A stretch of DNA of 55,122 nucleotides from positions 1 to 55,122 of the IMG/VR virus record IMGVR_UViG_3300048800_000064. One strand, given 5' to 3'. Source of the stretch: a virus. Positions 1 to 55,122 of this stretch are shown here, piece by piece (position 1 is the stretch's first letter; each line of letters begins with the position of its first letter). The notes beneath the pieces are model-generated. The model saw only the letters and a program-made list of their open reading frames with translations, made no database searches and had not been told where the DNA came from. The position numbers were made by a program, and so were the translations under genes.

Positions 1-2
1 GC

Positions 3-179
3 CACCGCACGATCAGGCGTCTGCAGCGGGCCGTCGAGGTCACCCGGGGGCAGCTGATTGACGCCGAGGTAGACGCGGGCGCGATCGCCGCCCATTTCCG
101 CACCTGGCGCAGCGAGTTCTACCACCCCAAGTGTCCGCTGGTGCCCACCAAGCCCGGGGCGCTCGAGGACTGCTCGTGA
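3..179 (+). CDS. C-terminal end of an unrecognised protein (5' truncated)
   Basis: The frame is open from the window edge to a TGA stop, giving the last 58 residues of a protein whose start lies outside. The readable part is charged and probably helical (RLQRAVEVTRGQLIDAEVDA) and ends in a Trp/Tyr/Cys-containing tail. I do not recognise a family. Its stop overlaps the GTG of the next gene by four bases (GTGA), the coupling style used throughout this genome, which supports it as a real gene end. Confidence 0.55.
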   Translation, partial: HRTIRRLQRAVEVTRGQLIDAEVDAGAIAAHFRTWRSEFYHPKCPLVPTKPGALEDCS

Positions 180-655
180 CCGAGCTGCGCGTCTCTCCCG
201 ACCTGGCGCTGCCGCTCGAGGCGGTCACCGAGACGGATTGTATTTGGGCGGCGGGGTTCTTCGAGGGAGAGGGCACGGTCACTATTGCGGTCCGCAACTC
301 GGATGAGACCTACAGGCTGGTGGTCATCATCAGCAACACCGACCGGCCACTCGTCGAATGGTTCCGCGGTCGGTGGGGAGGGTGGCTCCAGCCCGTGTAC
401 GGAGAGCGGCCTGGACGAGTTCCCGCTTGGACATGGGCTGTCGCCGGGCCAGGCGCAGAACGCTTCATCAGCGACATCGGCCCCTATGTACGGAGCCAGA
501 AGAAGCTGGCCAAGTTGCGTCTTGCTCTGCGATTCCGCCGTGCTCAGATCCGCCCCGGCCTCATCAAGACGATCGACCGAGTGGCATACAAGGGTCGCCA
601 GCGGTCCCGCTACCGCGAGATGCGGGAACTCAACCATAGGGGCGTCCGGCTATGA
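176..655 (+). CDS. LAGLIDADG-type homing endonuclease-like protein
   Basis: A 159-residue protein from a GTG start that overlaps the upstream stop; a further in-frame start upstream would lie inside the previous gene. Residues 22-33 (CIWAAGFFEGEG) form one LAGLIDADG-type helix with its acidic end, followed by a beta-strand pattern (TVTIAVR) and later a basic, helical C-terminus. Single-motif members act as homodimers that cut DNA, or as RNA-splicing maturases. It is not visibly inside an intron or intein; it sits in the early operon as a free-standing gene, which is common for phage homing enzymes. Family call is firm; activity and target are unknown. Confidence 0.75.
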   Translation: MTELRVSPDLALPLEAVTETDCIWAAGFFEGEGTVTIAVRNSDETYRLVVIISNTDRPLVEWFRGRWGGWLQPVYGERPGRVPAWTWAVAGPGAERFISDIGPYVRSQKKLAKLRLALRFRRAQIRPGLIKTIDRVAYKGRQRSRYREMRELNHRGVRL

Positions 656-828
656 GCCGCCCGCTGCCGCCGCGGCACCCCGAGAGCAAGGTGGGCGCTG
701 CGCTGCTGATCGCCGCCGGCCTGATGGCGGTGCCGTTCGCGGTCCTGGACTCCGCCTGGTGGTTGGGCCTGACGATCGCCTGCTGGACGGCCGCTCTGTT
801 GCTCCTCCTGGAGCGGCACCCGTCATGA
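652..828 (+). CDS. Small two-helix membrane protein
   Basis: A 58-residue protein starting at an ATG that overlaps the preceding stop (ATGA). Two hydrophobic stretches (about residues 15-31 and 36-53) are joined by a short turn (LDSAWW), and both ends are charged, so it should be a hairpin inner-membrane protein. Its stop again overlaps the next start. Function unknown; it lies between an endonuclease-like gene and the replication gene, away from the lysis cassette, so I do not call it a holin. Confidence 0.6.
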   Translation: MSRPLPPRHPESKVGAALLIAAGLMAVPFAVLDSAWWLGLTIACWTAALLLLLERHPS

Positions 829-1037
829 GCCAGCACGACGAACCCCTGACCGAGCCGCTAGGCCCACTAGAGCCGCTGGCGGTGCAACTGCGCAAACGGG
901 CATACCATGCCGCTGCTCACGAGCACGACCTCATGCTTCAAGCCGCCGCCCTGCTGGAGTCCCGTGACCAGCGCATCCGAGAACTAGAAATTGAGGTCGA
1001 GAGGCGCGTCTATCCGACCGCCAGGAACTCGGGGTGA
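825..1037 (+). CDS. Small helical protein of unknown function
   Basis: A 70-residue protein starting with the ATG that overlaps the previous TGA. The N-terminus is Pro/Leu-rich (PLTEPLGPLEPLA). The second half looks like one long amphipathic helix or short coiled coil (LLESRDQRIRELEIEVERRV). Phages often carry proteins of this kind (heptad-rich, under 100 residues) beside replication genes, but no family can be named. It overlaps the next gene by GTGA. Confidence 0.6.
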   Translation: MSQHDEPLTEPLGPLEPLAVQLRKRAYHAAAHEHDLMLQAAALLESRDQRIRELEIEVERRVYPTARNSG

Positions 1038-1999
1038 CCATCGTCCGGCGTGGCTACTTTCGTGTCCGTCGCGGGTTCACGACCAGCGGCTACACGCTGG
1101 CCCTCTCCAGCGACTCGGCGGTCGTTGCCGTGCTCAGGCTCTGGGACCACGGAAAGGTGGTCTCGGGCTCCTTCGACTCCGAGGCCCAGCTCAAAGAAGT
1201 GATGGGTCGGTACTACCGATACGTGCCCGAGCTCCGCACCAAAGGCTGGCTTGATGACCTCGACATACATGATTGGGACGAAGATCAGGCCAACCCCGAT
1301 GCAACTGCGGCTGAGCGCCAGAGGCGCCGCCGGGCCCGACTTGGAACTCAGAAAGGACGAGGGTCACGCCGTGACAGTCACGGTAGTCACGCCGTGACTG
1401 TCACGGATGTCACGGAGGTGTCACGGGACTTAACAGAGACAGAGACCTTAACAGAGACCCGTACCCCTCGTACTGTCTCGTTAAAGCCAGAGCGCGCGCG
1501 AGACTCTGGCTCCGATGATATCGATCCGGACGACCTCGACCCCACGCCTCAGCCCCCCAGCGACGTCGACCCCGACGACCCCCCGATGGCCATCCCCGGG
1601 CCCCAGCTCAAGGCGATGGATGCGTGGCTCACGGACCACGACTACGCCGCCCTCGACGCCAAGGATCGGATGACCGCGAGTCGGTTCTTGAGCCGCCACA
1701 CCGGGCTGTCAGCCGCGGACTTCATCAAGACCTGGGGCGACGCCGCTGCCGGCGGGGTCCGGATGCGCTCGGCACTGGCGATCGCGATGCAGAAACCAGG
1801 CGACGGACCCAAGACGCGCGTTGAGCTCCGGATGGAACGTCGGCTTGAGGGAGAGAACCTTGAGCGTCACCACCACGTCCGAGAGGCCGAGAGCGCTGCT
1901 GGCGAACATCCGGCTCGTGGTGAGAGCACGGCGTTCAACGTCGCCTCCGAGATAGTCCAGCGCCTCCGCAGTCAAGGCGCCGTGAGCTCCGAAGGGTGA
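1034..1999 (+). CDS. Replication initiator/primosome-like protein (putative)
   Basis: A 321-residue protein from a GTG overlapping the previous stop. The first ~80 residues look like a compact domain ending in WLDDLDIHDWDEDQ, followed by a basic stretch (AAERQRRRRARLG), a low-complexity linker rich in Thr/Asp/Pro, and a second helical domain from about residue 190. This order (N-terminal domain, RQRR-type basic patch, disordered linker, helical C-terminus) is what phage replisome organiser/initiator proteins of high-GC hosts show. The linker DNA carries iteron-like repeats (1363-1458), as in initiator genes that contain their own origin. No catalytic motif is visible, so helicase or primase activity is not claimed. 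A regulatory DNA-binding protein is the main alternative. Confidence 0.5.
   Translation: MTIVRRGYFRVRRGFTTSGYTLALSSDSAVVAVLRLWDHGKVVSGSFDSEAQLKEVMGRYYRYVPELRTKGWLDDLDIHDWDEDQANPDATAAERQRRRRARLGTQKGRGSRRDSHGSHAVTVTDVTEVSRDLTETETLTETRTPRTVSLKPERARDSGSDDIDPDDLDPTPQPPSDVDPDDPPMAIPGPQLKAMDAWLTDHDYAALDAKDRMTASRFLSRHTGLSAADFIKTWGDAAAGGVRMRSALAIAMQKPGDGPKTRVELRMERRLEGENLERHHHVREAESAAGEHPARGESTAFNVASEIVQRLRSQGAVSSEG
1363..1458. repeat. Iteron-like repeat cluster inside the replication gene
   Basis: Two near-identical 21-base direct repeats (GTCACGCCGTGAC, one variable base, then GTCACGG) occupy 1363-1383 and 1386-1406, 23 bases apart start to start. Each contains the inverted pair GTCACG/CGTGAC. Partial copies of GTCACGG follow at 1409 and 1421, then two copies of CTTAACAGAGAC at 1429-1440 and 1447-1458. 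Origins embedded in an initiator gene are well known (lambda O). Candidate replication origin; this is inference. Confidence 0.45.
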
Positions 2000-2205
2000 G
2001 CTCCCTGGCTACTGACGAAGAGAAGCTGATCCGAGCCGACGAGCTGGTCAGCCGTATTGACAAGCTCACCGAAGACCTGATCGCCATCGCAGACGAGCTC
2101 CAGGACGAGCTGCAGAAGCTCGGCGGAGAGTTCCGCTGCCCCGCCTGTCGCCCAGCCAACGACGCCCAGCCGGCTGCCTTTCACGTCCACCTCAACGACG
2201 AGTAG
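1996..2205 (+). CDS. Small coiled-coil protein with a CxxC pair
   Basis: A 69-residue protein starting at a GTG overlapping the previous stop. The first 45 residues are strongly heptad-like (DELVSRIDKLTEDLIAIADE), then a single CPAC motif followed by a His-containing tail. Coiled coil with a zinc-binding knuckle is plausible; no family is recognised. It is translationally coupled to the replication-type gene and separated by 36 bases from the ParB-like gene. Confidence 0.6.
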   Translation: MSSLATDEEKLIRADELVSRIDKLTEDLIAIADELQDELQKLGGEFRCPACRPANDAQPAAFHVHLNDE

Positions 2206-2241
2206 CCAACTTCGTCGCTTGTTCACGCTCTGGAGGCACAC

Positions 2242-3150
2242 ATGATCAGTTCCCCAGAAGAACCCATCACCGACGTGGCCATCGCCGACCTGGTCATCGA
2301 CAGCAAGGTCCAGGTGCGCCACAGCGAGCACCGCGCCACCGTTGATCGCTACAAGGAGAGCCTGGACTCCCTGCCTCCCGTCGTGGCCTACGAGACCCCC
2401 GAAGGCCTGCTGCTCTCGGACGGCTTCCACCGCATCAAAGCCCACACCCGGTCTGGTCGAAGCACCATCGCAGCCCACATTCGCCCTGGCACCCGTGAGG
2501 ACGCGCTCGAGTACGCGGTGACCGGTAACTGCCGCCACGGCGCCGCCCTCACGCCCGACGAGCGCGACGCTGGCATCCGGCGGCTGCATCGCTTGCACCC
2601 CGACTGGGCGGGGATCCAGATCGCCGAGCAGATGAGCGTGCACCGCGCCACCGTGGACCGCGTGCTCCAGGCCAACGTAGTCCGCCAAAGCGTGGGCGCC
2701 AGCGCCGGCGGACTCTCTCGCGCCGTGCTCACCAACATCGAGCGGGCGCCGGCAGCGGACCGCGCCGAGCTCGCCAGGTTAGCTCGCGACGAGGGATTCA
2801 CCGCAGACGAAACCAAGCACGCAGCAGAGACGCTTAGGGCTCAGCAATTTCAGGAATCCCTCGCGCCGCGACGGTACGACGCCGACCACGGGGAACGCCT
2901 GAAGGTGGGCCGTGCCGAGATCAAGATCACCTACATGGTGCCGAGCGGCCGCACCCGCAACCGTGGCGGCCAGACCTATGACCGCGAGAACGTGCCGATC
3001 GAGCGCCGCGTCTCAGTGAACCTGGGCCCGGAGGCCTTCGAGCCCGGCAAGCCCGGCGCCGTAGCCGCCGCCAACGCGATCGCCAAGCAGGTCTACGCGA
3101 CGCTGATGACCGAAGGCTGGCCCGTGCCCCTGACCTGGCTGTCGGAATGA
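2242..3150 (+). CDS. ParB-like nuclease-domain protein
   Basis: A 302-residue protein with its own Shine-Dalgarno (GGAGG about 8 bases before the ATG). The N-terminal ~100 residues match the ParB/sulfiredoxin-like domain: VQVRHSEHRATVDRYKESL, then LLSDGFHRIKAH (the GxHR-type nucleotide-binding loop) and GNCRHGAALTPDERDAGIRRL. A helix-turn-helix follows (IAEQMSVHRATVDRVL, about residues 128-150). The C-terminal ~70 residues are basic and unassigned. In phages such proteins stand near terminase or replication genes and may act in partition, regulation or as CTP-dependent DNA clamps. There is no ParA partner here, so plasmid-style partition is not supported. Confidence 0.8.
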   Translation: MISSPEEPITDVAIADLVIDSKVQVRHSEHRATVDRYKESLDSLPPVVAYETPEGLLLSDGFHRIKAHTRSGRSTIAAHIRPGTREDALEYAVTGNCRHGAALTPDERDAGIRRLHRLHPDWAGIQIAEQMSVHRATVDRVLQANVVRQSVGASAGGLSRAVLTNIERAPAADRAELARLARDEGFTADETKHAAETLRAQQFQESLAPRRYDADHGERLKVGRAEIKITYMVPSGRTRNRGGQTYDRENVPIERRVSVNLGPEAFEPGKPGAVAAANAIAKQVYATLMTEGWPVPLTWLSE

Positions 3151-3344
3151 TCCAAGACCCAGCCGACTTCGCCGCAGCCTTCAAAGCAGCGATCCAGGGC
3201 GACGCCTCAGAGCGAGCGCTGAAGCTCTACTGCGCCCTTCATCCAGCATCCGAGCTGATCGCTGAGTCCGGCCAGGACGAACCTCGGCTCCACTGCCCCG
3301 AGCCCGACTGCGACGTCGCCGTGCTGCCAAGGCTTGAGCCGTGA
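3147..3344 (+). CDS. Small zinc-knuckle-like protein
   Basis: A 65-residue protein coupled to the ParB-like gene by an ATGA overlap. A helical N-terminus (DPADFAAAFKAAI) is followed by one CALH and one CPEPDC element, which could bind a metal ion. No known family. Its stop overlaps the next GTG start. Confidence 0.55.
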   Translation: MIQDPADFAAAFKAAIQGDASERALKLYCALHPASELIAESGQDEPRLHCPEPDCDVAVLPRLEP

Positions 3345-3796
3345 CCGACGAGCCCGAGACCGTCCCCGACCACCTCCCCACCATCGTCGTCTGGTACCTG
3401 ACGCCCTCCAGCGCCGAGCCCCTGGCGGCGCAACTCAACGGCGCCACCACCGCCCACCTCGCCCACGCCGCCCGGGTCTTCCTGGCGATCGCGGTCCAGA
3501 TGGAAAGCGAGAACCCGCCCGAGGTCAAGACCGGCGGCGGCTGGCAGGGAGGGGCCATCGAGGTCAAGCCCGACACCGTGGGCCTGGCCATCCAGTGGGG
3601 CGAGGACGGCAGCGCCGGCGGGGTGCTGAATCTCGGCGTGCCACCCGCGGCGATCCACTTCCACGGCGCAGCGCTACTGGTCGATGAGCTGGCCCGGAAC
3701 AACGTCCGCCAGGTGCTGGTGGCCCAGGACCAGCAGCGACAGCGGCAGGCGTCGGCGAGGCAGCGGATCCTCGGCGGCGGGCGGGACCAAAACTGA
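3341..3796 (+). CDS. Hypothetical phage protein
   Basis: A 151-residue protein from a GTG that overlaps the previous stop. It has alternating strand and helix character with a Gly-rich central turn (KTGGGWQGGAIEVK) and a charged, Gln/Arg-rich C-terminal helix. Nothing in it identifies a family. The stop codon lies inside a perfect inverted repeat (3795-3812), which may be a hairpin or operator ending this first gene cluster. Confidence 0.6.
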   Translation: MTDEPETVPDHLPTIVVWYLTPSSAEPLAAQLNGATTAHLAHAARVFLAIAVQMESENPPEVKTGGGWQGGAIEVKPDTVGLAIQWGEDGSAGGVLNLGVPPAAIHFHGAALLVDELARNNVRQVLVAQDQQRQRQASARQRILGGGRDQN

Positions 3797-3849
3797 TGCG
3801 CATCTGCGCATCGAGATTGGGCAATTAGAGAGCTATGGCAATTAGAGAG
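3795..3849. promoter_or_regulatory. Inverted repeat plus tandem 13-base repeat before the HTH gene
   Basis: GATGCGCA (3795-3802) and TGCGCATC (3805-3812) form a perfect 8-bp inverted repeat with a 2-base centre, a shape that suits a protein-binding palindrome better than a hairpin. It is followed by two direct copies of GGCAATTAGAGAG at 3820-3832 and 3837-3849, the second covering the likely ribosome-binding region of the next gene. Candidate operator for the HTH protein encoded just downstream (inference). Confidence 0.4.
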
Positions 3850-4632
3850 GCGATGGCTAAGGGCAACCCACGCAAAGGTCCAGCTCGGGGGAGGAGAGGC
3901 CGGCCCGGATCGCTGCCGTGGCGAAATGACATCGTTGTGATGGCCCGACTCCGCGAGGTCGAGGCGCTGGAGCGTCAGGGCATCAGCCTGGCGGAGTCGG
4001 CAGAGCGGCTCGAGGTCAGCGTGCAGACCGTCAGCCTGGACCGCGCCCGCATCCGTGAGCTCTGGGCTGAAGAGGGCACCAAGTCCCGCGAGGACCACAT
4101 CCACGACCTCGAGTTCCTGGAGGCCAACCTGTGGCAGAGCTACACGGCGCTGGGCGGGAGCGAGGACGAGCTGGAGGACGCCGACGGCACCAAACGCCTT
4201 GGCCACTACAACTCGGACCGCACCGGGATTGCCGCCCAGATCCGGAGTACCCGCAAGCTGATCGCCGAGCTCGACGGCAGCCTGGTACGTGGCGGTGGTG
4301 GGGGAGTGGCCGTTCAGGTGAACGTGGCGATCGGCGAGGGCGAGGTGGAGCCGACGCTGGAAGAGCTCTGGACAGCCGGCAAGATCACTGAGGCCGAGCT
4401 GCAGACCGGGCTTCGCCTGATGGCGATCCAGTCCGGGTCGGACTTCGCCACGGCGCCGGCGGCCGTGATCGAGGCCCAGGCCATAGAGGTTGTAGCCGCG
4501 GTGCCGGCTGCCCTGCTGCCCCCGCCGGCCGAGGATCCGCCGGCGCACTCGGTGCCGGTGGCCAGCAACGGCAACGGCCACCGCAAGGTCCAGCGCTTCG
4601 AGGACATCGACCCCGAGGACGAGGAGGCGTGA
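3835..4632 (+). CDS. HTH protein, possible small terminase subunit
   Basis: A 265-residue protein. The ATG at 3835 is used; an in-frame ATG at 3853 is an equally good start because the repeat element sits in front of it. A basic N-terminus (RKGPARGRRGRPGSLPWRN) precedes a helix-turn-helix (ISLAESAERLEVSVQTVSLDRARI, split at about residues 50-75), then a helical middle and an Ala/Pro-rich acidic tail. An N-terminal HTH, an oligomerising helical core and position upstream of the large terminase suit a small terminase subunit, but about ten small genes separate the two. A transcription regulator is the alternative. Confidence 0.5.
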   Translation: MAIREAMAKGNPRKGPARGRRGRPGSLPWRNDIVVMARLREVEALERQGISLAESAERLEVSVQTVSLDRARIRELWAEEGTKSREDHIHDLEFLEANLWQSYTALGGSEDELEDADGTKRLGHYNSDRTGIAAQIRSTRKLIAELDGSLVRGGGGGVAVQVNVAIGEGEVEPTLEELWTAGKITEAELQTGLRLMAIQSGSDFATAPAAVIEAQAIEVVAAVPAALLPPPAEDPPAHSVPVASNGNGHRKVQRFEDIDPEDEEA

Positions 4633-4772
4633 TGGCTGCGGATAAAGAGCGCCATCCGGTAGACGCGGCCAGCTTGGCGGCGGGGTGTTTCCTGGGCTGG
4701 ATCGCCGGCCTTGTGCTCGTCGTCGGCGGGCTCTGGCTCTTCTCTCATCTGGCGGTCATCTGGCATGGCTGA
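4632..4772 (+). CDS. Small single-span membrane protein
   Basis: A 46-residue protein whose ATG overlaps the previous stop (TGATG). After a charged N-terminus (MAADKERHPVD) there is one long hydrophobic segment (about residues 18-43, GWIAGLVLVVGGLWLF), so it should span the membrane once. Too short for family assignment; found by its overlaps on both sides with real genes. Confidence 0.55.
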   Translation: MAADKERHPVDAASLAAGCFLGWIAGLVLVVGGLWLFSHLAVIWHG

Positions 4773-5187
4773 ACAGCTGAGGGGCCATGGCCTCACAGTC
4801 CACGCCGGCGCGCTCAAGCGCCTGCCCAGCGACAGCAGCTATGACGCGGCCTGGTGCACCTGCGAATGTGGCTGGAGGAGCGGCAGTTTCGCGATCTCCC
4901 CTCGAGATGCGTACTCGGAACGCCCCCAAGAGCGCGCCGTCGAACAGGCGCGAGACCACTTGACCGGCGTCATCCTCGCGGCGCTGGTTGAGTACGCCGC
5001 CCACAAGCTCGACTGCGCTGCGGTCCGGCTGAAGACGCCCTGGCCCTCGGTGACAGCAGCTTGCACCTGTCGCCTCGACGAGTGGCGTGAAGTACTCGGC
5101 CTACCGCCGCTCGGGGAGGCCTCGGATCCGGTTGAAGCCGAAGAGCAGGCGCTCGGCCACTTCGCCGCTGAGCGGACCCCGGGCTGA
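4765..5187 (+). CDS. Cys-rich hypothetical phage protein
   Basis: A 140-residue protein starting at the ATG at 4765, eight bases before the end of the previous gene; an earlier in-frame start would overlap that gene deeply. It carries a CTCECGW cluster in its first third and a CTC element near residue 93, with a long helix between them, so it may bind zinc. The C-terminus is acidic. No family recognised; part of a run of tightly coupled small genes. Confidence 0.6.
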   Translation: MAEQLRGHGLTVHAGALKRLPSDSSYDAAWCTCECGWRSGSFAISPRDAYSERPQERAVEQARDHLTGVILAALVEYAAHKLDCAAVRLKTPWPSVTAACTCRLDEWREVLGLPPLGEASDPVEAEEQALGHFAAERTPG

Positions 5188-5408
5188 TGGCGAGGCTGTT
5201 CCCGTTCCCCGGCAAGACTCTGGCCGACAGCAAGCCCTTAGCCATCCGCCGCGGTGAGCTGCGCCCCGTCCTCCAGGACGGCTACCTGGTGGACATGGTC
5301 CCGGTGGCGCGCTGCCCCACGTGCCACAAGCCAATCGGTGAAGTCGAAGCTGCCTGCCCTGAGGGGTCGCAGGAGCTGCCGCTCAAGATGCCAAGGCGCC
5401 GGCGCTGA
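5187..5408 (+). CDS. Small CxxC protein
   Basis: A 73-residue protein coupled by a TGATG overlap. It has one CPTC zinc-knuckle-type pair in the middle (VARCPTCHKPIGEVEAACPE), a further Cys downstream and a basic C-terminus (KMPRRRR). A half zinc ribbon that dimerises or binds nucleic acid is possible. No family recognised. Confidence 0.55.
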   Translation: MARLFPFPGKTLADSKPLAIRRGELRPVLQDGYLVDMVPVARCPTCHKPIGEVEAACPEGSQELPLKMPRRRR

Positions 5409-5713
5409 TGGTCAGCCGCATCCTGGTCACTGCGATCCTGCTGCTTGGACTCACGGCCTGTCGCCTGGAGGCGCCCCAGGTCACCCAGGGCAGGGTCACC
5501 CACAAGCACACCGAGTCGGCCTACACGTGGTTTGAGATTCGTGAGCACGGAACCCCCACCCAGAACACGGTGGTGGTCCACGACGAGCCCAAGAAGTATT
5601 TCCTGACGGTCACCGCCTGCCCCCCTGACTGGAGCTGCGTCGACGCGGACACCGCGGTGGACCAGGCCACGTATGACGCCACCCCAACCGGCAGCGACTA
5701 CAGGATCCGATGA
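5408..5713 (+). CDS. Phage-encoded lipoprotein
   Basis: A 101-residue protein with a typical lipoprotein signal: Arg near the N-terminus, a hydrophobic core (ILVTAILLLG) and lipobox LTAC with Cys at residue 18. The mature part is about 83 residues, mostly polar with beta character, and holds two more Cys (ACPPDWSC) that could form a disulphide outside the cell. Phage lipoproteins in accessory regions often act in superinfection exclusion or as lysogenic-conversion factors. Here it sits in the rightward early/late operon, so expression during lytic growth is more likely. Role unknown. Confidence 0.65.
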   Translation: MVSRILVTAILLLGLTACRLEAPQVTQGRVTHKHTESAYTWFEIREHGTPTQNTVVVHDEPKKYFLTVTACPPDWSCVDADTAVDQATYDATPTGSDYRIR

Positions 5714-5961
5714 GCGAGGTCAGCATCGCCCGCCGCCTCTGGGATGACTTCACGGCGATGCACGCCCAAGACCTCGCCCTTTTCCGCGACTGGTACATGC
5801 GCTGCGAAGCTCACGCCAGCCGGCGCACCGGCCTGCCTTACGGCTGGCTCCTCGTCTTCCCTGACGGCAGCTTCCTTAGCGGCGTCGGGCAGGTGATCAT
5901 CTGGGGCTTCGGCGCCAGCGTGACGATGCCCATGCCCCCGTTCCTCCCGAGCCGAAACTGA
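5710..5961 (+). CDS. Hypothetical phage protein
   Basis: An 83-residue protein coupled by ATGA to the lipoprotein gene. The N-terminal half is helical and charged (ARRLWDDFTAMHAQDLALFR). The C-terminal half is hydrophobic and Gly/Phe-rich (GQVIIWGFGASVTMPMPPF) and might associate with a membrane. Function unknown. The overlap with the lipoprotein gene hints at joint translation but not at a specific role. Confidence 0.55.
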   Translation: MSEVSIARRLWDDFTAMHAQDLALFRDWYMRCEAHASRRTGLPYGWLLVFPDGSFLSGVGQVIIWGFGASVTMPMPPFLPSRN

Positions 5962-6167
5962 TGAGCTGGGGAACGGTGCTCAAGCTGCTGGTCCTGGCCT
6001 TCGGGCTCCGGGTGATCTGGGACTGGGAGGACGATCCCGAGGAGGAGCAGCCCGACGACCCCGAAGAGCCGGGTGATCACCTCGAGGAGCCTGCTGTTCC
6101 CCGATCCTGGAGCTACGCCGACGCGTCTGCGAGCCCGCGCCACCGCCGCGTCGGACCCCTGCCGTGA
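5961..6167 (+). CDS. Small acidic protein with N-terminal membrane helix
   Basis: A 68-residue protein from an ATG overlapping the previous stop. A short hydrophobic start (WGTVLKLLVLAFGLRVIW) is followed by a very acidic, Pro-rich stretch (EDDPEEEQPDDPEEPGD). It could be a signal-anchored acidic peptide. No family recognised. It ends in a GTGA overlap with the next small gene. Confidence 0.5.
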   Translation: MSWGTVLKLLVLAFGLRVIWDWEDDPEEEQPDDPEEPGDHLEEPAVPRSWSYADASASPRHRRVGPLP

Positions 6168-6286
6168 TCCAGAAGCTCCTCTGCTTGCTCGGCTTCCACA
6201 CCTGGCGCGGCCGGACCGTGCGCGGGATAAGCCGCAACGTCCACATCAGGGAATGCGAGCACTGCAGCTCGGTGGAATGGCCGTGA
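6164..6286 (+). CDS. Tiny CxxC protein (phage zinc-knuckle type)
   Basis: A 40-residue protein from a GTG overlapping the previous stop. It starts with a hydrophobic segment (IQKLLCLLGFHTWRG) and ends with a CEHC pair and a Trp. Proteins beginning KLLC.LG.H.W and ending in CxxC recur as tiny genes in actinobacteriophages (from memory, not searched). Function unknown. Confidence 0.5.
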   Translation: MIQKLLCLLGFHTWRGRTVRGISRNVHIRECEHCSSVEWP

Positions 6287-6447
6287 GCCTGCTCTTCTGC
6301 TCAAGCTGCGGCGACGAGGTCGAGATGGACGGCTCTGAGCCCGTCGACGACGACGCTTTGGTAGCCGACGGCGAGGTCATGTGTGGCGACTGCCGCCGCG
6401 AGGAGCGCAACGACGACGACGTGGACGAGGAGAGCATCGGTTGGTAG
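6283..6447 (+). CDS. Small zinc-ribbon protein
   Basis: A 54-residue protein. The GTG at 6283 is chosen because it forms the usual GTGA overlap; an in-frame ATG at 6277 is also possible. CSSC near the N-terminus and CGDC about 30 residues later form a four-cysteine zinc ribbon, with acidic residues between and after. Many small phage zinc ribbons bind host RNA polymerase or nucleic acid, but no specific role is supported. Confidence 0.55.
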   Translation: MSLLFCSSCGDEVEMDGSEPVDDDALVADGEVMCGDCRREERNDDDVDEESIGW

Positions 6448-6611
6448 TGCTGGCGATTCGGCGGCTGTACCTTGCCTACCAGTTCTGGCGCTTAAAGCGC
6501 GCGACGAGGAGGATGGCGGTCGCAATGATGCGGCTCGAGCTGGCCGCCTGGGCGGGCGCACACGTCATGACCTATTTCGCTGGCGTCTGTCGGGCGGCGA
6601 AGCTCGCATGA
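6447..6611 (+). CDS. Small basic amphipathic protein
   Basis: A 54-residue frame starting at a GTG that overlaps the previous stop (TAGTG); a TTG at 6441 is the alternative. A GAGGAG ribosome-binding site lies 12-17 bases upstream. The N-terminal half is Arg-rich (RRLYLAYQFWRLKRATRR) and the C-terminal half is hydrophobic (LELAAWAGAHVMTYFAGV), suggesting membrane contact. Only its position between two coupled genes supports it. Confidence 0.45.
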   Translation: MLAIRRLYLAYQFWRLKRATRRMAVAMMRLELAAWAGAHVMTYFAGVCRAAKLA

Positions 6612-7054
6612 GAGAGCTGATCGGCAGCAGCGACGCACGGCTCCGCACGCCTTCCAAGCGCGTGGCAGCCGTCGATGACGCCGTCCGGGAGCTCGCCGCC
6701 GACATGGCTGAGGTCATGTTCGAGCACGGCGGCGTGGGGCTGGCAGCTCCGCAGATCGGGGTGCTCAGGAGGGTGATCGTCTACAAGGCGCCGAGCAATG
6801 GCGAGGTTCGCGTGCTGGTCAACCCTTGGATCACGCGCAGCTCCGGGCGGATGTCCCATCAGGAGGCCTGCCTGTCGCTGCCGGGCGTCCTGGTCTGGGT
6901 GCAGCGCGCCGCTGAGGTCACCGTCCGCGGCTCCGACCACACCGGACGCAGGGTGCGGATCCGGGCCACGGGCGGGCTGGCCCGCCGCCTGCAGCACGAG
7001 ATCGATCACTTGGACGGAGTTCTTATCACCGACCATGCGGCGAAGGCGGCATGA
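6608..7054 (+). CDS. def: Peptide deformylase
   Basis: A 148-residue protein, close to the size of compact phage-borne deformylases. All three family motifs are present: GVGLAAPQ (residues 42-49), EACLS (86-90, with the metal ligand Cys88; bacterial enzymes usually have EGCLS) and HEIDH (130-134, the other two metal ligands and the catalytic Glu). The enzyme removes the formyl group from the initiator Met of new proteins in the cytoplasm. It starts at an ATG overlapping the upstream gene. Marine phages carry it to support translation of certain proteins during infection; whether that applies here is not known. Confidence 0.92.
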   Translation: MRELIGSSDARLRTPSKRVAAVDDAVRELAADMAEVMFEHGGVGLAAPQIGVLRRVIVYKAPSNGEVRVLVNPWITRSSGRMSHQEACLSLPGVLVWVQRAAEVTVRGSDHTGRRVRIRATGGLARRLQHEIDHLDGVLITDHAAKAA

Positions 7055-7281
7055 GAGGACCAATATCCGCGCCGGGTGAGGCTGAGCCCCGGCTCACGCT
7101 TAGGCTCACCCGCCAGCAGTACAGCCTCCTCGAGGAACTCTCCGGCCTGGGCATCCACGGAGTGACGCCGGCCGAGTGCGCGCGGCACCTGATCGCGAAC
7201 GAGTTGGTGCGCCTGCTCACCGACGGCTTCTTCCCGACGCGGGTCGAGGTTGTCGATGAGGACCGGCGGTATCTGCAGTGA
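7051..7281 (+). CDS. Small protein, possible ribbon-helix-helix
   Basis: A 76-residue protein coupled by ATGA to the deformylase gene. After a flexible N-terminus comes a strand-like segment (PRLTLRLTRQQYSLLEELSG) followed by two helices (TPAECARHLIANELVRLL). That pattern fits the ribbon-helix-helix DNA-binding fold loosely. No family can be assigned with confidence. Confidence 0.5.
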   Translation: MRGPISAPGEAEPRLTLRLTRQQYSLLEELSGLGIHGVTPAECARHLIANELVRLLTDGFFPTRVEVVDEDRRYLQ

Positions 7282-7586
7282 AGGGCACGGCCGCCAAGAA
7301 CCTCGCCAGCGTCCAGTACTTCCAGCGCAAGGCTCAAGACCTGCTGCGCACCAGCGACGGTCGCCTCGGCGAGCGCGGGCACATCTGCCGGCCGCTGACC
7401 AAGGACGAGAAGAAGCGGCTCGAGGGGACAGGGAAGGCGCCGTCGCCGTGCCCCAAGTGCAAGCGCCGGCGGCCGGCGGATCCGCGCCGCGTCAACCCGT
7501 ACCGAGCAGCGCGTGGCGGCAAGACTGAGCTCGCCAAGCAACTCCGCCTCGAGCACGACTTGGCGCCGCGCCGGCGGGCGGCATGA
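7278..7586 (+). CDS. Basic CxxC protein of unknown function
   Basis: A 102-residue protein from a GTG overlapping the previous stop. It is Lys/Arg-rich throughout, with one CPKC pair at about residue 62 and basic flanks (KRRRPADPRR). Probably binds nucleic acid. Positioned three genes before the terminase; no family recognised. Confidence 0.55.
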   Translation: MKGTAAKNLASVQYFQRKAQDLLRTSDGRLGERGHICRPLTKDEKKRLEGTGKAPSPCPKCKRRRPADPRRVNPYRAARGGKTELAKQLRLEHDLAPRRRAA

Positions 7587-7993
7587 AGGACACGACCGAG
7601 TGGACGTGGTTCGCTGGCTGCTGGGTCAAGGTCGACGAGGACGGCTGCATCAGGCAGGCGCAGGAGCCGCTGCAGAAGGGCCTCAGGGGGCTCACCTGGG
7701 CAGCCGAGCCATGGGCGCCCAGGAGCCTGGTCCACTACACCGATCCTGAGCCCGCCACGGCTAGCCTTATCCGCACTCCTGGCGTCTGGAACGCGGTACA
7801 GAGCCGAATGCATCGGGAGTTCTGGTGGCTGCGCGCCGATCCCGAGGGCAACATCGTGGAGGCCTTCGCCCGGAGCTGGGACGACGACAACCTGATCCTG
7901 CAGCCGCCACCCAAGCTGCACTGGTGGGCGAACCCCGTGGTGCCACCCCAGGACCTCGTGGCGACCTACATACCGGCTCACGTCTTGCCATGA
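7583..7993 (+). CDS. Hypothetical Trp-rich phage protein
   Basis: A 136-residue protein coupled to the previous gene by ATGA and to the terminase by an ATGA overlap. It is notable for many tryptophans (EWTWFAGCWVKV, REFWWLR, KLHWWANP), and looks like a small beta-rich domain. No motif or family recognised. The tight link to the terminase gene suggests co-expression. Confidence 0.55.
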   Translation: MKDTTEWTWFAGCWVKVDEDGCIRQAQEPLQKGLRGLTWAAEPWAPRSLVHYTDPEPATASLIRTPGVWNAVQSRMHREFWWLRADPEGNIVEAFARSWDDDNLILQPPPKLHWWANPVVPPQDLVATYIPAHVLP

Positions 7994-8814
7994 CTGAGGC
8001 CCCAGCCCAACTCCACCCTTCGCGGACCCAGCGCCAAGCCGCCGAGGCCTCCCGCAGCTTCCTCGCCTATGCAGCTTGGGTCCGCGGACTCGTGCCGGCG
8101 ATCGACGAACACTGGGCCATCATCGAGCGTCTGCTCTATGGCGGACCGCGCGAACTCATCCTTGGGGCTACGGGCATCGGCAAAAGTCAGTGGGTAGCGG
8201 CTTGGCTCGAGTGGCACTTCGGCCTCAACCCCAATCTCCGCGTGCTCTACGTCAGTGAGATTGAGAGCGGTATCGCGACTGACGTGCTGACCGAGGTCCG
8301 CGAGACCATCGGGTCAAACGAGCGCTATGTGATGACCTTCGGCGATCTGAAGGGAGACTCGACCAAGTGGGGGGTCAAAGGCTTCCAGTTCCGTAACCTG
8401 ATCACCCAGGAGCAGGCCGATCGAAACCGCCGGATTACTCCAACCCCGGCGCCGCCGTTCGAATGGCTCTCCCCCCGAGGCCGCGTGCCAGGGCTCCGAG
8501 GTGACAACGGGAAGCCGGTAGGCTGGCGCACCGGCTTCACCGGGCAACGCATCGATCTCATGGTGGGTGACGATCTGGTCAGTGACAAGTCGGCGTACTC
8601 TCCCGTGCTGACCACCCGCGCCTGGAACGTGCTGCACCAGAAGGCCATCCCACGCGCCGATGATGCCGCGACCTTCCGCGTGATCCTGCTCGGGCAGACT
8701 TGGGCGCCGCGTGACATGTACGGGATGGTGCGGGAGAAGGGGATCGTGGTGTTGGATAACAACCCCGGGCGCGAGGGCCTGGACGTGCTCGGCCACGGCG
8801 AGGAAGCGGCGTGA
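7990..8814 (+). CDS. Large terminase, ATPase half
   Basis: A 274-residue protein with a Walker A loop GATGIGKS (residues 59-66), a Walker B strand IDLMVGDD (188-195) and a motif III-like segment ending LLGQTWAPRDMY (about 234-245). These are the packaging ATPase motifs of the large terminase, the motor that pumps DNA into the prohead. The protein stops soon after motif III, where a normal terminase continues into its nuclease domain. That domain is encoded separately at 9937-10851. Both halves look intact, so the pair may work as a two-subunit motor. ATG overlaps the previous stop. Confidence 0.85.
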   Translation: MTEAPAQLHPSRTQRQAAEASRSFLAYAAWVRGLVPAIDEHWAIIERLLYGGPRELILGATGIGKSQWVAAWLEWHFGLNPNLRVLYVSEIESGIATDVLTEVRETIGSNERYVMTFGDLKGDSTKWGVKGFQFRNLITQEQADRNRRITPTPAPPFEWLSPRGRVPGLRGDNGKPVGWRTGFTGQRIDLMVGDDLVSDKSAYSPVLTTRAWNVLHQKAIPRADDAATFRVILLGQTWAPRDMYGMVREKGIVVLDNNPGREGLDVLGHGEEAA

Positions 8815-9269
8815 GTGAGCGGAGCCTGACGCAGATCGCGCCCTATCCAGATGCGCTGGCGAACCTTGTGGAGCGCCTGACGTATCGCCCCGGCTGGATC
8901 TTCTGGCTTGGCGAGGTTGACCGCGACAAGGACGGAGAGGGCAAGGTGGTCGGCGCCGGACTGACGCTCGATATCATCACGCTCGGCTACAACGCCTACA
9001 AGCCGAGCGATGGCGAGACCTACCGCGTCCACCACTACTTCATCGTCCCGGCAGCGACCTATGACGAGCGCGCCTGGACCCGGTGGCTGTTCGATCAGCT
9101 CCTGCTGGTTGAAACACACGAGGCGATGGAGTTCTTCAGGATCGACAAGCGGCGGCCATTCGCGCCCAATCACGGGCCGGGGCGCAATCCCTACACCGTT
9201 CTTGAGCGCGGCTCCGAGAAGGACGCGGCGACGATGTTCACTGGCAAGCCCACCAAAGGGACAGTCTGA
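8811..9269 (+). CDS. Conserved phage protein between the terminase halves
   Basis: A 152-residue protein from a GTG overlapping the ATPase stop. The sequence pattern (RPGWIFWL, DRDKDGEG, LDIITLGYNAY, VHHYFIVPAATYDERAW, WLFDQLLLVETHEAMEFF, HGPGRNPY) resembles a protein I recall as common in phages of high-GC hosts, with no assigned role. It is compact and probably alpha/beta, with conserved His/Glu residues (ETHEAMEFF) that might bind metal. Its place inside the split terminase is unusual. Confidence 0.65.
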   Translation: MSERSLTQIAPYPDALANLVERLTYRPGWIFWLGEVDRDKDGEGKVVGAGLTLDIITLGYNAYKPSDGETYRVHHYFIVPAATYDERAWTRWLFDQLLLVETHEAMEFFRIDKRRPFAPNHGPGRNPYTVLERGSEKDAATMFTGKPTKGTV

Positions 9270-9340
9270 TGGCGCTCCCGGCTCGGCGGAGTGGTGGTCA
9301 GCGTGCCTGACCCCGACTGGCTCCCGGCGGGGCCCCTTCG

Positions 9341-9631
9341 GTGAACGAGGTCACCGTCGCCCAGGTCCTGGACGCCCGCGACGGCGTCGGCGGTACCTGG
9401 AGCGAGCTGCTCGGCCGCCCAGGGGCAATGTACTGGTACGCCGTCAACCACCGCAAGCAGGTCGACGTCTGCTGCCCGGGCTGCGGGCAGTTTGTCTGCC
9501 GGCTGGAGGCCGACAAGTACCCGCTCGGTGGCAGCGAGATGGCCCCCAGCTGCACCGTGGTCATCGAGTTCTCCGGCTGCTGCCATTGGAAGGGCAAGCT
9601 GACCGACGGCGTCTGGATCCCGGAATCCTGA
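9341..9631 (+). CDS. DUF6527-like zinc-binding protein
   Basis: A 96-residue protein from a GTG. It has a CCPGCGQFVC cluster at about residues 44-53 and ends CCHWKGKLTDGVWIP. The C..CGC core plus a C-terminal (C/W)H..G.LTDG.W signature matches my memory of the DUF6527 family of small phage zinc proteins. The 71 bases before it can be read as two 13-codon overlapping mini-ORFs (9269-9310 and 9302-9343) that chain stop-to-start into this gene; I do not call them genes. Confidence 0.55.
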   Translation: MNEVTVAQVLDARDGVGGTWSELLGRPGAMYWYAVNHRKQVDVCCPGCGQFVCRLEADKYPLGGSEMAPSCTVVIEFSGCCHWKGKLTDGVWIPES

Positions 9632-9640
9632 GTTCCCTGA

Positions 9641-9940
9641 GTGCCCCTGACTCCGTACTCAGACCGAGCTCGACGCGAAGGACTCTGCTGTGTGGTGAAC
9701 TGCGGCCGGCCACGCAAGCCCGGAGTCTACTGGCGCTGCGCGGAGCATGTCCGCGCCAACCGCCGTGACTACTACCTGCGCTGGAAGCACAAGAAGTTCG
9801 GCTTTGGTCCCAGGGAGAGACCGTTCCATGAACTCTGCATCGCCGTGGCGCTTGAGGCTGCCTACACGAGCGGCTATCGGCATGGAGCAGTTGCCCTCTC
9901 GGACCACCACCGACGTGCCCGCGCGGCTGAGGCTCAGTGA
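9641..9940 (+). CDS. Small zinc-finger-like phage protein
   Basis: A 99-residue protein from a GTG. The N-terminal part holds CCVVNCGRPR and WRCAEHVRANRRDYYLRW, i.e. a C-x3-C pair and a C-x2-H pair about 20 residues apart, which would bind zinc. The rest is helical and basic. It is not a recognisable homing endonuclease, so it does not by itself explain how the terminase came to be split. Its stop overlaps the GTG of the nuclease half. Confidence 0.55.
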   Translation: MPLTPYSDRARREGLCCVVNCGRPRKPGVYWRCAEHVRANRRDYYLRWKHKKFGFGPRERPFHELCIAVALEAAYTSGYRHGAVALSDHHRRARAAEAQ

Positions 9941-10851
9941 ACCGAGGACGGCCTCAGCTTCCGCCTCTCCGTCGGATGACCCGCACCCGGCTCGAGGCCG
10001 ATATCCCGTCATCCGAGAAGGACGGCAAGCCTTGGAGAATAACCGTGCTCCGCGCAATCCGACCCGATGGCAGCCCAGTGTGGCCGGCCCGTATCCCGAT
10101 GGAGTTCTACCAAATGCTGTGGGACTCGGGCGGCTCGGCCTTGTTCAGCGCGGTCCAGATGCAGGACCCAAGCGGCATATCCGGCAACATCTTCAACCCC
10201 GAGGATTTCCGGAGCTTCTGCTGGCCCGACTACGTCGACCCCGACACCGGCTGGGACGCCCAGGAGCTGCTGGCCCGGGGCCGCGTCCAGGCGATCGCAC
10301 CCGACCGTCGCGAGATGTTCTCGATCCAGGCCCACGACCTGGCGGTCAAGAAGGTCGAAACCGCGGACTACTACGCCCGATGGAACGCCTACGGCAGCCG
10401 CGATCACCGCATCTTCGTCGACTGGGTCTACCAGGCTCGCCTCAATTTCCGGGAGCGCATCGCCGACATCACCAAGGGCGCCGACAAGTACCACCCGATC
10501 GCCATCGGCATCGAGTCCAACGCCTTCCAGTCCGACACCTTCGAGGAGGTGCGCCGGCTGAGCTTCCATCCCTACGTGGAGGTGCCGTCGACCCTCGACA
10601 AGGTGATGCGCGCCCGGCCTCTGGCGGCCCGGTACGAGAGCGGCGATGTCTACCACCGGTACAACGCCAAGTGGAGGCCGATCTACGAGGCGCAGCTGGG
10701 GGCGTTCCCTGGTGGAGCCCACGACGACATGGTCGACGCGGCCTCGCTTGGCTACTGGCTGCTGCAGCACAAGGCCGGGACGACGAGCGACGACATCGAC
10801 GTGCTGAACCGGGCGATGCGGCGAGAGTCGCTGATCCCTGGCGCCTTCTGA
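9937..10851 (+). CDS. Large terminase, nuclease half
   Basis: A 304-residue protein from a GTG overlapping the previous stop. Around residues 40-95 it reads like the linker that follows motif III in full-length terminases (VLRAIRPDGSPVWP, MPMEFYQML-type segment, FSAVQMQDP). The RNase H-like nuclease domain follows, with IGIESNAFQ and the C-terminal acidic motif FPGGAHDDMVDAASL near residues 265-280. It cuts concatemeric DNA during packaging. There is no ATPase in this polypeptide; that is at 7990-8814. The first ~25 residues are not terminase-like and may be a new N-terminus acquired on splitting. Confidence 0.82.
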   Translation: MNRGRPQLPPLRRMTRTRLEADIPSSEKDGKPWRITVLRAIRPDGSPVWPARIPMEFYQMLWDSGGSALFSAVQMQDPSGISGNIFNPEDFRSFCWPDYVDPDTGWDAQELLARGRVQAIAPDRREMFSIQAHDLAVKKVETADYYARWNAYGSRDHRIFVDWVYQARLNFRERIADITKGADKYHPIAIGIESNAFQSDTFEEVRRLSFHPYVEVPSTLDKVMRARPLAARYESGDVYHRYNAKWRPIYEAQLGAFPGGAHDDMVDAASLGYWLLQHKAGTTSDDIDVLNRAMRRESLIPGAF

Positions 10852-10952
10852 GGAGGCCAGAGCAGGTGCTCCGTTTCAACCGCTCCAGTGAGCGGCGGCT
10901 GGTCTCAGCGAGCTGAGTGCTCCCGGTACCTGGTGGCCCTGACGTGAGTCTA

Positions 10953-10965
10953 AGGGCAAATCCGC
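10953..10965 (+). promoter_or_regulatory. GGGCAA leader element 1
   Basis: AGGGCAAATCCGC lies in the 178-base gap between the terminase nuclease gene and the next gene, 65 bases before the ATG. The same 13 bases recur at 11433. Palindromic sequence (CGCAGGCCTGCG) follows immediately and a strong AAGGAGG site precedes the ATG at 11030. Possible promoter or 5' leader of the morphogenesis genes. Confidence 0.35.
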
Positions 10966-11029
10966 AGGCCTGCGACGGTGGCCGGGTCAACCAATCGGGG
11001 AAGCCCGATGCCTGTGAAGGAGGCGAACC

Positions 11030-11434
11030 ATGCAGAAGTCCGAACCCACGTTCACGCGCCCGGAGCCCAGCGTGCTCACCCTGGAGTTCGAAGCTAAGCC
11101 AGGGTTCGAGCGCTTCTTACTCGTCTGGGAGGGCCACGTCGTCCCGTACATTCATGTCACCAACGTCACCGACCAGTGGCGCGGCTACGCCAAAGAGTGG
11201 GGCGGCGATCATCGCGAGGTGACCTTCGAAGCGCACCGAATCGCCCGTGCCGTGCGCGGCGGTGAGCGCGTGTTCAACCTGGACCTCGATGGGCGGTTCG
11301 GGCACACCTGCATTGAGTCGGAGCTCTTCGGATGGACCTTCTTCCTGGCCAACGCGATGGCGGTCAGCGCGGGGTACACCAGCCACGGCCCGAGCAGCCG
11401 GCGGATCAACCGGCACGGGGTGTCGCGGAAGTAG
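11030..11434 (+). CDS. Hypothetical phage protein
   Basis: A 134-residue protein with a strong ribosome-binding site (GAAGGAGG, about 6 bases spacing). It looks like an alpha/beta domain with the segments VLTLEFEAKPGFERFLLVW and FNLDLDGRFGHTCIE. No known family. It is a stand-alone gene between two GGGCAA-type intergenic elements, so it may have its own transcript. Confidence 0.65.
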   Translation: MQKSEPTFTRPEPSVLTLEFEAKPGFERFLLVWEGHVVPYIHVTNVTDQWRGYAKEWGGDHREVTFEAHRIARAVRGGERVFNLDLDGRFGHTCIESELFGWTFFLANAMAVSAGYTSHGPSSRRINRHGVSRK

Positions 11435-11445
11435 GGCAAATCCGC
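11433..11445 (+). promoter_or_regulatory. GGGCAA leader element 2
   Basis: A second perfect copy of AGGGCAAATCCGC, beginning in the TAG stop of the preceding gene and ending 66 bases before the next ATG. A seven-C run and an AAGGAGG site follow. Spacing to the downstream gene is nearly identical to element 1, which argues for a shared function. Confidence 0.35.
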
Positions 11446-11511
11446 GCGCGGCCCATCGTGGGATCTCCCCCCCAAACAACATCAACCCACCACCCCAAGG
11501 AGGTCCCCACC

Positions 11512-11778
11512 ATGGGCGACTACCGGATTGTCATCGAGGCGCTCGGCGGCCACGGCTGCCAGCGCGACAAGCGCGACGGCGATGCCGTTGTGGGCTGCGA
11601 GCAGCGCAACTGCCCTGACTGCAAGGCTCGTGAGCTGGTCCGCCAGATGAAGCGGATGGGCGAGCAGGTCAAGGTGGCTCGCATCGAGCACTGGCCCGGC
11701 GACATGCCCGGATACGACCCGAAGAACACGGTCACGGACGACCTGCTCTCGGGCATCCGGCGAGGCAACTTCCCGTAA
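11512..11778 (+). CDS. Small Cys-rich phage protein
   Basis: An 88-residue protein with an excellent AAGGAGG ribosome-binding site 8 bases before the ATG. It carries CQRDKRDGDAVVGCEQRNCPDC, here split as C-x12-C-x4-C-x2-C (about residues 16-37), a probable zinc site, followed by a basic helix (VRQMKRMGEQVK). Small proteins of this type occur next to head genes in many phages; function unknown. Confidence 0.6.
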   Translation: MGDYRIVIEALGGHGCQRDKRDGDAVVGCEQRNCPDCKARELVRQMKRMGEQVKVARIEHWPGDMPGYDPKNTVTDDLLSGIRRGNFP

Positions 11779-11826
11779 GCCGACGGTTTCCGTCACGTTG
11801 AGGCAATAAGCATGAGTAGGGCTGCT

Positions 11827-11878
11827 GGGGCAACCCGGCGCATTGCTGAGAGCCGAAGGGGCGCCGCAGTGGCGCCCC
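11827..11878 (+). terminator. GGGCAA element 3 and strong hairpin
   Basis: GGGGCAACCCGG with a downstream CTGAGAGC (11827-11853) resembles the copy at 32026. It runs into a GC-only hairpin: GGGGCGCC (11858-11865), 5-base loop, GGCGCCCC (11871-11878). There is no T-run after it, so it is either a factor-dependent terminator, an RNA-stability stem, or part of a structured leader for the small frame or portal gene downstream. Confidence 0.35.
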
Positions 11879-11907
11879 ACCCTGTTACGGCCAGCCGAAT
11901 ACGAGGC

Positions 11908-11997
11908 ATGAGAGAGTTCCTCTCGCGCTGGCTGTGGAAGCTGGTGATCGGGCCGCTGATCACCCTCGACCTCTGGTTGCACAACCCCGCGGACTAG
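11908..11997 (+). CDS. Possible 29-residue membrane peptide
   Basis: A short frame (MREFLSRWLWKLVIGPLITL followed by DLWLHNPAD) predicting one amphipathic or membrane-spanning helix with a basic N-terminus. An upstream in-frame ATG at 11812 would give 61 residues but reads through the hairpin. No convincing ribosome-binding site is seen. The 284 bases between 11778 and the portal gene otherwise hold only the hairpin and GGGCAA elements. Confidence 0.3.
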   Translation: MREFLSRWLWKLVIGPLITLDLWLHNPAD

Positions 11998-11999
11998 CC

Positions 12000-12043
12000 G
12001 GGGCAACTCGGACACCCCGTCACCATCCGGACAAATCCGGACA
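12000..12043 (+). promoter_or_regulatory. GGGCAA element 4 with TCCGGACA direct repeat
   Basis: GGGGCAACTCGG (12000-12011) sits just after the small frame and 52 bases before the portal start. Two direct copies of TCCGGACA follow at 12026-12033 and 12036-12043, ten bases apart, one helical turn, as expected for a protein-binding site. Candidate regulatory leader of the head operon. Confidence 0.35.
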
Positions 12044-12062
12044 GTAGGCGAGGTGCAGAGCC

Positions 12063-13859
12063 ATCGGTAAGGCCAAGGGACCAACAGAAGGGCGCGCGGG
12101 CGGCCGAGCGGAGACTGACGCCGGATTCCCGGTAGGCAAGGCCCCCAACCCGCTCGAGCTCGGCGTCTCGGGCACCAGGATCATCGCTGGTCTCACCTAC
12201 GAGGAGACCAACACCCAGCTCCAGGGCATGAACGGGTACCGCAAGTACCAGGAGATGCGCTTCGACCCGACCTGCGCCGCGGTCCTCAAGGCAATCGAGT
12301 ATCCGATCCGTGCTGCCCGCCATTTTGTCGAGCCCGCCTCTGACGATCCCAAGGACGTGCAGAAGGCGGATCACGTGCATGACCAGCTTTTCGAATTTGG
12401 TAGCCAAACAATGGACGACGTCCTCCGGCTCGCGTTCGGCAAGCTGACCTGGGGCTTCTCGTGGTCGGAGATCTGCTACTCGATGATCGAGAGCGGGCCC
12501 TGGGCGGGGAAGTGGGGCTGGGACAAGTTCGCCTGGCGGTCCCCCGCCACCAAGTGGCGCTGGAACATGGGCGAGGTCGACGGCCGGCAGGAGCTCGTCA
12601 GCGTCACCCAGCTGGCGCCGCCGTTCTACCAGGCGATCGACATCCCGCGCGACAAACTGCTGCTCTGGGTCAATGACCAGGAGGGCGACAACTACGACGG
12701 CATCAGCACCCTGCGCGCCGCCTACAAGCCCTACGTCTATCGCGACGTGCTGTACCGGATCCAGGCGATCGGCCTGCAGCGCAGCTACATGGGCATTCCG
12801 CGGGCCAAGGTGCCGGCGCAGTGGAGCACTGAGCTGAAGACCCTCATCGCCCAGATCCTCGAGAACCTGCGGACCGACGAGACCGCCGGCTTTGCCGTCC
12901 CCGAGGACGTCGACATCGATTTCATCTTCAACCGGCTCAACGGCGACGCCATGCAGAAGGCGATCGCCCACCATGACGTCCAGATCGTGGCCCAGGCCCT
13001 GGCCGACTTCCTCAAGCTCGGCACTGGCGACGTCGGCTCCTTTGCGCTCTCGAGCGACAAGAGCGAGCTGTTCCTGTACGCCCTGAACGGTCACGCCAAC
13101 TACTTCGACCAGGTCCTCAACCTCTACCCGGGGATCCCGCTGCTGATCACCTACAACTTCGCCGACGCGGACCCGGCCAAGATGCCACGGCTGGTGCATG
13201 GCGACATCGGGCAGCGGGCGCTGGACAAGCTCGGGCGCACCCTGGCAGCGCTTACGACGACCGGCTTCCTGACGCCCGACGACCCCACCGAAGACAAGCT
13301 GCGGCAGATGCTGGACTTCCCCGAGCGCGACAGCAGCATCACCGACCGGGCGCTGGCCGATCTGGTGGAGGAGGTTTTCCCGCGGCAGGCTGATCGCGGT
13401 CGGAGCAGTACTGACTCGGGACCCCGCCTGCGCCCCAAAACGCTGGTCGTGCCGCCGGACGGGCTGCCGACGCCGGTTGGCCAGGGTCCCGATGCCGGGC
13501 TGCCAGCGCAGATGTCGGAGCGCAAGGCCGAGGCCTTCCGGGAGCTGCAGCGCATGGTCGCCCAGCGTCCCTTCCGGCGGTCTACCAACATCCGCACCGA
13601 CCGGGCCCGGATCCAGATGAGCGAGATGTTGATTGACGCCCTCGATGATGCCCGGAGCGGCATCGGCGCCAGGCCTGATCGGCCTTCGATCCGGATGGCG
13701 AAGGCGCGCACGCCCTACAAGGTGCTGCCGGCTCCCGCGGTGACTGTTCCGCGGCCACAGCGAGCACTAAGCCAGCGGCCGGCGACCGCGGAGCGGGTGC
13801 GGCCACATGCGGCGCGGATCCGCCAGGCGCTCTACCACGTTGGCAGCCGCGGCCGCTGA
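12063..13859 (+). CDS. Portal protein (apparent ATC start)
   Basis: The portal forms the dodecameric ring through which DNA enters and leaves the head. The first canonical start in frame is the ATG at 12228 (543 residues), but clear coding sequence continues upstream: NPLELGVSGTRIIAGLTYEE is the usual opening of this portal family (compare ELGTxGL...YEEF followed by YREM in relatives). Between the upstream stop at 12045 and 12228 there is no ATG, GTG, TTG or CTG. ATC at 12063, with GGCGAGG about 9 bases upstream, is the best placed start and gives 598 residues. The core (LRLAFGKLTWGFSWSEI, GQRALDKLGRTLA) is typical, with a proline-rich C-terminus. Confidence 0.75.
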   Translation: MGKAKGPTEGRAGGRAETDAGFPVGKAPNPLELGVSGTRIIAGLTYEETNTQLQGMNGYRKYQEMRFDPTCAAVLKAIEYPIRAARHFVEPASDDPKDVQKADHVHDQLFEFGSQTMDDVLRLAFGKLTWGFSWSEICYSMIESGPWAGKWGWDKFAWRSPATKWRWNMGEVDGRQELVSVTQLAPPFYQAIDIPRDKLLLWVNDQEGDNYDGISTLRAAYKPYVYRDVLYRIQAIGLQRSYMGIPRAKVPAQWSTELKTLIAQILENLRTDETAGFAVPEDVDIDFIFNRLNGDAMQKAIAHHDVQIVAQALADFLKLGTGDVGSFALSSDKSELFLYALNGHANYFDQVLNLYPGIPLLITYNFADADPAKMPRLVHGDIGQRALDKLGRTLAALTTTGFLTPDDPTEDKLRQMLDFPERDSSITDRALADLVEEVFPRQADRGRSSTDSGPRLRPKTLVVPPDGLPTPVGQGPDAGLPAQMSERKAEAFRELQRMVAQRPFRRSTNIRTDRARIQMSEMLIDALDDARSGIGARPDRPSIRMAKARTPYKVLPAPAVTVPRPQRALSQRPATAERVRPHAARIRQALYHVGSRGR

Positions 13860-13871
13860 GGCCGATGCTGA

Positions 13872-15587
13872 ATGAAGACTGCCGCCACCCCTGAGGCGAA
13901 GAAGAAGGCGCTCCACCTCGTCAAAAACGAGGGCCTATCGATCCGAGCCGCAGCAGCAGCCGCCGGCGTCCCGCATTCCTCCCTTCACGATTGGATTCGC
14001 CGTGGCGAGCCCGCCTACGACACCGAGCCAACCCCCGCCCCGAGCGTGGCCGACACCGAGGACGAGGCCGCCCGCCGGATGGAGCAGGCGTCTCAGACCG
14101 GCACCGAGGCCGACCCCACCATGGGGATGCCGCCGGCGCTCAAGCCCGGTGAGGAGCAGGGAACACCGCCGACCAACGCGGACCTCGAGGACAAGCAGCC
14201 CGACCTAACCACGCTGGGCGCGCTGTACCGCTACGTGAACCTGACGGCCAACGACGTCGCTCACCACGTGGCCGTCGAGGCCGCCCGGCGCATCAGTCCC
14301 AACTTCGACATCTCCACCGACCACCACCGGCGGATCCGCAACGCGCTGGGCAAAGGTGACGAGCCAGTCAGGTTGTCGGAGAAGGCGCGCCGCCAGGTCC
14401 CGGGCAACAAGGGCGTCATGATCGCCCTGATCCCGCCGGGGACGGCTGCGCGCCAGCTCGCCGAGGTCGGCGATGAACCCGTGGATCAGATCCACATGAC
14501 ACTCGCCTACCTGGGCAAGTCGGACGAGTACGAGCCAGCGCAGTTGGACGAGCTTCGGGCGGTGCTGGCGCAGTTCGCGTGGAGCGAGCGGCCGATCAGC
14601 TGCCAGGCCTCGGGGACGGGCCGGTTCCGCGCCGGCGGCGACGCCAAGGACGCTTGGTATTGCTCGGTCGACGCCCCGGCGCTGCCCGGGATGAGGGAGC
14701 GGATGATGCAGGCGCTGTGGGCCGCCGGCTTCTACCCCAGCCAGCTGCACGGCTTCTCCCCGCACATGACCATGGAGTACCTCGAGCGGGACGCGCCCAC
14801 GCCGGACGACAAGGATGTCCCGACACCGGCATGGATCTCAGAGGCGCTCACGGTCGCGGTCGACGAGGACTGGGATGACCTGCCGTTCCGACAGCGGATG
14901 TCGGAGCAACTCGACTTCGCGAACATCGCTCCGCCGAGCTACGTGCAGGACACCTACGCCCGCTGGGAGATGACCGACGCGCAGGCGAGAACCCTGGCGG
15001 ACGACATCTACGCGACCCGGCTTGACGGCTACGCCGCGGCGATCAATGACCAACTGCAGGCGCTCGGTCGGCCGATGGTCGCGTCGGTCAGCCACCCCGA
15101 TGTGCTCGCGCAGTTGCGCCAGGAGGCTAACACCTCTTCGGCTCAAATCCTGCAGACCTACAACCGTGATCTGGCCAGTGAGGTTTACACCCAGTACATC
15201 GAGCTGAGGGGCACCCTCGGCCGACAAACCTCCGAATACCAACTGGACCAGGCGACCCAGACATGGATCGACGACCGGGCTGAATGGAAAGCGAAGCAGG
15301 TTGCCGCCAACGAATTCGGTGCTGCTTACAGCGCTGGCCTCGGCGACTTCCTCAGCCAGAACTCGCTGAATCCGATGGGTCACGTCGAGCCGCCAGACGC
15401 TCAATGCACCATCTGCCAGGAAGCGATCGATATGGGCACAGCACCGGCGGATGAACTGAACAGCATCATTCCGCCGCACATTGGCTGCTCGCACGAGGTC
15501 GTCCTCCATTGGGAGGAGGGAGCCGTTGATCCGGGCGCCGACGTATGGACGGGCCAGGAGTCCCCAATGGGCGAGGCGGCGGCTTAG
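13872..15587 (+). CDS. Head protein with HTH, 2H-phosphoesterase and MuF-like domains
   Basis: A 571-residue three-part protein. Residues 10-45 form a helix-turn-helix (GLSIRAAAAAAGVPHSSLHD). After a disordered linker, residues ~180-306 look like a 2H phosphoesterase: two HxT motifs, IHMTLAYL (H208, T210) and PHMTMEYL (H298, T300), 90 residues apart. Residues ~350-571 are long helices ending in CTIC...IIPPHIGCSHEVVLHW (C512, C515, H536, C539, H541), as in the MuF/minor head proteins that follow the portal. The position confirms a head role. Known 2H enzymes cleave cyclic or 2'-5' linked nucleotides, including phage anti-CBASS Acb1; a similar role here, possibly delivered with the virion, is speculation. 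Confidence 0.7.
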   Translation: MKTAATPEAKKKALHLVKNEGLSIRAAAAAAGVPHSSLHDWIRRGEPAYDTEPTPAPSVADTEDEAARRMEQASQTGTEADPTMGMPPALKPGEEQGTPPTNADLEDKQPDLTTLGALYRYVNLTANDVAHHVAVEAARRISPNFDISTDHHRRIRNALGKGDEPVRLSEKARRQVPGNKGVMIALIPPGTAARQLAEVGDEPVDQIHMTLAYLGKSDEYEPAQLDELRAVLAQFAWSERPISCQASGTGRFRAGGDAKDAWYCSVDAPALPGMRERMMQALWAAGFYPSQLHGFSPHMTMEYLERDAPTPDDKDVPTPAWISEALTVAVDEDWDDLPFRQRMSEQLDFANIAPPSYVQDTYARWEMTDAQARTLADDIYATRLDGYAAAINDQLQALGRPMVASVSHPDVLAQLRQEANTSSAQILQTYNRDLASEVYTQYIELRGTLGRQTSEYQLDQATQTWIDDRAEWKAKQVAANEFGAAYSAGLGDFLSQNSLNPMGHVEPPDAQCTICQEAIDMGTAPADELNSIIPPHIGCSHEVVLHWEEGAVDPGADVWTGQESPMGEAAA

Positions 15588-15768
15588 GGCAACGACCGCC
15601 GGGATGTAGCGTTCAGGGCATCCCCTCCCTTCCTTAGTCCCGAAGGTTTGCGCCGAGTCCTCCTCGACGTTGTCGCAGCGGCGCAGACCTCTCGGGATCT
15701 GCGGGGCAACTCGCTTTTCGTCATGAACTCCCACCTTTGGGGAAGGAGTTTGGTCGTTGTCCCTGGCG
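15588..15768 (-). ncRNA. Putative omega RNA (guide scaffold) downstream of tnpB
   Basis: TnpB proteins use an RNA made from the 3' end of their gene and the right end of the element. On the minus strand this segment is rich in stems: AACTCC...GGAGTT, CGCAGA...TCTGCG with an inner CC/GG, and GCGCCG...CGGCGC. No long protein frame is seen here on the minus strand. The guide would be the flanking sequence to the left, at or just before 15588. Inferred from position and foldability only. Confidence 0.4.
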
Positions 15769-16890
15769 CTAAGCTGCACTCTGCAGTCCATCCGGGACCA
15801 TTGGCTCCATGACAAGAGCCCTGGCTCGCACGTTGCGCGCCGCTACAGCATCAGCCGGGCCAGCAAACCCGCACTCGATGCATCGGAACTCCCCGCGACT
15901 GGGGCGGTTCCGCTTGTCTACGCGCCCACACTCAGGGCAGGTGCGCGAGGTGTTCCGAGGATCCACCAGGACTACCGGGACTCCGGCTCCCTGTGCCTTG
16001 TAGGTAAGGAAGGATCGAAGCTGGGCGAAAGTCCAGTTGGAGTGTCGAGCCCGCTGGCGCCTCTTAACCGTGACGCGGTCGCGGATGCCTTTTAGATCCT
16101 CGATGGCAATCCCGCGACCGCTGCCTTGGGCGACGGCTACGACCCTCTTCGAGATGATGTGGTTGGTGTCTGCCTGGTAGCGACGCTGGCGCCCGGCGAT
16201 CCTGCGGAGTTTGCGCCGCGCCGAGTGGGTGCCCTTGCGCTGGAGATTACGCCTGATATGTACGTGGATGCGTCGCTTGCGCTCGACGGCGCCGCCCGTG
16301 TGGACGGTGCCATCGGAGTCCACCGCCAGGTTCACGATGCCCAGATCGATTCCCAGGTAGTCCTGCACCCTTAGGGGCGGCGGCTCGGGCAATTCCAACG
16401 TCAGATACAGGTAGAACTCGCCCTTGCGGTAGATCAGGTCGGCCTGGCCTCTCCGTTTGTCGACGCGACCCTCCTGGTACGCACCGAGCGTGACCGGGAT
16501 CGTGAGCCGACCCACCAGCGTCGACAAACTCACCGCCTCGACGCCCCTCCAGCTCATGATGCGCTCGTCATAGCTGATGGCGCCATGGGAGCGAAAGCGA
16601 GGCTGGATGGACTTGTCGCGCTTGTAGGCATCAACCACCTTCCAGATGGCGTGGATAGTCATCTGAGCGGAGAGCCCGAAACGCTCCCGCACCTCGTAGT
16701 AGAGGCGCTTCTGGAGGGTCACTCGGTTGGCACACTGGGCCTTGAAGGCAGCCGCGGCGATCCAGTCGCAGGCGGCGTTGAAGCGCTCGATGGTCGCTAG
16801 GAGAGCCGCAGCTTGCTCTGAGGTTGGGGCCAGCTTCACCGGCAAGGTACGCTTCACTCCCTGTAAGTTTACACGAGACGAGTCAATCAT
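15769..16890 (-). CDS. tnpB: TnpB RNA-guided nuclease
   Basis: A 373-residue protein from the ATG at 16890; a GTG at 16857 with an adjacent AGGGA gives 362 residues and starts at VKRTLPVKL, closer to typical family N-termini. The RuvC-like nuclease residues are intact: YLGIDLGIVNLAVD (Asp of motif I), GIAIEDLKGI (Glu of motif II) and ADAVAARNVRA (Asp of motif III). A zinc finger, CPEC...CIEC, lies between motifs II and III. It cuts DNA beside a short motif when guided by omega RNA and is the ancestor-type of Cas12. A much longer open frame continues upstream on this strand but is only antisense to the protease gene. Confidence 0.88.
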   Translation of the reverse strand: MIDSSRVNLQGVKRTLPVKLAPTSEQAAALLATIERFNAACDWIAAAAFKAQCANRVTLQKRLYYEVRERFGLSAQMTIHAIWKVVDAYKRDKSIQPRFRSHGAISYDERIMSWRGVEAVSLSTLVGRLTIPVTLGAYQEGRVDKRRGQADLIYRKGEFYLYLTLELPEPPPLRVQDYLGIDLGIVNLAVDSDGTVHTGGAVERKRRIHVHIRRNLQRKGTHSARRKLRRIAGRQRRYQADTNHIISKRVVAVAQGSGRGIAIEDLKGIRDRVTVKRRQRARHSNWTFAQLRSFLTYKAQGAGVPVVLVDPRNTSRTCPECGRVDKRNRPSRGEFRCIECGFAGPADAVAARNVRARALVMEPMVPDGLQSAA

Positions 16891-16941
16891 GGCAGGGCCG
16901 ATGAGGGAGGGCAGTCTCGCTACGCTGCCAGTCTTACGACC

Positions 16942-18831
16942 GTGAGAACCCCAGCTGTCATAGCTCTTGATCTCAACGTTGAGGCGTTTCGTCTTGGCGA
17001 GAGCAAGCAGCTGCCCTTCGCGAAGGTCGGCGAGTGGGACTTCCCCGAGGACTACGGCGAGTTCAATGTCACGCCCGACCACCTCGACGCGATCGAGAAA
17101 CATTTCCGGGCCGACGTCCGTCGCGTGGAGGTCCCGCTGCTCAACGAGGAGCACGGACCCGGCGCGGTCGGCTGGATCACCGACTTCGTTCGCGTAGCCC
17201 CCGATCGACTGGACGCGATCGTTGAGCTCAACTCCCGCGGGGAGCAGGCACTGGCCAATGACGAGTACCGGCGTGTCAGCCCAGAGATCCTGCGCGACTA
17301 CTTCGACGCCGAGACGGGCGAGTCCTACAGCATGGTGGCGGCTGGGTTGGCGCTGACCACGGCTCCCCGGCTGAAGGCACTGGACCGGATCGCCGCCTCT
17401 GAGCATCCGCGGATCCTCGCCTTTGCCGAGTCCCCCAGCGAGCTCACCACGGTCGGCAGCCATATCGACGGATCGATGGGAAACACCAGCGTTGCCTATG
17501 CCATCCCCGAGCTGAAGCGTCTGCCCATCAACAGCAAGGCCCAGGTCAAGGGGTCTGTGGCCCGCTTCGCGAAGGTCCGCAACCAGGACGGCACGCCGCT
17601 CACTGAAACGCAGCGCACCGCAGCGTGGGAAAAGATCGCTGCCGCCGCGAAGAAGTTTGGCATCGACGTGCCGTCTCGCTACAGCGAACTGCGGCTCAGC
17701 CCCCAACAGACGGCCGAGTATCTGATGGCTGAGGCGGTGAAGCACACCCACGCCAAGCGTGGCGGCGGCAAGACGACACACGAACACGACGACGCCACCA
17801 AGGGACACGGCCACGACGGCCTGCTGCCCGCCTTCAACATGGCCGAGGGCGACGACGTCGGCGACGGCGACCAGGACTTCGATGACCAGCCGTGCCCGAG
17901 CTGCGGCGCCGAGGACATGGACGTGATCTCCATGGACCTGCGCTGCCCGTCGTGCGGCACCCACGCCAGCTTCCACGCACCCTCGCAGTTGTTCGCGGAG
18001 ATAAGCGGCAAGCAGCGCGACGCCCTGGATGCCGGCGCCTTCGCCGTTCCGGGCAAGCGGCAGCTGCCCATCCAGGACGCTGCCCACGTGCGCAATGCCA
18101 TCGCTCGATTCAGCCAGACGAAGGACTTGACACCTGAGGAAAAGGCCGCTGCCAAAACGCGAATCCAAGCAGCCGCGAAGACGTTTGGTATCAACGTCGG
18201 AGACGATTTCAGTGAAATCGCCGGGGCAACTTTGCGGCCCGGTTTCAATGACGCCGTGCCTGACGACACCACACCGAAGCCGGAACCCACTCCGACACCA
18301 GCGCCGGAACCGACTCCCGAGCCCGCGCCTGAGCCCGCGCCTGCACCGGCCCCCGAGCCCGCGCCTGCACCTGAGGCTTCGGCCCAGAAGCCAGCGGACT
18401 TCGCCGAGTTGAGCACCATGCACATGGCCGAGGTCGCTGAGAACAAGAAGCTCAAGGCCAGGGTCCAGGAGCTCAGCGAGAACATGGCCCGTCAGGAGAC
18501 CGCGCAGAAGATGGCGGTGGTCGCCGAGCGGATCGACGGACTGGTTCGTGAGGGAAAGATCACCCCCGCCGAGGCCGAGACCTTCAAGGAAAACACCCGG
18601 CTCGTCAAGCTCTCCGAAGACTCCTGGCCCCTTGACGTTCTCGCTGGCCGCAAGCCTGTGGTCGAGATGCGCGAGCGCGGCACCGACGGGATCGGGGCTG
18701 AGGCGATTGACGACGGCACCCGGCTCGCCGAAGCCGCCAAGGTCCTGATGTCCGAGAAGGCCAAGGGCGGCACCAAGATCACCATGAAGGAAGCGATCCT
18801 CGAAGTCGCTCGCCTGGGGTACAGGGGCTAA
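16942..18831 (+). CDS. Mu-type prohead protease fused to scaffold
   Basis: A 629-residue protein from a GTG with a poor ribosome-binding site, possibly disturbed by the neighbouring TnpB element. Residues 1-160 match Mu gpI-type phage proteases (FNVTPDHLDAIEKHF, NEEHGPGAVGWITDF, YRRVSPEI, GLALTTAPRL). Two similar domains follow at about 188-243 and 358-420 (R.LPI...V..A.ARF ... AAAK.FGI.V), resembling DUF6582, with a four-Cys zinc ribbon between them (CPSCG 318, CPSCG 335). A Pro/Glu/Ala linker (445-480) leads to a coiled-coil scaffold. The protease matures the capsid; the scaffold shapes the prohead. Confidence 0.78.
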   Translation: MRTPAVIALDLNVEAFRLGESKQLPFAKVGEWDFPEDYGEFNVTPDHLDAIEKHFRADVRRVEVPLLNEEHGPGAVGWITDFVRVAPDRLDAIVELNSRGEQALANDEYRRVSPEILRDYFDAETGESYSMVAAGLALTTAPRLKALDRIAASEHPRILAFAESPSELTTVGSHIDGSMGNTSVAYAIPELKRLPINSKAQVKGSVARFAKVRNQDGTPLTETQRTAAWEKIAAAAKKFGIDVPSRYSELRLSPQQTAEYLMAEAVKHTHAKRGGGKTTHEHDDATKGHGHDGLLPAFNMAEGDDVGDGDQDFDDQPCPSCGAEDMDVISMDLRCPSCGTHASFHAPSQLFAEISGKQRDALDAGAFAVPGKRQLPIQDAAHVRNAIARFSQTKDLTPEEKAAAKTRIQAAAKTFGINVGDDFSEIAGATLRPGFNDAVPDDTTPKPEPTPTPAPEPTPEPAPEPAPAPAPEPAPAPEASAQKPADFAELSTMHMAEVAENKKLKARVQELSENMARQETAQKMAVVAERIDGLVREGKITPAEAETFKENTRLVKLSEDSWPLDVLAGRKPVVEMRERGTDGIGAEAIDDGTRLAEAAKVLMSEKAKGGTKITMKEAILEVARLGYRG

Positions 18832-19271
18832 TGGCCGGCGAAATCGAAGGCGCGATAGCCGACCAGACCTACCGGAACGTCGCCCTAACGAACTTCCTGC
18901 CCAACACCTGCGTCGACGTCGACCCTGCCAACAGCGACGCCATCAACACCGCCTGCCTGTACGTCGCCTCCGGCTTCCCCTGCGAGACGCTGGGCGTCGT
19001 CTACGACCAGGCCAAGCTCGACCCCTCCGGCACCCCGATCAAGAACTCGGGTGTCGCCGTCCGCCACTGGGGCATCGTTCGAGTCGTCGTGACCGGCGCT
19101 GTCACCCCGGGCGCCTACGTGTCCGTCGCCAACGCCTTGGGGCAGTGCGCATCGCAGGCGCTCTCAACCGCTGGCCAGCTGCTGAAGCCGGTCGTTGGCC
19201 GGGCGCTCACCTCCGCTGCCGCACTCAACGATCAGCCGTTGGTGCTGCTCATGATCGGCTCGAGGGTCTGA
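18831..19271 (+). CDS. Capsid decoration protein (DUF2190-like)
   Basis: A 146-residue beta-rich protein whose ATG overlaps the protease stop (TAATG). The sequence (GFPCETLGVVYDQAKLDPSG, VTGAVTPGAYVSVANALGQ, GRALTSAAALNDQPLVLLM) follows the pattern of DUF2190/decoration proteins, which contain GxAl.sa..g..v.vll ends. Such proteins trimerise on the outside of the capsid and stabilise it. Location directly before the major capsid gene is the usual one. Confidence 0.7.
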   Translation: MAGEIEGAIADQTYRNVALTNFLPNTCVDVDPANSDAINTACLYVASGFPCETLGVVYDQAKLDPSGTPIKNSGVAVRHWGIVRVVVTGAVTPGAYVSVANALGQCASQALSTAGQLLKPVVGRALTSAAALNDQPLVLLMIGSRV

Positions 19272-19274
19272 GAA

Positions 19275-20219
19275 ATGCCTGACGTCTTCATCCCACAGGT
19301 CCACATCGACCAGGCTCTGACCCAGATCAGCATCGCCTACGAGCAGGACGACCTGGTCGGCGACAAGATCTTCCCAACCGTCCCCGTGGACAAGCGAAGC
19401 GATCGCTACTTCATCTACGACCGGATCGCCTTCAAGAAGCTCGACGACCTCGTCCGGCCCGGCAGCACTGCTCCCGAGTGGACGCGTACGCTGTCGACTG
19501 GCAGCTACAACGCCGAGCGTCATGCCCAGCGCCTGCTGGTGACCGACGCCGAGAAGCGCCTCTCCGACCTGCCGCTGGCCCCACAGGCCGACGCCACCGA
19601 GATGGTCACCGAGAGAGTGCAGAACCAGCGCGAGTTCCGCCAGCTCGCCATTGCCTCCGACCCCGCTCAGGTCACCCAGAACATCGCGCTCTCGGGGACC
19701 TCGCAGTGGTCGGACTACACCAACAGCACCCCCCTGGTGGTGATCAAGAACGCCAAGCTGGCGGTCCGACTCGGCATCCTCAAGCGGGCGAACATGTTCA
19801 CCGCCAGCTACGAGGTCGCACAAACCCTGGCCGACCATCCGTCGATCAAGGACATGCTCAAGTACACCGACCCCAACCTGGTTTCGGAGACCGGACTGCC
19901 GGCGATCATTCGCGGCCTCCGCGTCAACGAGGCGGCCGCCTTCATCGACATCGCCAACCCCGGCCAGGCGCCGACCATGGCTTCGGCCTTCGGCAAGAAC
20001 GCGCTGATCCACTACACCAGCCCCCGTATCGGGCTGAAGATGATCACCTTCGGGCTGACCATGGAGGCTCCCGACGACACCACCGGCGCCCGCGGCTTCG
20101 CGGTCGAGATCTACCGCAACGCTGACAAGCACGGCGACTACGTCGAGGTGGCCAACACCTATGACGAGGTCGTGGTTGCTCCTGGCGGTGGGTATCTCCT
20201 CCTGACCGCTGTCGCCTGA
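19275..20219 (+). CDS. Major capsid protein
   Basis: A 314-residue protein directly after protease and decoration genes. The opening (VHIDQALTQISIAYEQDDLVGDKIFP, read in two parts) and the segments RYFIYDRIAF, VTDAEKRLSDLP, ANMFTASYEVAQTL and PRIGLKMITFGLTME follow the pattern of one broad family of phage major capsid proteins with the HK97 fold. It forms the icosahedral shell. The gene keeps neighbours typical for such capsids: protease/scaffold upstream, head completion downstream. Start ATG at 19275 has only a weak GAG site but no better alternative. Confidence 0.82.
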   Translation: MPDVFIPQVHIDQALTQISIAYEQDDLVGDKIFPTVPVDKRSDRYFIYDRIAFKKLDDLVRPGSTAPEWTRTLSTGSYNAERHAQRLLVTDAEKRLSDLPLAPQADATEMVTERVQNQREFRQLAIASDPAQVTQNIALSGTSQWSDYTNSTPLVVIKNAKLAVRLGILKRANMFTASYEVAQTLADHPSIKDMLKYTDPNLVSETGLPAIIRGLRVNEAAAFIDIANPGQAPTMASAFGKNALIHYTSPRIGLKMITFGLTMEAPDDTTGARGFAVEIYRNADKHGDYVEVANTYDEVVVAPGGGYLLLTAVA

Positions 20220-20229
20220 GTCTGATCTG

Positions 20230-20883
20230 ATGCCAGCCCAGGCAGCCACAGCCGAGCAGACCAAGGTCAAGATCCAGCGGCTCACCGCCGACGACGTCGA
20301 GCGGTACGAGGACGAGCCCGACGACGACGGCTGGGACGGTACCCTCTTCGAGGCCCGCCTCACCCGTCCGATCATGCGTAACCAGCAGATCGTCACCCCC
20401 AAGATGACCGAGACCAAGCCGCTGTACTTCAGGGCCGCTCGGGTCAAAGAGCGGTGGGTTGACGAGGATGGCAAGGTTCACCAGTACCGCTGGGTGGGTC
20501 CTGAGGCCGAGCATCTCCGAGATCTGATCGCAGTTGGAGTCATCGCGAACACCCAGGAGTCGAACGCGCGCTCTCGCCGGCAGGCCGTCATCGATCACGA
20601 GCGCGGAGTCGACGGAAACGAGGACCACGGTCCCCTTCCTCACCTCAGCGAGGCCACACCGATCGCGGTCAAGCGTCGGTGGGAGAAGCCGCTCGCCGGC
20701 GGCCCGAAGGAAGTCATGCGCAAGGAACTCCAGGAATCCCGTGAGGGCATCGCCGAGCTCCGCCAGTACGCCGGGGCCGAGGCTCCGGGCAGCGCGCGCG
20801 CGAAGTATCTCGGCGAGGTCGAGCCTGCGGCTGAGCCGGGAGCCGAGGCCACGCCAGAGGGCGCCACAGGCTCCAAGGAGTAG
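20230..20883 (+). CDS. Hypothetical head-region protein
   Basis: A 217-residue charged protein directly after the capsid gene. The N-terminal part includes an acidic turn (EDEPDDDGWDGTLF) and a beta-like region (KPLYFRAARVKERWVDEDG). The C-terminal half is helical and Ala/Glu-rich. Head-completion or capsid-associated role is likely from position only. No family recognised. Confidence 0.6.
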   Translation: MPAQAATAEQTKVKIQRLTADDVERYEDEPDDDGWDGTLFEARLTRPIMRNQQIVTPKMTETKPLYFRAARVKERWVDEDGKVHQYRWVGPEAEHLRDLIAVGVIANTQESNARSRRQAVIDHERGVDGNEDHGPLPHLSEATPIAVKRRWEKPLAGGPKEVMRKELQESREGIAELRQYAGAEAPGSARAKYLGEVEPAAEPGAEATPEGATGSKE

Positions 20884-20887
20884 GCCC

Positions 20888-21427
20888 GTGGCCTCGGTGA
20901 TCTACCTGGCACCACCGGGCACTGCTCAGGGTGTGCTCGACGTTCTTGTTGGCAACATCATCTACAGCCTCGAGCCTGGTGTTCCTCACGACATCCCACC
21001 TGAGCACTTCGCCGCCGTCGTGGCGGCTGTGAGGATCGCCAGCGGGACGCTTGCCCCAGTCGCTGCTGGGCCGGTGATCACCCACCAGGGGGCTGGCGGG
21101 GCGGCATCCTACACCTACGAGGTCGTGGCTTACGACGCCACGGGTGACGCGGTGCCTTCGCCGACCACAACCGATGCGGCGGGCAACGCGGCTCTTGGTA
21201 GCGGCAATGGCGAAATCGTGACTTGGGTAGCGCCTGCGAATCCGTCCAGCGCTCGCCTGGGCTTCAAGGTCATCCGGACCGCCGGTGGCCCCTCGCAGGG
21301 ATTGCTCGGCACGGTAGGGCCAAGCGTGGTCACGTTCACCGACACCGGCGGCGCGGCGACTGTCTACACACCAGCCGGGACGAATCCAGGCGTCGCTCAG
21401 GCCATCGCCGGACCGCCTGAAATCTGA
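20888..21427 (+). CDS. Virion protein with Ig/FN3-like domain
   Basis: A 179-residue protein starting at a GTG five bases after the previous stop. The first ~50 residues are a small separate domain. Residues ~62-162 form an immunoglobulin/fibronectin-type beta-sandwich (GAASYTYEVVAYDATGD, LGFKVIRTAGGPSQGLLG). The same domain, with very similar sequence, is inserted in the tail-tube-like protein at 30863-31726. Ig-like domains on phage capsids and tails are usually surface-exposed and bind carbohydrates or mucus weakly. A head decoration or head-completion role fits the position. Confidence 0.65.
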   Translation: MASVIYLAPPGTAQGVLDVLVGNIIYSLEPGVPHDIPPEHFAAVVAAVRIASGTLAPVAAGPVITHQGAGGAASYTYEVVAYDATGDAVPSPTTTDAAGNAALGSGNGEIVTWVAPANPSSARLGFKVIRTAGGPSQGLLGTVGPSVVTFTDTGGAATVYTPAGTNPGVAQAIAGPPEI

Positions 21428-21441
21428 CAAGGAGGATCCCC

Positions 21442-21807
21442 ATGGCCACCACGAAGAAAGTAGCAGCCAGCGCATCCGAAGCAGCAGCCCCCGCCGATCC
21501 CAAAGCCGATCGCGCCGAGGCGGCAGGTCGGGCCCAGGACATCGCGGATGACATCGCCGGCCCCAAGGCCAAGGCGACGCCAGACAAGGCATCCAAGGAC
21601 CTGACATCGAAGACCTACACGGCGCTGCACGCGATCGTGCGGAACGACCAGCCGGTCGCTCCAGGCGCCACCGTGAAGTTCAACGCCGATGAAGGCGAGC
21701 ACGTGCAGGATCTGCTGGACGCCGGCGCGATCGCTGACGCCGAGCACGCGGACGACAAGCTGGCCGAGGCGGACGCCGCCCGCGCCGCCGACGCCGCCCG
21801 CCGCTGA
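21442..21807 (+). CDS. Small Ala/Lys-rich head-region protein
   Basis: A 121-residue protein with a strong AAGGAGG site 7 bases before the ATG. A Lys/Ala-rich disordered N-terminus (residues 1-50) leads into a compact domain (KTYTALHAIVRNDQPVAPG, KFNADEGEHVQDLLDAGAI) and an acidic helical tail. The central motif with aspartate-rich loop followed by LLDAGAI resembles small head-tail region proteins of siphophages in which the last helix reads v..Ll..GaI. Function unknown. Confidence 0.6.
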   Translation: MATTKKVAASASEAAAPADPKADRAEAAGRAQDIADDIAGPKAKATPDKASKDLTSKTYTALHAIVRNDQPVAPGATVKFNADEGEHVQDLLDAGAIADAEHADDKLAEADAARAADAARR

Positions 21808-21819
21808 GGTTCTTGAGGC

Positions 21820-22089
21820 TTGGCCGGCGAAAGCGCCGAGGCGCTACTGCGGTCGCTTTACGCCGAGGCCAATCCCAACACGAGCATCGAGCAGGTCTAC
21901 GCCCGGGCCAACGCGCTGACGATCGTGGGCGGCCAGGGCCTCGAGGAGCTCGTGCGCCTCAAACTCGTCGCGAACGGCAAGACGGCGCAGCTCCGGGAGA
22001 GCCTGCTGGCCACGATCAAGGCTGGTGGCGCCGTCGGCGAGTCGATCGAGGAGTGCCTGCGGAACACGGGCCTGACCGGATGGAGCTGA
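21820..22089 (+). CDS. Small helical head-region protein
   Basis: An 89-residue protein from a TTG; a GAGG site lies about 10 bases upstream. It is predicted all-helical (ESAEALLRSLYAEANPNTSI, LVRLKLVANGKTAQLRESLL). Possible head-tail connector component from position, but no family signature. The TTG start is weak evidence; no ATG or GTG lies near. Confidence 0.5.
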   Translation: MAGESAEALLRSLYAEANPNTSIEQVYARANALTIVGGQGLEELVRLKLVANGKTAQLRESLLATIKAGGAVGESIEECLRNTGLTGWS

Positions 22090-22129
22090 CGGCGATGGGC
22101 AACCTCCCAATTCAGGCAGCGTGTGCGCC

Positions 22130-22642
22130 GTGAGGATCCACGTCGACGTCCGCGCATTTCACGATCACTATCCACTCTCTGAGGGCGAGGGAGCCCCCGA
22201 TAGCGCGATCGTGACCGCGCTGGCGGATGGTCGGCCCGCGGTGCGGTTCCTGCGCCGCGAACACAGCACGACCTCGATCGACATTCCCACCTTGGATGAG
22301 GACTGGGACCAGTACCTGGAGGCGATCGACGCCGCCCGCAATGAGGGGAAGACGCCCGTCCAAGAGTGGGAGACCAAGAGCGAGTTCCTCGAGGGGCACC
22401 TGCGGCACGTCATGGCGCATCACGCGCCCCGCGAGCACTGGCTGGGGCTCGGCGTTGAGCCCGGCGCAGAGGCCCCTGACGAGGTCAGCGCGCACGAGAA
22501 GCACCTGCAACAGCGGTTCGGAATCGGTGAGCGCAAGCCCCCTCGCAAACTTCCCAACATCCTCAACCGGGATGAGCTTCGAGAGGCCATGGCGCACGAG
22601 ATCCTGAAGGCTGCCAAGCCTCACGCCGAGGAAGCCCCTTGA
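22130..22642 (+). CDS. Hypothetical head-region protein
   Basis: A 170-residue protein starting at GTG 22130 (VRIHVDVRAFHDHYP); an in-frame GTG at 22121 adds three residues. The sequence is rich in His, Glu and Arg with long helices (DWDQYLEAIDAARNEGKTPV, EFLEGHLRHVMAHHAPREHW). A GGGCAA element lies 23 bases upstream. No recognised family. Its TGA overlaps the TTG start of the next gene. Confidence 0.55.
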   Translation: MRIHVDVRAFHDHYPLSEGEGAPDSAIVTALADGRPAVRFLRREHSTTSIDIPTLDEDWDQYLEAIDAARNEGKTPVQEWETKSEFLEGHLRHVMAHHAPREHWLGLGVEPGAEAPDEVSAHEKHLQQRFGIGERKPPRKLPNILNRDELREAMAHEILKAAKPHAEEAP

Positions 22643-23265
22643 GAACGACGGTAGGCACCGACTGGCTAGCCCAGCTCGCGGGTGGGGGAGGTGCCACATC
22701 GACCGGCACCGGCACGACCGCGCCGACCGCCACCACGATCACCCTGGACGGCGTCAGCGCTCCGGGATCGACCACCGCGTACAACGACCGCATCATCACC
22801 TGCGGCGGCGTATACGGCGTGGTGCAGTCGAACACCAACGCAGCGCCACCTGTCCTGACGGTTGACAAGTGGTACACGCCCTCCAGCCCGGGCGGCGCGG
22901 CTGCTGGTACGCCCGCTGCCGGCGTCTGGATCATCCTGCCGGGTGCAGCCCCGATGTGGTGGATGGCGCTGTCGACCGACGGCACTGCGCCTGCTGCCGG
23001 TGACTCGCCGCTGCCCTCAGAGATATCGGCGAACGGACTTGGGCGGGCGGTCGCGACATATGCCCACACAGGCGGGACCTCAACCTTCACGCTGACCAAG
23101 ACCTTCACCTGCACAGGTGGTTCAACTACGGTGGCGAAGATCGGCCTCGGCTGCTCGTCGGCGGCTGCGAGCCGCAACATCTACAGCACGGCTGAGCAGG
23201 CCCCCAACCCCGCGCTTGGATCGGGCGACACGCTCGCGCAGACTGAAACCCTGACCGAGAGCTAA
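22639..23265 (+). CDS. Putative virion surface protein, beta-rich
   Basis: A 208-residue protein from a TTG that overlaps the previous stop (TTGA). It is Gly/Thr/Ala-rich with repeated short strands (TVGTDWLAQLAGGGGATSTG, TAPTATTITLDGVSAP, YAHTGGTSTFTLTKTF) and few charged residues. Such composition is typical of phage surface or fibre-type proteins that form beta-sandwiches. It opens a 5-kb block of probable virion decoration genes between head completion and connector genes. Confidence 0.6.
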   Translation: MRTTVGTDWLAQLAGGGGATSTGTGTTAPTATTITLDGVSAPGSTTAYNDRIITCGGVYGVVQSNTNAAPPVLTVDKWYTPSSPGGAAAGTPAAGVWIILPGAAPMWWMALSTDGTAPAAGDSPLPSEISANGLGRAVATYAHTGGTSTFTLTKTFTCTGGSTTVAKIGLGCSSAAASRNIYSTAEQAPNPALGSGDTLAQTETLTES

Positions 23266-23267
23266 CC

Positions 23268-24116
23268 ATGATCCCGCCCGGTCGCATCCTCTCGGGCTAC
23301 GACCACGACACCGGCCGACTGGTGCTGCCCGAGCACATTCGGCAGATGCGCGCCAAGGATCGCAAGATCTGGATGGCCGATCAGGGCATCGTCCTCGCTC
23401 GACCCGACGACAACGAGCTCGTCTCCGGCGGGTGGAAGGGCAAGCATCTCTCCGACGAGACCGGCAAGCGCTTCCGTATGCCCAGCTGGATGCGTGGCAT
23501 GGCTCCCCACGTGATCCGCGAACGGTTCGGCCTGCTACCAATGGCACAGGGCGGCGCTTACTCGATGTTCGAGATGATGCAGCCGTTCATGGGCGCGGAT
23601 GCGGTGACGATCTCGGTTACCAACGTGGAGACCATCGCCACTCAGGACTCGATGCTCGGCCTGCCCGCCAACCACTTCGGCTTCCCCGGCAAGGTGGTGT
23701 GGTTCCATGCTGCGGGTAAGCAGAGCAACGTCGTCACCACGCCTGGCACCGTCATCTTCCGGCTCCGCTACAACGGCCTCGCGGGTACGCTGCTGGCCAC
23801 CACCGGCACCATTGCTCCCAACATCGTCGCCGTCACCGACAATCTCTGGGCCGTCGACGTCTACCTGAAGGCGATCACCACCGGCCAGACGGCGACCTCG
23901 CTGGTGCTGCTGGCCTATGGGGAGTGCCGCTTCGCCAACACCCTCGGCGCGGCGGCTGACATTCGCGCCCTTCAAATGCCTCCAGCCGGGACCTCGCTGG
24001 CGAACTCGGCTGGCCTTGACGGGCGGACCTCGTTCCCGCTGACGCTGACCGCCCAGCCCACGCTCACGACCCTCACGGTGACCGCCCGTGATGCTTGGAT
24101 TGTGGCGTTGAACTAA
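23268..24116 (+). CDS. Hypothetical virion protein
   Basis: A 282-residue protein starting two bases after the previous stop. The N-terminal ~110 residues are charged (GYDHDTGRLVLPEHIRQMRA, WMADQGIVLARPDD). The C-terminal two-thirds is Thr/Ala/Gly-rich beta-sheet (LPANHFGFPGKVVWFHAAGK, VTVTARDAWIVALN). This bipartite shape, a conserved anchor plus beta-sandwich, fits a capsid- or neck-attached decoration protein. No family recognised. Confidence 0.55.
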   Translation: MIPPGRILSGYDHDTGRLVLPEHIRQMRAKDRKIWMADQGIVLARPDDNELVSGGWKGKHLSDETGKRFRMPSWMRGMAPHVIRERFGLLPMAQGGAYSMFEMMQPFMGADAVTISVTNVETIATQDSMLGLPANHFGFPGKVVWFHAAGKQSNVVTTPGTVIFRLRYNGLAGTLLATTGTIAPNIVAVTDNLWAVDVYLKAITTGQTATSLVLLAYGECRFANTLGAAADIRALQMPPAGTSLANSAGLDGRTSFPLTLTAQPTLTTLTVTARDAWIVALN

Positions 24117-24126
24117 GGCACCGGAC

Positions 24127-24864
24127 GTGGCGATAGAGTTCGAAAGCCACGTCTGCGATACGGGTGGCACCGGCGTCTTTGGGACGTCAGATGGGTCGAA
24201 GCACATCACGATGACGGTTGGCGCTGGTGGCGCCAATGCCGGTGACCTTCTCGTCCTCGGGGTTGCGTCCGGCGCTTTCCCCACAGGGCCTCTCGCCTCC
24301 GTCACCGATTCGCAGGGCAACTCCTGGACTGCGGCTAAGGTCGCAACGCCCACCACGTTCCATCAGGTTGAAATATGGGCTTGTAGACCTGCCAAGGCGC
24401 TAGTGAACGGCGACACTATCGTCCTAACGACCTTCGCCGTGGGCGACAGCTACCAGGCCGGGGTGGATGAGTTCAGCGGGTTCACGGGTCCACCTGGCTA
24501 TGTCATTGACGTCAGCAATTCGACCATGCTTCAGGGTCCGACCGCCCCTGTTGCTGCCTGCTCGGTCACTACGACACACTCCCCCGATCTGGTCTATTGC
24601 GTCATTGGTTCTGATGGCGATCCAATCGACATCGTCGCCACCGGCATGACGCTTGGATTTATGCCGCTAACCGGGTTCAATTGCGGTCACTTCGAGTGGA
24701 TCATCCGTACCACTCCCGGCACCAACAGCACCTCGGATGGTGCGCCGACCTTTACGTCTACCACCGATCAAGACATCGCGGTGGTGGCTTTCTCGGGTTC
24801 GACCCTGGGCGTTCCGGGCAACTTCGGCGGTACCAAGAGCGGCTTCCCGGCAGGGATTTCTTAG
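24127..24864 (+). CDS. Virion surface beta-sandwich protein A
   Basis: A 245-residue protein from a GTG. It has the pattern AGDLLVLGVASG, DSQGNSWTAAKV, DIAVVAFSGSTLG and ends PGNFGGTKSGFPAGIS. The next gene encodes a protein with the same landmarks in the same order, so the two are paralogues. The fold is probably a jelly-roll/beta-sandwich as in many environmental phage surface proteins. Role inferred as virion decoration; not enzymatic as far as visible. Confidence 0.55.
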   Translation: MAIEFESHVCDTGGTGVFGTSDGSKHITMTVGAGGANAGDLLVLGVASGAFPTGPLASVTDSQGNSWTAAKVATPTTFHQVEIWACRPAKALVNGDTIVLTTFAVGDSYQAGVDEFSGFTGPPGYVIDVSNSTMLQGPTAPVAACSVTTTHSPDLVYCVIGSDGDPIDIVATGMTLGFMPLTGFNCGHFEWIIRTTPGTNSTSDGAPTFTSTTDQDIAVVAFSGSTLGVPGNFGGTKSGFPAGIS

Positions 24865-24865
24865 A

Positions 24866-25561
24866 ATGGCCGCGCTTGTCGGCTCTGCGGGTGCGGTAGC
24901 CGCCGCCAACTCCTCGGTCACGCCCGCCTTCGGGCAGGCCACGACCGCTGGGAATCTACTCGTCGCCCAGGTCGCCCATAGCGGCACCACTGCGATCGCT
25001 TGCTCGGACGGCACCTGGACCTCGGCCGGTCAGGCGGTCCAGGGCACCGTCGCTCGCGCTGCCCTGTTCTACAAGCAGAATTGCGGGGCCGGTGAGACCG
25101 CGCCCACGTTCACCGGCGGCGCGGTCACCATCGCCGTAGTCCTCTCCGAGTGGTCGGGGGTCGCCACCGCTACGCCGCTGGATCAGACCGGCACCGCCAC
25201 CGGCACCGCCACACCACTCACCGTAACGGCATCCGGGACCGATGGTGGGACGGGTCGACTGGTCATTGCTGCCTACGGCTGGCGTACCAGCGCCGCGGTC
25301 GTGGCCAGCGAGACGGATAGCACCAACTTCGCCCAACTGGTCGCGGACTCAGCCAGTCGCGCCAACCACCTCGGCAGCCCCTACAGCGTCACCGTCGCCA
25401 CCGGCAGCGCGGCCGATGCCGATACCGAGACGGAAAGCGTTGGGACCGTGTCGAGTGTGGCGGCGGTCATCGCCAGCTTCGCGCCAGCGGGGGCTGCTGT
25501 CCCTCCTCCAAGCCCAGGCAACTTTGGTGGATTCTTCGATAGAGCCTTCCCGGGGGCCTGA
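24866..25561 (+). CDS. Virion surface beta-sandwich protein B (paralogue of A)
   Basis: A 231-residue protein whose ATG follows the previous stop by one base. Landmarks parallel those of the upstream gene: AGNLLVAQVAHSG, CSDGTWTSAGQAV, VAAVIASFAPAG and a C-terminal PGNFGGFFDRAFPGA. Compared with A it is richer in Ala/Thr and lacks the Cys residues. Probably arisen by tandem duplication and divergence. Its TGA overlaps the ATG of the repeat protein. Confidence 0.6.
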   Translation: MAALVGSAGAVAAANSSVTPAFGQATTAGNLLVAQVAHSGTTAIACSDGTWTSAGQAVQGTVARAALFYKQNCGAGETAPTFTGGAVTIAVVLSEWSGVATATPLDQTGTATGTATPLTVTASGTDGGTGRLVIAAYGWRTSAAVVASETDSTNFAQLVADSASRANHLGSPYSVTVATGSAADADTETESVGTVSSVAAVIASFAPAGAAVPPPSPGNFGGFFDRAFPGA

Positions 25562-27720
25562 TGCCTTTCAATAGCGGTGCTGGGGGGAGCTTCACTGGCG
25601 ACCAGCAGAAGCGGGTTCGCAGCCCACATCAGAGCTTCCGCCCGCCGCTGGGCAGCGTTTTCAGTGGCCCCAACAGCTACACCGAAGGCACCGCCGACAC
25701 TCTTGGGCTTGCGGATGCGAGTAGCCGGACCGTCGCCTATGCCCGCTCTGTTTCAGAAACGGTGGGGCTTGCGGATGCGTCGTCTGGAGCGCAGGTTCTC
25801 AGCCGCAGCACTAGCGACGTCATCGGTGTTGCTGAGGCGCTCTCTCGCAGTCAGGCTTTGGGCAGGGCTACCGCAGAAACAGTAGGGCTGGCGGATGCGA
25901 CTACATGCGTCCGAACCCTAAGCCGGGGCACGGCTGATGCCCTTGGCCTCGCGGATGCTGCCACTCGGACGGCGTCGGTTCTGAGGGGCACGTCGGACAC
26001 AGCAGGGCTAAGCGGGGCTGTGACGCGCACCGTGGCGGCTGCACGGGCTACTGCCGACACGATGGGCGTCGCGGATGCCGTGACCCGGGCGCCGTCCTAT
26101 ACGCGGACTCTCGGCGACCAGGTGGGTCTGAGCGAGGCTCTGAGCCGCGTCGTCACGTACACCCGGGCCAGTGCCGACGCCGCGGGCCTCGCTGACGCCA
26201 GCAGTCGCGCGCAGACGCTGGGGCGCGGCGGCAGCGATGCGATGGGACTCAGCGATGCTCTCACGCGCACGTTCGCCGCAGCCCGCAGCAGCGCTGACGC
26301 GCTTGGTCTTGCCGGGGCTGTGACGCGCACCGTGGCCTTGACACGCGCTGTCGCTGAAGCGCTCGCACTGGCCGAGGCGGTGAGCCGCCAAGTCTCCTAT
26401 GTCAGAGCGCTGACCGAAGCCGTTGGACTGAGCGATCAGACCGCCCATGCCCAGGTACTGGCGCGAGCTACCGCTGACGGGATCGGCTGCAGTGAGGCGG
26501 TAGTGCGCGTGGCAGCCTACGCGCGAGCCGTCGCGGAAACACTGGCCGTGGCCGGCAGCGTAGCTCGCACAGCCACTTATGGACGGACGGCCGCTGACGC
26601 GGTGGGCCTGGCGGAAGCGTCGAGTCGGCTCGCCACCTACGGGCGCATGATCGCCGACGCCATCGCCATCGCCGAGGCAGTATCAGCGCTGAAGGGAGCG
26701 GCGCGCTCGACGAGCGATGGGCTGGGCCTTGCCGATGCGGCTGCGCGAACTGCTGCGGTCATCCGTGCTGTCGCTGCCACGATTGGCCTGAGTGAGCAGG
26801 CAGCCCGCCTGACCGTCTACGGTCGCGCTACAGCCGATCAGGCGGGTCTTGCCGACAGCCAGAGCCGGATAGCCAGTTACGCCCGCGCCAGCGCCGACGT
26901 AGTAGGTCTCAACGGCGCCACCACCCGGACACTTGCTGGTGTTCGAAACGGCACCGAGGTCATCGGCCTGGGCGAGGCACTGTCCCGCGCTTACACCGGG
27001 GCACGAGCAACCTCGGATGGGGCGGGCTTGGCTGACGGGGTGGGCCGGACGGCCAGTCTCGCTCGCGGTGGCGCCGACGGGCTGGGCCTCAGCGGGGTAG
27101 CCTCCGGGACGCGCTCAGCGATCCGCAGCAACGCGGACACGATTGGCTTGGGCGAGGCGCTGTCGCGGAGCTACGCAGGGATCCGCGCGACCTCCGATGG
27201 TCTCGGCCTAGCCGACCTGGCCGCCCGAAGCGGGGCTCATGCCCGGACAAGTTCGGACAGCGCGGGCCTTGCGGACGCCTCATCTCGCGCCCAGGCGCTC
27301 GCGCGCGTGATAGCGGAGACTGTCGCGCTGGGCGACTCTGGGGCTCGCTCACTGGCTCTGGGCCGGAGTGCTGCCGACACGATCGGCCTGACGGAGGGGG
27401 CCACGAGATCGTGGACGACGGCGCGAATGCTCGGCGACACCCTCGGGCTGGGCGAGGCCATCCAGCGGAGCCTGACGCGCTCCAGGACAGTTGCTGAGGC
27501 GATCTCACTGGTCGAGGTTGGCTTCTGGACGTACCCGGTCATCGTGGGAACCGCTGGCCTAAAGCCGGGCAACAAGGCGACTGCGGGCGCGCTGCCGGGG
27601 AACTCGGCCACTCCCGCCTCCGCTCCGACGAACAAGGGCACCCCTGGCCTGCTGCCCGGCAACAACGCCTCAACCACAGCCAAGCCGACCAACGCCGCCG
27701 TGACCAAGTCCTTGTTCTGA
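25561..27720 (+). CDS. Tandem-repeat virion protein (about 31 x 20 residues)
   Basis: A 719-residue protein built almost wholly of 20-residue repeats (residues 45-664). Typical unit: ADTLGLADASSRTVAYARSV, consensus (A/S)D..GLA(D/E)A.SR.....R. The Asp-x-x-Gly-Leu core and the Arg near the end are the most constant. A 44-residue N-terminal head and a Pro/Gly/Asn-rich C-terminus (with three PGN segments) flank the array. Exact 20-residue spacing suggests a regular solenoid or fibre. Sequences of the (S)DSLGLSDSV type occur in other phage and microbial surface proteins. Position among decoration genes suggests a surface fibre. Confidence 0.7.
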   Translation: MPFNSGAGGSFTGDQQKRVRSPHQSFRPPLGSVFSGPNSYTEGTADTLGLADASSRTVAYARSVSETVGLADASSGAQVLSRSTSDVIGVAEALSRSQALGRATAETVGLADATTCVRTLSRGTADALGLADAATRTASVLRGTSDTAGLSGAVTRTVAAARATADTMGVADAVTRAPSYTRTLGDQVGLSEALSRVVTYTRASADAAGLADASSRAQTLGRGGSDAMGLSDALTRTFAAARSSADALGLAGAVTRTVALTRAVAEALALAEAVSRQVSYVRALTEAVGLSDQTAHAQVLARATADGIGCSEAVVRVAAYARAVAETLAVAGSVARTATYGRTAADAVGLAEASSRLATYGRMIADAIAIAEAVSALKGAARSTSDGLGLADAAARTAAVIRAVAATIGLSEQAARLTVYGRATADQAGLADSQSRIASYARASADVVGLNGATTRTLAGVRNGTEVIGLGEALSRAYTGARATSDGAGLADGVGRTASLARGGADGLGLSGVASGTRSAIRSNADTIGLGEALSRSYAGIRATSDGLGLADLAARSGAHARTSSDSAGLADASSRAQALARVIAETVALGDSGARSLALGRSAADTIGLTEGATRSWTTARMLGDTLGLGEAIQRSLTRSRTVAEAISLVEVGFWTYPVIVGTAGLKPGNKATAGALPGNSATPASAPTNKGTPGLLPGNNASTTAKPTNAAVTKSLF
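25693..27552 (+). repeat. 60-bp in-frame tandem repeats, about 31 copies
   Basis: Coding repeats with constant 60-base period and no gaps, all in one frame. Units diverge at the DNA level, especially at third codon positions, so the array is old or kept in check at protein level, unlike recent slippage expansion. The last copy (645-664) is degenerate. Not CRISPR: there are no spacers. Confidence 0.8.
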
Positions 27721-27733
27721 GTACTGTGCAGCC

Positions 27734-28591
27734 ATGGCAACTGTAGGCCAGCCAGACAACATATCCGTCGCCTTCACCTCGCCCAGCGGCGTCGCCTTCG
27801 ACCCCCCCACGGCGGTCAAGGTGACCTACGCCGGACCTGGCCAAACCGCGACGACGAAGACTTATCCAACCGACACCGTCGTCATCAGGGACGGTGTCGG
27901 CGCATACCACGTGGCCATCCCCGACAACCTTGACGGCATCTGGAGCTTCAGATGGGAGGGGTACGACGTGACGCCGGACCCGATCGTGGCGGTTGACGGC
28001 TCGGTGTATATCTTCCCGAGTCCATTCAAGCCGCTGGCGACTGGCAGTGGCGTCCCCTTCGGCACCGGATACGCGAGCGTGGCCGACGTGGCCGCCCGGA
28101 TCGCCGCCGGGAGCTGGGATCCGACCAAGTCCAACGCCTTCCCGACCGCAGTGCAGACGGCGCAGTTCCTGATCGAGGCTTCAGCCGACGTCGACATGGT
28201 GCTCGCGAAGTCGGGATACACCGTGCCGCTGACACCGAGTTCGAACGCGCCGGGCGGGGTCATCCAGCCGCAGGCCTACTCGATCCTGCGCAAGATCGCC
28301 TCAGCCTTGGCCGCCGGCCACGTGGAGATGGTTCGCCACGGGTCGATGCAGCACAACGCCGATAAGCAGGGCGACGACTGGATCACCTACGCCGACGACC
28401 TGCTGACCCGGATCGAAACGGGCGATGACAACCTGACGATCTTCGGCGCCGCCGGTGCCTTCGAGATGCAGCCCGATCCGGCTGGGGTCATCTCCAACGG
28501 CAACCTGATCTACGACGTGGGCACGGACACCCTGCTCGACCACTCCGGGCAGCCTGGTGTCCCGGCCTTCACGATGAAAGAGCAGTTTTAG
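27734..28591 (+). CDS. Head-tail connector with N-terminal beta domain
   Basis: A 285-residue protein. Residues 1-90 look like an added beta-sandwich (SVAFTSPSGVAFDPPTAVKV, WSFRWEGYDVTPDPIV). From about residue 115 the helical part (YASVADVAARIAAGSWDP, AQFLIEASADVDMVLAKSG, AYSILRKIASALAAGHVEMV) follows head-tail connector/adaptor proteins of the gp6/DUF4054 type, which start with a short helix, list an Ile/Ala rich helix, then bind the portal. It should sit in the neck of the virion. Confidence 0.6.
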   Translation: MATVGQPDNISVAFTSPSGVAFDPPTAVKVTYAGPGQTATTKTYPTDTVVIRDGVGAYHVAIPDNLDGIWSFRWEGYDVTPDPIVAVDGSVYIFPSPFKPLATGSGVPFGTGYASVADVAARIAAGSWDPTKSNAFPTAVQTAQFLIEASADVDMVLAKSGYTVPLTPSSNAPGGVIQPQAYSILRKIASALAAGHVEMVRHGSMQHNADKQGDDWITYADDLLTRIETGDDNLTIFGAAGAFEMQPDPAGVISNGNLIYDVGTDTLLDHSGQPGVPAFTMKEQF

Positions 28592-28720
28592 ATGGCCTGG
28601 GGAGCGGCCGCGCGTACCGCCAGCCACCACGGCAAGCGCAGCCACGTCAAGAGTCAGCACGTTCGTTCCGGCAAGAAGAGAAGCCACAAAGCGATCACGC
28701 CCCGCAAGAAGAAGAAGTAG
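28592..28720 (+). CDS. 42-residue highly basic protein
   Basis: An ATG directly after the connector stop opens a 42-residue frame with about 40 percent Lys, Arg and His (KRSHVKSQHVRSGKKRSHK) ending KKKK. A 5-base gap separates it from the next start. It should bind DNA or RNA strongly; a protamine-like or packaged internal peptide is possible. The frame is supported by tight fit between two genes and by extreme composition. Confidence 0.5.
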   Translation: MAWGAAARTASHHGKRSHVKSQHVRSGKKRSHKAITPRKKKK

Positions 28721-28725
28721 AAGTA

Positions 28726-29250
28726 GTGATCACGGTCGAGATCATCGGGCTGCGGGATCTGCAGGGACGCTTCGCGGCGGCAACCGATGGGGGCCTCGTC
28801 GCTCGGCTGCAAGAGGAAGCCGTTGTGATGTCAGGGGAGATGGCCAGGGCCTTCTCGGCGGCGGCGCCTCGATCGTCCAAGCCGCGGGACGGTCACACAC
28901 CCTTTGCTGACTCGATGCACGGAGAGGCCATGAGGACAGCCACGGGCTTCGAGGTGGGGGTCAGGAGCGATCAGGGTGAGCTGGCCAGGATGATCCGAGA
29001 GGGCACCCCGCCGCACGAGATCTGGGCCGGCGCATTCACCGGCAAGAGCGGGGCGAAGGTCCTCTACTTCGAGATCGACGGGGAGGCCATCATGCGGGCT
29101 CACGTGCACCACCCGGGCACCCGCCCCAACCTTTGGGAGCACCGGGCGATCGCAGCCGTCGACCCGATCATCACCTTCATGGGCAACCGGATCGGCGCCC
29201 GGGTGATGCGAGATCTCGCCGGCGGCGGCGGCCTGGCCGTGGCGGCTTAG
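28726..29250 (+). CDS. HK97 gp10-like neck/tail completion protein
   Basis: A 174-residue protein from a GTG. The order of features fits the gp10/tail-component family: N-terminal strand (ITVEIIGLRDLQGRF), a long helix, the SSKPRDGHTPFADSMHGEA turn (family members have P..TG.L..S), then EIWAGAFTGKSGAKVLYFEI and a His-rich loop (AHVHHPGTRPN). It joins head and tail. Neighbouring connector and tail-completion genes agree. Confidence 0.7.
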   Translation: MITVEIIGLRDLQGRFAAATDGGLVARLQEEAVVMSGEMARAFSAAAPRSSKPRDGHTPFADSMHGEAMRTATGFEVGVRSDQGELARMIREGTPPHEIWAGAFTGKSGAKVLYFEIDGEAIMRAHVHHPGTRPNLWEHRAIAAVDPIITFMGNRIGARVMRDLAGGGGLAVAA

Positions 29251-29844
29251 TTGGCTCAGACGCCTGGCACCGGGAGCCTCGAGCAGGTCCTGCGGATGCT
29301 CCAAGCCATGGGGGAGAGCGCGGCCTATCAGGTCGAGATGGACGCTTTTGTCCAGGTGGCTCCCCAGTCCCTGATCTATCCCATCCACGATCTCAATGGC
29401 GCGTCCTACAACATCGAACTCAAGGAGCAGCAGTTCAGCGACCCCAGCTGGATCAACGACTCGTTCGCGGAGGTTCGACTGACCGATGAGCTCAATCCGG
29501 TGCCGCCGTATCCGCAGCTGATCTTTGCCGGGGGACCGGGCCGAATCGGGCCGGCGGTGAATGGACAATTCGACGAGGCCTACGGGAGCCAGTGGCGATA
29601 CCGCGTCGACGCTGTGGTGATGGCCGAGAGCAGCGAGCCGCAGAGCGCGCAGAGGCTCGCCCTGATGATGCTGATGGCCTTCGACCGGCTCGTGGAGCGC
29701 AACCAGCAGCTCGGGGGCCTGGTCCAGCTCGTGTTTCCGGAGAGCCCGATCACGCCTGGCGGCAGTGGCAAGCTGGCGGTCGGCGGCTATCTCGGCGGCG
29801 CCATGCTCAGATATGGCGTGGACGTCCTGGTGGTGCGCCCGTGA
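29251..29844 (+). CDS. Tail terminator/completion-like protein
   Basis: A 197-residue protein from a TTG directly following the previous stop. It contains alternating helix and strand with segments SQWRYRVDAVVMAE, ALMMLMAFDRLVERNQQLGG and a C-terminal beta pair (LRYGVDVLVVRP), the arrangement of tail terminator proteins that cap the tail tube. Position between neck and tail tube supports this. Family match is weak by sequence. Confidence 0.5.
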   Translation: MAQTPGTGSLEQVLRMLQAMGESAAYQVEMDAFVQVAPQSLIYPIHDLNGASYNIELKEQQFSDPSWINDSFAEVRLTDELNPVPPYPQLIFAGGPGRIGPAVNGQFDEAYGSQWRYRVDAVVMAESSEPQSAQRLALMMLMAFDRLVERNQQLGGLVQLVFPESPITPGGSGKLAVGGYLGGAMLRYGVDVLVVRP

Positions 29845-30278
29845 CCCAGGGCCTGATCGTCAAGGCCGGGACCCTCAACAAGTCCCGCCGGAATTGCTTT
29901 GTGGTTGCGGTACGCCGCTCCGTCCCCGGGCCCGGGCACGGCGAGTGGGAGCTGACCTCGATCGACGGTTACACCGTGGTCTGTCCGTCCTACCTCGAGG
30001 CGACTAACTGGGTCTTTATCATCGGCCACCAGGTCTTCCCCGGCGGCCCGGTCGACGACGACGAGTACCTGGCATGGCTGCTCGAGCACTACTTCCGGAT
30101 CATCCCTCACGAGGCCGGCCCCATGGACGACCGCGGCATCGGCAGGCACGGGAACCTCGAGGTCATGTACGACCTTGCGGTCCGGGGATGGCAGCCAGAC
30201 GCTGAGGACATCCTCGGCATGAACCCGACTGCCGAGATGATCGAGCGGGTCATGACCGCAAAGAAGCTCGGCCGCTAA
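29841..30278 (+). CDS. Hypothetical tail-region protein
   Basis: A 145-residue protein from a GTG overlapping the previous stop. It has a beta-rich N-terminal half (VVCPSYLEATNWVFIIGHQV) and a helical C-terminal half (EYLAWLLEHYFRIIPHEAG, PTAEMIERVMTAKKLGR). No family recognised. TGATG-type coupling to the next gene. Confidence 0.55.
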   Translation: MTQGLIVKAGTLNKSRRNCFVVAVRRSVPGPGHGEWELTSIDGYTVVCPSYLEATNWVFIIGHQVFPGGPVDDDEYLAWLLEHYFRIIPHEAGPMDDRGIGRHGNLEVMYDLAVRGWQPDAEDILGMNPTAEMIERVMTAKKLGR

Positions 30279-30862
30279 TGGCGCAGAGTGCCACGGTCAA
30301 GGTCTTTACGACGCGGCCGCCGCGGCTCCTGGTGGCGACCGTGGTCACCGAGGACCGGATGTCCGGCTTCGACAACTGGGTCGCGGCGCTTCGAGCACAG
30401 GAGACCGAGCTGCTGTGGGACCTCGTCTTGGTCGACGGGACCGACGAGCCATCCCCTTGGTACATCCGCTGGCTGGTGGCCTGGTCGAAGTCGCGGCCAT
30501 TCGGTCCGAGGCATCGGGTAAGGCTGCTCAGAGCGGGCGCGACGCAGGGCGAGGGCTACCGGGACGAGGAAATCAAGGCCCGGGTCGCGCGGCGTCTGCT
30601 GTGGGGCAAGTTTGAGAACTGGGCATCGTATGACCTGCTTCTAAGCCTTGAGGTGGAACTCCTGATCCCAGTTGACACGATCCAGCGCCTGTACCGAGCC
30701 GGGGCCGATGTGGTCACGACTGTGAGCGCTCGACCCCTCGCCTGCGCCATGGTGGCCAGGCGGCTCGTGGAGCTGGTTCCGCTTCGACTCACCAGCGCCC
30801 CCGAAGACGAGCAGTGGCTGAGCGACTGCCGCCGCGCCGGCGTGATACCGGTGGCGGTCTAG
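30278..30862 (+). CDS. Glycosyltransferase-fold-like protein lacking DxD (putative)
   Basis: A 194-residue protein in the tail module. Its layout recalls a GT-A glycosyltransferase: RLLVATVVTEDRMSGFDNW then LLWDLVLVDGTDEP (strand-loop), LLRAGATQGEGYRDEEIKAR, then YDLLLSLEVELLIPVDTIQR and AGADVVTTVSARP, which parallels the LFLDSDI.pp..l..L...aDvV element of family 2 enzymes. Where the metal-binding DxD should be it has Glu-Val-Glu (residues 125-127). It may use glutamates, be inactive, or only share part of the fold. No signal peptide or membrane segment. Confidence 0.45.
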   Translation: MAQSATVKVFTTRPPRLLVATVVTEDRMSGFDNWVAALRAQETELLWDLVLVDGTDEPSPWYIRWLVAWSKSRPFGPRHRVRLLRAGATQGEGYRDEEIKARVARRLLWGKFENWASYDLLLSLEVELLIPVDTIQRLYRAGADVVTTVSARPLACAMVARRLVELVPLRLTSAPEDEQWLSDCRRAGVIPVAV

Positions 30863-31726
30863 ATGGCGGTCACCCCAGCCAAGATCCGCATGGGCGCGGC
30901 CGACAGCGTGATTCTGTTCGGGATCACCGATCTCGGCGGCACCATCGGCGGAGTCGAGCTCGACTACACGCCAACCGTCTTCCAGATTGAGGTCGACCAG
31001 GTCATCCTGCCTGTCCGGGCGGTCAAGACCAAGGAAGAATGCAGCCTCACCTGCGCCCTTGCCCAGACCCAGATGTCAATCGTCGAAGCCGCATTCGGGA
31101 TCGCGACCACGGCAGTCGCCACGGTTGCGGCCGGCACCCTGACGAGCCCCACAGCACCCACCGTCACACCGGTCGGTGCTGCCGGCGCAGCCTCCTACAC
31201 CTACACCGTGGTGGCATTCGACAGCAACGGCGACGGTATTGCGTCGCCTGTCGGGACCACTGCCACCGGTAACGCCGCGCTCGGGCCGGTCAACTACAAC
31301 CAGATCACCTGGGCGGCCGTCCCCAACGCCACGGGCTACAAGATCATCCGCACCATTGGTGGGACCACCCAGGGCCTGATCGGCACCATCAACGCCGTCG
31401 CGCCGCTGAGCTTCAACGACACCGGCCTCGTGGCGACTGCGTACACGAACATCCTGGTGCAGCCGGCGACGCCGAATGTCGACACTGCCTACTTCGGCGG
31501 CAATCCCCTGATCCCCCAGGGCACCCTTGACTGGTCAGTGCCGAAACTCGACGGAACGCCGCTGAAACTCCGTGGCCACTTCAATCAGTGCGTGAGCTTC
31601 AAGGCCATCAAGATCAACTTCAGCCGCGAGAAGACGACCGAACTCAACAAGGTCAGCTTCTTGGCCCTGGCGGACCTGACCCAGCCGGTCGGCCAGGAAG
31701 CGGGAAGTTTGAAGGAAGAGTACTAG
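30863..31726 (+). CDS. Major tail (tube) protein with inserted Ig/FN3-like domain
   Basis: A 287-residue protein starting directly after the previous stop. Residues 1-90 and 205-287 (GGVELDYTPTVFQIEVDQV, KECSLTCALAQ-like, LRGHFNQCVSFKAIKIN, GQEAGSLKEEY) form the tube domain common to siphophage tail tube proteins. Between them, about residues 97-195, lies a domain (GAASYTYTVVAFDSNGDG, GYKIIRTIGGTTQGLIG) that matches the Ig/FN3 domain of the head protein at 20888-21427. It would project from each tail ring. Downstream chaperone and tape-measure genes support the assignment. Confidence 0.75.
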   Translation: MAVTPAKIRMGAADSVILFGITDLGGTIGGVELDYTPTVFQIEVDQVILPVRAVKTKEECSLTCALAQTQMSIVEAAFGIATTAVATVAAGTLTSPTAPTVTPVGAAGAASYTYTVVAFDSNGDGIASPVGTTATGNAALGPVNYNQITWAAVPNATGYKIIRTIGGTTQGLIGTINAVAPLSFNDTGLVATAYTNILVQPATPNVDTAYFGGNPLIPQGTLDWSVPKLDGTPLKLRGHFNQCVSFKAIKINFSREKTTELNKVSFLALADLTQPVGQEAGSLKEEY

Positions 31727-31729
31727 GCG

Positions 31730-32011
31730 GTGACCAAGGACACGGCGAAGGCGCAGGACCCGGGTGATCCTGATGTCGAGCTAACGTACCAGGGCCCTTC
31801 TGGCAGCTTCGACTATCACGGGACGGCTTTCCGAATTGGGGAACCCACCACGGTGCCAGCCTCCGTTGCCGAGGAGATCCACGCAGCCTACGGCGCCGAC
31901 CACAGTTTCATCGTGCTCCCGCCAGCAGACGCTCAGGCACCTGCTGAGCCAGCGGCGGATCCTGAGCCGCCGACAGACGTGCCGCCGGGGAGCCAGCTGC
32001 CCAAAGCCTAG
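31730..32011 (+). CDS. Small tail-region protein with Pro-rich acidic tail
   Basis: A 93-residue protein from a GTG three bases after the tail-tube stop. It has a small beta part (ELTYQGPSGSFDYHGTAFRI) followed by a helix and a Pro/Ala/Asp-rich tail. Resembles short proteins (with f.y.g..f.i..P..v) found beside tube or head genes; function unknown. Confidence 0.55.
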   Translation: MTKDTAKAQDPGDPDVELTYQGPSGSFDYHGTAFRIGEPTTVPASVAEEIHAAYGADHSFIVLPPADAQAPAEPAADPEPPTDVPPGSQLPKA

Positions 32012-32025
32012 AGGCTCATCCGGGC

Positions 32026-32068
32026 GGGGCAACTCCGCAATCCTGAGAGCGTGCCTACCTGATAGCAC
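32026..32068 (+). promoter_or_regulatory. GGGCAA leader element with hairpin before the tail chaperone gene
   Basis: GGGGCAACTCCGC (32026-32038), CTGAGAGC (32043-32050) and a small hairpin GTGC...GCAC (32051-32068) precede a TTCAGGAGG ribosome-binding site and the ATG at 32090. The first two blocks align well with the copy at 11827-11853. One of the best preserved members of the recurring intergenic element. Confidence 0.4.
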
Positions 32069-32089
32069 ACCCCGTTCAGGAGGCAACCA

Positions 32090-32605
32090 ATGGCCGGAGC
32101 ATCAACGGCACAACGATCCGAGGTTTCGCAGCGCGTAGCAGCTGAGTCGCCAGACCAGCTCCGCGGCACCATCGTCGAGGTCGGCGATGAGTTGATTCCA
32201 ATCGGGAAACTGAGCCTGACGCAGTGGATCGGCCTCACGCGCATCGGCGCCGAGTTCGTGCAGAAGGTCGACCCTGCACAGATCACGCGCATCTCGACTC
32301 TGATCGACTCGGTGAGCCCCGCCGACGAGGACTCAGAGGTGGCGGTGGCGTCTGATGCCGCTACTCCGACCGTCGACTACGCAGCACTCCTGCAGATCCT
32401 GCTTGACGTGCTCGACGACGCAATCATCACCAAGCTCTTCGGGATCATTGTCGATCGGCCGACGGCTTGGGTCGACAAGCACTTCGATCCCGTGGAGTTC
32501 ATCCACGTGTTCGAGGCGCTGTTCGAGCACAACGATCCAAAGAGGATCTGGGCGGCTTTCTCCCAGGCGGCCGAGCGCTGGCGGCCGACCTCCTCGACCA
32601 ACTAG
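32090..32605 (+). CDS. Tail assembly chaperone, upstream product
   Basis: A 171-residue protein with a strong CAGGAGG site. It is mostly helical (KLSLTQWIGLTRIGAEFV, LLQILLDVLDDAIITKLFGI, PVEFIHVFEALFEHNDPKR) and lies between tail tube and tape measure, the conserved place of the gpG-type chaperone that coats the tape measure during tail assembly. In most siphophages a -1 ribosomal frameshift near its end yields a longer gpGT product. Here the next frame overlaps in the -1 register, consistent with that. Confidence 0.75.
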   Translation: MAGASTAQRSEVSQRVAAESPDQLRGTIVEVGDELIPIGKLSLTQWIGLTRIGAEFVQKVDPAQITRISTLIDSVSPADEDSEVAVASDAATPTVDYAALLQILLDVLDDAIITKLFGIIVDRPTAWVDKHFDPVEFIHVFEALFEHNDPKRIWAAFSQAAERWRPTSSTN

Positions 32606-32625
32606 AGCCAGCGCTACCCGTGCTC

Positions 32626-32952
32626 ATGAGCGCCGGGTTCACAGAAGCTCAGATCTTCTCGTGGTCCCCAGGGCTCGTGAGCAGCCGGCTGCAGCTGGTC
32701 AAGGAGATGCACGACGACCGGCTGGCCGACGAGGCGACGCTCAACATGATGATCGCTGCCGTCGCCGCAGGTGTCGATGGAGCAGCCGACGACTTCAACG
32801 GCATCATCGCCGAACTCCGGCGCGATGCAGAGGCTTCGACCGATGCGCACCTGTTGAATCCCAACGCAGAGACCGACTGGGACGCAGTGCGCACCGTAGC
32901 GACCCGGGTAAAGGTCAGTCCGGATCCCGAGGCTGACGCCCAGGAGGCCTGA
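32626..32952 (+). CDS. Tail assembly chaperone, -1 frame extension (gpT-like)
   Basis: The -1 frame relative to the upstream chaperone is open from at least 32467 to 32952 and becomes clearly protein-like at about LAADLLDQLEPALPVLMSAG. ATG 32626 and GTG 32620 exist, but neither has a good ribosome-binding site, so expression as a frameshift fusion (32090-32952) is more likely. The extension is helical (EMHDDRLADEATLNMMIAAV) with an acidic tail. I cannot pick one slippery site; GGCTTTC near 32563 and CCAAAGA near 32537 are weak candidates. Confidence 0.6.
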   Translation: MSAGFTEAQIFSWSPGLVSSRLQLVKEMHDDRLADEATLNMMIAAVAAGVDGAADDFNGIIAELRRDAEASTDAHLLNPNAETDWDAVRTVATRVKVSPDPEADAQEA

Positions 32953-35501
32953 TGGGCGTTGACGTAGCCGAGATGCTTTTCCTCTTTAAGGGGAATGCGG
33001 CCGGTGCTCTGAAGTCGATGGGCGAGGTCAAGGGCGGCATGGCTGAGGTGGGCCAGTCCGGGAATAAGTTGTCAGGGCTGGGGGCCATAGCCACTGCCGT
33101 TGCAACCGGCCTCTTGGTGGTTGGTGCCGTCGTCGCGGGCGTGGGCGCCATCAGTCTCAAGATGGCCGGGGACTTTCAGCAGGCCACCACCCAGCTCGTC
33201 ACGGGCGCAGGGGAAGACGCCAAGGCCCTGGAGTCGGTGCGGCAGGGGATCCTGAAGATGGCCCCCGAGGTCGGCCAAACGCCCATAGAACTCGCCAAGG
33301 GCCTGTTCATGATCGAGTCCGCCGGCTACCACGGGGCGGATGGCCTCAACGTCCTAAGGGTGGCCGCCGAGGGGGCGAAAGTCGGCGGCGCCGACCTCGC
33401 GACGACCGCCGATGCCGTCACGACGGTCATGAAGGACTACAAGATCTCGGCCAGCAACGCCGGGGATGCGACGAACTTCCTGGTCAGCGTGGTCGCCCAG
33501 GGCAAGACCCATATGCAGGACCTGGCTGGGTCGCTGTCCGCGATCCTGCCTACCGCATCCGCGCTCGGCGTACCTCTGGACCAGATCGGGGGAGCGATGG
33601 CGACGCTTACGGCGCGGGGCACCCCGGCGGCCAACGCGGCGACCTATTTGCGTTTCACTCTCTCCGCGCTCGCGGCTGAGACTCCGAAGGGATCGAAGGC
33701 GCTGGAGGGCATCGGGCTGACCTCTTTGGAGGTTGGCGACACGCTGACCCATAAGGGGCTGCTGCCGGCGTTGCAACTAGTCGAAGAGCACTTGAAGACG
33801 AAGTTCCCCCAGGGCGGGGCGGCGATGTTCGCAGCCCTGAAGGACATCACCGGCGGCACCCGCGGGCTCGGAGCAGCTCTGGGACTCACCGGCCAGAACA
33901 TGGGCGACTTCCTCGCGTCGACGGGCAAGGTCAGCAAATCGATCGCCGACGGCAAAGGCCAGGTGATCGGGTGGGACCTGGCGCAGAAGGACTTAAACGT
34001 CCGCCTGGACAAGCTGAAGGCGGGCGCGTCGGCCGCGGCGATCGAGATCGGCACCAAGTTGCTGCCGGTGGCTTCGGCTGTCATCGGCTGGCTGACTGAC
34101 CAGACCCCGAAGATCGTGCCCTTCGTCGAGATGCTCGGGAACGGGATCGGCACGGCGGTCACCATCGCGGGCAAGGCCATTGGCGGAGCGATCGACATCT
34201 TCAGGGGCCTGCCCGCTGTGCTCCAGTACATTATTTCGCCGCTGGGGTTCCTCGCTGTCCACTTCCAGCAGATCGCCGGCGCGGTCAAGTACTTCACTGA
34301 CCAGCTCTCCAACGGGAAATCGGTCTGGGAGGCGGTTCAAGACACCCTGGGCCACCTCGGCATGAAATTTGGCGACGTCAGCAAGATCATCGGGCCTTTG
34401 CGCTCCGTGCTAGATGCGCTCCCCGGCGTCTTTGCCGCTGTCGGCAAGGTCATCGGCGAGGTCGGGAAGAGCCTGAACGAGCTCTGGCAGGCGGTCCTCC
34501 CTGCCCTGAAGGACGCCTTCACCCAGATGCAGCCCGCGATCCAGCAGCTGATGGCCGCTTTCCAGCAGCTGATGCCGCTCTTCCAGGGGATCGCGATTGT
34601 CATCGGTGCGGTCCTGATGGTGGCCTTCAAAGTCATCATCGAGGTCCTCAAGGTCGTGTTACCCGCGGCGATTCAAATCTTCGTGATCGCCTTCACCGTC
34701 ATCGCCGACGTCGTGAAGCTGGTGGCCGACATCATCCAGGGCAAGTGGATGGCGGTGATCGGGGACATCATCAAGCTGTTCCAGGACTTCTTTGGGATCG
34801 TGATTGATCTCTGGCGGGTGAAGTTCGGAGGCCTCGTCGATGATGTTGGCCGGTTTGTGGGCGGGATCATTGGCTGGTTCGTTCACCTGTGGGACATGCT
34901 GGTGGGGCACTCGATCATCCCCGACATGATCAACGGCATCGTCGGCTGGTTCGCCAGCCTGCCCGGCCGTGTGGCGGGAGCGCTGGGCGGCTTCGTGGGG
35001 CAGGTGGCGGGCATCTTCGGTGGCCTCTGGGGCGCCTTCAACGGCGCTGCGGGCCACGCCATCGACGGGCTGATCCAGGGCTTCCGGGACGGCTGGTACA
35101 AGATCAACCAGGTCATCCACACGTTGGCGATGCTGCTCCCCGGCCCGCTCAAGGACGCGCTCGGCATCCACTCGGCTTCCTCGGTCATGGCCAAGGAGAT
35201 CGGGGAGCCGGTCGATGAGGGTGTCGCGATGGGGATCGAGCGGAGCACAGCGTCCCACGATGCCTTCCGTAAGAAGCTGAGCGGCTTCAGCGCGAAGACC
35301 AGCCTGAACTTCAGCGGGCAGGCTCCAGGAGCAGGCTCAGGGTCAAACCTCGAGTTGGAGGGGCAGCATGGCGGTAGCGCGATCGCACCCCTCCTAGAGA
35401 AGCTGGTGGCGCTGGGTGGCATCGCGAACGATCACCTGCAAGAGATCAACAAGGGCACCCCGAACGTTGGCGCAAGGGCCGCTGCGATGAGAGCTGGATG
35501 A
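32952..35501 (+). CDS. Tape measure protein
   Basis: An 849-residue protein, the second longest gene, with TGATG coupling to the chaperone. Residues ~70-330 match the phage tape-measure core (DFQQATTQLVTGAGEDAKAL, MAPEVGQTPIELAKGLFMIE, LSAILPTASALGVPLDQIGG, MATLTARGTPAANAATYLRF). The middle and end contain long hydrophobic helices (about 545-620, PLFQGIAIVIGAVLMVAFKV) and a conserved LGIHSASSVMAKEIGEPVDE near residue 735. It sets tail length; at roughly 1.5 angstrom per residue the tail would be near 125 nm. Contact with the host membrane during DNA entry is likely. Confidence 0.9.
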   Translation: MGVDVAEMLFLFKGNAAGALKSMGEVKGGMAEVGQSGNKLSGLGAIATAVATGLLVVGAVVAGVGAISLKMAGDFQQATTQLVTGAGEDAKALESVRQGILKMAPEVGQTPIELAKGLFMIESAGYHGADGLNVLRVAAEGAKVGGADLATTADAVTTVMKDYKISASNAGDATNFLVSVVAQGKTHMQDLAGSLSAILPTASALGVPLDQIGGAMATLTARGTPAANAATYLRFTLSALAAETPKGSKALEGIGLTSLEVGDTLTHKGLLPALQLVEEHLKTKFPQGGAAMFAALKDITGGTRGLGAALGLTGQNMGDFLASTGKVSKSIADGKGQVIGWDLAQKDLNVRLDKLKAGASAAAIEIGTKLLPVASAVIGWLTDQTPKIVPFVEMLGNGIGTAVTIAGKAIGGAIDIFRGLPAVLQYIISPLGFLAVHFQQIAGAVKYFTDQLSNGKSVWEAVQDTLGHLGMKFGDVSKIIGPLRSVLDALPGVFAAVGKVIGEVGKSLNELWQAVLPALKDAFTQMQPAIQQLMAAFQQLMPLFQGIAIVIGAVLMVAFKVIIEVLKVVLPAAIQIFVIAFTVIADVVKLVADIIQGKWMAVIGDIIKLFQDFFGIVIDLWRVKFGGLVDDVGRFVGGIIGWFVHLWDMLVGHSIIPDMINGIVGWFASLPGRVAGALGGFVGQVAGIFGGLWGAFNGAAGHAIDGLIQGFRDGWYKINQVIHTLAMLLPGPLKDALGIHSASSVMAKEIGEPVDEGVAMGIERSTASHDAFRKKLSGFSAKTSLNFSGQAPGAGSGSNLELEGQHGGSAIAPLLEKLVALGGIANDHLQEINKGTPNVGARAAAMRAG

Positions 35502-38176
35502 CTACTCCGAATACTCCCGTCTGGCTGAACCCGACATCACCTGGGCGGCTGTCCAACCAGCGTGGTGCCAACACGGGTGGCGATGCGCTGACAATGAAGA
35601 CCCGGTACAGCAACCGTCAGGGTGGGCAAGACCTCGCCGGGAACATCCGAGTCACGGCATACCGCACCGTGGCAGGAGGGCTACCGCAGGCAGCGCAGTT
35701 GGCCTGGGATTCCGGTGCTCCTACCGTGCCTGCCTTCCCACCCTTGCCCCGAACGGCGGCTGTCACCGGATTGGAGGACGGTTCCTCTGATACCTGGAGG
35801 ATCGGGCAGCGCGTCTACTGGGTGGGGCCGGACGGCTATGTTCTCAGTGCTTCCATCGCCTCCAACGGGATTGGATCGTGGCGCATCGAGCGCGCCATGC
35901 CCACCGTCGAGCAGGACGGGACGACGCTGGCGGTGGCTGATTGCAGTATCGCCCAGGTCTACTCAGGGAGCCACCTGCACGATAGCTTCCCGCCGATCCT
36001 CTATGCCCTGACTGCCTCCAACGTCTACTTCGCTCTCATCAATGCTGACGGTACGCTCGGAACATGGACCCTGTTTGATGTCACCAACCCGGTAGGAGCG
36101 ACAGGTGGCTCCATCATCGTTGTCGCTGCCGGGGGGAACGAGGTGGCGCTCCTTGTCATGGCAGGCACCCTGGGCACCGCCTCCTGGAAGATCGAGCTTG
36201 ATAACGGCAGCCAGGGCAACGGCCGTGGCCAGCCAGACGGAGATGCGCCATACATGTGGATCACCGGCCCGACTCTTCCGGCTGCCCGTACTAATGGGAG
36301 GCTCCTCACCGACAAGGACCCATCCGCAACCAGCTACGCCACAAGCTACCTGTATTACCTCGGTGGCGACAACGGCACCACCGGGCAGACGACCTGCTAC
36401 CGCGCTGCCATCACGGGCAGTGATCTGACAATCGGCAACTTCGCTGCGATGGCGACCGCACTCCCGGCAGCCCGGACCCAGCACGCGGCGATCATCCTCA
36501 ATGGGTTCGTCTATGTCATGGGGGGTTCAGGCACCACCAACGGGGCAGGCACAACATCGATCTATCGACGGGCGATGACCGACATGTCGGGCAACACTGG
36601 GACGGCATGGGCCACGGATGCAACTGTGCTCAACGCCGCCATCACGCGCACTTCTGCTGCCGCTTTGGGTTGGCCAAAGTCCCACTCAGCCCCAGCAGGT
36701 GCGGTCTACGTTTACTGGGCGGTCCTTGGCGGGACCACGACTGGTGCCGTAGCGGGCAACATCGTCATGACCCAGGGTGGACAGGTCAAGACGGCTGATG
36801 GCACTGTGAATGCAGTGCAGGTGATAGTGCCACCCGGGTTGACAGCCGGCCAGCTCGGAACTGGCGGAGTGATCCTGCTCAATGCCGATGGCTCGCAGGA
36901 CATCACCTTCAACTACGGAGCCTTTGGCATCGCGCCATTGTTCAACCTGGCTGACGGGGATCAGATTCAAGTGACGGTGATCTTCGCTGATTCGACCAAC
37001 GGGGACTGGAGCCTCGGCGCAACGACCGTGATCAAGATCGGTCAACCGCCGACCATCGGCAGCGACTTCCCCTTCGGCACCATTACCACGGCGCAGCCTA
37101 CAGCAGCAATGAGCTACGTTGCAGGCGCTGGAGGTGGGCCGCAGGCGACCTCGAGGATTCGGGTCCAGCGTATCTCGGACAGCGCCATCGTGTTTGACTC
37201 TGGACTGCGCCAGGGTGCTCTCAACAGCATCCTCCTGAGCCTGGCTCCCCTCCTGCTCAATGGGGCAGGCGTGTATCAGATGCTCTTTGCGATTAGCAGC
37301 ACCGATGTACCGATGGCAGGAAGTTCGGCCAGCGCAGCCCTGACCCAGGCTTTCACGGTCAATGCGGCTGCCGCTCCAGGTGTACCAACCGCACCCGCGG
37401 CGACGCCTGACCATCCCAATGGCTTGATCACAGTCGCCTGGACCAATCCCAATGCCTCTACCGCTGTCACCAACCGCGTCTACTACAGGCTGACCGGCAC
37501 AACAGCCTGGTACCTCCTCAAGGACGGGATCGCGGCGGTGACAAGCGGGACTCAGCAGTCTGTGGCGCTTATGGATCAGCTCGCCCTCGGCGTCGGCTAC
37601 GACTTCATGGTTTCCGCGGTAGGCCCGCTGGCGTCGGCACAGGAATCAGCGGGGAGCACCGTCGTTGCAGCAACAATCCTCCCAGGTTCAGGCGGTGGCT
37701 ACACAGCCATGCTCCACCTGGCGGGTGCCGGCCAAGCCAACCATGTGGCGATTGCGGTGCAGGGAGGCCCCAAGCTGGGGCTCCACCTGGATGCGGAGCA
37801 AGTCCCGGTGCTCGGCCTGCGCGCGCCGCTGGCCCGCTATGGGCTGCTGGACTACCTGACCGTGGAACTCAACTCGGCGTTTCTGGATGCTGCGACCTAC
37901 AACGCCCTCATGGCGCTCCTCGATCAGATCCAGCTCACAGGCACCGCAGGCTATTACCGAGATGCAGCCGGAACAATGGTCACGGTCGCGCTCGAGAAGG
38001 ATCAGGCCGTCGCCTTCATGCCTGCCAGCTACTCAGCTCTCAAGCAGGCGACTATCAAGCTCGTAGAAGCGGGAAACACCTACCAGCCCAGCACGGTCTA
38101 CGGGTCAGCGCTAGGTATTCCGCAGCAGGTTTCTGGGTCTATCGTTCGTCAGACCCTCCTCGAATCAGCCCTCTGA
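35498..38176 (+). CDS. Tail tip/fibre protein with kelch-like propeller and FN3
   Basis: An 892-residue protein coupled by ATGA to the tape measure gene. Residues ~80-420 contain kelch-like blades (ITGPTLPAARTNGRLL, SYLYYLGGDNGTTGQTTCYR, TALPAARTQHAAIILNGFVY followed by VMGG), suggesting a beta-propeller. About residues 630-720 (PAATPDHPNGLITVAWTNPN, YRLTGTTAWYLLKDG) look like a fibronectin type III domain. The last ~150 residues (LGLHLDAEQVPVLGL, YLTVELNSAFLDAATYNAL) may bind the tail tip. It could be the distal tail or receptor-binding component. Confidence 0.65.
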   Translation: MTTPNTPVWLNPTSPGRLSNQRGANTGGDALTMKTRYSNRQGGQDLAGNIRVTAYRTVAGGLPQAAQLAWDSGAPTVPAFPPLPRTAAVTGLEDGSSDTWRIGQRVYWVGPDGYVLSASIASNGIGSWRIERAMPTVEQDGTTLAVADCSIAQVYSGSHLHDSFPPILYALTASNVYFALINADGTLGTWTLFDVTNPVGATGGSIIVVAAGGNEVALLVMAGTLGTASWKIELDNGSQGNGRGQPDGDAPYMWITGPTLPAARTNGRLLTDKDPSATSYATSYLYYLGGDNGTTGQTTCYRAAITGSDLTIGNFAAMATALPAARTQHAAIILNGFVYVMGGSGTTNGAGTTSIYRRAMTDMSGNTGTAWATDATVLNAAITRTSAAALGWPKSHSAPAGAVYVYWAVLGGTTTGAVAGNIVMTQGGQVKTADGTVNAVQVIVPPGLTAGQLGTGGVILLNADGSQDITFNYGAFGIAPLFNLADGDQIQVTVIFADSTNGDWSLGATTVIKIGQPPTIGSDFPFGTITTAQPTAAMSYVAGAGGGPQATSRIRVQRISDSAIVFDSGLRQGALNSILLSLAPLLLNGAGVYQMLFAISSTDVPMAGSSASAALTQAFTVNAAAAPGVPTAPAATPDHPNGLITVAWTNPNASTAVTNRVYYRLTGTTAWYLLKDGIAAVTSGTQQSVALMDQLALGVGYDFMVSAVGPLASAQESAGSTVVAATILPGSGGGYTAMLHLAGAGQANHVAIAVQGGPKLGLHLDAEQVPVLGLRAPLARYGLLDYLTVELNSAFLDAATYNALMALLDQIQLTGTAGYYRDAAGTMVTVALEKDQAVAFMPASYSALKQATIKLVEAGNTYQPSTVYGSALGIPQQVSGSIVRQTLLESAL

Positions 38177-38177
38177 C

Positions 38178-39347
38178 GTGCAGGCCCTTGAGAGGACTTC
38201 CGTTCCTGCTGATAATGGAGCGGGAGGAGGAACGGCGTACACCGCAGATCAGGTGGTGGCAATCCTGACAGGGGTTGTGCTCACCGAGCGCTGGAAGTTT
38301 GAGCGTCTGGCCGCGGATGGCACGATTGGTGATCTCTTCGTTCAGCCAGGAGCAGAGGTCCAGCACGATACGACGAGAGCGGTAAAGCGCAGTCTCAAGT
38401 TCACAGTTCGAGGCGACGTAGCGCTCACACCCTTCAGCGATCTTGTAAGGGTGCGCTACCAGGCCTATGCCCCAGACGGTGGTTGGTTGGATTTTGTTCT
38501 GGGCATCTTCACCGTGGTACCTCCCTCCAAGGCTATCCAGCCAGCAGCCACCTGGCGCACTTACGATGCTTATGACCTGACCCAGTTGCTTGTCGACGGC
38601 AACCTGACCGCTGCTCTCGGACTGGCTGCTGGAGCGCCATACCTCTCGAGCATTCAGTCAGTCGTGGGAGATTATGGCGGTGGAACTCCCCTGCCAGTCT
38701 CCATTGATCTTGGATCAGCCGCCTCTCCAAACCTGGTTGCTCCTCTGGGCTGGGATGCCGGGACTACCCGACTCACGGTCGTCAACGATCTCCTTGGAGG
38801 CATCAACTGTTTCCCGGCGTGGATCGACGAAACTGGAACGCTGAGGTCGCGGACAATCCCCGACTGGAACCTGATCACCCCCAGTTTTACGTTCGATGCC
38901 ACCGTACAGGGAAGCATCGTTCATGTCAGTGGGACCGAGACCATCGATATCACCAAGGCGTACAACCAGGTGCTGGTGATTAGCGATGACCCCCGCAGAC
39001 CACCTCCCCTCTCGGTGCTCTATACGAACACTCGACCCGATAGCCCCATCAGCGTCCCCAACTGGCATCCAAAGCTGACGACCGTGAGAGATTCAACCAT
39101 TCCCGACATTGCGGTCTGCCTCGCGGTGGCAATGACGAAGGCGCAGGAAGCGGCACGAATCTTCAGCCGCCTCACGGTCAACACCACAGCCTGGCCGGTG
39201 AGCCAGGACAACGACGTCTACGGGCTCATCTACCAGACGGCTGACGAACCCCTGAATGCCTTCAACTACCTCGAAACCAGGTGGACTCATCGCTGCAAGG
39301 CCGGGGCGCTGACGGAACACGAACTCGTGCGACTGGTGGCAGCATGA
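38178..39347 (+). CDS. Minor tail (hub-like) protein
   Basis: A 389-residue protein from a GTG two bases after the previous gene. The region LTERWKFERLAADGTIGDLF, VKRSLKFTVRGDVALTPFSD and YQAYAPDGGWLDFVLGIFTV shows the strand pattern of tail-hub proteins, and the segment PAWIDETGTLRSRTIPDW is also common there. Probably part of the tail tip through which DNA passes. No enzymatic motif is visible. Confidence 0.6.
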   Translation: MQALERTSVPADNGAGGGTAYTADQVVAILTGVVLTERWKFERLAADGTIGDLFVQPGAEVQHDTTRAVKRSLKFTVRGDVALTPFSDLVRVRYQAYAPDGGWLDFVLGIFTVVPPSKAIQPAATWRTYDAYDLTQLLVDGNLTAALGLAAGAPYLSSIQSVVGDYGGGTPLPVSIDLGSAASPNLVAPLGWDAGTTRLTVVNDLLGGINCFPAWIDETGTLRSRTIPDWNLITPSFTFDATVQGSIVHVSGTETIDITKAYNQVLVISDDPRRPPPLSVLYTNTRPDSPISVPNWHPKLTTVRDSTIPDIAVCLAVAMTKAQEAARIFSRLTVNTTAWPVSQDNDVYGLIYQTADEPLNAFNYLETRWTHRCKAGALTEHELVRLVAA

Positions 39348-40156
39348 AGGGTCCGTCTGAGCGAGAGCTTGCCGAGTTCTTTGACACCTACCTGGCCAAG
39401 AAGTATCGCCACCTCGTAACAGAGAGGTTCTTCGGCGCGACCATAGCTGCGGTGAACTCGAGCTTGCCCTGGACAGTGGAGATCGTGCGGGCGGGAGAGA
39501 CGGCAAGCGACGGCAGTACCGGGGTGGTGCTGGCAACGAGCTACCTCCCCCAGGTGGGTGATGCCGTGGAATGCGTTTGGCGAGACGACAACGTGTGGAG
39601 CGTTCTCGGACCACTAGGGCTACCACCATTGGGGCTGACCAAAATTGCGGAGGTTGTAGTCCAAGGCACGGCAGCAGCTGCCATCGACATAAACAACCTT
39701 CCTCAGAACTTCAAAGACCTCATGGTCACGGTCAGCGCCCGCACAGACTCTGCTTCGGTCGGCACCTACAACGATAACGCCCTGATCCAGTTCAATGGGG
39801 ACACGACCGCAGCCGACTATGCCAGCTACTACTACGGCGAGCAACAGGTTGGGGGTGCCGCCGCCTTTGTCTCGGGCGGTGGGCCAGGCAACTGGTATTT
39901 TGCACTGGCAGGATCAGGAGCATCATCCGTTGGACGCTTTAGCGTAACTAGCGCGTTGATCTCTGCCTATTCCGCTGCCGACCGGTTCAAACAGTGGGTT
40001 TCTAGTACGTCCTCGATGGACATCGGTAACACCGGGTCCGCCTTTACCTTCACAGGGGAATGGGACAGCCTCGCACCGATAACCTCCCTCCACGTTTGGG
40101 CAGATGGCGCGAATTTGATAGCCGGGACTCGATTGACCGTCTACGGGTTGCCGTAG
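39344..40156 (+). CDS. Tail-tip/fibre protein
   Basis: A 270-residue protein with ATGA coupling. Residues ~1-105 resemble short OB-like tail proteins (GATIAAVNSSLPWTVEIVRA, YLPQVGDAVECVWRDDNVW). From about residue 105 it is a beta-sandwich (NLPQNFKDLMVTVSARTDSA, NDNALIQFNGDTTAADYASY) resembling C-terminal domains of phage fibres that begin 'f..L.i...ar'. Last gene of the tail block before the lysis region. Confidence 0.6.
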   Translation: MKGPSERELAEFFDTYLAKKYRHLVTERFFGATIAAVNSSLPWTVEIVRAGETASDGSTGVVLATSYLPQVGDAVECVWRDDNVWSVLGPLGLPPLGLTKIAEVVVQGTAAAAIDINNLPQNFKDLMVTVSARTDSASVGTYNDNALIQFNGDTTAADYASYYYGEQQVGGAAAFVSGGGPGNWYFALAGSGASSVGRFSVTSALISAYSAADRFKQWVSSTSSMDIGNTGSAFTFTGEWDSLAPITSLHVWADGANLIAGTRLTVYGLP

Positions 40157-40159
40157 CTG

Positions 40160-40170
40160 AGGGCAAGGGC
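40160..40170 (+). promoter_or_regulatory. GGGCAA element before the membrane/lysis block
   Basis: AGGGCAAGGGC lies just behind the stop of the tail-tip gene, 93 bases before the next ATG. The 106-base gap (40157-40262) holds no gene that I can support. The match to the other copies is limited to the GGGCAA core. Confidence 0.25.
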
Positions 40171-40262
40171 CCGTTTCTGGCACCGTGAGCGCGTGAGCGG
40201 AGACCAATCGGAGCACCAGGGGGATCGTCGCGGCAACGGCTGGACGCACGTCCCCGCATAGC

Positions 40263-40901
40263 ATGGGACTCTTTTCGCACAAACGGAACGGAAACGATCC
40301 GACGCTCAACGTCCGCGAGCTCTTCGAGGCCGGTATGACGCGCCAGGACGACCTCCGAAAGCAGGACAGCAAACATTCGCGTGAGGTCGGCAACCTGCGC
40401 GCCTCGCACGCCAAGGAGCTGCGCAAGGGAGAGAGCAGTCGCATCAACGCCATCCTGGCGGCGGCTGCTCTCAGCGTCCAGCAGGCGGCTGTCGCAGCCC
40501 GCACCGAGGCGGCGACGATGGCCTCTCAGGTCGTGACCACTGCCGAGACCTTGCGCGGTCAGGTGGAAGCGGCCAAGAACGCATTTGCGACAACCATCAG
40601 CGCCACGATTACGCCGATCAACAAGCGTCTAGACGAACTCACCCAGACCCAGTACCAACAGCAGGGCGAGCGGCTGGCATACGCCGAGGGCAAGGACACG
40701 AGCCAGTGGGTCATCTCGTCGCTCATCCTGGGCGCGTCGGTCCTGATCGGCGCCGGGGCTCTGGTGCTTTACCGGACTCAGGGGCAGCGGCAGGTTCGGA
40801 CTGACAGCGGGCGGACCAACCAGTGGGCCATCACGACGGTCGTGGCTGTGGTGGCTGTGGTGGTCACCGTGCTGGCCGTCACCGGGCACCTCAAGGGATA
40901 G
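40263..40901 (+). CDS. Coiled-coil protein with two C-terminal membrane helices
   Basis: A 212-residue protein. Residues ~15-135 are helical and probably a coiled coil (RQDDLRKQDSKHSREVGNLR, AEGKDTS near the end). Two transmembrane helices follow (VISSLILGASVLIGAGALVLY and ITTVVAVVAVVVTVLAVT, about 145-165 and 186-205). It stands at the start of the lysis region. The layout (long cytoplasmic coiled coil plus TM hairpin) could be a lysis regulator or a membrane-bound tail protein; not a standard holin. Confidence 0.6.
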   Translation: MGLFSHKRNGNDPTLNVRELFEAGMTRQDDLRKQDSKHSREVGNLRASHAKELRKGESSRINAILAAAALSVQQAAVAARTEAATMASQVVTTAETLRGQVEAAKNAFATTISATITPINKRLDELTQTQYQQQGERLAYAEGKDTSQWVISSLILGASVLIGAGALVLYRTQGQRQVRTDSGRTNQWAITTVVAVVAVVVTVLAVTGHLKG

Positions 40902-40924
40902 ACGTTGCCGCTGATCTCATAGGA

Positions 40925-40934
40925 AGGGCAACTT
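40925..40934 (+). promoter_or_regulatory. GGGCAA element before the lysis-proximal gene
   Basis: AGGGCAACTT, 79 bases before the ATG at 41013, in the 111-base gap after the coiled-coil gene. Spacing to the following start is similar to that of the other copies (52-79 bases). Confidence 0.3.
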
Positions 40935-41012
40935 AGGCCCTCTCCCATCGTGCAGTCGATGGCTGCATCTCCGCCGGCTGATCCGGCTCCTGGTATCGCG
41001 AAGGAACACGAC

Positions 41013-41771
41013 ATGAAAGTCGGCGAGACCGCCGACATCAACGTCGATGGCCATCCCGCCCGCACCGACTCACCGGGCTTCGGCAACGCTCGGACGACGA
41101 TGCACAAGATCTGCGACGCCCTGGTCGCGGCTGGGAAGGCGATCTTCGAGGGACCCGGACCGTACCAAGCGCACCACGGTGGCTCGCTCTGGGTCTATTC
41201 GGCGACGACCGGCTGGCTGCTCTTCCTCAACAAGGCGGGCATCGAGTGGAGTTCGCAATTTTGCGCGAAGGCTGAGCTGGTGGACGCGTTGCGCCAGAAC
41301 TACGTCGCGCTGCTCGATGCGTTCCCGGAGACTGAAGCGGAGCTGACGAAGATCGGCCTGAAGGACGTGGCTCGGTTCCGGCAGCCGGTTGTCACGGCCG
41401 ATGACATCGCCTGGTACACCGACTCGCTGGCCAACTCCTGCGTCCCGATCAACGCGGCATACCACATCGGTTTCGCCAAGAGCGGCTTCGTCGGCGAGCA
41501 CAACGACCCCAAGCCCATCACCGACATCCAGCATTTCAAAGTAGAGAGCTTCCAGCTCCTGCACGTCGATCCCGCGACCGGTGGCCACGTCGCGGTCGTG
41601 CCGGTGGCAGCGCCGGGCAGCGGTGACAGCCGTGTGCAGGTGATCCACACCTCCGAGACGCATCCGCTCCACGCCAAGCGCGTCAAGGCGCACACTACCG
41701 GCAACCCGCTGGTGCTGGCCGCCAGCAACCCCCTCGCCAAGGCCGCATTCGCCAACCAGCAGGCAGCGTGA
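41013..41771 (+). CDS. Hypothetical protein upstream of the lysis cassette
   Basis: A 252-residue protein. The ATG at 41013 has a GAAGGA site at good distance and is preferred to a GTG at 40950 that would add 21 unstructured residues. The protein appears globular alpha/beta (HKICDALVAAGKAIFEGPGP, WLLFLNKAGIEWSSQFCAKA) with no signal peptide. Its end overlaps the following tiny membrane gene (TGATG), so it is translated with the lysis genes. Role unknown. Confidence 0.55.
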   Translation: MKVGETADINVDGHPARTDSPGFGNARTTMHKICDALVAAGKAIFEGPGPYQAHHGGSLWVYSATTGWLLFLNKAGIEWSSQFCAKAELVDALRQNYVALLDAFPETEAELTKIGLKDVARFRQPVVTADDIAWYTDSLANSCVPINAAYHIGFAKSGFVGEHNDPKPITDIQHFKVESFQLLHVDPATGGHVAVVPVAAPGSGDSRVQVIHTSETHPLHAKRVKAHTTGNPLVLAASNPLAKAAFANQQAA

Positions 41772-41869
41772 TGCTGGCGATCATCGAGACCAGCGGCATC
41801 ACCCTGCTCGATGTCCTGATCGCGGTCCTGATCGTCGCCCTCATCGTCTTCATCCTCAAGCGGATATGA
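41771..41869 (+). CDS. 32-residue membrane peptide of the lysis cassette
   Basis: A tiny frame linked to both neighbours by overlaps (TGATG before, ATGA after). It encodes MLAIIETSGITLLDVLIAVL continuing with a hydrophobic segment and ending FILKRI: one transmembrane helix with a charged C-terminus. Placement directly before the endolysin fits a holin/antiholin or lysis regulator. Too short for database families but hard to explain otherwise. Confidence 0.6.
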   Translation: MLAIIETSGITLLDVLIAVLIVALIVFILKRI

Positions 41870-43698
41870 CGCTGAGCCAAAATGACCCGCGCTGGCGGGG
41901 CAAGCGCCTGGGTGGCGGCCCAGACACCATCGGTGCGGACGGTTGCTTCCTGACCAGCTTCGCGCAGCTGATGACATGGGCTGGCCATGCGATCGACCCG
42001 GGACAGCTCGACGACCAGATCCACTTCTCCGGCGGCGAGCTGCTGGGCGATTCCGCTCTGCAGGATCTCCACCCCGACCTGTGGAAGCTAGAGGAGATCT
42101 ACCACTGTGAGTCGATCCCGTGCGACCAGAACAAGCTCAACAATGACGACCCCAACCTCTACGTGATCGTCGAGCTTTCCGGAGGGTCGTTGGGCAGAGG
42201 CACCCACTTCTCGCCGATCGTCGACTGGCACGCCGTCACGATCGCCGACACTTGGGTGGGTCAGGTCCGGCCAGTCTCGGTCTGGGGCGCGCCTTGGCAG
42301 AGGCTAATCCAGAAGGTTCTCCGCTACCGATACATCGGCGCCGGCGCGGCACCAGCCCCTGCACCGACGCCCGCCCCAGCGCCGACTCCAGCCCCAGCGC
42401 CGACTCCAGCCGCCACATTCGCCGGCGTGGTGGCTGCAGGAGGGGTCCGCGTCCGTCACCTCCCGGGGACCGACCAGCCGATCATCCTCCAGCCCGGGCC
42501 CGGAGACCCGCAGGTTGTCAACGGTGGCATCGGCCTAACCTTCGATGCCTGGTGTCATCACACACCGAAGGGCGGGGACGACAGCGTCGTGCTCGACACC
42601 TCTTACAACCCGCCGCGCGCTGACGATCGATGGTTCCGGACCAGCCCCGGAGGTCACTGGCTAGCCTCAGCGGGAATCAACTATGCCAACGGAGCCGATC
42701 CGCCAGCGAACCTGCTCATCGGTGACCCCGCGGGCGCCACGCCGCCGGCGCCGCTGCCAGCACCGGCACCTGGACCCAAGCCAACCACGGTCCCCTTCAC
42801 CGGCGACGTCGACGCGCCCAAGGGCGTGCTCTGCTGGGAGTGGACCGACCAGGCCGACTACGGCAAGCTGAAGGGTCTCGGCTACAAGGGGGCCCTCATC
42901 CGGGCGGCCAACGGTGCCGGTGGCAGCACCGACGCGGCGCAGTATCAGGCTTGGGTCGCGCGCGCGCCGCTGGCCCGCGCGGCCGGCCTCAAGGCGTATG
43001 CCTGGGCCTTCTGGTACGGCGAGGGAGACGCCGGCTACACCGAGGCAGATCCCGCCGCCTACCTGATGACCTGCGTCGACAACCTTCTGTCGAGGCCGAT
43101 TGATACCGACGCCTTCTTCATCGACTACGAGAGCCGGGACGACACCGGGTTGGCTGCCGCGCTCCAGGCGCTGCGTGACCGTTCGGGCAAGGCCGTCTTC
43201 CTCTGTCCACCAGGGGATCCCGTGGAGTACGGGCTCAAGTGGAACCTCAAGGCGATCGACGCCGCGGTCGATGGCTGGTGCCCCCAGGTCTACACCAGCG
43301 CCTGGCTGACGATCTCCTTCCAGCAGGCGCTGGCTGAGTGGAGCGCGGAGAACGATCCCAACGTCTACCGCGAGCCCCGCGTCTTCCCCGTGTCGGACGA
43401 GCCGGATCCCGCCAAAGCGGCGCAATGGGCGCAGCAGGCGATGATCGATGGCCTCACGGGGTGGAGCGTGTGGCGGGCCGGAACTGTGGGCGATGCGGCG
43501 CTGGCGGCATACGCGCACTCCACGCCGGCGCCGACGCCAGTCCCCGTGCCCTCCCCGGGGCCAAGCCCGGCGCCGCTGCCAGCGCCGTCACCCACTCCAA
43601 CTCCAGCCCCTGACCCTGTTCCGACCCCACCACCTGGCGCGCTCAGCTGGCTGCAGCTGCTCGTCAACTGGCTCGTCCGCCTCTTCGGGCGGAAGTAA
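41866..43698 (+). CDS. Multidomain endolysin (C39-like peptidase plus GH25-like domain)
   Basis: A 610-residue protein without signal peptide. Residues 1-155 look like a papain-fold C39-type peptidase: QNDPRWRGKRLGGG...TIGADGCFLTSF with Cys27, HFSPIVDWHAV with His114 and ADTW with Asp128. A PAPAPTP linker leads to an SH3b-like wall-binding region (VRVRHLPGTD, 190-280). After a second linker comes a TIM-barrel resembling GH25/DUF1906 enzymes (GYKGALIRAAN, KAYAWAFWYGEGD, DAFFIDYESRDD, PQVYTSAW). A third Pro-rich linker ends in an amphipathic helix (WLQLLVNWLVRLFGRK). It should cut both peptide and glycan bonds of the host cell wall. The membrane-active tail is unusual. Confidence 0.82.
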   Translation: MTLSQNDPRWRGKRLGGGPDTIGADGCFLTSFAQLMTWAGHAIDPGQLDDQIHFSGGELLGDSALQDLHPDLWKLEEIYHCESIPCDQNKLNNDDPNLYVIVELSGGSLGRGTHFSPIVDWHAVTIADTWVGQVRPVSVWGAPWQRLIQKVLRYRYIGAGAAPAPAPTPAPAPTPAPAPTPAATFAGVVAAGGVRVRHLPGTDQPIILQPGPGDPQVVNGGIGLTFDAWCHHTPKGGDDSVVLDTSYNPPRADDRWFRTSPGGHWLASAGINYANGADPPANLLIGDPAGATPPAPLPAPAPGPKPTTVPFTGDVDAPKGVLCWEWTDQADYGKLKGLGYKGALIRAANGAGGSTDAAQYQAWVARAPLARAAGLKAYAWAFWYGEGDAGYTEADPAAYLMTCVDNLLSRPIDTDAFFIDYESRDDTGLAAALQALRDRSGKAVFLCPPGDPVEYGLKWNLKAIDAAVDGWCPQVYTSAWLTISFQQALAEWSAENDPNVYREPRVFPVSDEPDPAKAAQWAQQAMIDGLTGWSVWRAGTVGDAALAAYAHSTPAPTPVPVPSPGPSPAPLPAPSPTPTPAPDPVPTPPPGALSWLQLLVNWLVRLFGRK

Positions 43699-43708
43699 GG
43701 AGGACCCC

Positions 43709-44062
43709 GTGAAACTCGATGTCCAAGTGCTTTATCCGCTGCTGGTGATCATCGCCCTGCTCACCGTCGACGTGTTGCTCCAGGCCGCCTATGAGTTGAA
43801 GAACGGCAACTTCAGCTTCCAGGTCTTCCCACGCACGATTGCGACCAACGTGGGACCTTACGTCCTGGGCCTGCTGGCGATCGCGACGCCTGGGCTTCTG
43901 TCAGGCAGCACGCTGCTCGACGTCTTCGGGGGGAAGGTCGCCCTCGCCTCGGTATTCAACACGATCTTCGACGGCTTCGCGGTCGCCTACATGCCCAAAC
44001 TGGTGGCCGACATCACCGCGAAGACATCGCAGCTGGTGGGCGGGGCCAAGCCCACAGGATAG
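43709..44062 (+). CDS. Holin
   Basis: A 117-residue membrane protein behind the endolysin, with AAGGAGG before the GTG. It has three or so hydrophobic stretches (VLYPLLVIIALLTVDVLLQA, GPYVLGLLAIATPGLL, KVALASVFNTIFDGFAVAYM) and a short cytoplasmic tail. Size, position and topology fit a class I holin, which forms membrane lesions that release the endolysin. The long N-terminal membrane helix resembles holins of actinobacteriophages in general form only. Confidence 0.75.
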   Translation: MKLDVQVLYPLLVIIALLTVDVLLQAAYELKNGNFSFQVFPRTIATNVGPYVLGLLAIATPGLLSGSTLLDVFGGKVALASVFNTIFDGFAVAYMPKLVADITAKTSQLVGGAKPTG

Positions 44063-44070
44063 GGCGTCTG

Positions 44071-44886
44071 ATGTCGATGCGACGCCGGGCGGTCCTCGCT
44101 GCTCTTTCGCTGGCGCTCCTTGCGCTGGTTGGTTTCACCGCGGTCCCCGCTGCCGCAGCGACAGTGGTCGTTTGCTCGAATCACGCCGCCCATGACACCA
44201 GCGCGCTCAAGGCGGCGATCTCACTCGGGGGCACCGTTCAGGTATCGGCGGGAACCTGCGCGCTCAACGACCGCCTCCTGATACGCAGGGCCGTCGTGGT
44301 GCAGGGCGCAGGGGCCAATCAAACCCTCCTCGTCCAGCACGCCGCCCAGGTCGTCTTCCAGATCACCGCTCCCGGCGTAACCATCGCCGCCATGAACCTC
44401 GACGTGGCCACCCGCAACCCCGGCCTTCCGCCGGACCAAGCGCCACCCGCGGTACTCTCCGGGCACAGTCACACCACCCTGCGCGACCTGACCGTCGAGG
44501 CCGGGACGGGATTCGGTATAAGGGTCGTCGGACCGGCCCCGTGCGACAGCTTCCTGACAACGGGGACTGTGGTTTCCAACGTCAACATCACCAGCCACGG
44601 TAGAGGCGGCTTCGCGTCACTGGACATCTCCTGCACGAACGGGGCGACGCTCACCAACGTCACCATCAACGGCAACTACATCGCCCTCTACCACGTCGAG
44701 AACGTCACCCTGCGCAACGAGGTGTTCGTGCCGGATGCGAAGCCCTGCCAGGCGCCGGCGTACATCACCGGCCCCGCGCGCAACATCAGCATCGACCAGG
44801 TGACGGGCGGTGGTCACATCATCCAGAAGGGGTGGCCGCTCACGAATATCACCATCACGAATGACAGGGGCGCCCCTGGCTGCTGA
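44071..44886 (+). CDS. Secreted right-handed beta-helix protein
   Basis: A 271-residue protein with a Sec signal peptide (MSMRRRAVLAALSLALLALV, cleavage near AAAA-T at about residue 30). The mature part has the repeating pattern of a parallel beta-helix (TVQVSAGTCALNDRLLI, VVVQGAGANQTLLV, NITSHGRGGFASLDIS, TNVTINGNYIALYHVENVTL). Such folds bind or cleave polysaccharides, but no pectate-lyase catalytic residues are clear. A true export signal on a phage gene behind the holin is odd: it may act on the host envelope during lysis, or be expressed by the prophage as a lysogenic conversion factor. Confidence 0.65.
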   Translation: MSMRRRAVLAALSLALLALVGFTAVPAAAATVVVCSNHAAHDTSALKAAISLGGTVQVSAGTCALNDRLLIRRAVVVQGAGANQTLLVQHAAQVVFQITAPGVTIAAMNLDVATRNPGLPPDQAPPAVLSGHSHTTLRDLTVEAGTGFGIRVVGPAPCDSFLTTGTVVSNVNITSHGRGGFASLDISCTNGATLTNVTINGNYIALYHVENVTLRNEVFVPDAKPCQAPAYITGPARNISIDQVTGGGHIIQKGWPLTNITITNDRGAPGC

Positions 44887-44917
44887 CGGGGGCTCGCAGC
44901 TGGTGGGCGGAGGCCTT

Positions 44918-44935
44918 AGGGCTGGCGTCAGCCCT
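44918..44935. terminator. Hairpin between convergent genes
   Basis: AGGGCTG (44918-44924), loop GCGT, CAGCCCT (44929-44935): a perfect 7-bp stem between the end of the rightward late genes and the stop codon of the leftward membrane-protein gene, which it overlaps. It is the natural place for a bidirectional terminator. The T-run after the stem is weak on either strand. Confidence 0.5.
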
Positions 44936-45491
44936 TCACGTCAATGTGCCAGCTCCCTTCGCTTATTATCTCGAGGAAATACGTGCCGCCCTTGTGGTAG
45001 TGCTGCGTATCCTCTCCCTTCAGTCCCGATTGGCTGACACCCTGGTTGTCGAATTGGACTGAGCCATCGCCGTTCTTGATCGTCACGATGAAGTTGCACG
45101 CTTGACCAAAGGCCGCGCAGTCGTAGGTGTAGTGCAGGTCCCAGTCGCCGCCAGCCGTGAACTTCTGGGTGGATTTGGTGCCGGTGCCGTCCAGGGTGAG
45201 CAGCTGGGCTGCGGCTGCAGGAGCCTTGGACGCCCCAGCCGCGGGCGACTTGTCGGCGACGGCGGGAGTGCTGGTGCTCTTCTTTCCAGCGCCGCCCGCA
45301 ACGGCGATGATCACAATCAGGACGATGAGGCCCAGGCACCCAACACCCAGGTTGCGGACCATGTGCCCGCTCTTGGGCGCCGGCGGCTTGGCTAAGTTTG
45401 GGTTGGGAGCCCACTGGCTTCCGTCCCAGACGTATTGGCCATCAGGGGAAACGGTTCCCGGGGCGCTCGGTGGCGGCTGTTGCTGACTCAA
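44928..45491 (-). CDS. Prophage membrane protein (moron) with DUF2510-like start
   Basis: A 187-residue leftward protein from a TTG preceded by a very strong AGGAGGAG site. Residues 1-35 include SPDGQYVWDGSQWAPNP, like the DUF2510-type WDG..W motif of actinobacterial membrane proteins. One transmembrane helix (LGVGCLGLIVLIVIIAVAGG, about 48-68) and an outer domain of about 90 residues follow, with two Cys (DCAAFGQAC) and a beta pattern resembling secreted stress or adhesion domains. Lying next to integrase and in the lysogeny orientation, it is likely expressed from the prophage and alters the host surface. Confidence 0.65.
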   Translation of the reverse strand: MSQQQPPPSAPGTVSPDGQYVWDGSQWAPNPNLAKPPAPKSGHMVRNLGVGCLGLIVLIVIIAVAGGAGKKSTSTPAVADKSPAAGASKAPAAAAQLLTLDGTGTKSTQKFTAGGDWDLHYTYDCAAFGQACNFIVTIKNGDGSVQFDNQGVSQSGLKGEDTQHYHKGGTYFLEIISEGSWHIDVKG

Positions 45492-45547
45492 AATTCTCCT
45501 CCTATCCTCTGGCGCATCTTAGCTGGTGGGGGCCTGGTCGCGGGATC

Positions 45548-46441
45548 TCAGGCCGTCCGGCCGATGCGGCTGAGATGCTCGTCGAGCGCGACAATAGCGT
45601 TGCGGGCCGCCTCGTCGTCGTCGCTCAGGTAGAGTTGGGTGGTGGCCAGCGACGAGTGCCGCATCAGCCGCCGCAGGGTGTTGATGTCCGTTTGGCTCTG
45701 CCCGCGCAGGATCAGGTTGGCGTAGGAGTGGCGGAGCATATGGGGGACCACTCCTTTTAATGCATCTCCGGACACCCGCTTCCACGCCTTCGAGATGGCG
45801 CGGGTGGAGAGCTTGCCGTTGGGTCCGGTGAAGGCCCAGCCGCCGTCGATGCCAAAGGCCTCGAAGTACAAAGCCAGGGTGTCGGCTGTCGTCTGCCCCA
45901 TCGGCAGCCAGGCGTCGGTGCCGCCCTTGCCCTGGCGGGCGCGGATGCGCCTACCGGCCACATCCACGTCCAGGAAATGCAGGTTGGTCACGTCCTCCAG
46001 CCGGAACCCCTGGAAGAGCAGCAGCATGATCTCGGCCTTGTCCTTGATCCGCGCAGAGCGCAGGCGAAGGGTCAGCATCTCAAGCTCCGTCTCGGTGAGT
46101 GCCCGCCGCCTAGCCTGCGACTTGGGCGGCGGTGACATCTGCCGGAACGGCGATACGGGGCCCCCATGTCCCTCCCACCAGCGGAAGAACAAGGACAGCA
46201 CCACGAAGTTCGAGCGGCGGACATGGACTGAGGCGTGGGGTCCGAGCCGCAGCGACAGGCAGTCCCGCATGTCCTCCGGCTCGAACTCGTGCGGCAGGGC
46301 TCGGAAGGTGACCGTCAGGATCGAGCGGTACGTGCGGATGGTGTTGGGCGAAAGGCCCCGGAGGTCCCTTTGCTCACGCAGCCACTCAGCCCCGACCCTG
46401 GCCAGCTCAGTCTTTAACATTTCTTTCACCCTAACCGCCAC
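45548..46441 (-). CDS. int: Tyrosine-family integrase
   Basis: A 297-residue leftward protein from GTG 46441 (ATG 46420, seven codons in, is an alternative). Residues 10-105 form the SAM-like core-binding domain (SPNTIRTYRSILTVTF). The catalytic residues are present: Arg147 (FQGFRLEDV), Lys172 (GKGG), His234 and Arg237 (PHMLRHSYAN), His262 (LMRHSS) and Tyr271 (TTQLYL). It recombines attP with a tRNA-Phe gene in the host. No obvious N-terminal arm-binding domain, so it is on the short side. It is transcribed away from the attP, which overlaps the end of the repressor-like gene. Confidence 0.9.
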   Translation of the reverse strand: MAVRVKEMLKTELARVGAEWLREQRDLRGLSPNTIRTYRSILTVTFRALPHEFEPEDMRDCLSLRLGPHASVHVRRSNFVVLSLFFRWWEGHGGPVSPFRQMSPPPKSQARRRALTETELEMLTLRLRSARIKDKAEIMLLLFQGFRLEDVTNLHFLDVDVAGRRIRARQGKGGTDAWLPMGQTTADTLALYFEAFGIDGGWAFTGPNGKLSTRAISKAWKRVSGDALKGVVPHMLRHSYANLILRGQSQTDINTLRRLMRHSSLATTQLYLSDDDEAARNAIVALDEHLSRIGRTA

Positions 46442-46496
46442 GCCGCAAGGCCGGGGGCTTCAGTCCGGTGACGCGCCCGTGATGTTATTGACACGA

Positions 46497-47054
46497 CTAC
46501 GCGACGGCGGCCCACTCCGGGTCTGAGTTCAAGCCATCGAGAATTCGGGGGTACCAGTTGGTAGAGCAGCGGTCTGAAGAACCGCGTGTCGGCGGTTCGA
46601 TTCCGTCTCTCGGCACCATCTCCCCGAACCACGGTTCGTCGTAGTCGTGCAGTTTGCGGATCTTCGGGAGAGGCGAACGGCTGGCGCCTCGGCTGGCCTT
46701 GGTCCGGACGTAGCGCTGGCGATGGCTCTTGAGATGCTGCAATAGGGTGTTGGCGGCGATAATCCGGTCGGCGGTCGTGGGCAGGCTGGCCAAGTCGCTG
46801 GCCAGCTCGCGCTCCAGCTGCGCGGCGAAGGCCTCGGTATCCAGGTGGTACAGCGCGACCAAGCGGTAGGCGTCCTCGACCAGCGGACGGACGTTGGACT
46901 CCAGCGTCGACACGTTGGCGGCGGTCACCTTGCCGCCGGTGGCCATGGCCACGTCATGGGTTCTGTCCTTGCCCCTAGAGGCCCGGAGCGCCTCGCCCAG
47001 GGTACGGTAGCGGGGGGACCCGAGGTCTAGGATGTTCTCGGAGTCGGTTGCCAT
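46497..47054 (-). CDS. Repressor-like protein whose 3' end contains attP
   Basis: A 185-residue leftward protein with a GGAGG site 5 bases before the ATG. Residues ~17-75 read as an XRE-type helix-turn-helix (LGEALRASRGKDRTHDVAMA, VTAANVSTLESNVRPLVEDA). Residues 146-166 are encoded by antisense of a tRNA-Phe segment (MVPRDGIEPPTRGSSDRCST plus N), the attP core. Residues 167-185 (WYPRILDGLNSDPEWAAVA) lie beyond the core. In a canonical tRNA-Phe the next antisense codon would be TGA rather than TGG, so integration should produce a 166-residue protein lacking this tail. A nonpolar C-terminus of this kind can be a ClpXP degron. Immunity repressor is therefore the best call; a chance overlap is the alternative. 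Confidence 0.72.
   Translation of the reverse strand: MATDSENILDLGSPRYRTLGEALRASRGKDRTHDVAMATGGKVTAANVSTLESNVRPLVEDAYRLVALYHLDTEAFAAQLERELASDLASLPTTADRIIAANTLLQHLKSHRQRYVRTKASRGASRSPLPKIRKLHDYDEPWFGEMVPRDGIEPPTRGSSDRCSTNWYPRILDGLNSDPEWAAVA
46555..46618 (+). other. attP: attP core: 3' fragment of a tRNA-Phe(GAA) gene
   Basis: From CAGTTGGTAGAGC to the final CCA (46616-46618) the sequence is that of a tRNA 3' portion: anticodon stem-loop GCGGT-CTGAAGA-ACCGC (anticodon GAA), variable loop GTGTC, T-stem/loop GGCGG-TTCGATT-CCGTC, acceptor strand TCTCGGC, A, CCA. The expected 5' acceptor strand (GCCGAGA) and D-stem start are missing; AATTCGGGGGTAC stands there instead. So this is not a functional tRNA. 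It restores the 3' end of a host tRNA gene upon integration, as usual for phages with tyrosine integrases. Confidence 0.85.
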
Positions 47055-47217
47055 AGGGCCTCCGTCTTAGACGAATACGTTGTCAACGCGCGTTATCGTC
47101 GCACATCTTCGTATTCACCGCAACCACTAACCACACGTAATCGTTCCTAAGTCCTGCGTCTGACGCGGGTTCTCAGAACCGCTTGACTTCCACGTATCCG
47201 TGTGCGACGATTCCGTC
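47055..47217. promoter_or_regulatory. Divergent immunity operator region
   Basis: The 163 bases between the leftward repressor-like gene and the rightward cro-like gene hold ATCGTCGCACA (47095-47105) and its perfect inverse TGTGCGACGAT (47201-47211). Other symmetric elements are GAATACG (47073-47079) with CGTATTC (47110-47116), CGTTGTCAACG (47078-47088) and ACGCGCGT (47086-47093). The first pair brackets the region with one copy toward each gene, as in a two-operator genetic switch. On the minus strand TTGACA (47086-47081) may belong to the repressor promoter, although no good -10 is spaced to it. Confidence 0.6.
47183..47211 (+). promoter_or_regulatory. Promoter of the cro-like gene (leaderless)
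   Basis: TTGACT (47183-47188), 17-base spacer, GACGAT (47206-47211) as a -10. Transcription would start 6-7 bases later at the ATG (47218), giving a leaderless mRNA; no ribosome-binding site precedes the ATG, which agrees. The operator half TGTGCGACGAT overlaps the -10, so a bound repressor would block it. Confidence 0.55.
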
Positions 47218-47475
47218 ATGCCCAAAACGTCGCCGACCAAACTGGCTATCCAGCGCCACCGCGAGCAGAGAGGGATCTCAATGCAGGACGCCGCTGATGG
47301 CGCGGGTGTCGACGTGAACACCTGGCGGCGGTGGGAGAGGGGAGAGCTGATCCCTCGCGCCGACCTGCTCTTCGCGATTGCTCGAACGTTGGGCGTTTCA
47401 TCTGAGGCACTCAACGACTGGCCAGTAAAGCCACGACAGGGCCACCGCAAGCTCCCCGTCGCTGAGGTCGCATGA
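47218..47475 (+). CDS. Cro-like HTH regulator
   Basis: An 85-residue XRE-type protein: KLAIQRHREQRGISMQDAAD and AGVDVNTWRRWERGELIPRA (HTH about residues 20-43), then LLFAIARTLGVSSEAL. It is divergent from the repressor-like gene and starts the rightward early operon, the position of cro. An upstream ATG at 47200 in frame is inside the promoter and is not preferred. Overlaps the next gene by ATGA. Confidence 0.8.
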   Translation: MPKTSPTKLAIQRHREQRGISMQDAADGAGVDVNTWRRWERGELIPRADLLFAIARTLGVSSEALNDWPVKPRQGHRKLPVAEVA

Positions 47476-47846
47476 CCACAAAACGTGAGGCTCCGGATCT
47501 GACCCGGAGCCCCGAGAGGCCTGTAGCGCCTCGAAGGAGAAGTATGGCATTGGCAGTACCAATTCGGGAGCGGCTCGGAGTCCAAGGCCGCATCGCCGGC
47601 CACGGCCTGACGGTGGCTCGCACTGAGCGCCCGGACGGCTTCGTCCTCTACGAGGGCTCTTGCAGCTGCGGTCGGTGGAGCGACCGCTCCCTCTTCCGCA
47701 AGCTGGTCAGTGACGCCTACGCCCGGCACCTGGTCGACACGAAGCGTGACCCCGAAGGCAAGCACGACGCGATCCGGGGGCAGCTGCGGGCGGTGCGCGG
47801 TCCGCTGGCTCCCTCGACCGCTGGCGACCCGAAGGACCCGGCATGA
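47472..47846 (+). CDS. Early protein with CxC motif
   Basis: A 124-residue protein coupled by ATGA to the cro-like gene. The first 35 residues are disordered and basic; the rest is a small domain with GHGLTVARTERPDGFVLYEG, a CSCGRWS motif and a helical end (LVSDAYARHLVDTKRD). The CSCGW.(s)....... a..ah pattern is shared with a 140-residue protein at 4765-5187 (CTCECGWRSG...ARDH), so the two may belong to one family of small zinc proteins. Function unknown. Confidence 0.6.
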   Translation: MTTKREAPDLTRSPERPVAPRRRSMALAVPIRERLGVQGRIAGHGLTVARTERPDGFVLYEGSCSCGRWSDRSLFRKLVSDAYARHLVDTKRDPEGKHDAIRGQLRAVRGPLAPSTAGDPKDPA

Positions 47847-48403
47847 GCACCCTCGTAGCTGCACAGCGGGAGTACGTCAACGGGCTCCGGTCCCTCGCCC
47901 GGTTTGTCAACGGCCATCGCAACATCCTCGAGTCGTATGAGGCGGCTGAAGGGCAGACCTTCAACCTCTATCCCGGGACCGCCGAGAAGATGGCCGAGTG
48001 GACCCGGGTGCTCCTTGACGGCGCACCGCTAGGGGCTGTCCGGAAGGAAGTCGACGACCACGGGATGACCATCACCCGGCGGTTCGGCCCGCACCAGCTG
48101 AGCCTCTTCGTTGCCCGCGATCGCGTCTGCAAAAAGATCGAGGTCGGCACCCGAGTCGTGACCAAGCCTGACCCGGAAGCGCTCGCCGCCGTGCCCTCTG
48201 TCGAGGTCAGCGAGACGGTCTTTGAATGGGAGTGCGCGCCCGTTCTTGCTACGGTCTTTGAAGTCCGCTGCCGGAAGTGTCAGACCGTGATCGGCCACTG
48301 GCTGTGGAAGCGATCTGGCCCTGCCACCGGGAGGCTGGAGTACAACGCCAACGCGGCTGACGACCGCACCTGCAAGAAGTGCGCCAAGGCGGTGCAGCCG
48401 TGA
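47843..48403 (+). CDS. Early protein with zinc ribbon
   Basis: A 186-residue protein coupled by ATGA. The N-terminal ~60 residues are helical (EYVNGLRSLARFVNGHRNIL). The C-terminal part holds CRKCQTVIGHWLW and CKKCAKAV, forming a four-Cys zinc ribbon about 35 residues apart. Likely nucleic-acid or protein binding. No named family; early expression expected from the position in the cro operon. Confidence 0.6.
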   Translation: MSTLVAAQREYVNGLRSLARFVNGHRNILESYEAAEGQTFNLYPGTAEKMAEWTRVLLDGAPLGAVRKEVDDHGMTITRRFGPHQLSLFVARDRVCKKIEVGTRVVTKPDPEALAAVPSVEVSETVFEWECAPVLATVFEVRCRKCQTVIGHWLWKRSGPATGRLEYNANAADDRTCKKCAKAVQP

Positions 48404-48615
48404 AGCGGTCGCCCATCATCGCCGAGCAGCGGGTGCGTCCCCGCATCCTGGAAGTTTTGCTGGTCGACCTGCCGCGCGACATCGCCTACTACATCACCTC
48501 TGAGGGCCGGGAGGGCGGAGAGCGTCTTATGCCCTTCGCCGCCGCGGCCATCGTTGCGTTGGGGCTGTTCATCGTGGGCGCCCAGCTCGTGCTCCGGTTC
48601 GGGGGGCTGCACTGA
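48400..48615 (+). CDS. Small early membrane protein
   Basis: A 71-residue protein from a GTG overlapping the previous stop. After a basic N-terminus and a short amphipathic part there is one transmembrane helix (MPFAAAAIVALGLFIVGAQL). The N-terminal residues should lie in the cytoplasm. Single-span early phage proteins can act in superinfection exclusion; no direct evidence here. Confidence 0.55.
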   Translation: MKRSPIIAEQRVRPRILEVLLVDLPRDIAYYITSEGREGGERLMPFAAAAIVALGLFIVGAQLVLRFGGLH

Positions 48616-49937
48616 TGCCTATCGCTGGACTTTCAGAGCAGCGTCGGTTGCCGCGGGTCATGAAGATCCGCCTCGGCATCAAGACCAGGAACGCGCAGAA
48701 CGTCGAGTTCCCGAAGGAGGTCGACTACTTCTGCCTAAACAAGGAGGACTTCGCCTCCCCGGACATCTTCGCGGAGGTCAACGCGGCCTACGGCCAGCAG
48801 CCCAAGCAACTCAAGATGCTGCTGCCGTTCGAGGTCGACGCCATCAGCCCGATCGATGGCGACGAGTTGGTCTACAACCAATACAACCGCGCGTACGGCG
48901 CCGGCCACGGCTTGCGCTGCAAGGGATCGGGCGGATCCGCCAATCAACCCGGCACCGCGGAGACCAGCGACGTCGAGTGGGCCAAGCGCATCGGCCAAGA
49001 GACCGGGGTCCGTCCAACGAGGCTCCCCGGCGGGCGCCTCCAGGTCCAGTGCCTCGGCCGAGACTGCTGTAAATACGCAGCCCCTGGCCACGATGGAAAG
49101 GACGCGCCCGGCGGCGCGGCAGCGTGCAAGCAGATGCTGGTGTTCCGGGCCTTCCTGCTCCATCCCACCGACGACCCTATGAGCCCCGACTACTGCCGCC
49201 CCTTCGGCATCGCGGAGCTGGCGTCGAGCTCGTACAACACCATGGTCGACATCCGCTCGGGGCTAGAGATGCTCAAACCCTTCGCCAAGCGCACGGCCGC
49301 CGTTCCCTTCTGGCTGGTGCGGCACCCTCGCACGACCAACCACGACGGCAAGCGGCAGGTGCACTACACCTGCATGGTCATCTGGTCGGCCAAGGAGGTC
49401 CAGGCTGCGGGTCTGACCAGCCCCTCCGAGGTCTTCCTGCCGGCGGCGCTGCGCAAGGAGCTCAAGGCGCTGGGCGAGCCGGACTTCGATTCCGTGCGAG
49501 ACCTGCTGCCCGCAACCAACGGCTACCTGGAGGCGCCAGCCGTCGAGGCGCCGGCGCCCGACGTGCCCGGCGCTACGGCGTCTGACCGCGATGAGGTGGT
49601 GGCTGCCGCTGCTGCCGACGCTGCTGCCGACCCGGATGGCACCGAGCCGCTGCCAGCGGTCGACGAGGCCGCGGAGCAGCGGCAGCTGACTCAGGCCGAA
49701 CGCGACGAACTCAAGGCGCTGTGCGGCGGTCGTACCGATCCCGAGGATGCCAAGTCCCCCTTCAAGCCGGAGGCGATCGCCAAGCTCCAGGAGATGGTGC
49801 GGCACGCCTCCGCAGCGCTCGGCACCGAGCCGGCGGATGGCCAGTACCTGCTGAGCAGCCTGCAGGTCAGGCACAAGCGGTGGATTGTCGATCAGCTCGC
49901 AGCGGAAGGCGTGGCGGTTCAAGAGGCAATGGTGTGA
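48615..49937 (+). CDS. Gp3-like protein (recombination directionality factor family)
   Basis: A 440-residue protein with TGATG coupling. The start (MPIAGLSEQRRLPRVMKIRL) and the order of blocks, KEVDYFCLNKEDFASPDIF, YGQQPKQLKMLLPFE, a Cys-rich patch (CLGRDCCKYAAPG), VFRAFLLH and SSSYNTMVDIRSGLEML, match the Gp3-like domain first known from the phiC31 directionality factor and found in many phages. The C-terminal ~150 residues are an Ala/Glu-rich linker and a helical domain. With a tyrosine integrase in this phage, it may steer excision or act in replication or recombination instead. Confidence 0.7.
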   Translation: MPIAGLSEQRRLPRVMKIRLGIKTRNAQNVEFPKEVDYFCLNKEDFASPDIFAEVNAAYGQQPKQLKMLLPFEVDAISPIDGDELVYNQYNRAYGAGHGLRCKGSGGSANQPGTAETSDVEWAKRIGQETGVRPTRLPGGRLQVQCLGRDCCKYAAPGHDGKDAPGGAAACKQMLVFRAFLLHPTDDPMSPDYCRPFGIAELASSSYNTMVDIRSGLEMLKPFAKRTAAVPFWLVRHPRTTNHDGKRQVHYTCMVIWSAKEVQAAGLTSPSEVFLPAALRKELKALGEPDFDSVRDLLPATNGYLEAPAVEAPAPDVPGATASDRDEVVAAAAADAAADPDGTEPLPAVDEAAEQRQLTQAERDELKALCGGRTDPEDAKSPFKPEAIAKLQEMVRHASAALGTEPADGQYLLSSLQVRHKRWIVDQLAAEGVAVQEAMV

Positions 49938-50386
49938 CGGCGGTTGCCACGGTCGAGCTCGCTCCAACGGCTGCCGATATCGAGCGGCTCTTCCGGATGG
50001 TCCAGAAGACCGAGGAGTGCTGGCTCTTCATGGGCTCGACGAACAACCGGGGTTATGGACAGTTCCGCCTTGACGGTTCGCCGCGGCTCGCCCATCGGGT
50101 GGTCTACACGTTCTTTCGTGGCCCAATCCCGGCCGAGTTGACCCTCGACCACCTCTGCGGCGTTCGCCGTTGCGTCCGTCCCCCGCACCTGGAGGCTGTG
50201 ACCCTCAAGGTCAACCTCCTCCGATCGACAAATCTAGTGGCGGAGAACAGCCGCAAGACCCGTTGTCCAGCTGGCCACCCTTACGACGAAGCCAACACCT
50301 GCTACAGCAGGGGTGGCCGCTACTGCCGGGCATGCGCGCGCGCGAAGATGCGCCGGCGGGCTTCCGCTGCGAGGGCCTACGCATGA
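49934..50386 (+). CDS. HNH endonuclease
   Basis: A 150-residue protein from a GTG overlapping the previous stop. The pattern CWLFMGSTNNRGYGQFRLDG, AHRVVYTFFRGPIPAELTLD-HLC, RRCVRPPHLEAVTLKVNLLR is that of the HNH_3/NUMOD-type homing endonucleases, with DHLC carrying the first His and PPHLE the last. A C-terminal zinc pair (CPAGHPYDEANTCYSRGGRY with CRAC) is also typical. It is a free-standing gene inserted among recombination genes and probably a homing element. Confidence 0.85.
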   Translation: MTAVATVELAPTAADIERLFRMVQKTEECWLFMGSTNNRGYGQFRLDGSPRLAHRVVYTFFRGPIPAELTLDHLCGVRRCVRPPHLEAVTLKVNLLRSTNLVAENSRKTRCPAGHPYDEANTCYSRGGRYCRACARAKMRRRASAARAYA

Positions 50387-51495
50387 CCGCAGTGTCGACG
50401 CGGACCAAGCCGGTGATCCGGCGCACGATGCTCCAGGGGCTCCTTAGTTGCACGGAATGGGCATCGGGTGAGAGTGAGCAGGCAGCTTTTGGCAGCGCCA
50501 TGCACGACGCCATCGCGGCCTATCTGCTGTCGTGTAAGGCGCACCGTGAGGAATCGCGGCTGGCCGACATCGACGAGCTGGCGCGCGACGCCTTCTTCCG
50601 CAAGGCCAGAGGCCTGGATCCCTCCCGGCTCGACGAGTTCAAGGCCCTGCTCGATCGCTTCGCCCGCACCCACACAGCGGACCTCCATAGCCTCATCCAC
50701 CTGGAGCACACGCTCACAACGGACGAGGGCTTCGCGATCCTGACCGGGACCGTTGATCGCCTGGATCGTATCGATGGGGGAGACCCTGACGATCCTCCGA
50801 CGGCCATCCTCATCCGCGACTGGAAGACGAGCTGGGCGCCCGAGCCCCACGCCTTCCAGTTGATGACCTACTCAGCCTTGGCCTGCAAGACGTGGCCGTC
50901 GGTGCAGCTGGTCGCCACTGAAGCTGACCACTTCCGTCTCGGGAGCGCCGGCGTCATCCGAGCCGAGTACTACCGCGAGTGGCTCCTGGAGTGGTGGGAC
51001 GACATCATATTCGGGCTGCGCGCTCGGCTTGACGGCCCCACGGGGACACCGACTGGCGGCGCGGGTTGCCAGTACTGCACCAAGCGGTTCAGCTGCGCCG
51101 CGGCCATCGCTCCGCACAACCTGAGCCCGGAGAACGAGGAGCAGGCGATCGAGATCTTCCAGACCGCCATCCGTCACGAGGCCGCGCTGGACGAATCGAA
51201 GAAGGCGCTCAAGGCGTACTTCGGGGACCGGGATCCGGCGGTGTGGGAGGGGCTGGAAGTCGGCTTCCTGAGCCCCCGGGACCCGTCCTTCAAGGTCGGC
51301 GACATCGAGGCCTTCCGGGGCGCCATGAAGGGCCTCGGTCTCGACCCCGAGCCGGCCATCCATGCGTCAGTCGAGATCAAGGCGGTCCCGTCAGTCGTGC
51401 GGCCGCAGTTGATCGAGGCCGGCGCCGCGCAGATGACGCTCGGAGATCCCGCGTTTAAGTGGAGAAAAGCTCAGGAGGTAGTCAACACCACCTGA
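50383..51495 (+). CDS. Cas4/RecB-like PD-(D/E)XK nuclease
   Basis: A 370-residue protein with ATGA coupling. Nuclease motifs: His41 (GSAMHDAI), Asp125 (LTGTVDRLD), Asp146-x-Lys148 (IRDWKTS), then QLMTYSALA, in the order found in Cas4/AddB-type RecB nucleases. Cys23 together with C229, C232 and C238 (CQYCTKRFSC) would bind a 4Fe-4S cluster as in that family. The last ~110 residues are an extra helical domain. It likely processes DNA ends for phage recombination. It is not near CRISPR or cas1 genes, so no CRISPR role is implied. Confidence 0.85.
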   Translation: MTAVSTRTKPVIRRTMLQGLLSCTEWASGESEQAAFGSAMHDAIAAYLLSCKAHREESRLADIDELARDAFFRKARGLDPSRLDEFKALLDRFARTHTADLHSLIHLEHTLTTDEGFAILTGTVDRLDRIDGGDPDDPPTAILIRDWKTSWAPEPHAFQLMTYSALACKTWPSVQLVATEADHFRLGSAGVIRAEYYREWLLEWWDDIIFGLRARLDGPTGTPTGGAGCQYCTKRFSCAAAIAPHNLSPENEEQAIEIFQTAIRHEAALDESKKALKAYFGDRDPAVWEGLEVGFLSPRDPSFKVGDIEAFRGAMKGLGLDPEPAIHASVEIKAVPSVVRPQLIEAGAAQMTLGDPAFKWRKAQEVVNTT

Positions 51496-51496
51496 G

Positions 51497-51895
51497 ATGT
51501 CGGCTGCCGTCTCTCTCTACGATGCACCACTGAACGCCGCCGACGTTGATAGGCGCGTCCTCTCCCTACTCCGTTTCGGCGCGCCCAACGCCCAGACCTG
51601 CAAGAACATCGGCCACGTCCTTGGCGTGTCGGAGCGGGCTGTGAGGAGCGCCTGCGACCGGCTCATCAAACAGCGCGGTGTCTTGGTCGGGAGCAGCACC
51701 GAGGCGCCCGCTGGCGTGTTCTTGATTGCCACTGAAGCGGAGAGGCTCCGCTACCAGAGGCAGCTGATCAGCCGTCTCCGCGAAGTTGCCGACCGGGCGC
51801 GGCGCGTGCAGCGGCTACCGCTTTATGGCAGGTCACAACCGGCCGACCTGCTCTCGCTGATGAGCGAACCACCGCCGGGATTTGGAGGAGCTTGA
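51497..51895 (+). CDS. Winged-helix-like early protein
   Basis: A 132-residue protein. Residues 15-70 form a probable winged helix (ADVDRRVLSLLRFGAPNAQT, KNIGHVLGVSERAVRSACDR, LIKQRGVLVGSSTEAPAG), followed by a long basic helix (EAERLRYQRQLISRLREVAD). DNA binding is likely; an origin-binding, regulatory or replication-accessory role cannot be told apart. Located between nuclease and a probable ssDNA-binding-type gene. Confidence 0.65.
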   Translation: MSAAVSLYDAPLNAADVDRRVLSLLRFGAPNAQTCKNIGHVLGVSERAVRSACDRLIKQRGVLVGSSTEAPAGVFLIATEAERLRYQRQLISRLREVADRARRVQRLPLYGRSQPADLLSLMSEPPPGFGGA

Positions 51896-52408
51896 ATGGC
51901 AGACGCGTCTGTGCGCGAGAGGATTGGCCGGGGCCTGCGAGAGGAGGTTGAGGCTGAGGAACCGGACCTGGAAGCCGAGGCGCTTACCGAGGACCTCGAG
52001 GACGAGGCCGCAGTCGGGATCGCTGAGACCGAGGACGACGAGGACGTCGTAGATCTCGAAGAGGCCGACGAGGACCTAGACGTGGAGGCCGTCCGCGAAG
52101 CTGTCGCCCAGAAGCAATGGGCGAAGGATGTCCACGAGTTCGGGGTACGCAACGCCGAGGTCCTGCAGGCCGTCCGTCCGCCACTGATGGAGTTGGGCTG
52201 GAAGGTCAACGCCTTTACCAGCAAGGACAACGACAAGAACCGCGTGCTCACCATCCAGCTGACCGGACGCAGCGCCTTCGCCCAGCTGGGTATGCCCTAC
52301 GACGGCGACGGCGCCGAGCCGTGGGGCAAGTTTGAGAACGCGCCGAAGGGCAAGGAGTACCAGGTCGGCGGCGACGGGGTCGTTCAGTGTCGATGGATCG
52401 GCCGATGA
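51896..52408 (+). CDS. Acidic early protein, possible ssDNA-binding protein
   Basis: A 170-residue protein starting next to the previous stop. The first 70 residues are extremely acidic (DLEEADEDLDVEA). The remaining part is a compact domain (DVHEFGVRNAEVLQAVRPPL, MELGWKVNAFTSKDNDKNRV, LTIQLTGRSAFAQLG). Beyond its stop, another frame continues with an acidic tail (DEGSDVDEEEVERVGVAGLG, ending DELPEA) up to 52505, as if one frameshift separated the two. An acidic C-terminal tail is a mark of ssDNA-binding proteins, but the OB fold is not certain. See the separate feature. Confidence 0.55.
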   Translation: MADASVRERIGRGLREEVEAEEPDLEAEALTEDLEDEAAVGIAETEDDEDVVDLEEADEDLDVEAVREAVAQKQWAKDVHEFGVRNAEVLQAVRPPLMELGWKVNAFTSKDNDKNRVLTIQLTGRSAFAQLGMPYDGDGAEPWGKFENAPKGKEYQVGGDGVVQCRWIGR

Positions 52409-52505
52409 GGGTAGCGACGTCGACGAGGAAGAGGTCGAGCGTGTCGGCGTCGCCGGGCTTGGGCCAGAGTCGGACTTCGATCCCGACGAACTCCCCGAGG
52501 CCTGA
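52404..52505 (+). other. Acidic tail in +1 frame after the 51896-52408 gene
   Basis: The frame +1 to the upstream gene is open through its end and encodes DEGSDVDEEEVERVGVAGLG then PESDFDPDELPEA before a TGA at 52503-52505. It has no start codon of its own. Composition is strikingly like the rest of the upstream protein, so a programmed +1 shift, an indel in this phage, or a sequencing error could join them. The stop precedes the RuvC-like GTG by four bases, which is the expected operon spacing. Confidence 0.4.
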
Positions 52506-52509
52506 GCCT

Positions 52510-52989
52510 GTGCTGATCCTGGGTCTCGACCTGTCGATGACCTCTGCCGGTTGGGCTCTTCTCAACGACGGACAGCTCGTTGGGTCAGGAACGGTCAAAA
52601 CGGCGCCGCCGACCGATCGGTTCGAACGCATCAATACCATCCTTGCGAGGGTCAAGACTCTCGCGGGCGTCGACCTGGTCGCCATCGAGGGCTACTCGTA
52701 TCAGTCGGCCACCTCGGCTGTCACCGCCGGCGAGCTGGGGGGCGTGGTGCGCTATTGGCTCTTCCTGCGCCGCGTCCCCTACGTCGAGCTGGCCCCCGGC
52801 ACATGGCGAAAGGTCGCCTTCGGCAAGGGGAACCTCAAGAAGGACGAGGTCAGGCTGCAGGCGTCGAAGCGCTATGGCGTGGAGATCGAGAGCATCGATG
52901 CGCTTGAGGCCTGGGCGGTGGGGATGGCAGCATGGCTCAAGCACACGGGTCAGGAGATGCCGGCGATTCCTCGCGGGAAGGTGGCGTGA
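52510..52989 (+). CDS. RuvC-like Holliday junction resolvase
   Basis: A 159-residue protein from the GTG at 52510, preceded by GAGG. A longer form from ATG 52405 is open but its first 35 residues (RVATSTRKRSSVSAS) do not look like protein. RNase H-fold carboxylates are present: Asp7 (LGLDLSMTSAGWALL), Glu60 (VDLVAIEGYSY) and Asp130 with Glu133 (ESIDALEAWAVG). Compact phage RuvC homologues of about 160 residues resolve recombination or branched replication DNA before packaging. Neighbouring nuclease and methylase genes agree. Confidence 0.82.
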   Translation: MLILGLDLSMTSAGWALLNDGQLVGSGTVKTAPPTDRFERINTILARVKTLAGVDLVAIEGYSYQSATSAVTAGELGGVVRYWLFLRRVPYVELAPGTWRKVAFGKGNLKKDEVRLQASKRYGVEIESIDALEAWAVGMAAWLKHTGQEMPAIPRGKVA

Positions 52990-53158
52990 CCGAGGACCGC
53001 CTGGCCAAGGCGCTGAGCCTGATCGCGACGTGCGCGGACGCAACGCGGCGGACGGAAGCCATCGTCGATCCGGTGGAGCGCCGCCGGATGCAGGTGCAGA
53101 TCGCGCGGGGGCTGCGCAAGGCTGCGGACTATCTGGATGACCAAGGGCGGCTGAGCGA

Positions 53159-53162
<4 letters not shown>
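52986..53162 (+). CDS. Small helical early protein
   Basis: A 58-residue protein from a GTG overlapping the RuvC-like stop (GTGA). It is all-helical and charged (RLAKALSLIATCADATRRTE, QVQIARGLRKAADYLDD). No family recognised. Its stop overlaps the methylase GTG start, so it is translated between the two enzymes. Confidence 0.5.
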
Positions 53163-54446
<1,284 letters not shown>

Positions 54447-54480
54447 GCAGCCAGGGGCTCTGGGAGTGGGAGCCGCCAGC

Positions 54481-55122
54481 GTGAGCGACAAGACTGCGAT
54501 CCAGTGGACTGATGCCACCTGGAATCCGGTGACCGGCTGCGATCGCGTCTCGCCGGGCTGCGCGCACTGCTACGCCCTCGACCTAGCGGCCCGGCTTAAG
54601 CAGATGCAGCCGCACCGCTACAAGGTCGACGGCGACCCAAAGACGTCCGGCCCGGGGTTCGGGATGCAGATGTATCCGGAGTCGCTCGACCAGCCGCTGC
54701 GGTGGACGCGGCCGCGTCGGATCTTCGTGAACTCCATGTCCGATCTCTTCCATCCCGAAATCACCGTCGGCTTTGTCTCTGAGATCTTCGCCACGATGGC
54801 GATCGCCAAACGCCACACCTTCCAGGTGCTCACCAAGAGGCCGGAGATCATGAGCCTGCTGCTGCGTAATCCTGGCTTCATCGAGGGTGTGTACCGAGCG
54901 ATCCAGGCTCGAGGGCATTTCCCGCTGACCACGGTCTGGCCGCTCCGCAACGTATGGCTGGGCGTCAGCGTCGAGAACCAGCACTGGGCCGACGTGCGGA
55001 TCCCGCTGCTCCTGGAGACGCCGGCGGCGGTGCAGTTCCTGAGCTGCGAGCCGCTCCTCGGCCCAGTCGACCTCTCGAGGTGGCTAGGCGTTGAGTGGAT
55101 GGACGCCCTCGGTGAGCCGCAC
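54481..55122 (+). CDS. Phage Gp37/Gp68 family protein (3' truncated)
   Basis: The first 214 residues of a protein cut by the window end, starting at GTG 54481. It begins KTAIQWTDATWNPVTGCDRV then SPGCAHCYALDLAARL, the signature of the Gp37/Gp68 (DUF5131) family, with a C-x6-C-x2-C cluster that in radical-SAM-type proteins holds an iron-sulphur cluster. Further family blocks are IFVNSMSDLFHPEI, FQVLTKRPEIM, NVWLGVSVENQ and FLSCEPLLGPVDL. Function is not established; often beside methylase genes in phages. A 13-codon frame (54443-54484) bridges from the methylase stop to this start. Confidence 0.85.
   Translation, partial: MSDKTAIQWTDATWNPVTGCDRVSPGCAHCYALDLAARLKQMQPHRYKVDGDPKTSGPGFGMQMYPESLDQPLRWTRPRRIFVNSMSDLFHPEITVGFVSEIFATMAIAKRHTFQVLTKRPEIMSLLLRNPGFIEGVYRAIQARGHFPLTTVWPLRNVWLGVSVENQHWADVRIPLLLETPAAVQFLSCEPLLGPVDLSRWLGVEWMDALGEPH

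Follow-up and report, generated by a model that had tools for sequence, protein, structure and literature searches.

Organization of the immunity region

The virus record IMGVR_UViG_3300048800_000064 comprises 55,122 bases, analyzed over their full length (the window), with a G+C content of 65.7%. A gene of 185 codons on the minus strand (46497-47054), with a GGAGG motif upstream of its ATG, probably codes for the immunity repressor, a protein of 185 aa in the free phage and of a predicted 166 aa in the prophage. Near its 3' end, this reading frame contains a 64-base stretch in antisense orientation, the putative attP common core (46555-46618, plus strand), which starts at position 13 of a tRNA-Phe, in the D-stem, extends through the CCA end and accounts for most of residues 146-166. 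A gene for a XerC-like tyrosine integrase of 297 aa (45548-46441, minus strand) is adjacent to the repressor gene, in the same direction and 55 bases away. On the other side, the divergent control region with its candidate operators (47055-47217, 163 bases) separates the repressor gene from a gene for an 85-aa Cro-like HTH protein (47218-47475, plus strand), whose start is most plausibly the ATG at 47218. This layout, with a leftward gene, a tRNA-Phe core, an adjoining leftward tyrosine integrase and a divergent cro-like gene across a 163-base gap, had been proposed in a sequence-only reading of the same DNA. It was confirmed base by base, with PF00589 and HTH_3 matches for the integrase and the divergent protein, respectively. 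The core is present in one copy only in the whole window. As the integrase gene and the complete leftward gene both flank this single copy, the record represents the phage in its unintegrated form.

The integrase matched PF00589 with an E value of 1.2e-17, and its catalytic positions R, K, HMLR, H and Y are present. Positions 6-261 of the 263 of the XerA profile align to residues 24-281, and the XerA and XerC profiles together extend from residues 19-24 to 273-281. The frame upstream of the GTG start closes after a short stretch, with no longer ORF upstream. This full-length Xer coverage and the closed upstream frame indicate an integrase devoid of an N-terminal arm-binding domain, i.e., an armless enzyme. 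Its C terminus, RIGRTA, is not an ssrA-like tag. Among the phage matches listed, the best-scoring relative was the integrase of Purky, with about 26% identity (E = 3e-8), and no relative was found in viral contigs.

The core is the 3' part of a tRNA-Phe gene

Over its full length of 64 bases, the core showed 87.5% identity (E = 1e-13) to tRNA-Phe-like stretches carried by replicons of other bacteria. ARAGORN identified one of these, from Azospirillum, as tRNA-Phe, so that a chance match can be discarded. When a 12-base consensus 5' end was placed before the core, ARAGORN predicted a full tRNA-Phe(gaa) in which every stem is paired. No tRNA was called from the core on its own, indicating that the phage carries no more than the 3' part of the tRNA, like an attP core. 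The fragment matched the Rfam tRNA model weakly (24.7 bits, under the gathering threshold), in keeping with its truncation. The presence of a 64-base tRNA-Phe 3' fragment near the 3' end of the repressor gene, first noticed in the sequence-only reading, was thus borne out by the replicon match and by ARAGORN with the consensus 5' end.

No direct repeats were found around the core. It lies between the arms of a perfect 10-bp inverted repeat (46492-46501 and 46640-46649; CACGACTACG / CGTAGTCGTG), which may be an accessory site for the integrase or an excisionase, or may have arisen by chance. The bases directly before the core (46540-46554, GGGGGTAC) resemble the 5' side of the tRNA (GGTAGCT) minus two bases and are possibly the relic of a longer tRNA copy.

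Integration is predicted to truncate the repressor

The first base beyond the core, at 46554, corresponds to tRNA position 12 and is a C in the phage. In the D-stem of tRNAs, position 12 pairs with position 23. As the core starts at position 13, positions 22-25 (GAGC) fall at 46564-46567, with A23 at 46565. A23 thus lies inside the core of the phage itself, which means that a working host tRNA must have T12, even if the host genome is not at hand. In the antisense reading, T12-C13-A14 gives TGA, whereas C12-C13-A14 of the phage gives TGG, the Trp codon 167. Replacing C by T at 46554 in silico turned codon 167 into TGA, which shortens the product to 166 aa by the loss of residues 167-185.

The 22 distinct tRNA-Phe sequences gathered from viral contigs all have TCA at positions 12-14, and so have four further ones, from Azospirillum, Paenibacillus, a mycobacteriophage and an Alicyclobacillus phage. 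A scan of the viral contigs for tRNA-Phe-like sequence starting from position 13 found none preceded by a base other than T. Given the pairing with A23 and the 22/22 occurrence of T12, the prediction that integration should truncate the repressor to exactly 166 residues, by a stop codon at attL, is well supported although no lysogen was seen. On the repressor strand, the predicted attL would read codon 166 and then TGA from the host D-stem (CCAACTGAGC). The proposal that a T at 46554 turns the Trp167 codon into a stop, with loss of the last 19 residues, therefore stands. Since the TCA at positions 12-14 is fixed by the structure of the tRNA and is TGA in one antisense frame, the host supplies the stop codon for any repressor that enters in this frame, which suggests a general reason why the trick works.

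The phage-only tail and a model for the switch

The phage-only part of the repressor gene (46497-46556, minus strand) corresponds to codons 167-185 and the stop codon (residues WYPRILDGLNSDPEWAAVA). Antisense frames through tRNA genes are commonly open. All three are open through this core in the phage, so that openness is no evidence of coding and codon statistics were needed. The 19-codon tail scored +2.1, compared with +3.5 (sd 3.5) for true coding windows of 19 codons. Stop-free windows read off frame averaged -5.5 (sd 3.3), and the tail exceeded 97% of them. The tail thus looks coding. The core itself had a poor codon score, as expected for a sequence fixed by tRNA function.

The tail ends in WAAVA rather than in the usual -AA. 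An artificial ssrA variant ending in -LVA confers fast degradation and one ending in -AAV an intermediate rate (PMC11003136), which makes a degron ending in -AVA plausible. Nevertheless, the major capsid protein of the same phage also ends in -AVA, and many other proteins of this genome have a final -A, so that this ending is not a specific degron mark here and proves nothing alone. We consider the tail a candidate degron, which probably makes the 185-aa form unstable.

We propose the following model. In the free phage, the repressor gene would run antisense through the attP core and end in the 19-residue phage-only tail, which is probably destabilizing. The armless integrase would recombine attP with the tRNA-Phe gene of the host, and the tRNA would be rebuilt from the host 5' end and the phage 3' end. 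By the same event, the repressor frame would be joined to the host D-stem, in which T12 would complete a TGA codon after residue 166. The trimmed, stable repressor may then bind the adjacent palindrome-rich region, acting as a putative operator, and block the divergent Cro-like gene. The integrase gene, presumably co-transcribed with that of the repressor, would come to lie at the opposite prophage end, separated from the repressor promoter.

We regard such a BPs-type switch, in which immunity depends on integration, as the probable explanation of the locus. Its geometry, with attP in the gene, a tRNA-Phe target, a host-completed TGA and the loss of 19 residues, is strongly supported. For its functional part, we infer from precedent that the long form would be unstable and that the short form would give immunity. 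The claim of the sequence-only reading that the same switch operates here as in the mycobacteriophages can hence be kept for the geometry, but the tail does not end in -AA, the integrase ends in -RTA and no lysogen was found.

It may also be that trimming occurs but that both forms of the protein work, so that trimming has no regulatory role. We hold this to be unlikely, though it is the most serious of the alternatives: the tail lacks the usual -AA ending, the protein endings in -A are a common feature of this genome, and as all three antisense frames are open across the core, an ORF overlapping it is readily gained. However, the frame used is, of the three, the one that is closed by the host tRNA, the tail has retained coding-like codon use, and both the layout and the armless integrase match those of experimentally tested systems.

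Identity of the probable repressor and its control region

The leftward gene is the probable immunity repressor gene from its context more than from its sequence, as it lies upstream of the integrase gene and next to a divergent HTH gene and palindromes. Its first 144 codons are clearly coding, with a GC3 of 0.88 and a codon score of +31, whereas the two alternative frames scored -53 and -49. No significant family match was found for the protein in Pfam, NCBIfam or PHROG profiles. The marginal matches were to Pfam HTH_31 (E = 1.8, residues 22-75), to the N-terminal (HTH) part of NCBIfam RamB (E = 0.094) and to a PHROG transcriptional repressor (E = 0.22). AlphaFold single-sequence models were of low confidence (pLDDT 41 and 52), too uncertain to be of use for a fold-based search. 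tblastn detected no relatives of the repressor in viral contigs or in phages, where the collection has no BPs record and the only match was tRNA derived. The initial description of this gene as an HTH gene holds as regards its repressor-like context, but the HTH itself is only marginally detectable.

The divergent protein matched HTH_3 (E = 1.1e-11) and an RstR-like repressor (E = 1.2e-10). These strong HTH matches, set against the marginal ones of the leftward protein, might indicate that the rightward RstR-like protein is the main repressor and that the leftward gene codes for another regulator or for an integrase-linked accessory protein. Nevertheless, the position and orientation of the leftward gene, upstream of int and divergent from an HTH gene across the palindrome-rich region, are those of known repressors, and the weak regulator matches of its product all fall within residues 20-91. 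We therefore consider it improbable that the roles are reversed, and the leftward gene remains our candidate.

The control region contains four odd palindromes (47063-47073, 47078-47088, 47156-47166 and 47168-47180) with arms of at least 5 bases and a 1-base center, compared with 0.26 expected in 47055-47217. It also harbors an 11-bp inverted repeat (47095-47105 / 47201-47211), a length reached in 12 of 5000 shuffles. A sigma-70 scan found no promoter. At 47183-47217, TTGACT is followed after 17 bases by GACGAT, with the ATG at 47218 some 7 bases further on, possibly a leaderless early promoter of the Cro-like gene. The sole other site of the window that is as dense in odd-centered palindromes lies near its left end (1360-1430), with repeated palindromic units GTGACNGTCACGG / CACGCCGTGAC.

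Search for hosts and relatives

Neither the exact core nor a relaxed 36-base pattern identified a host genome or a lysogen among 84,980 species genomes. As for the host tRNA-Phe gene and attL, called for in the sequence-only reading, the frame is predicted to stop after residue 166, but an exact-core host was not found in that set. The core and its 3' end were not found in viral contigs. We considered 34 tRNA-Phe matches in these contigs as attP fragments and rejected them, as all were complete tRNAs. Relatives of the capsid protein were detected in two remote contigs; at 25% identity, they are too distant for the immunity regions to be compared. Between the portal and protease-like genes, a 571-aa gene (13872-15587) showed PHROG matches to RNA ligase and head maturation protease.

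It is very improbable that the core-spanning ORF is a chance extension of a protein that functionally ends elsewhere, or that the core is a tRNA relic unused in integration: antisense tRNA ORFs arise readily and the core searches of the species genomes yielded no host, but every tRNA stem in the core has been preserved, the codon use of the tail is coding-like (its score is reached by 3% of off-frame windows) and the core is adjoined by an integrase gene that is intact.

Comparison with known systems

Integration-dependent immunity was reportedly described by Broussard in 2013 for BPs gp33/gp32. As in BPs, attP lies here within the 3' portion of a repressor gene transcribed leftward, with a tyrosine integrase gene downstream and a divergent Cro-like gene, and the tRNA would be rebuilt. 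At the attL site of BPs, a Cys codon becomes TGA through a change of its third base, which is the first base of the host next to the core (PMC9262239), and here too a host base at the core border would complete a third-base TGA, so that the comparison with BPs drawn from the sequence was well founded. The BPs system involves tRNA-Arg, a Cys codon and the loss of 33 residues, whereas ours would involve tRNA-Phe, a Trp codon and the loss of 19. The BPs repressor binds five regulatory regions (PMC4557955); in contrast, a genome-wide look showed that the 11-base repeat is not dispersed elsewhere. No sequence homology to a known integration-dependent repressor of the BPs gp33 family was found in the phage collection, which has no BPs record.

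The clusters named as integration dependent are G, I, N and P (PMC4557955). Giles, also given as a precedent in the sequence-only reading, is not among the phages listed there and is not borne out by this source. Brujita (cluster I), another of the precedents given, shares with our phage, as does Purky, the gene order, an antisense tRNA-like stretch within the repressor gene and an armless integrase of ~300 aa. Purky is assigned here to cluster P from the name of its subfamily, Pclasvirinae. The repressors and integrases of Brujita and Purky end in -AA, unlike the -AAVA and -RTA endings found here, and the antisense frame that crosses their tRNA is a different one (giving ESNPRP, not the DGIEPP seen here). 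Bakery has the same gene order, with an -AA ending compared with -AAVA here.

Integration-dependent systems need no arm-type sites (PMC9262239, Hatfull review) and are termed armless (PMC6109161), and the armless integrase predicted here agrees with this class. In the Mycobacterium abscessus prophages MabC, MabK, MabN and MabO, the stop codon is completed by the first bacterial base, and in MabK the tRNA is transcribed toward the truncated repressor (PMC8092301). Several of these four have no ssrA-like tags, and the integrases of MabC, K, N, O and H have none (PMC8092301), so that such a tag on the integrase is not a strict requirement. These prophages have other hosts and sites, and we liken them to our phage by their published description, not by sequence. 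In the Bifidobacterium prophages Bb423phi2 and 689b-1, which integrate in a tRNA, 18 C-terminal residues are present in the viral form of the repressor only (PMC6109161), compared with 19 here; their target is tRNA-Met and an ssrA-like motif was reported (PMC6109161), in contrast with tRNA-Phe and -AAVA. tRNA-Phe was not among the Gordonia integration sites compared.

Tentatively, the switch might have arisen independently, by convergence, in a phage lineage belonging to none of the known actinobacteriophage clusters, with a repressor that is unrelated, a degron other than -AA and the fixed U12-C13-A14 used as antisense stop; we see this as a possibility rather than as the expected history. 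The kind of system that the locus appears to encode is already known, as it follows the published layout of integration-dependent immunity down to the third-base TGA. New here are the tRNA-Phe target, the repressor and integrase devoid of close relatives and the -AAVA end of the tail. This compact lysogeny switch would thereby be extended to tRNA-Phe, in a phage for which the collections searched yielded no close relatives.
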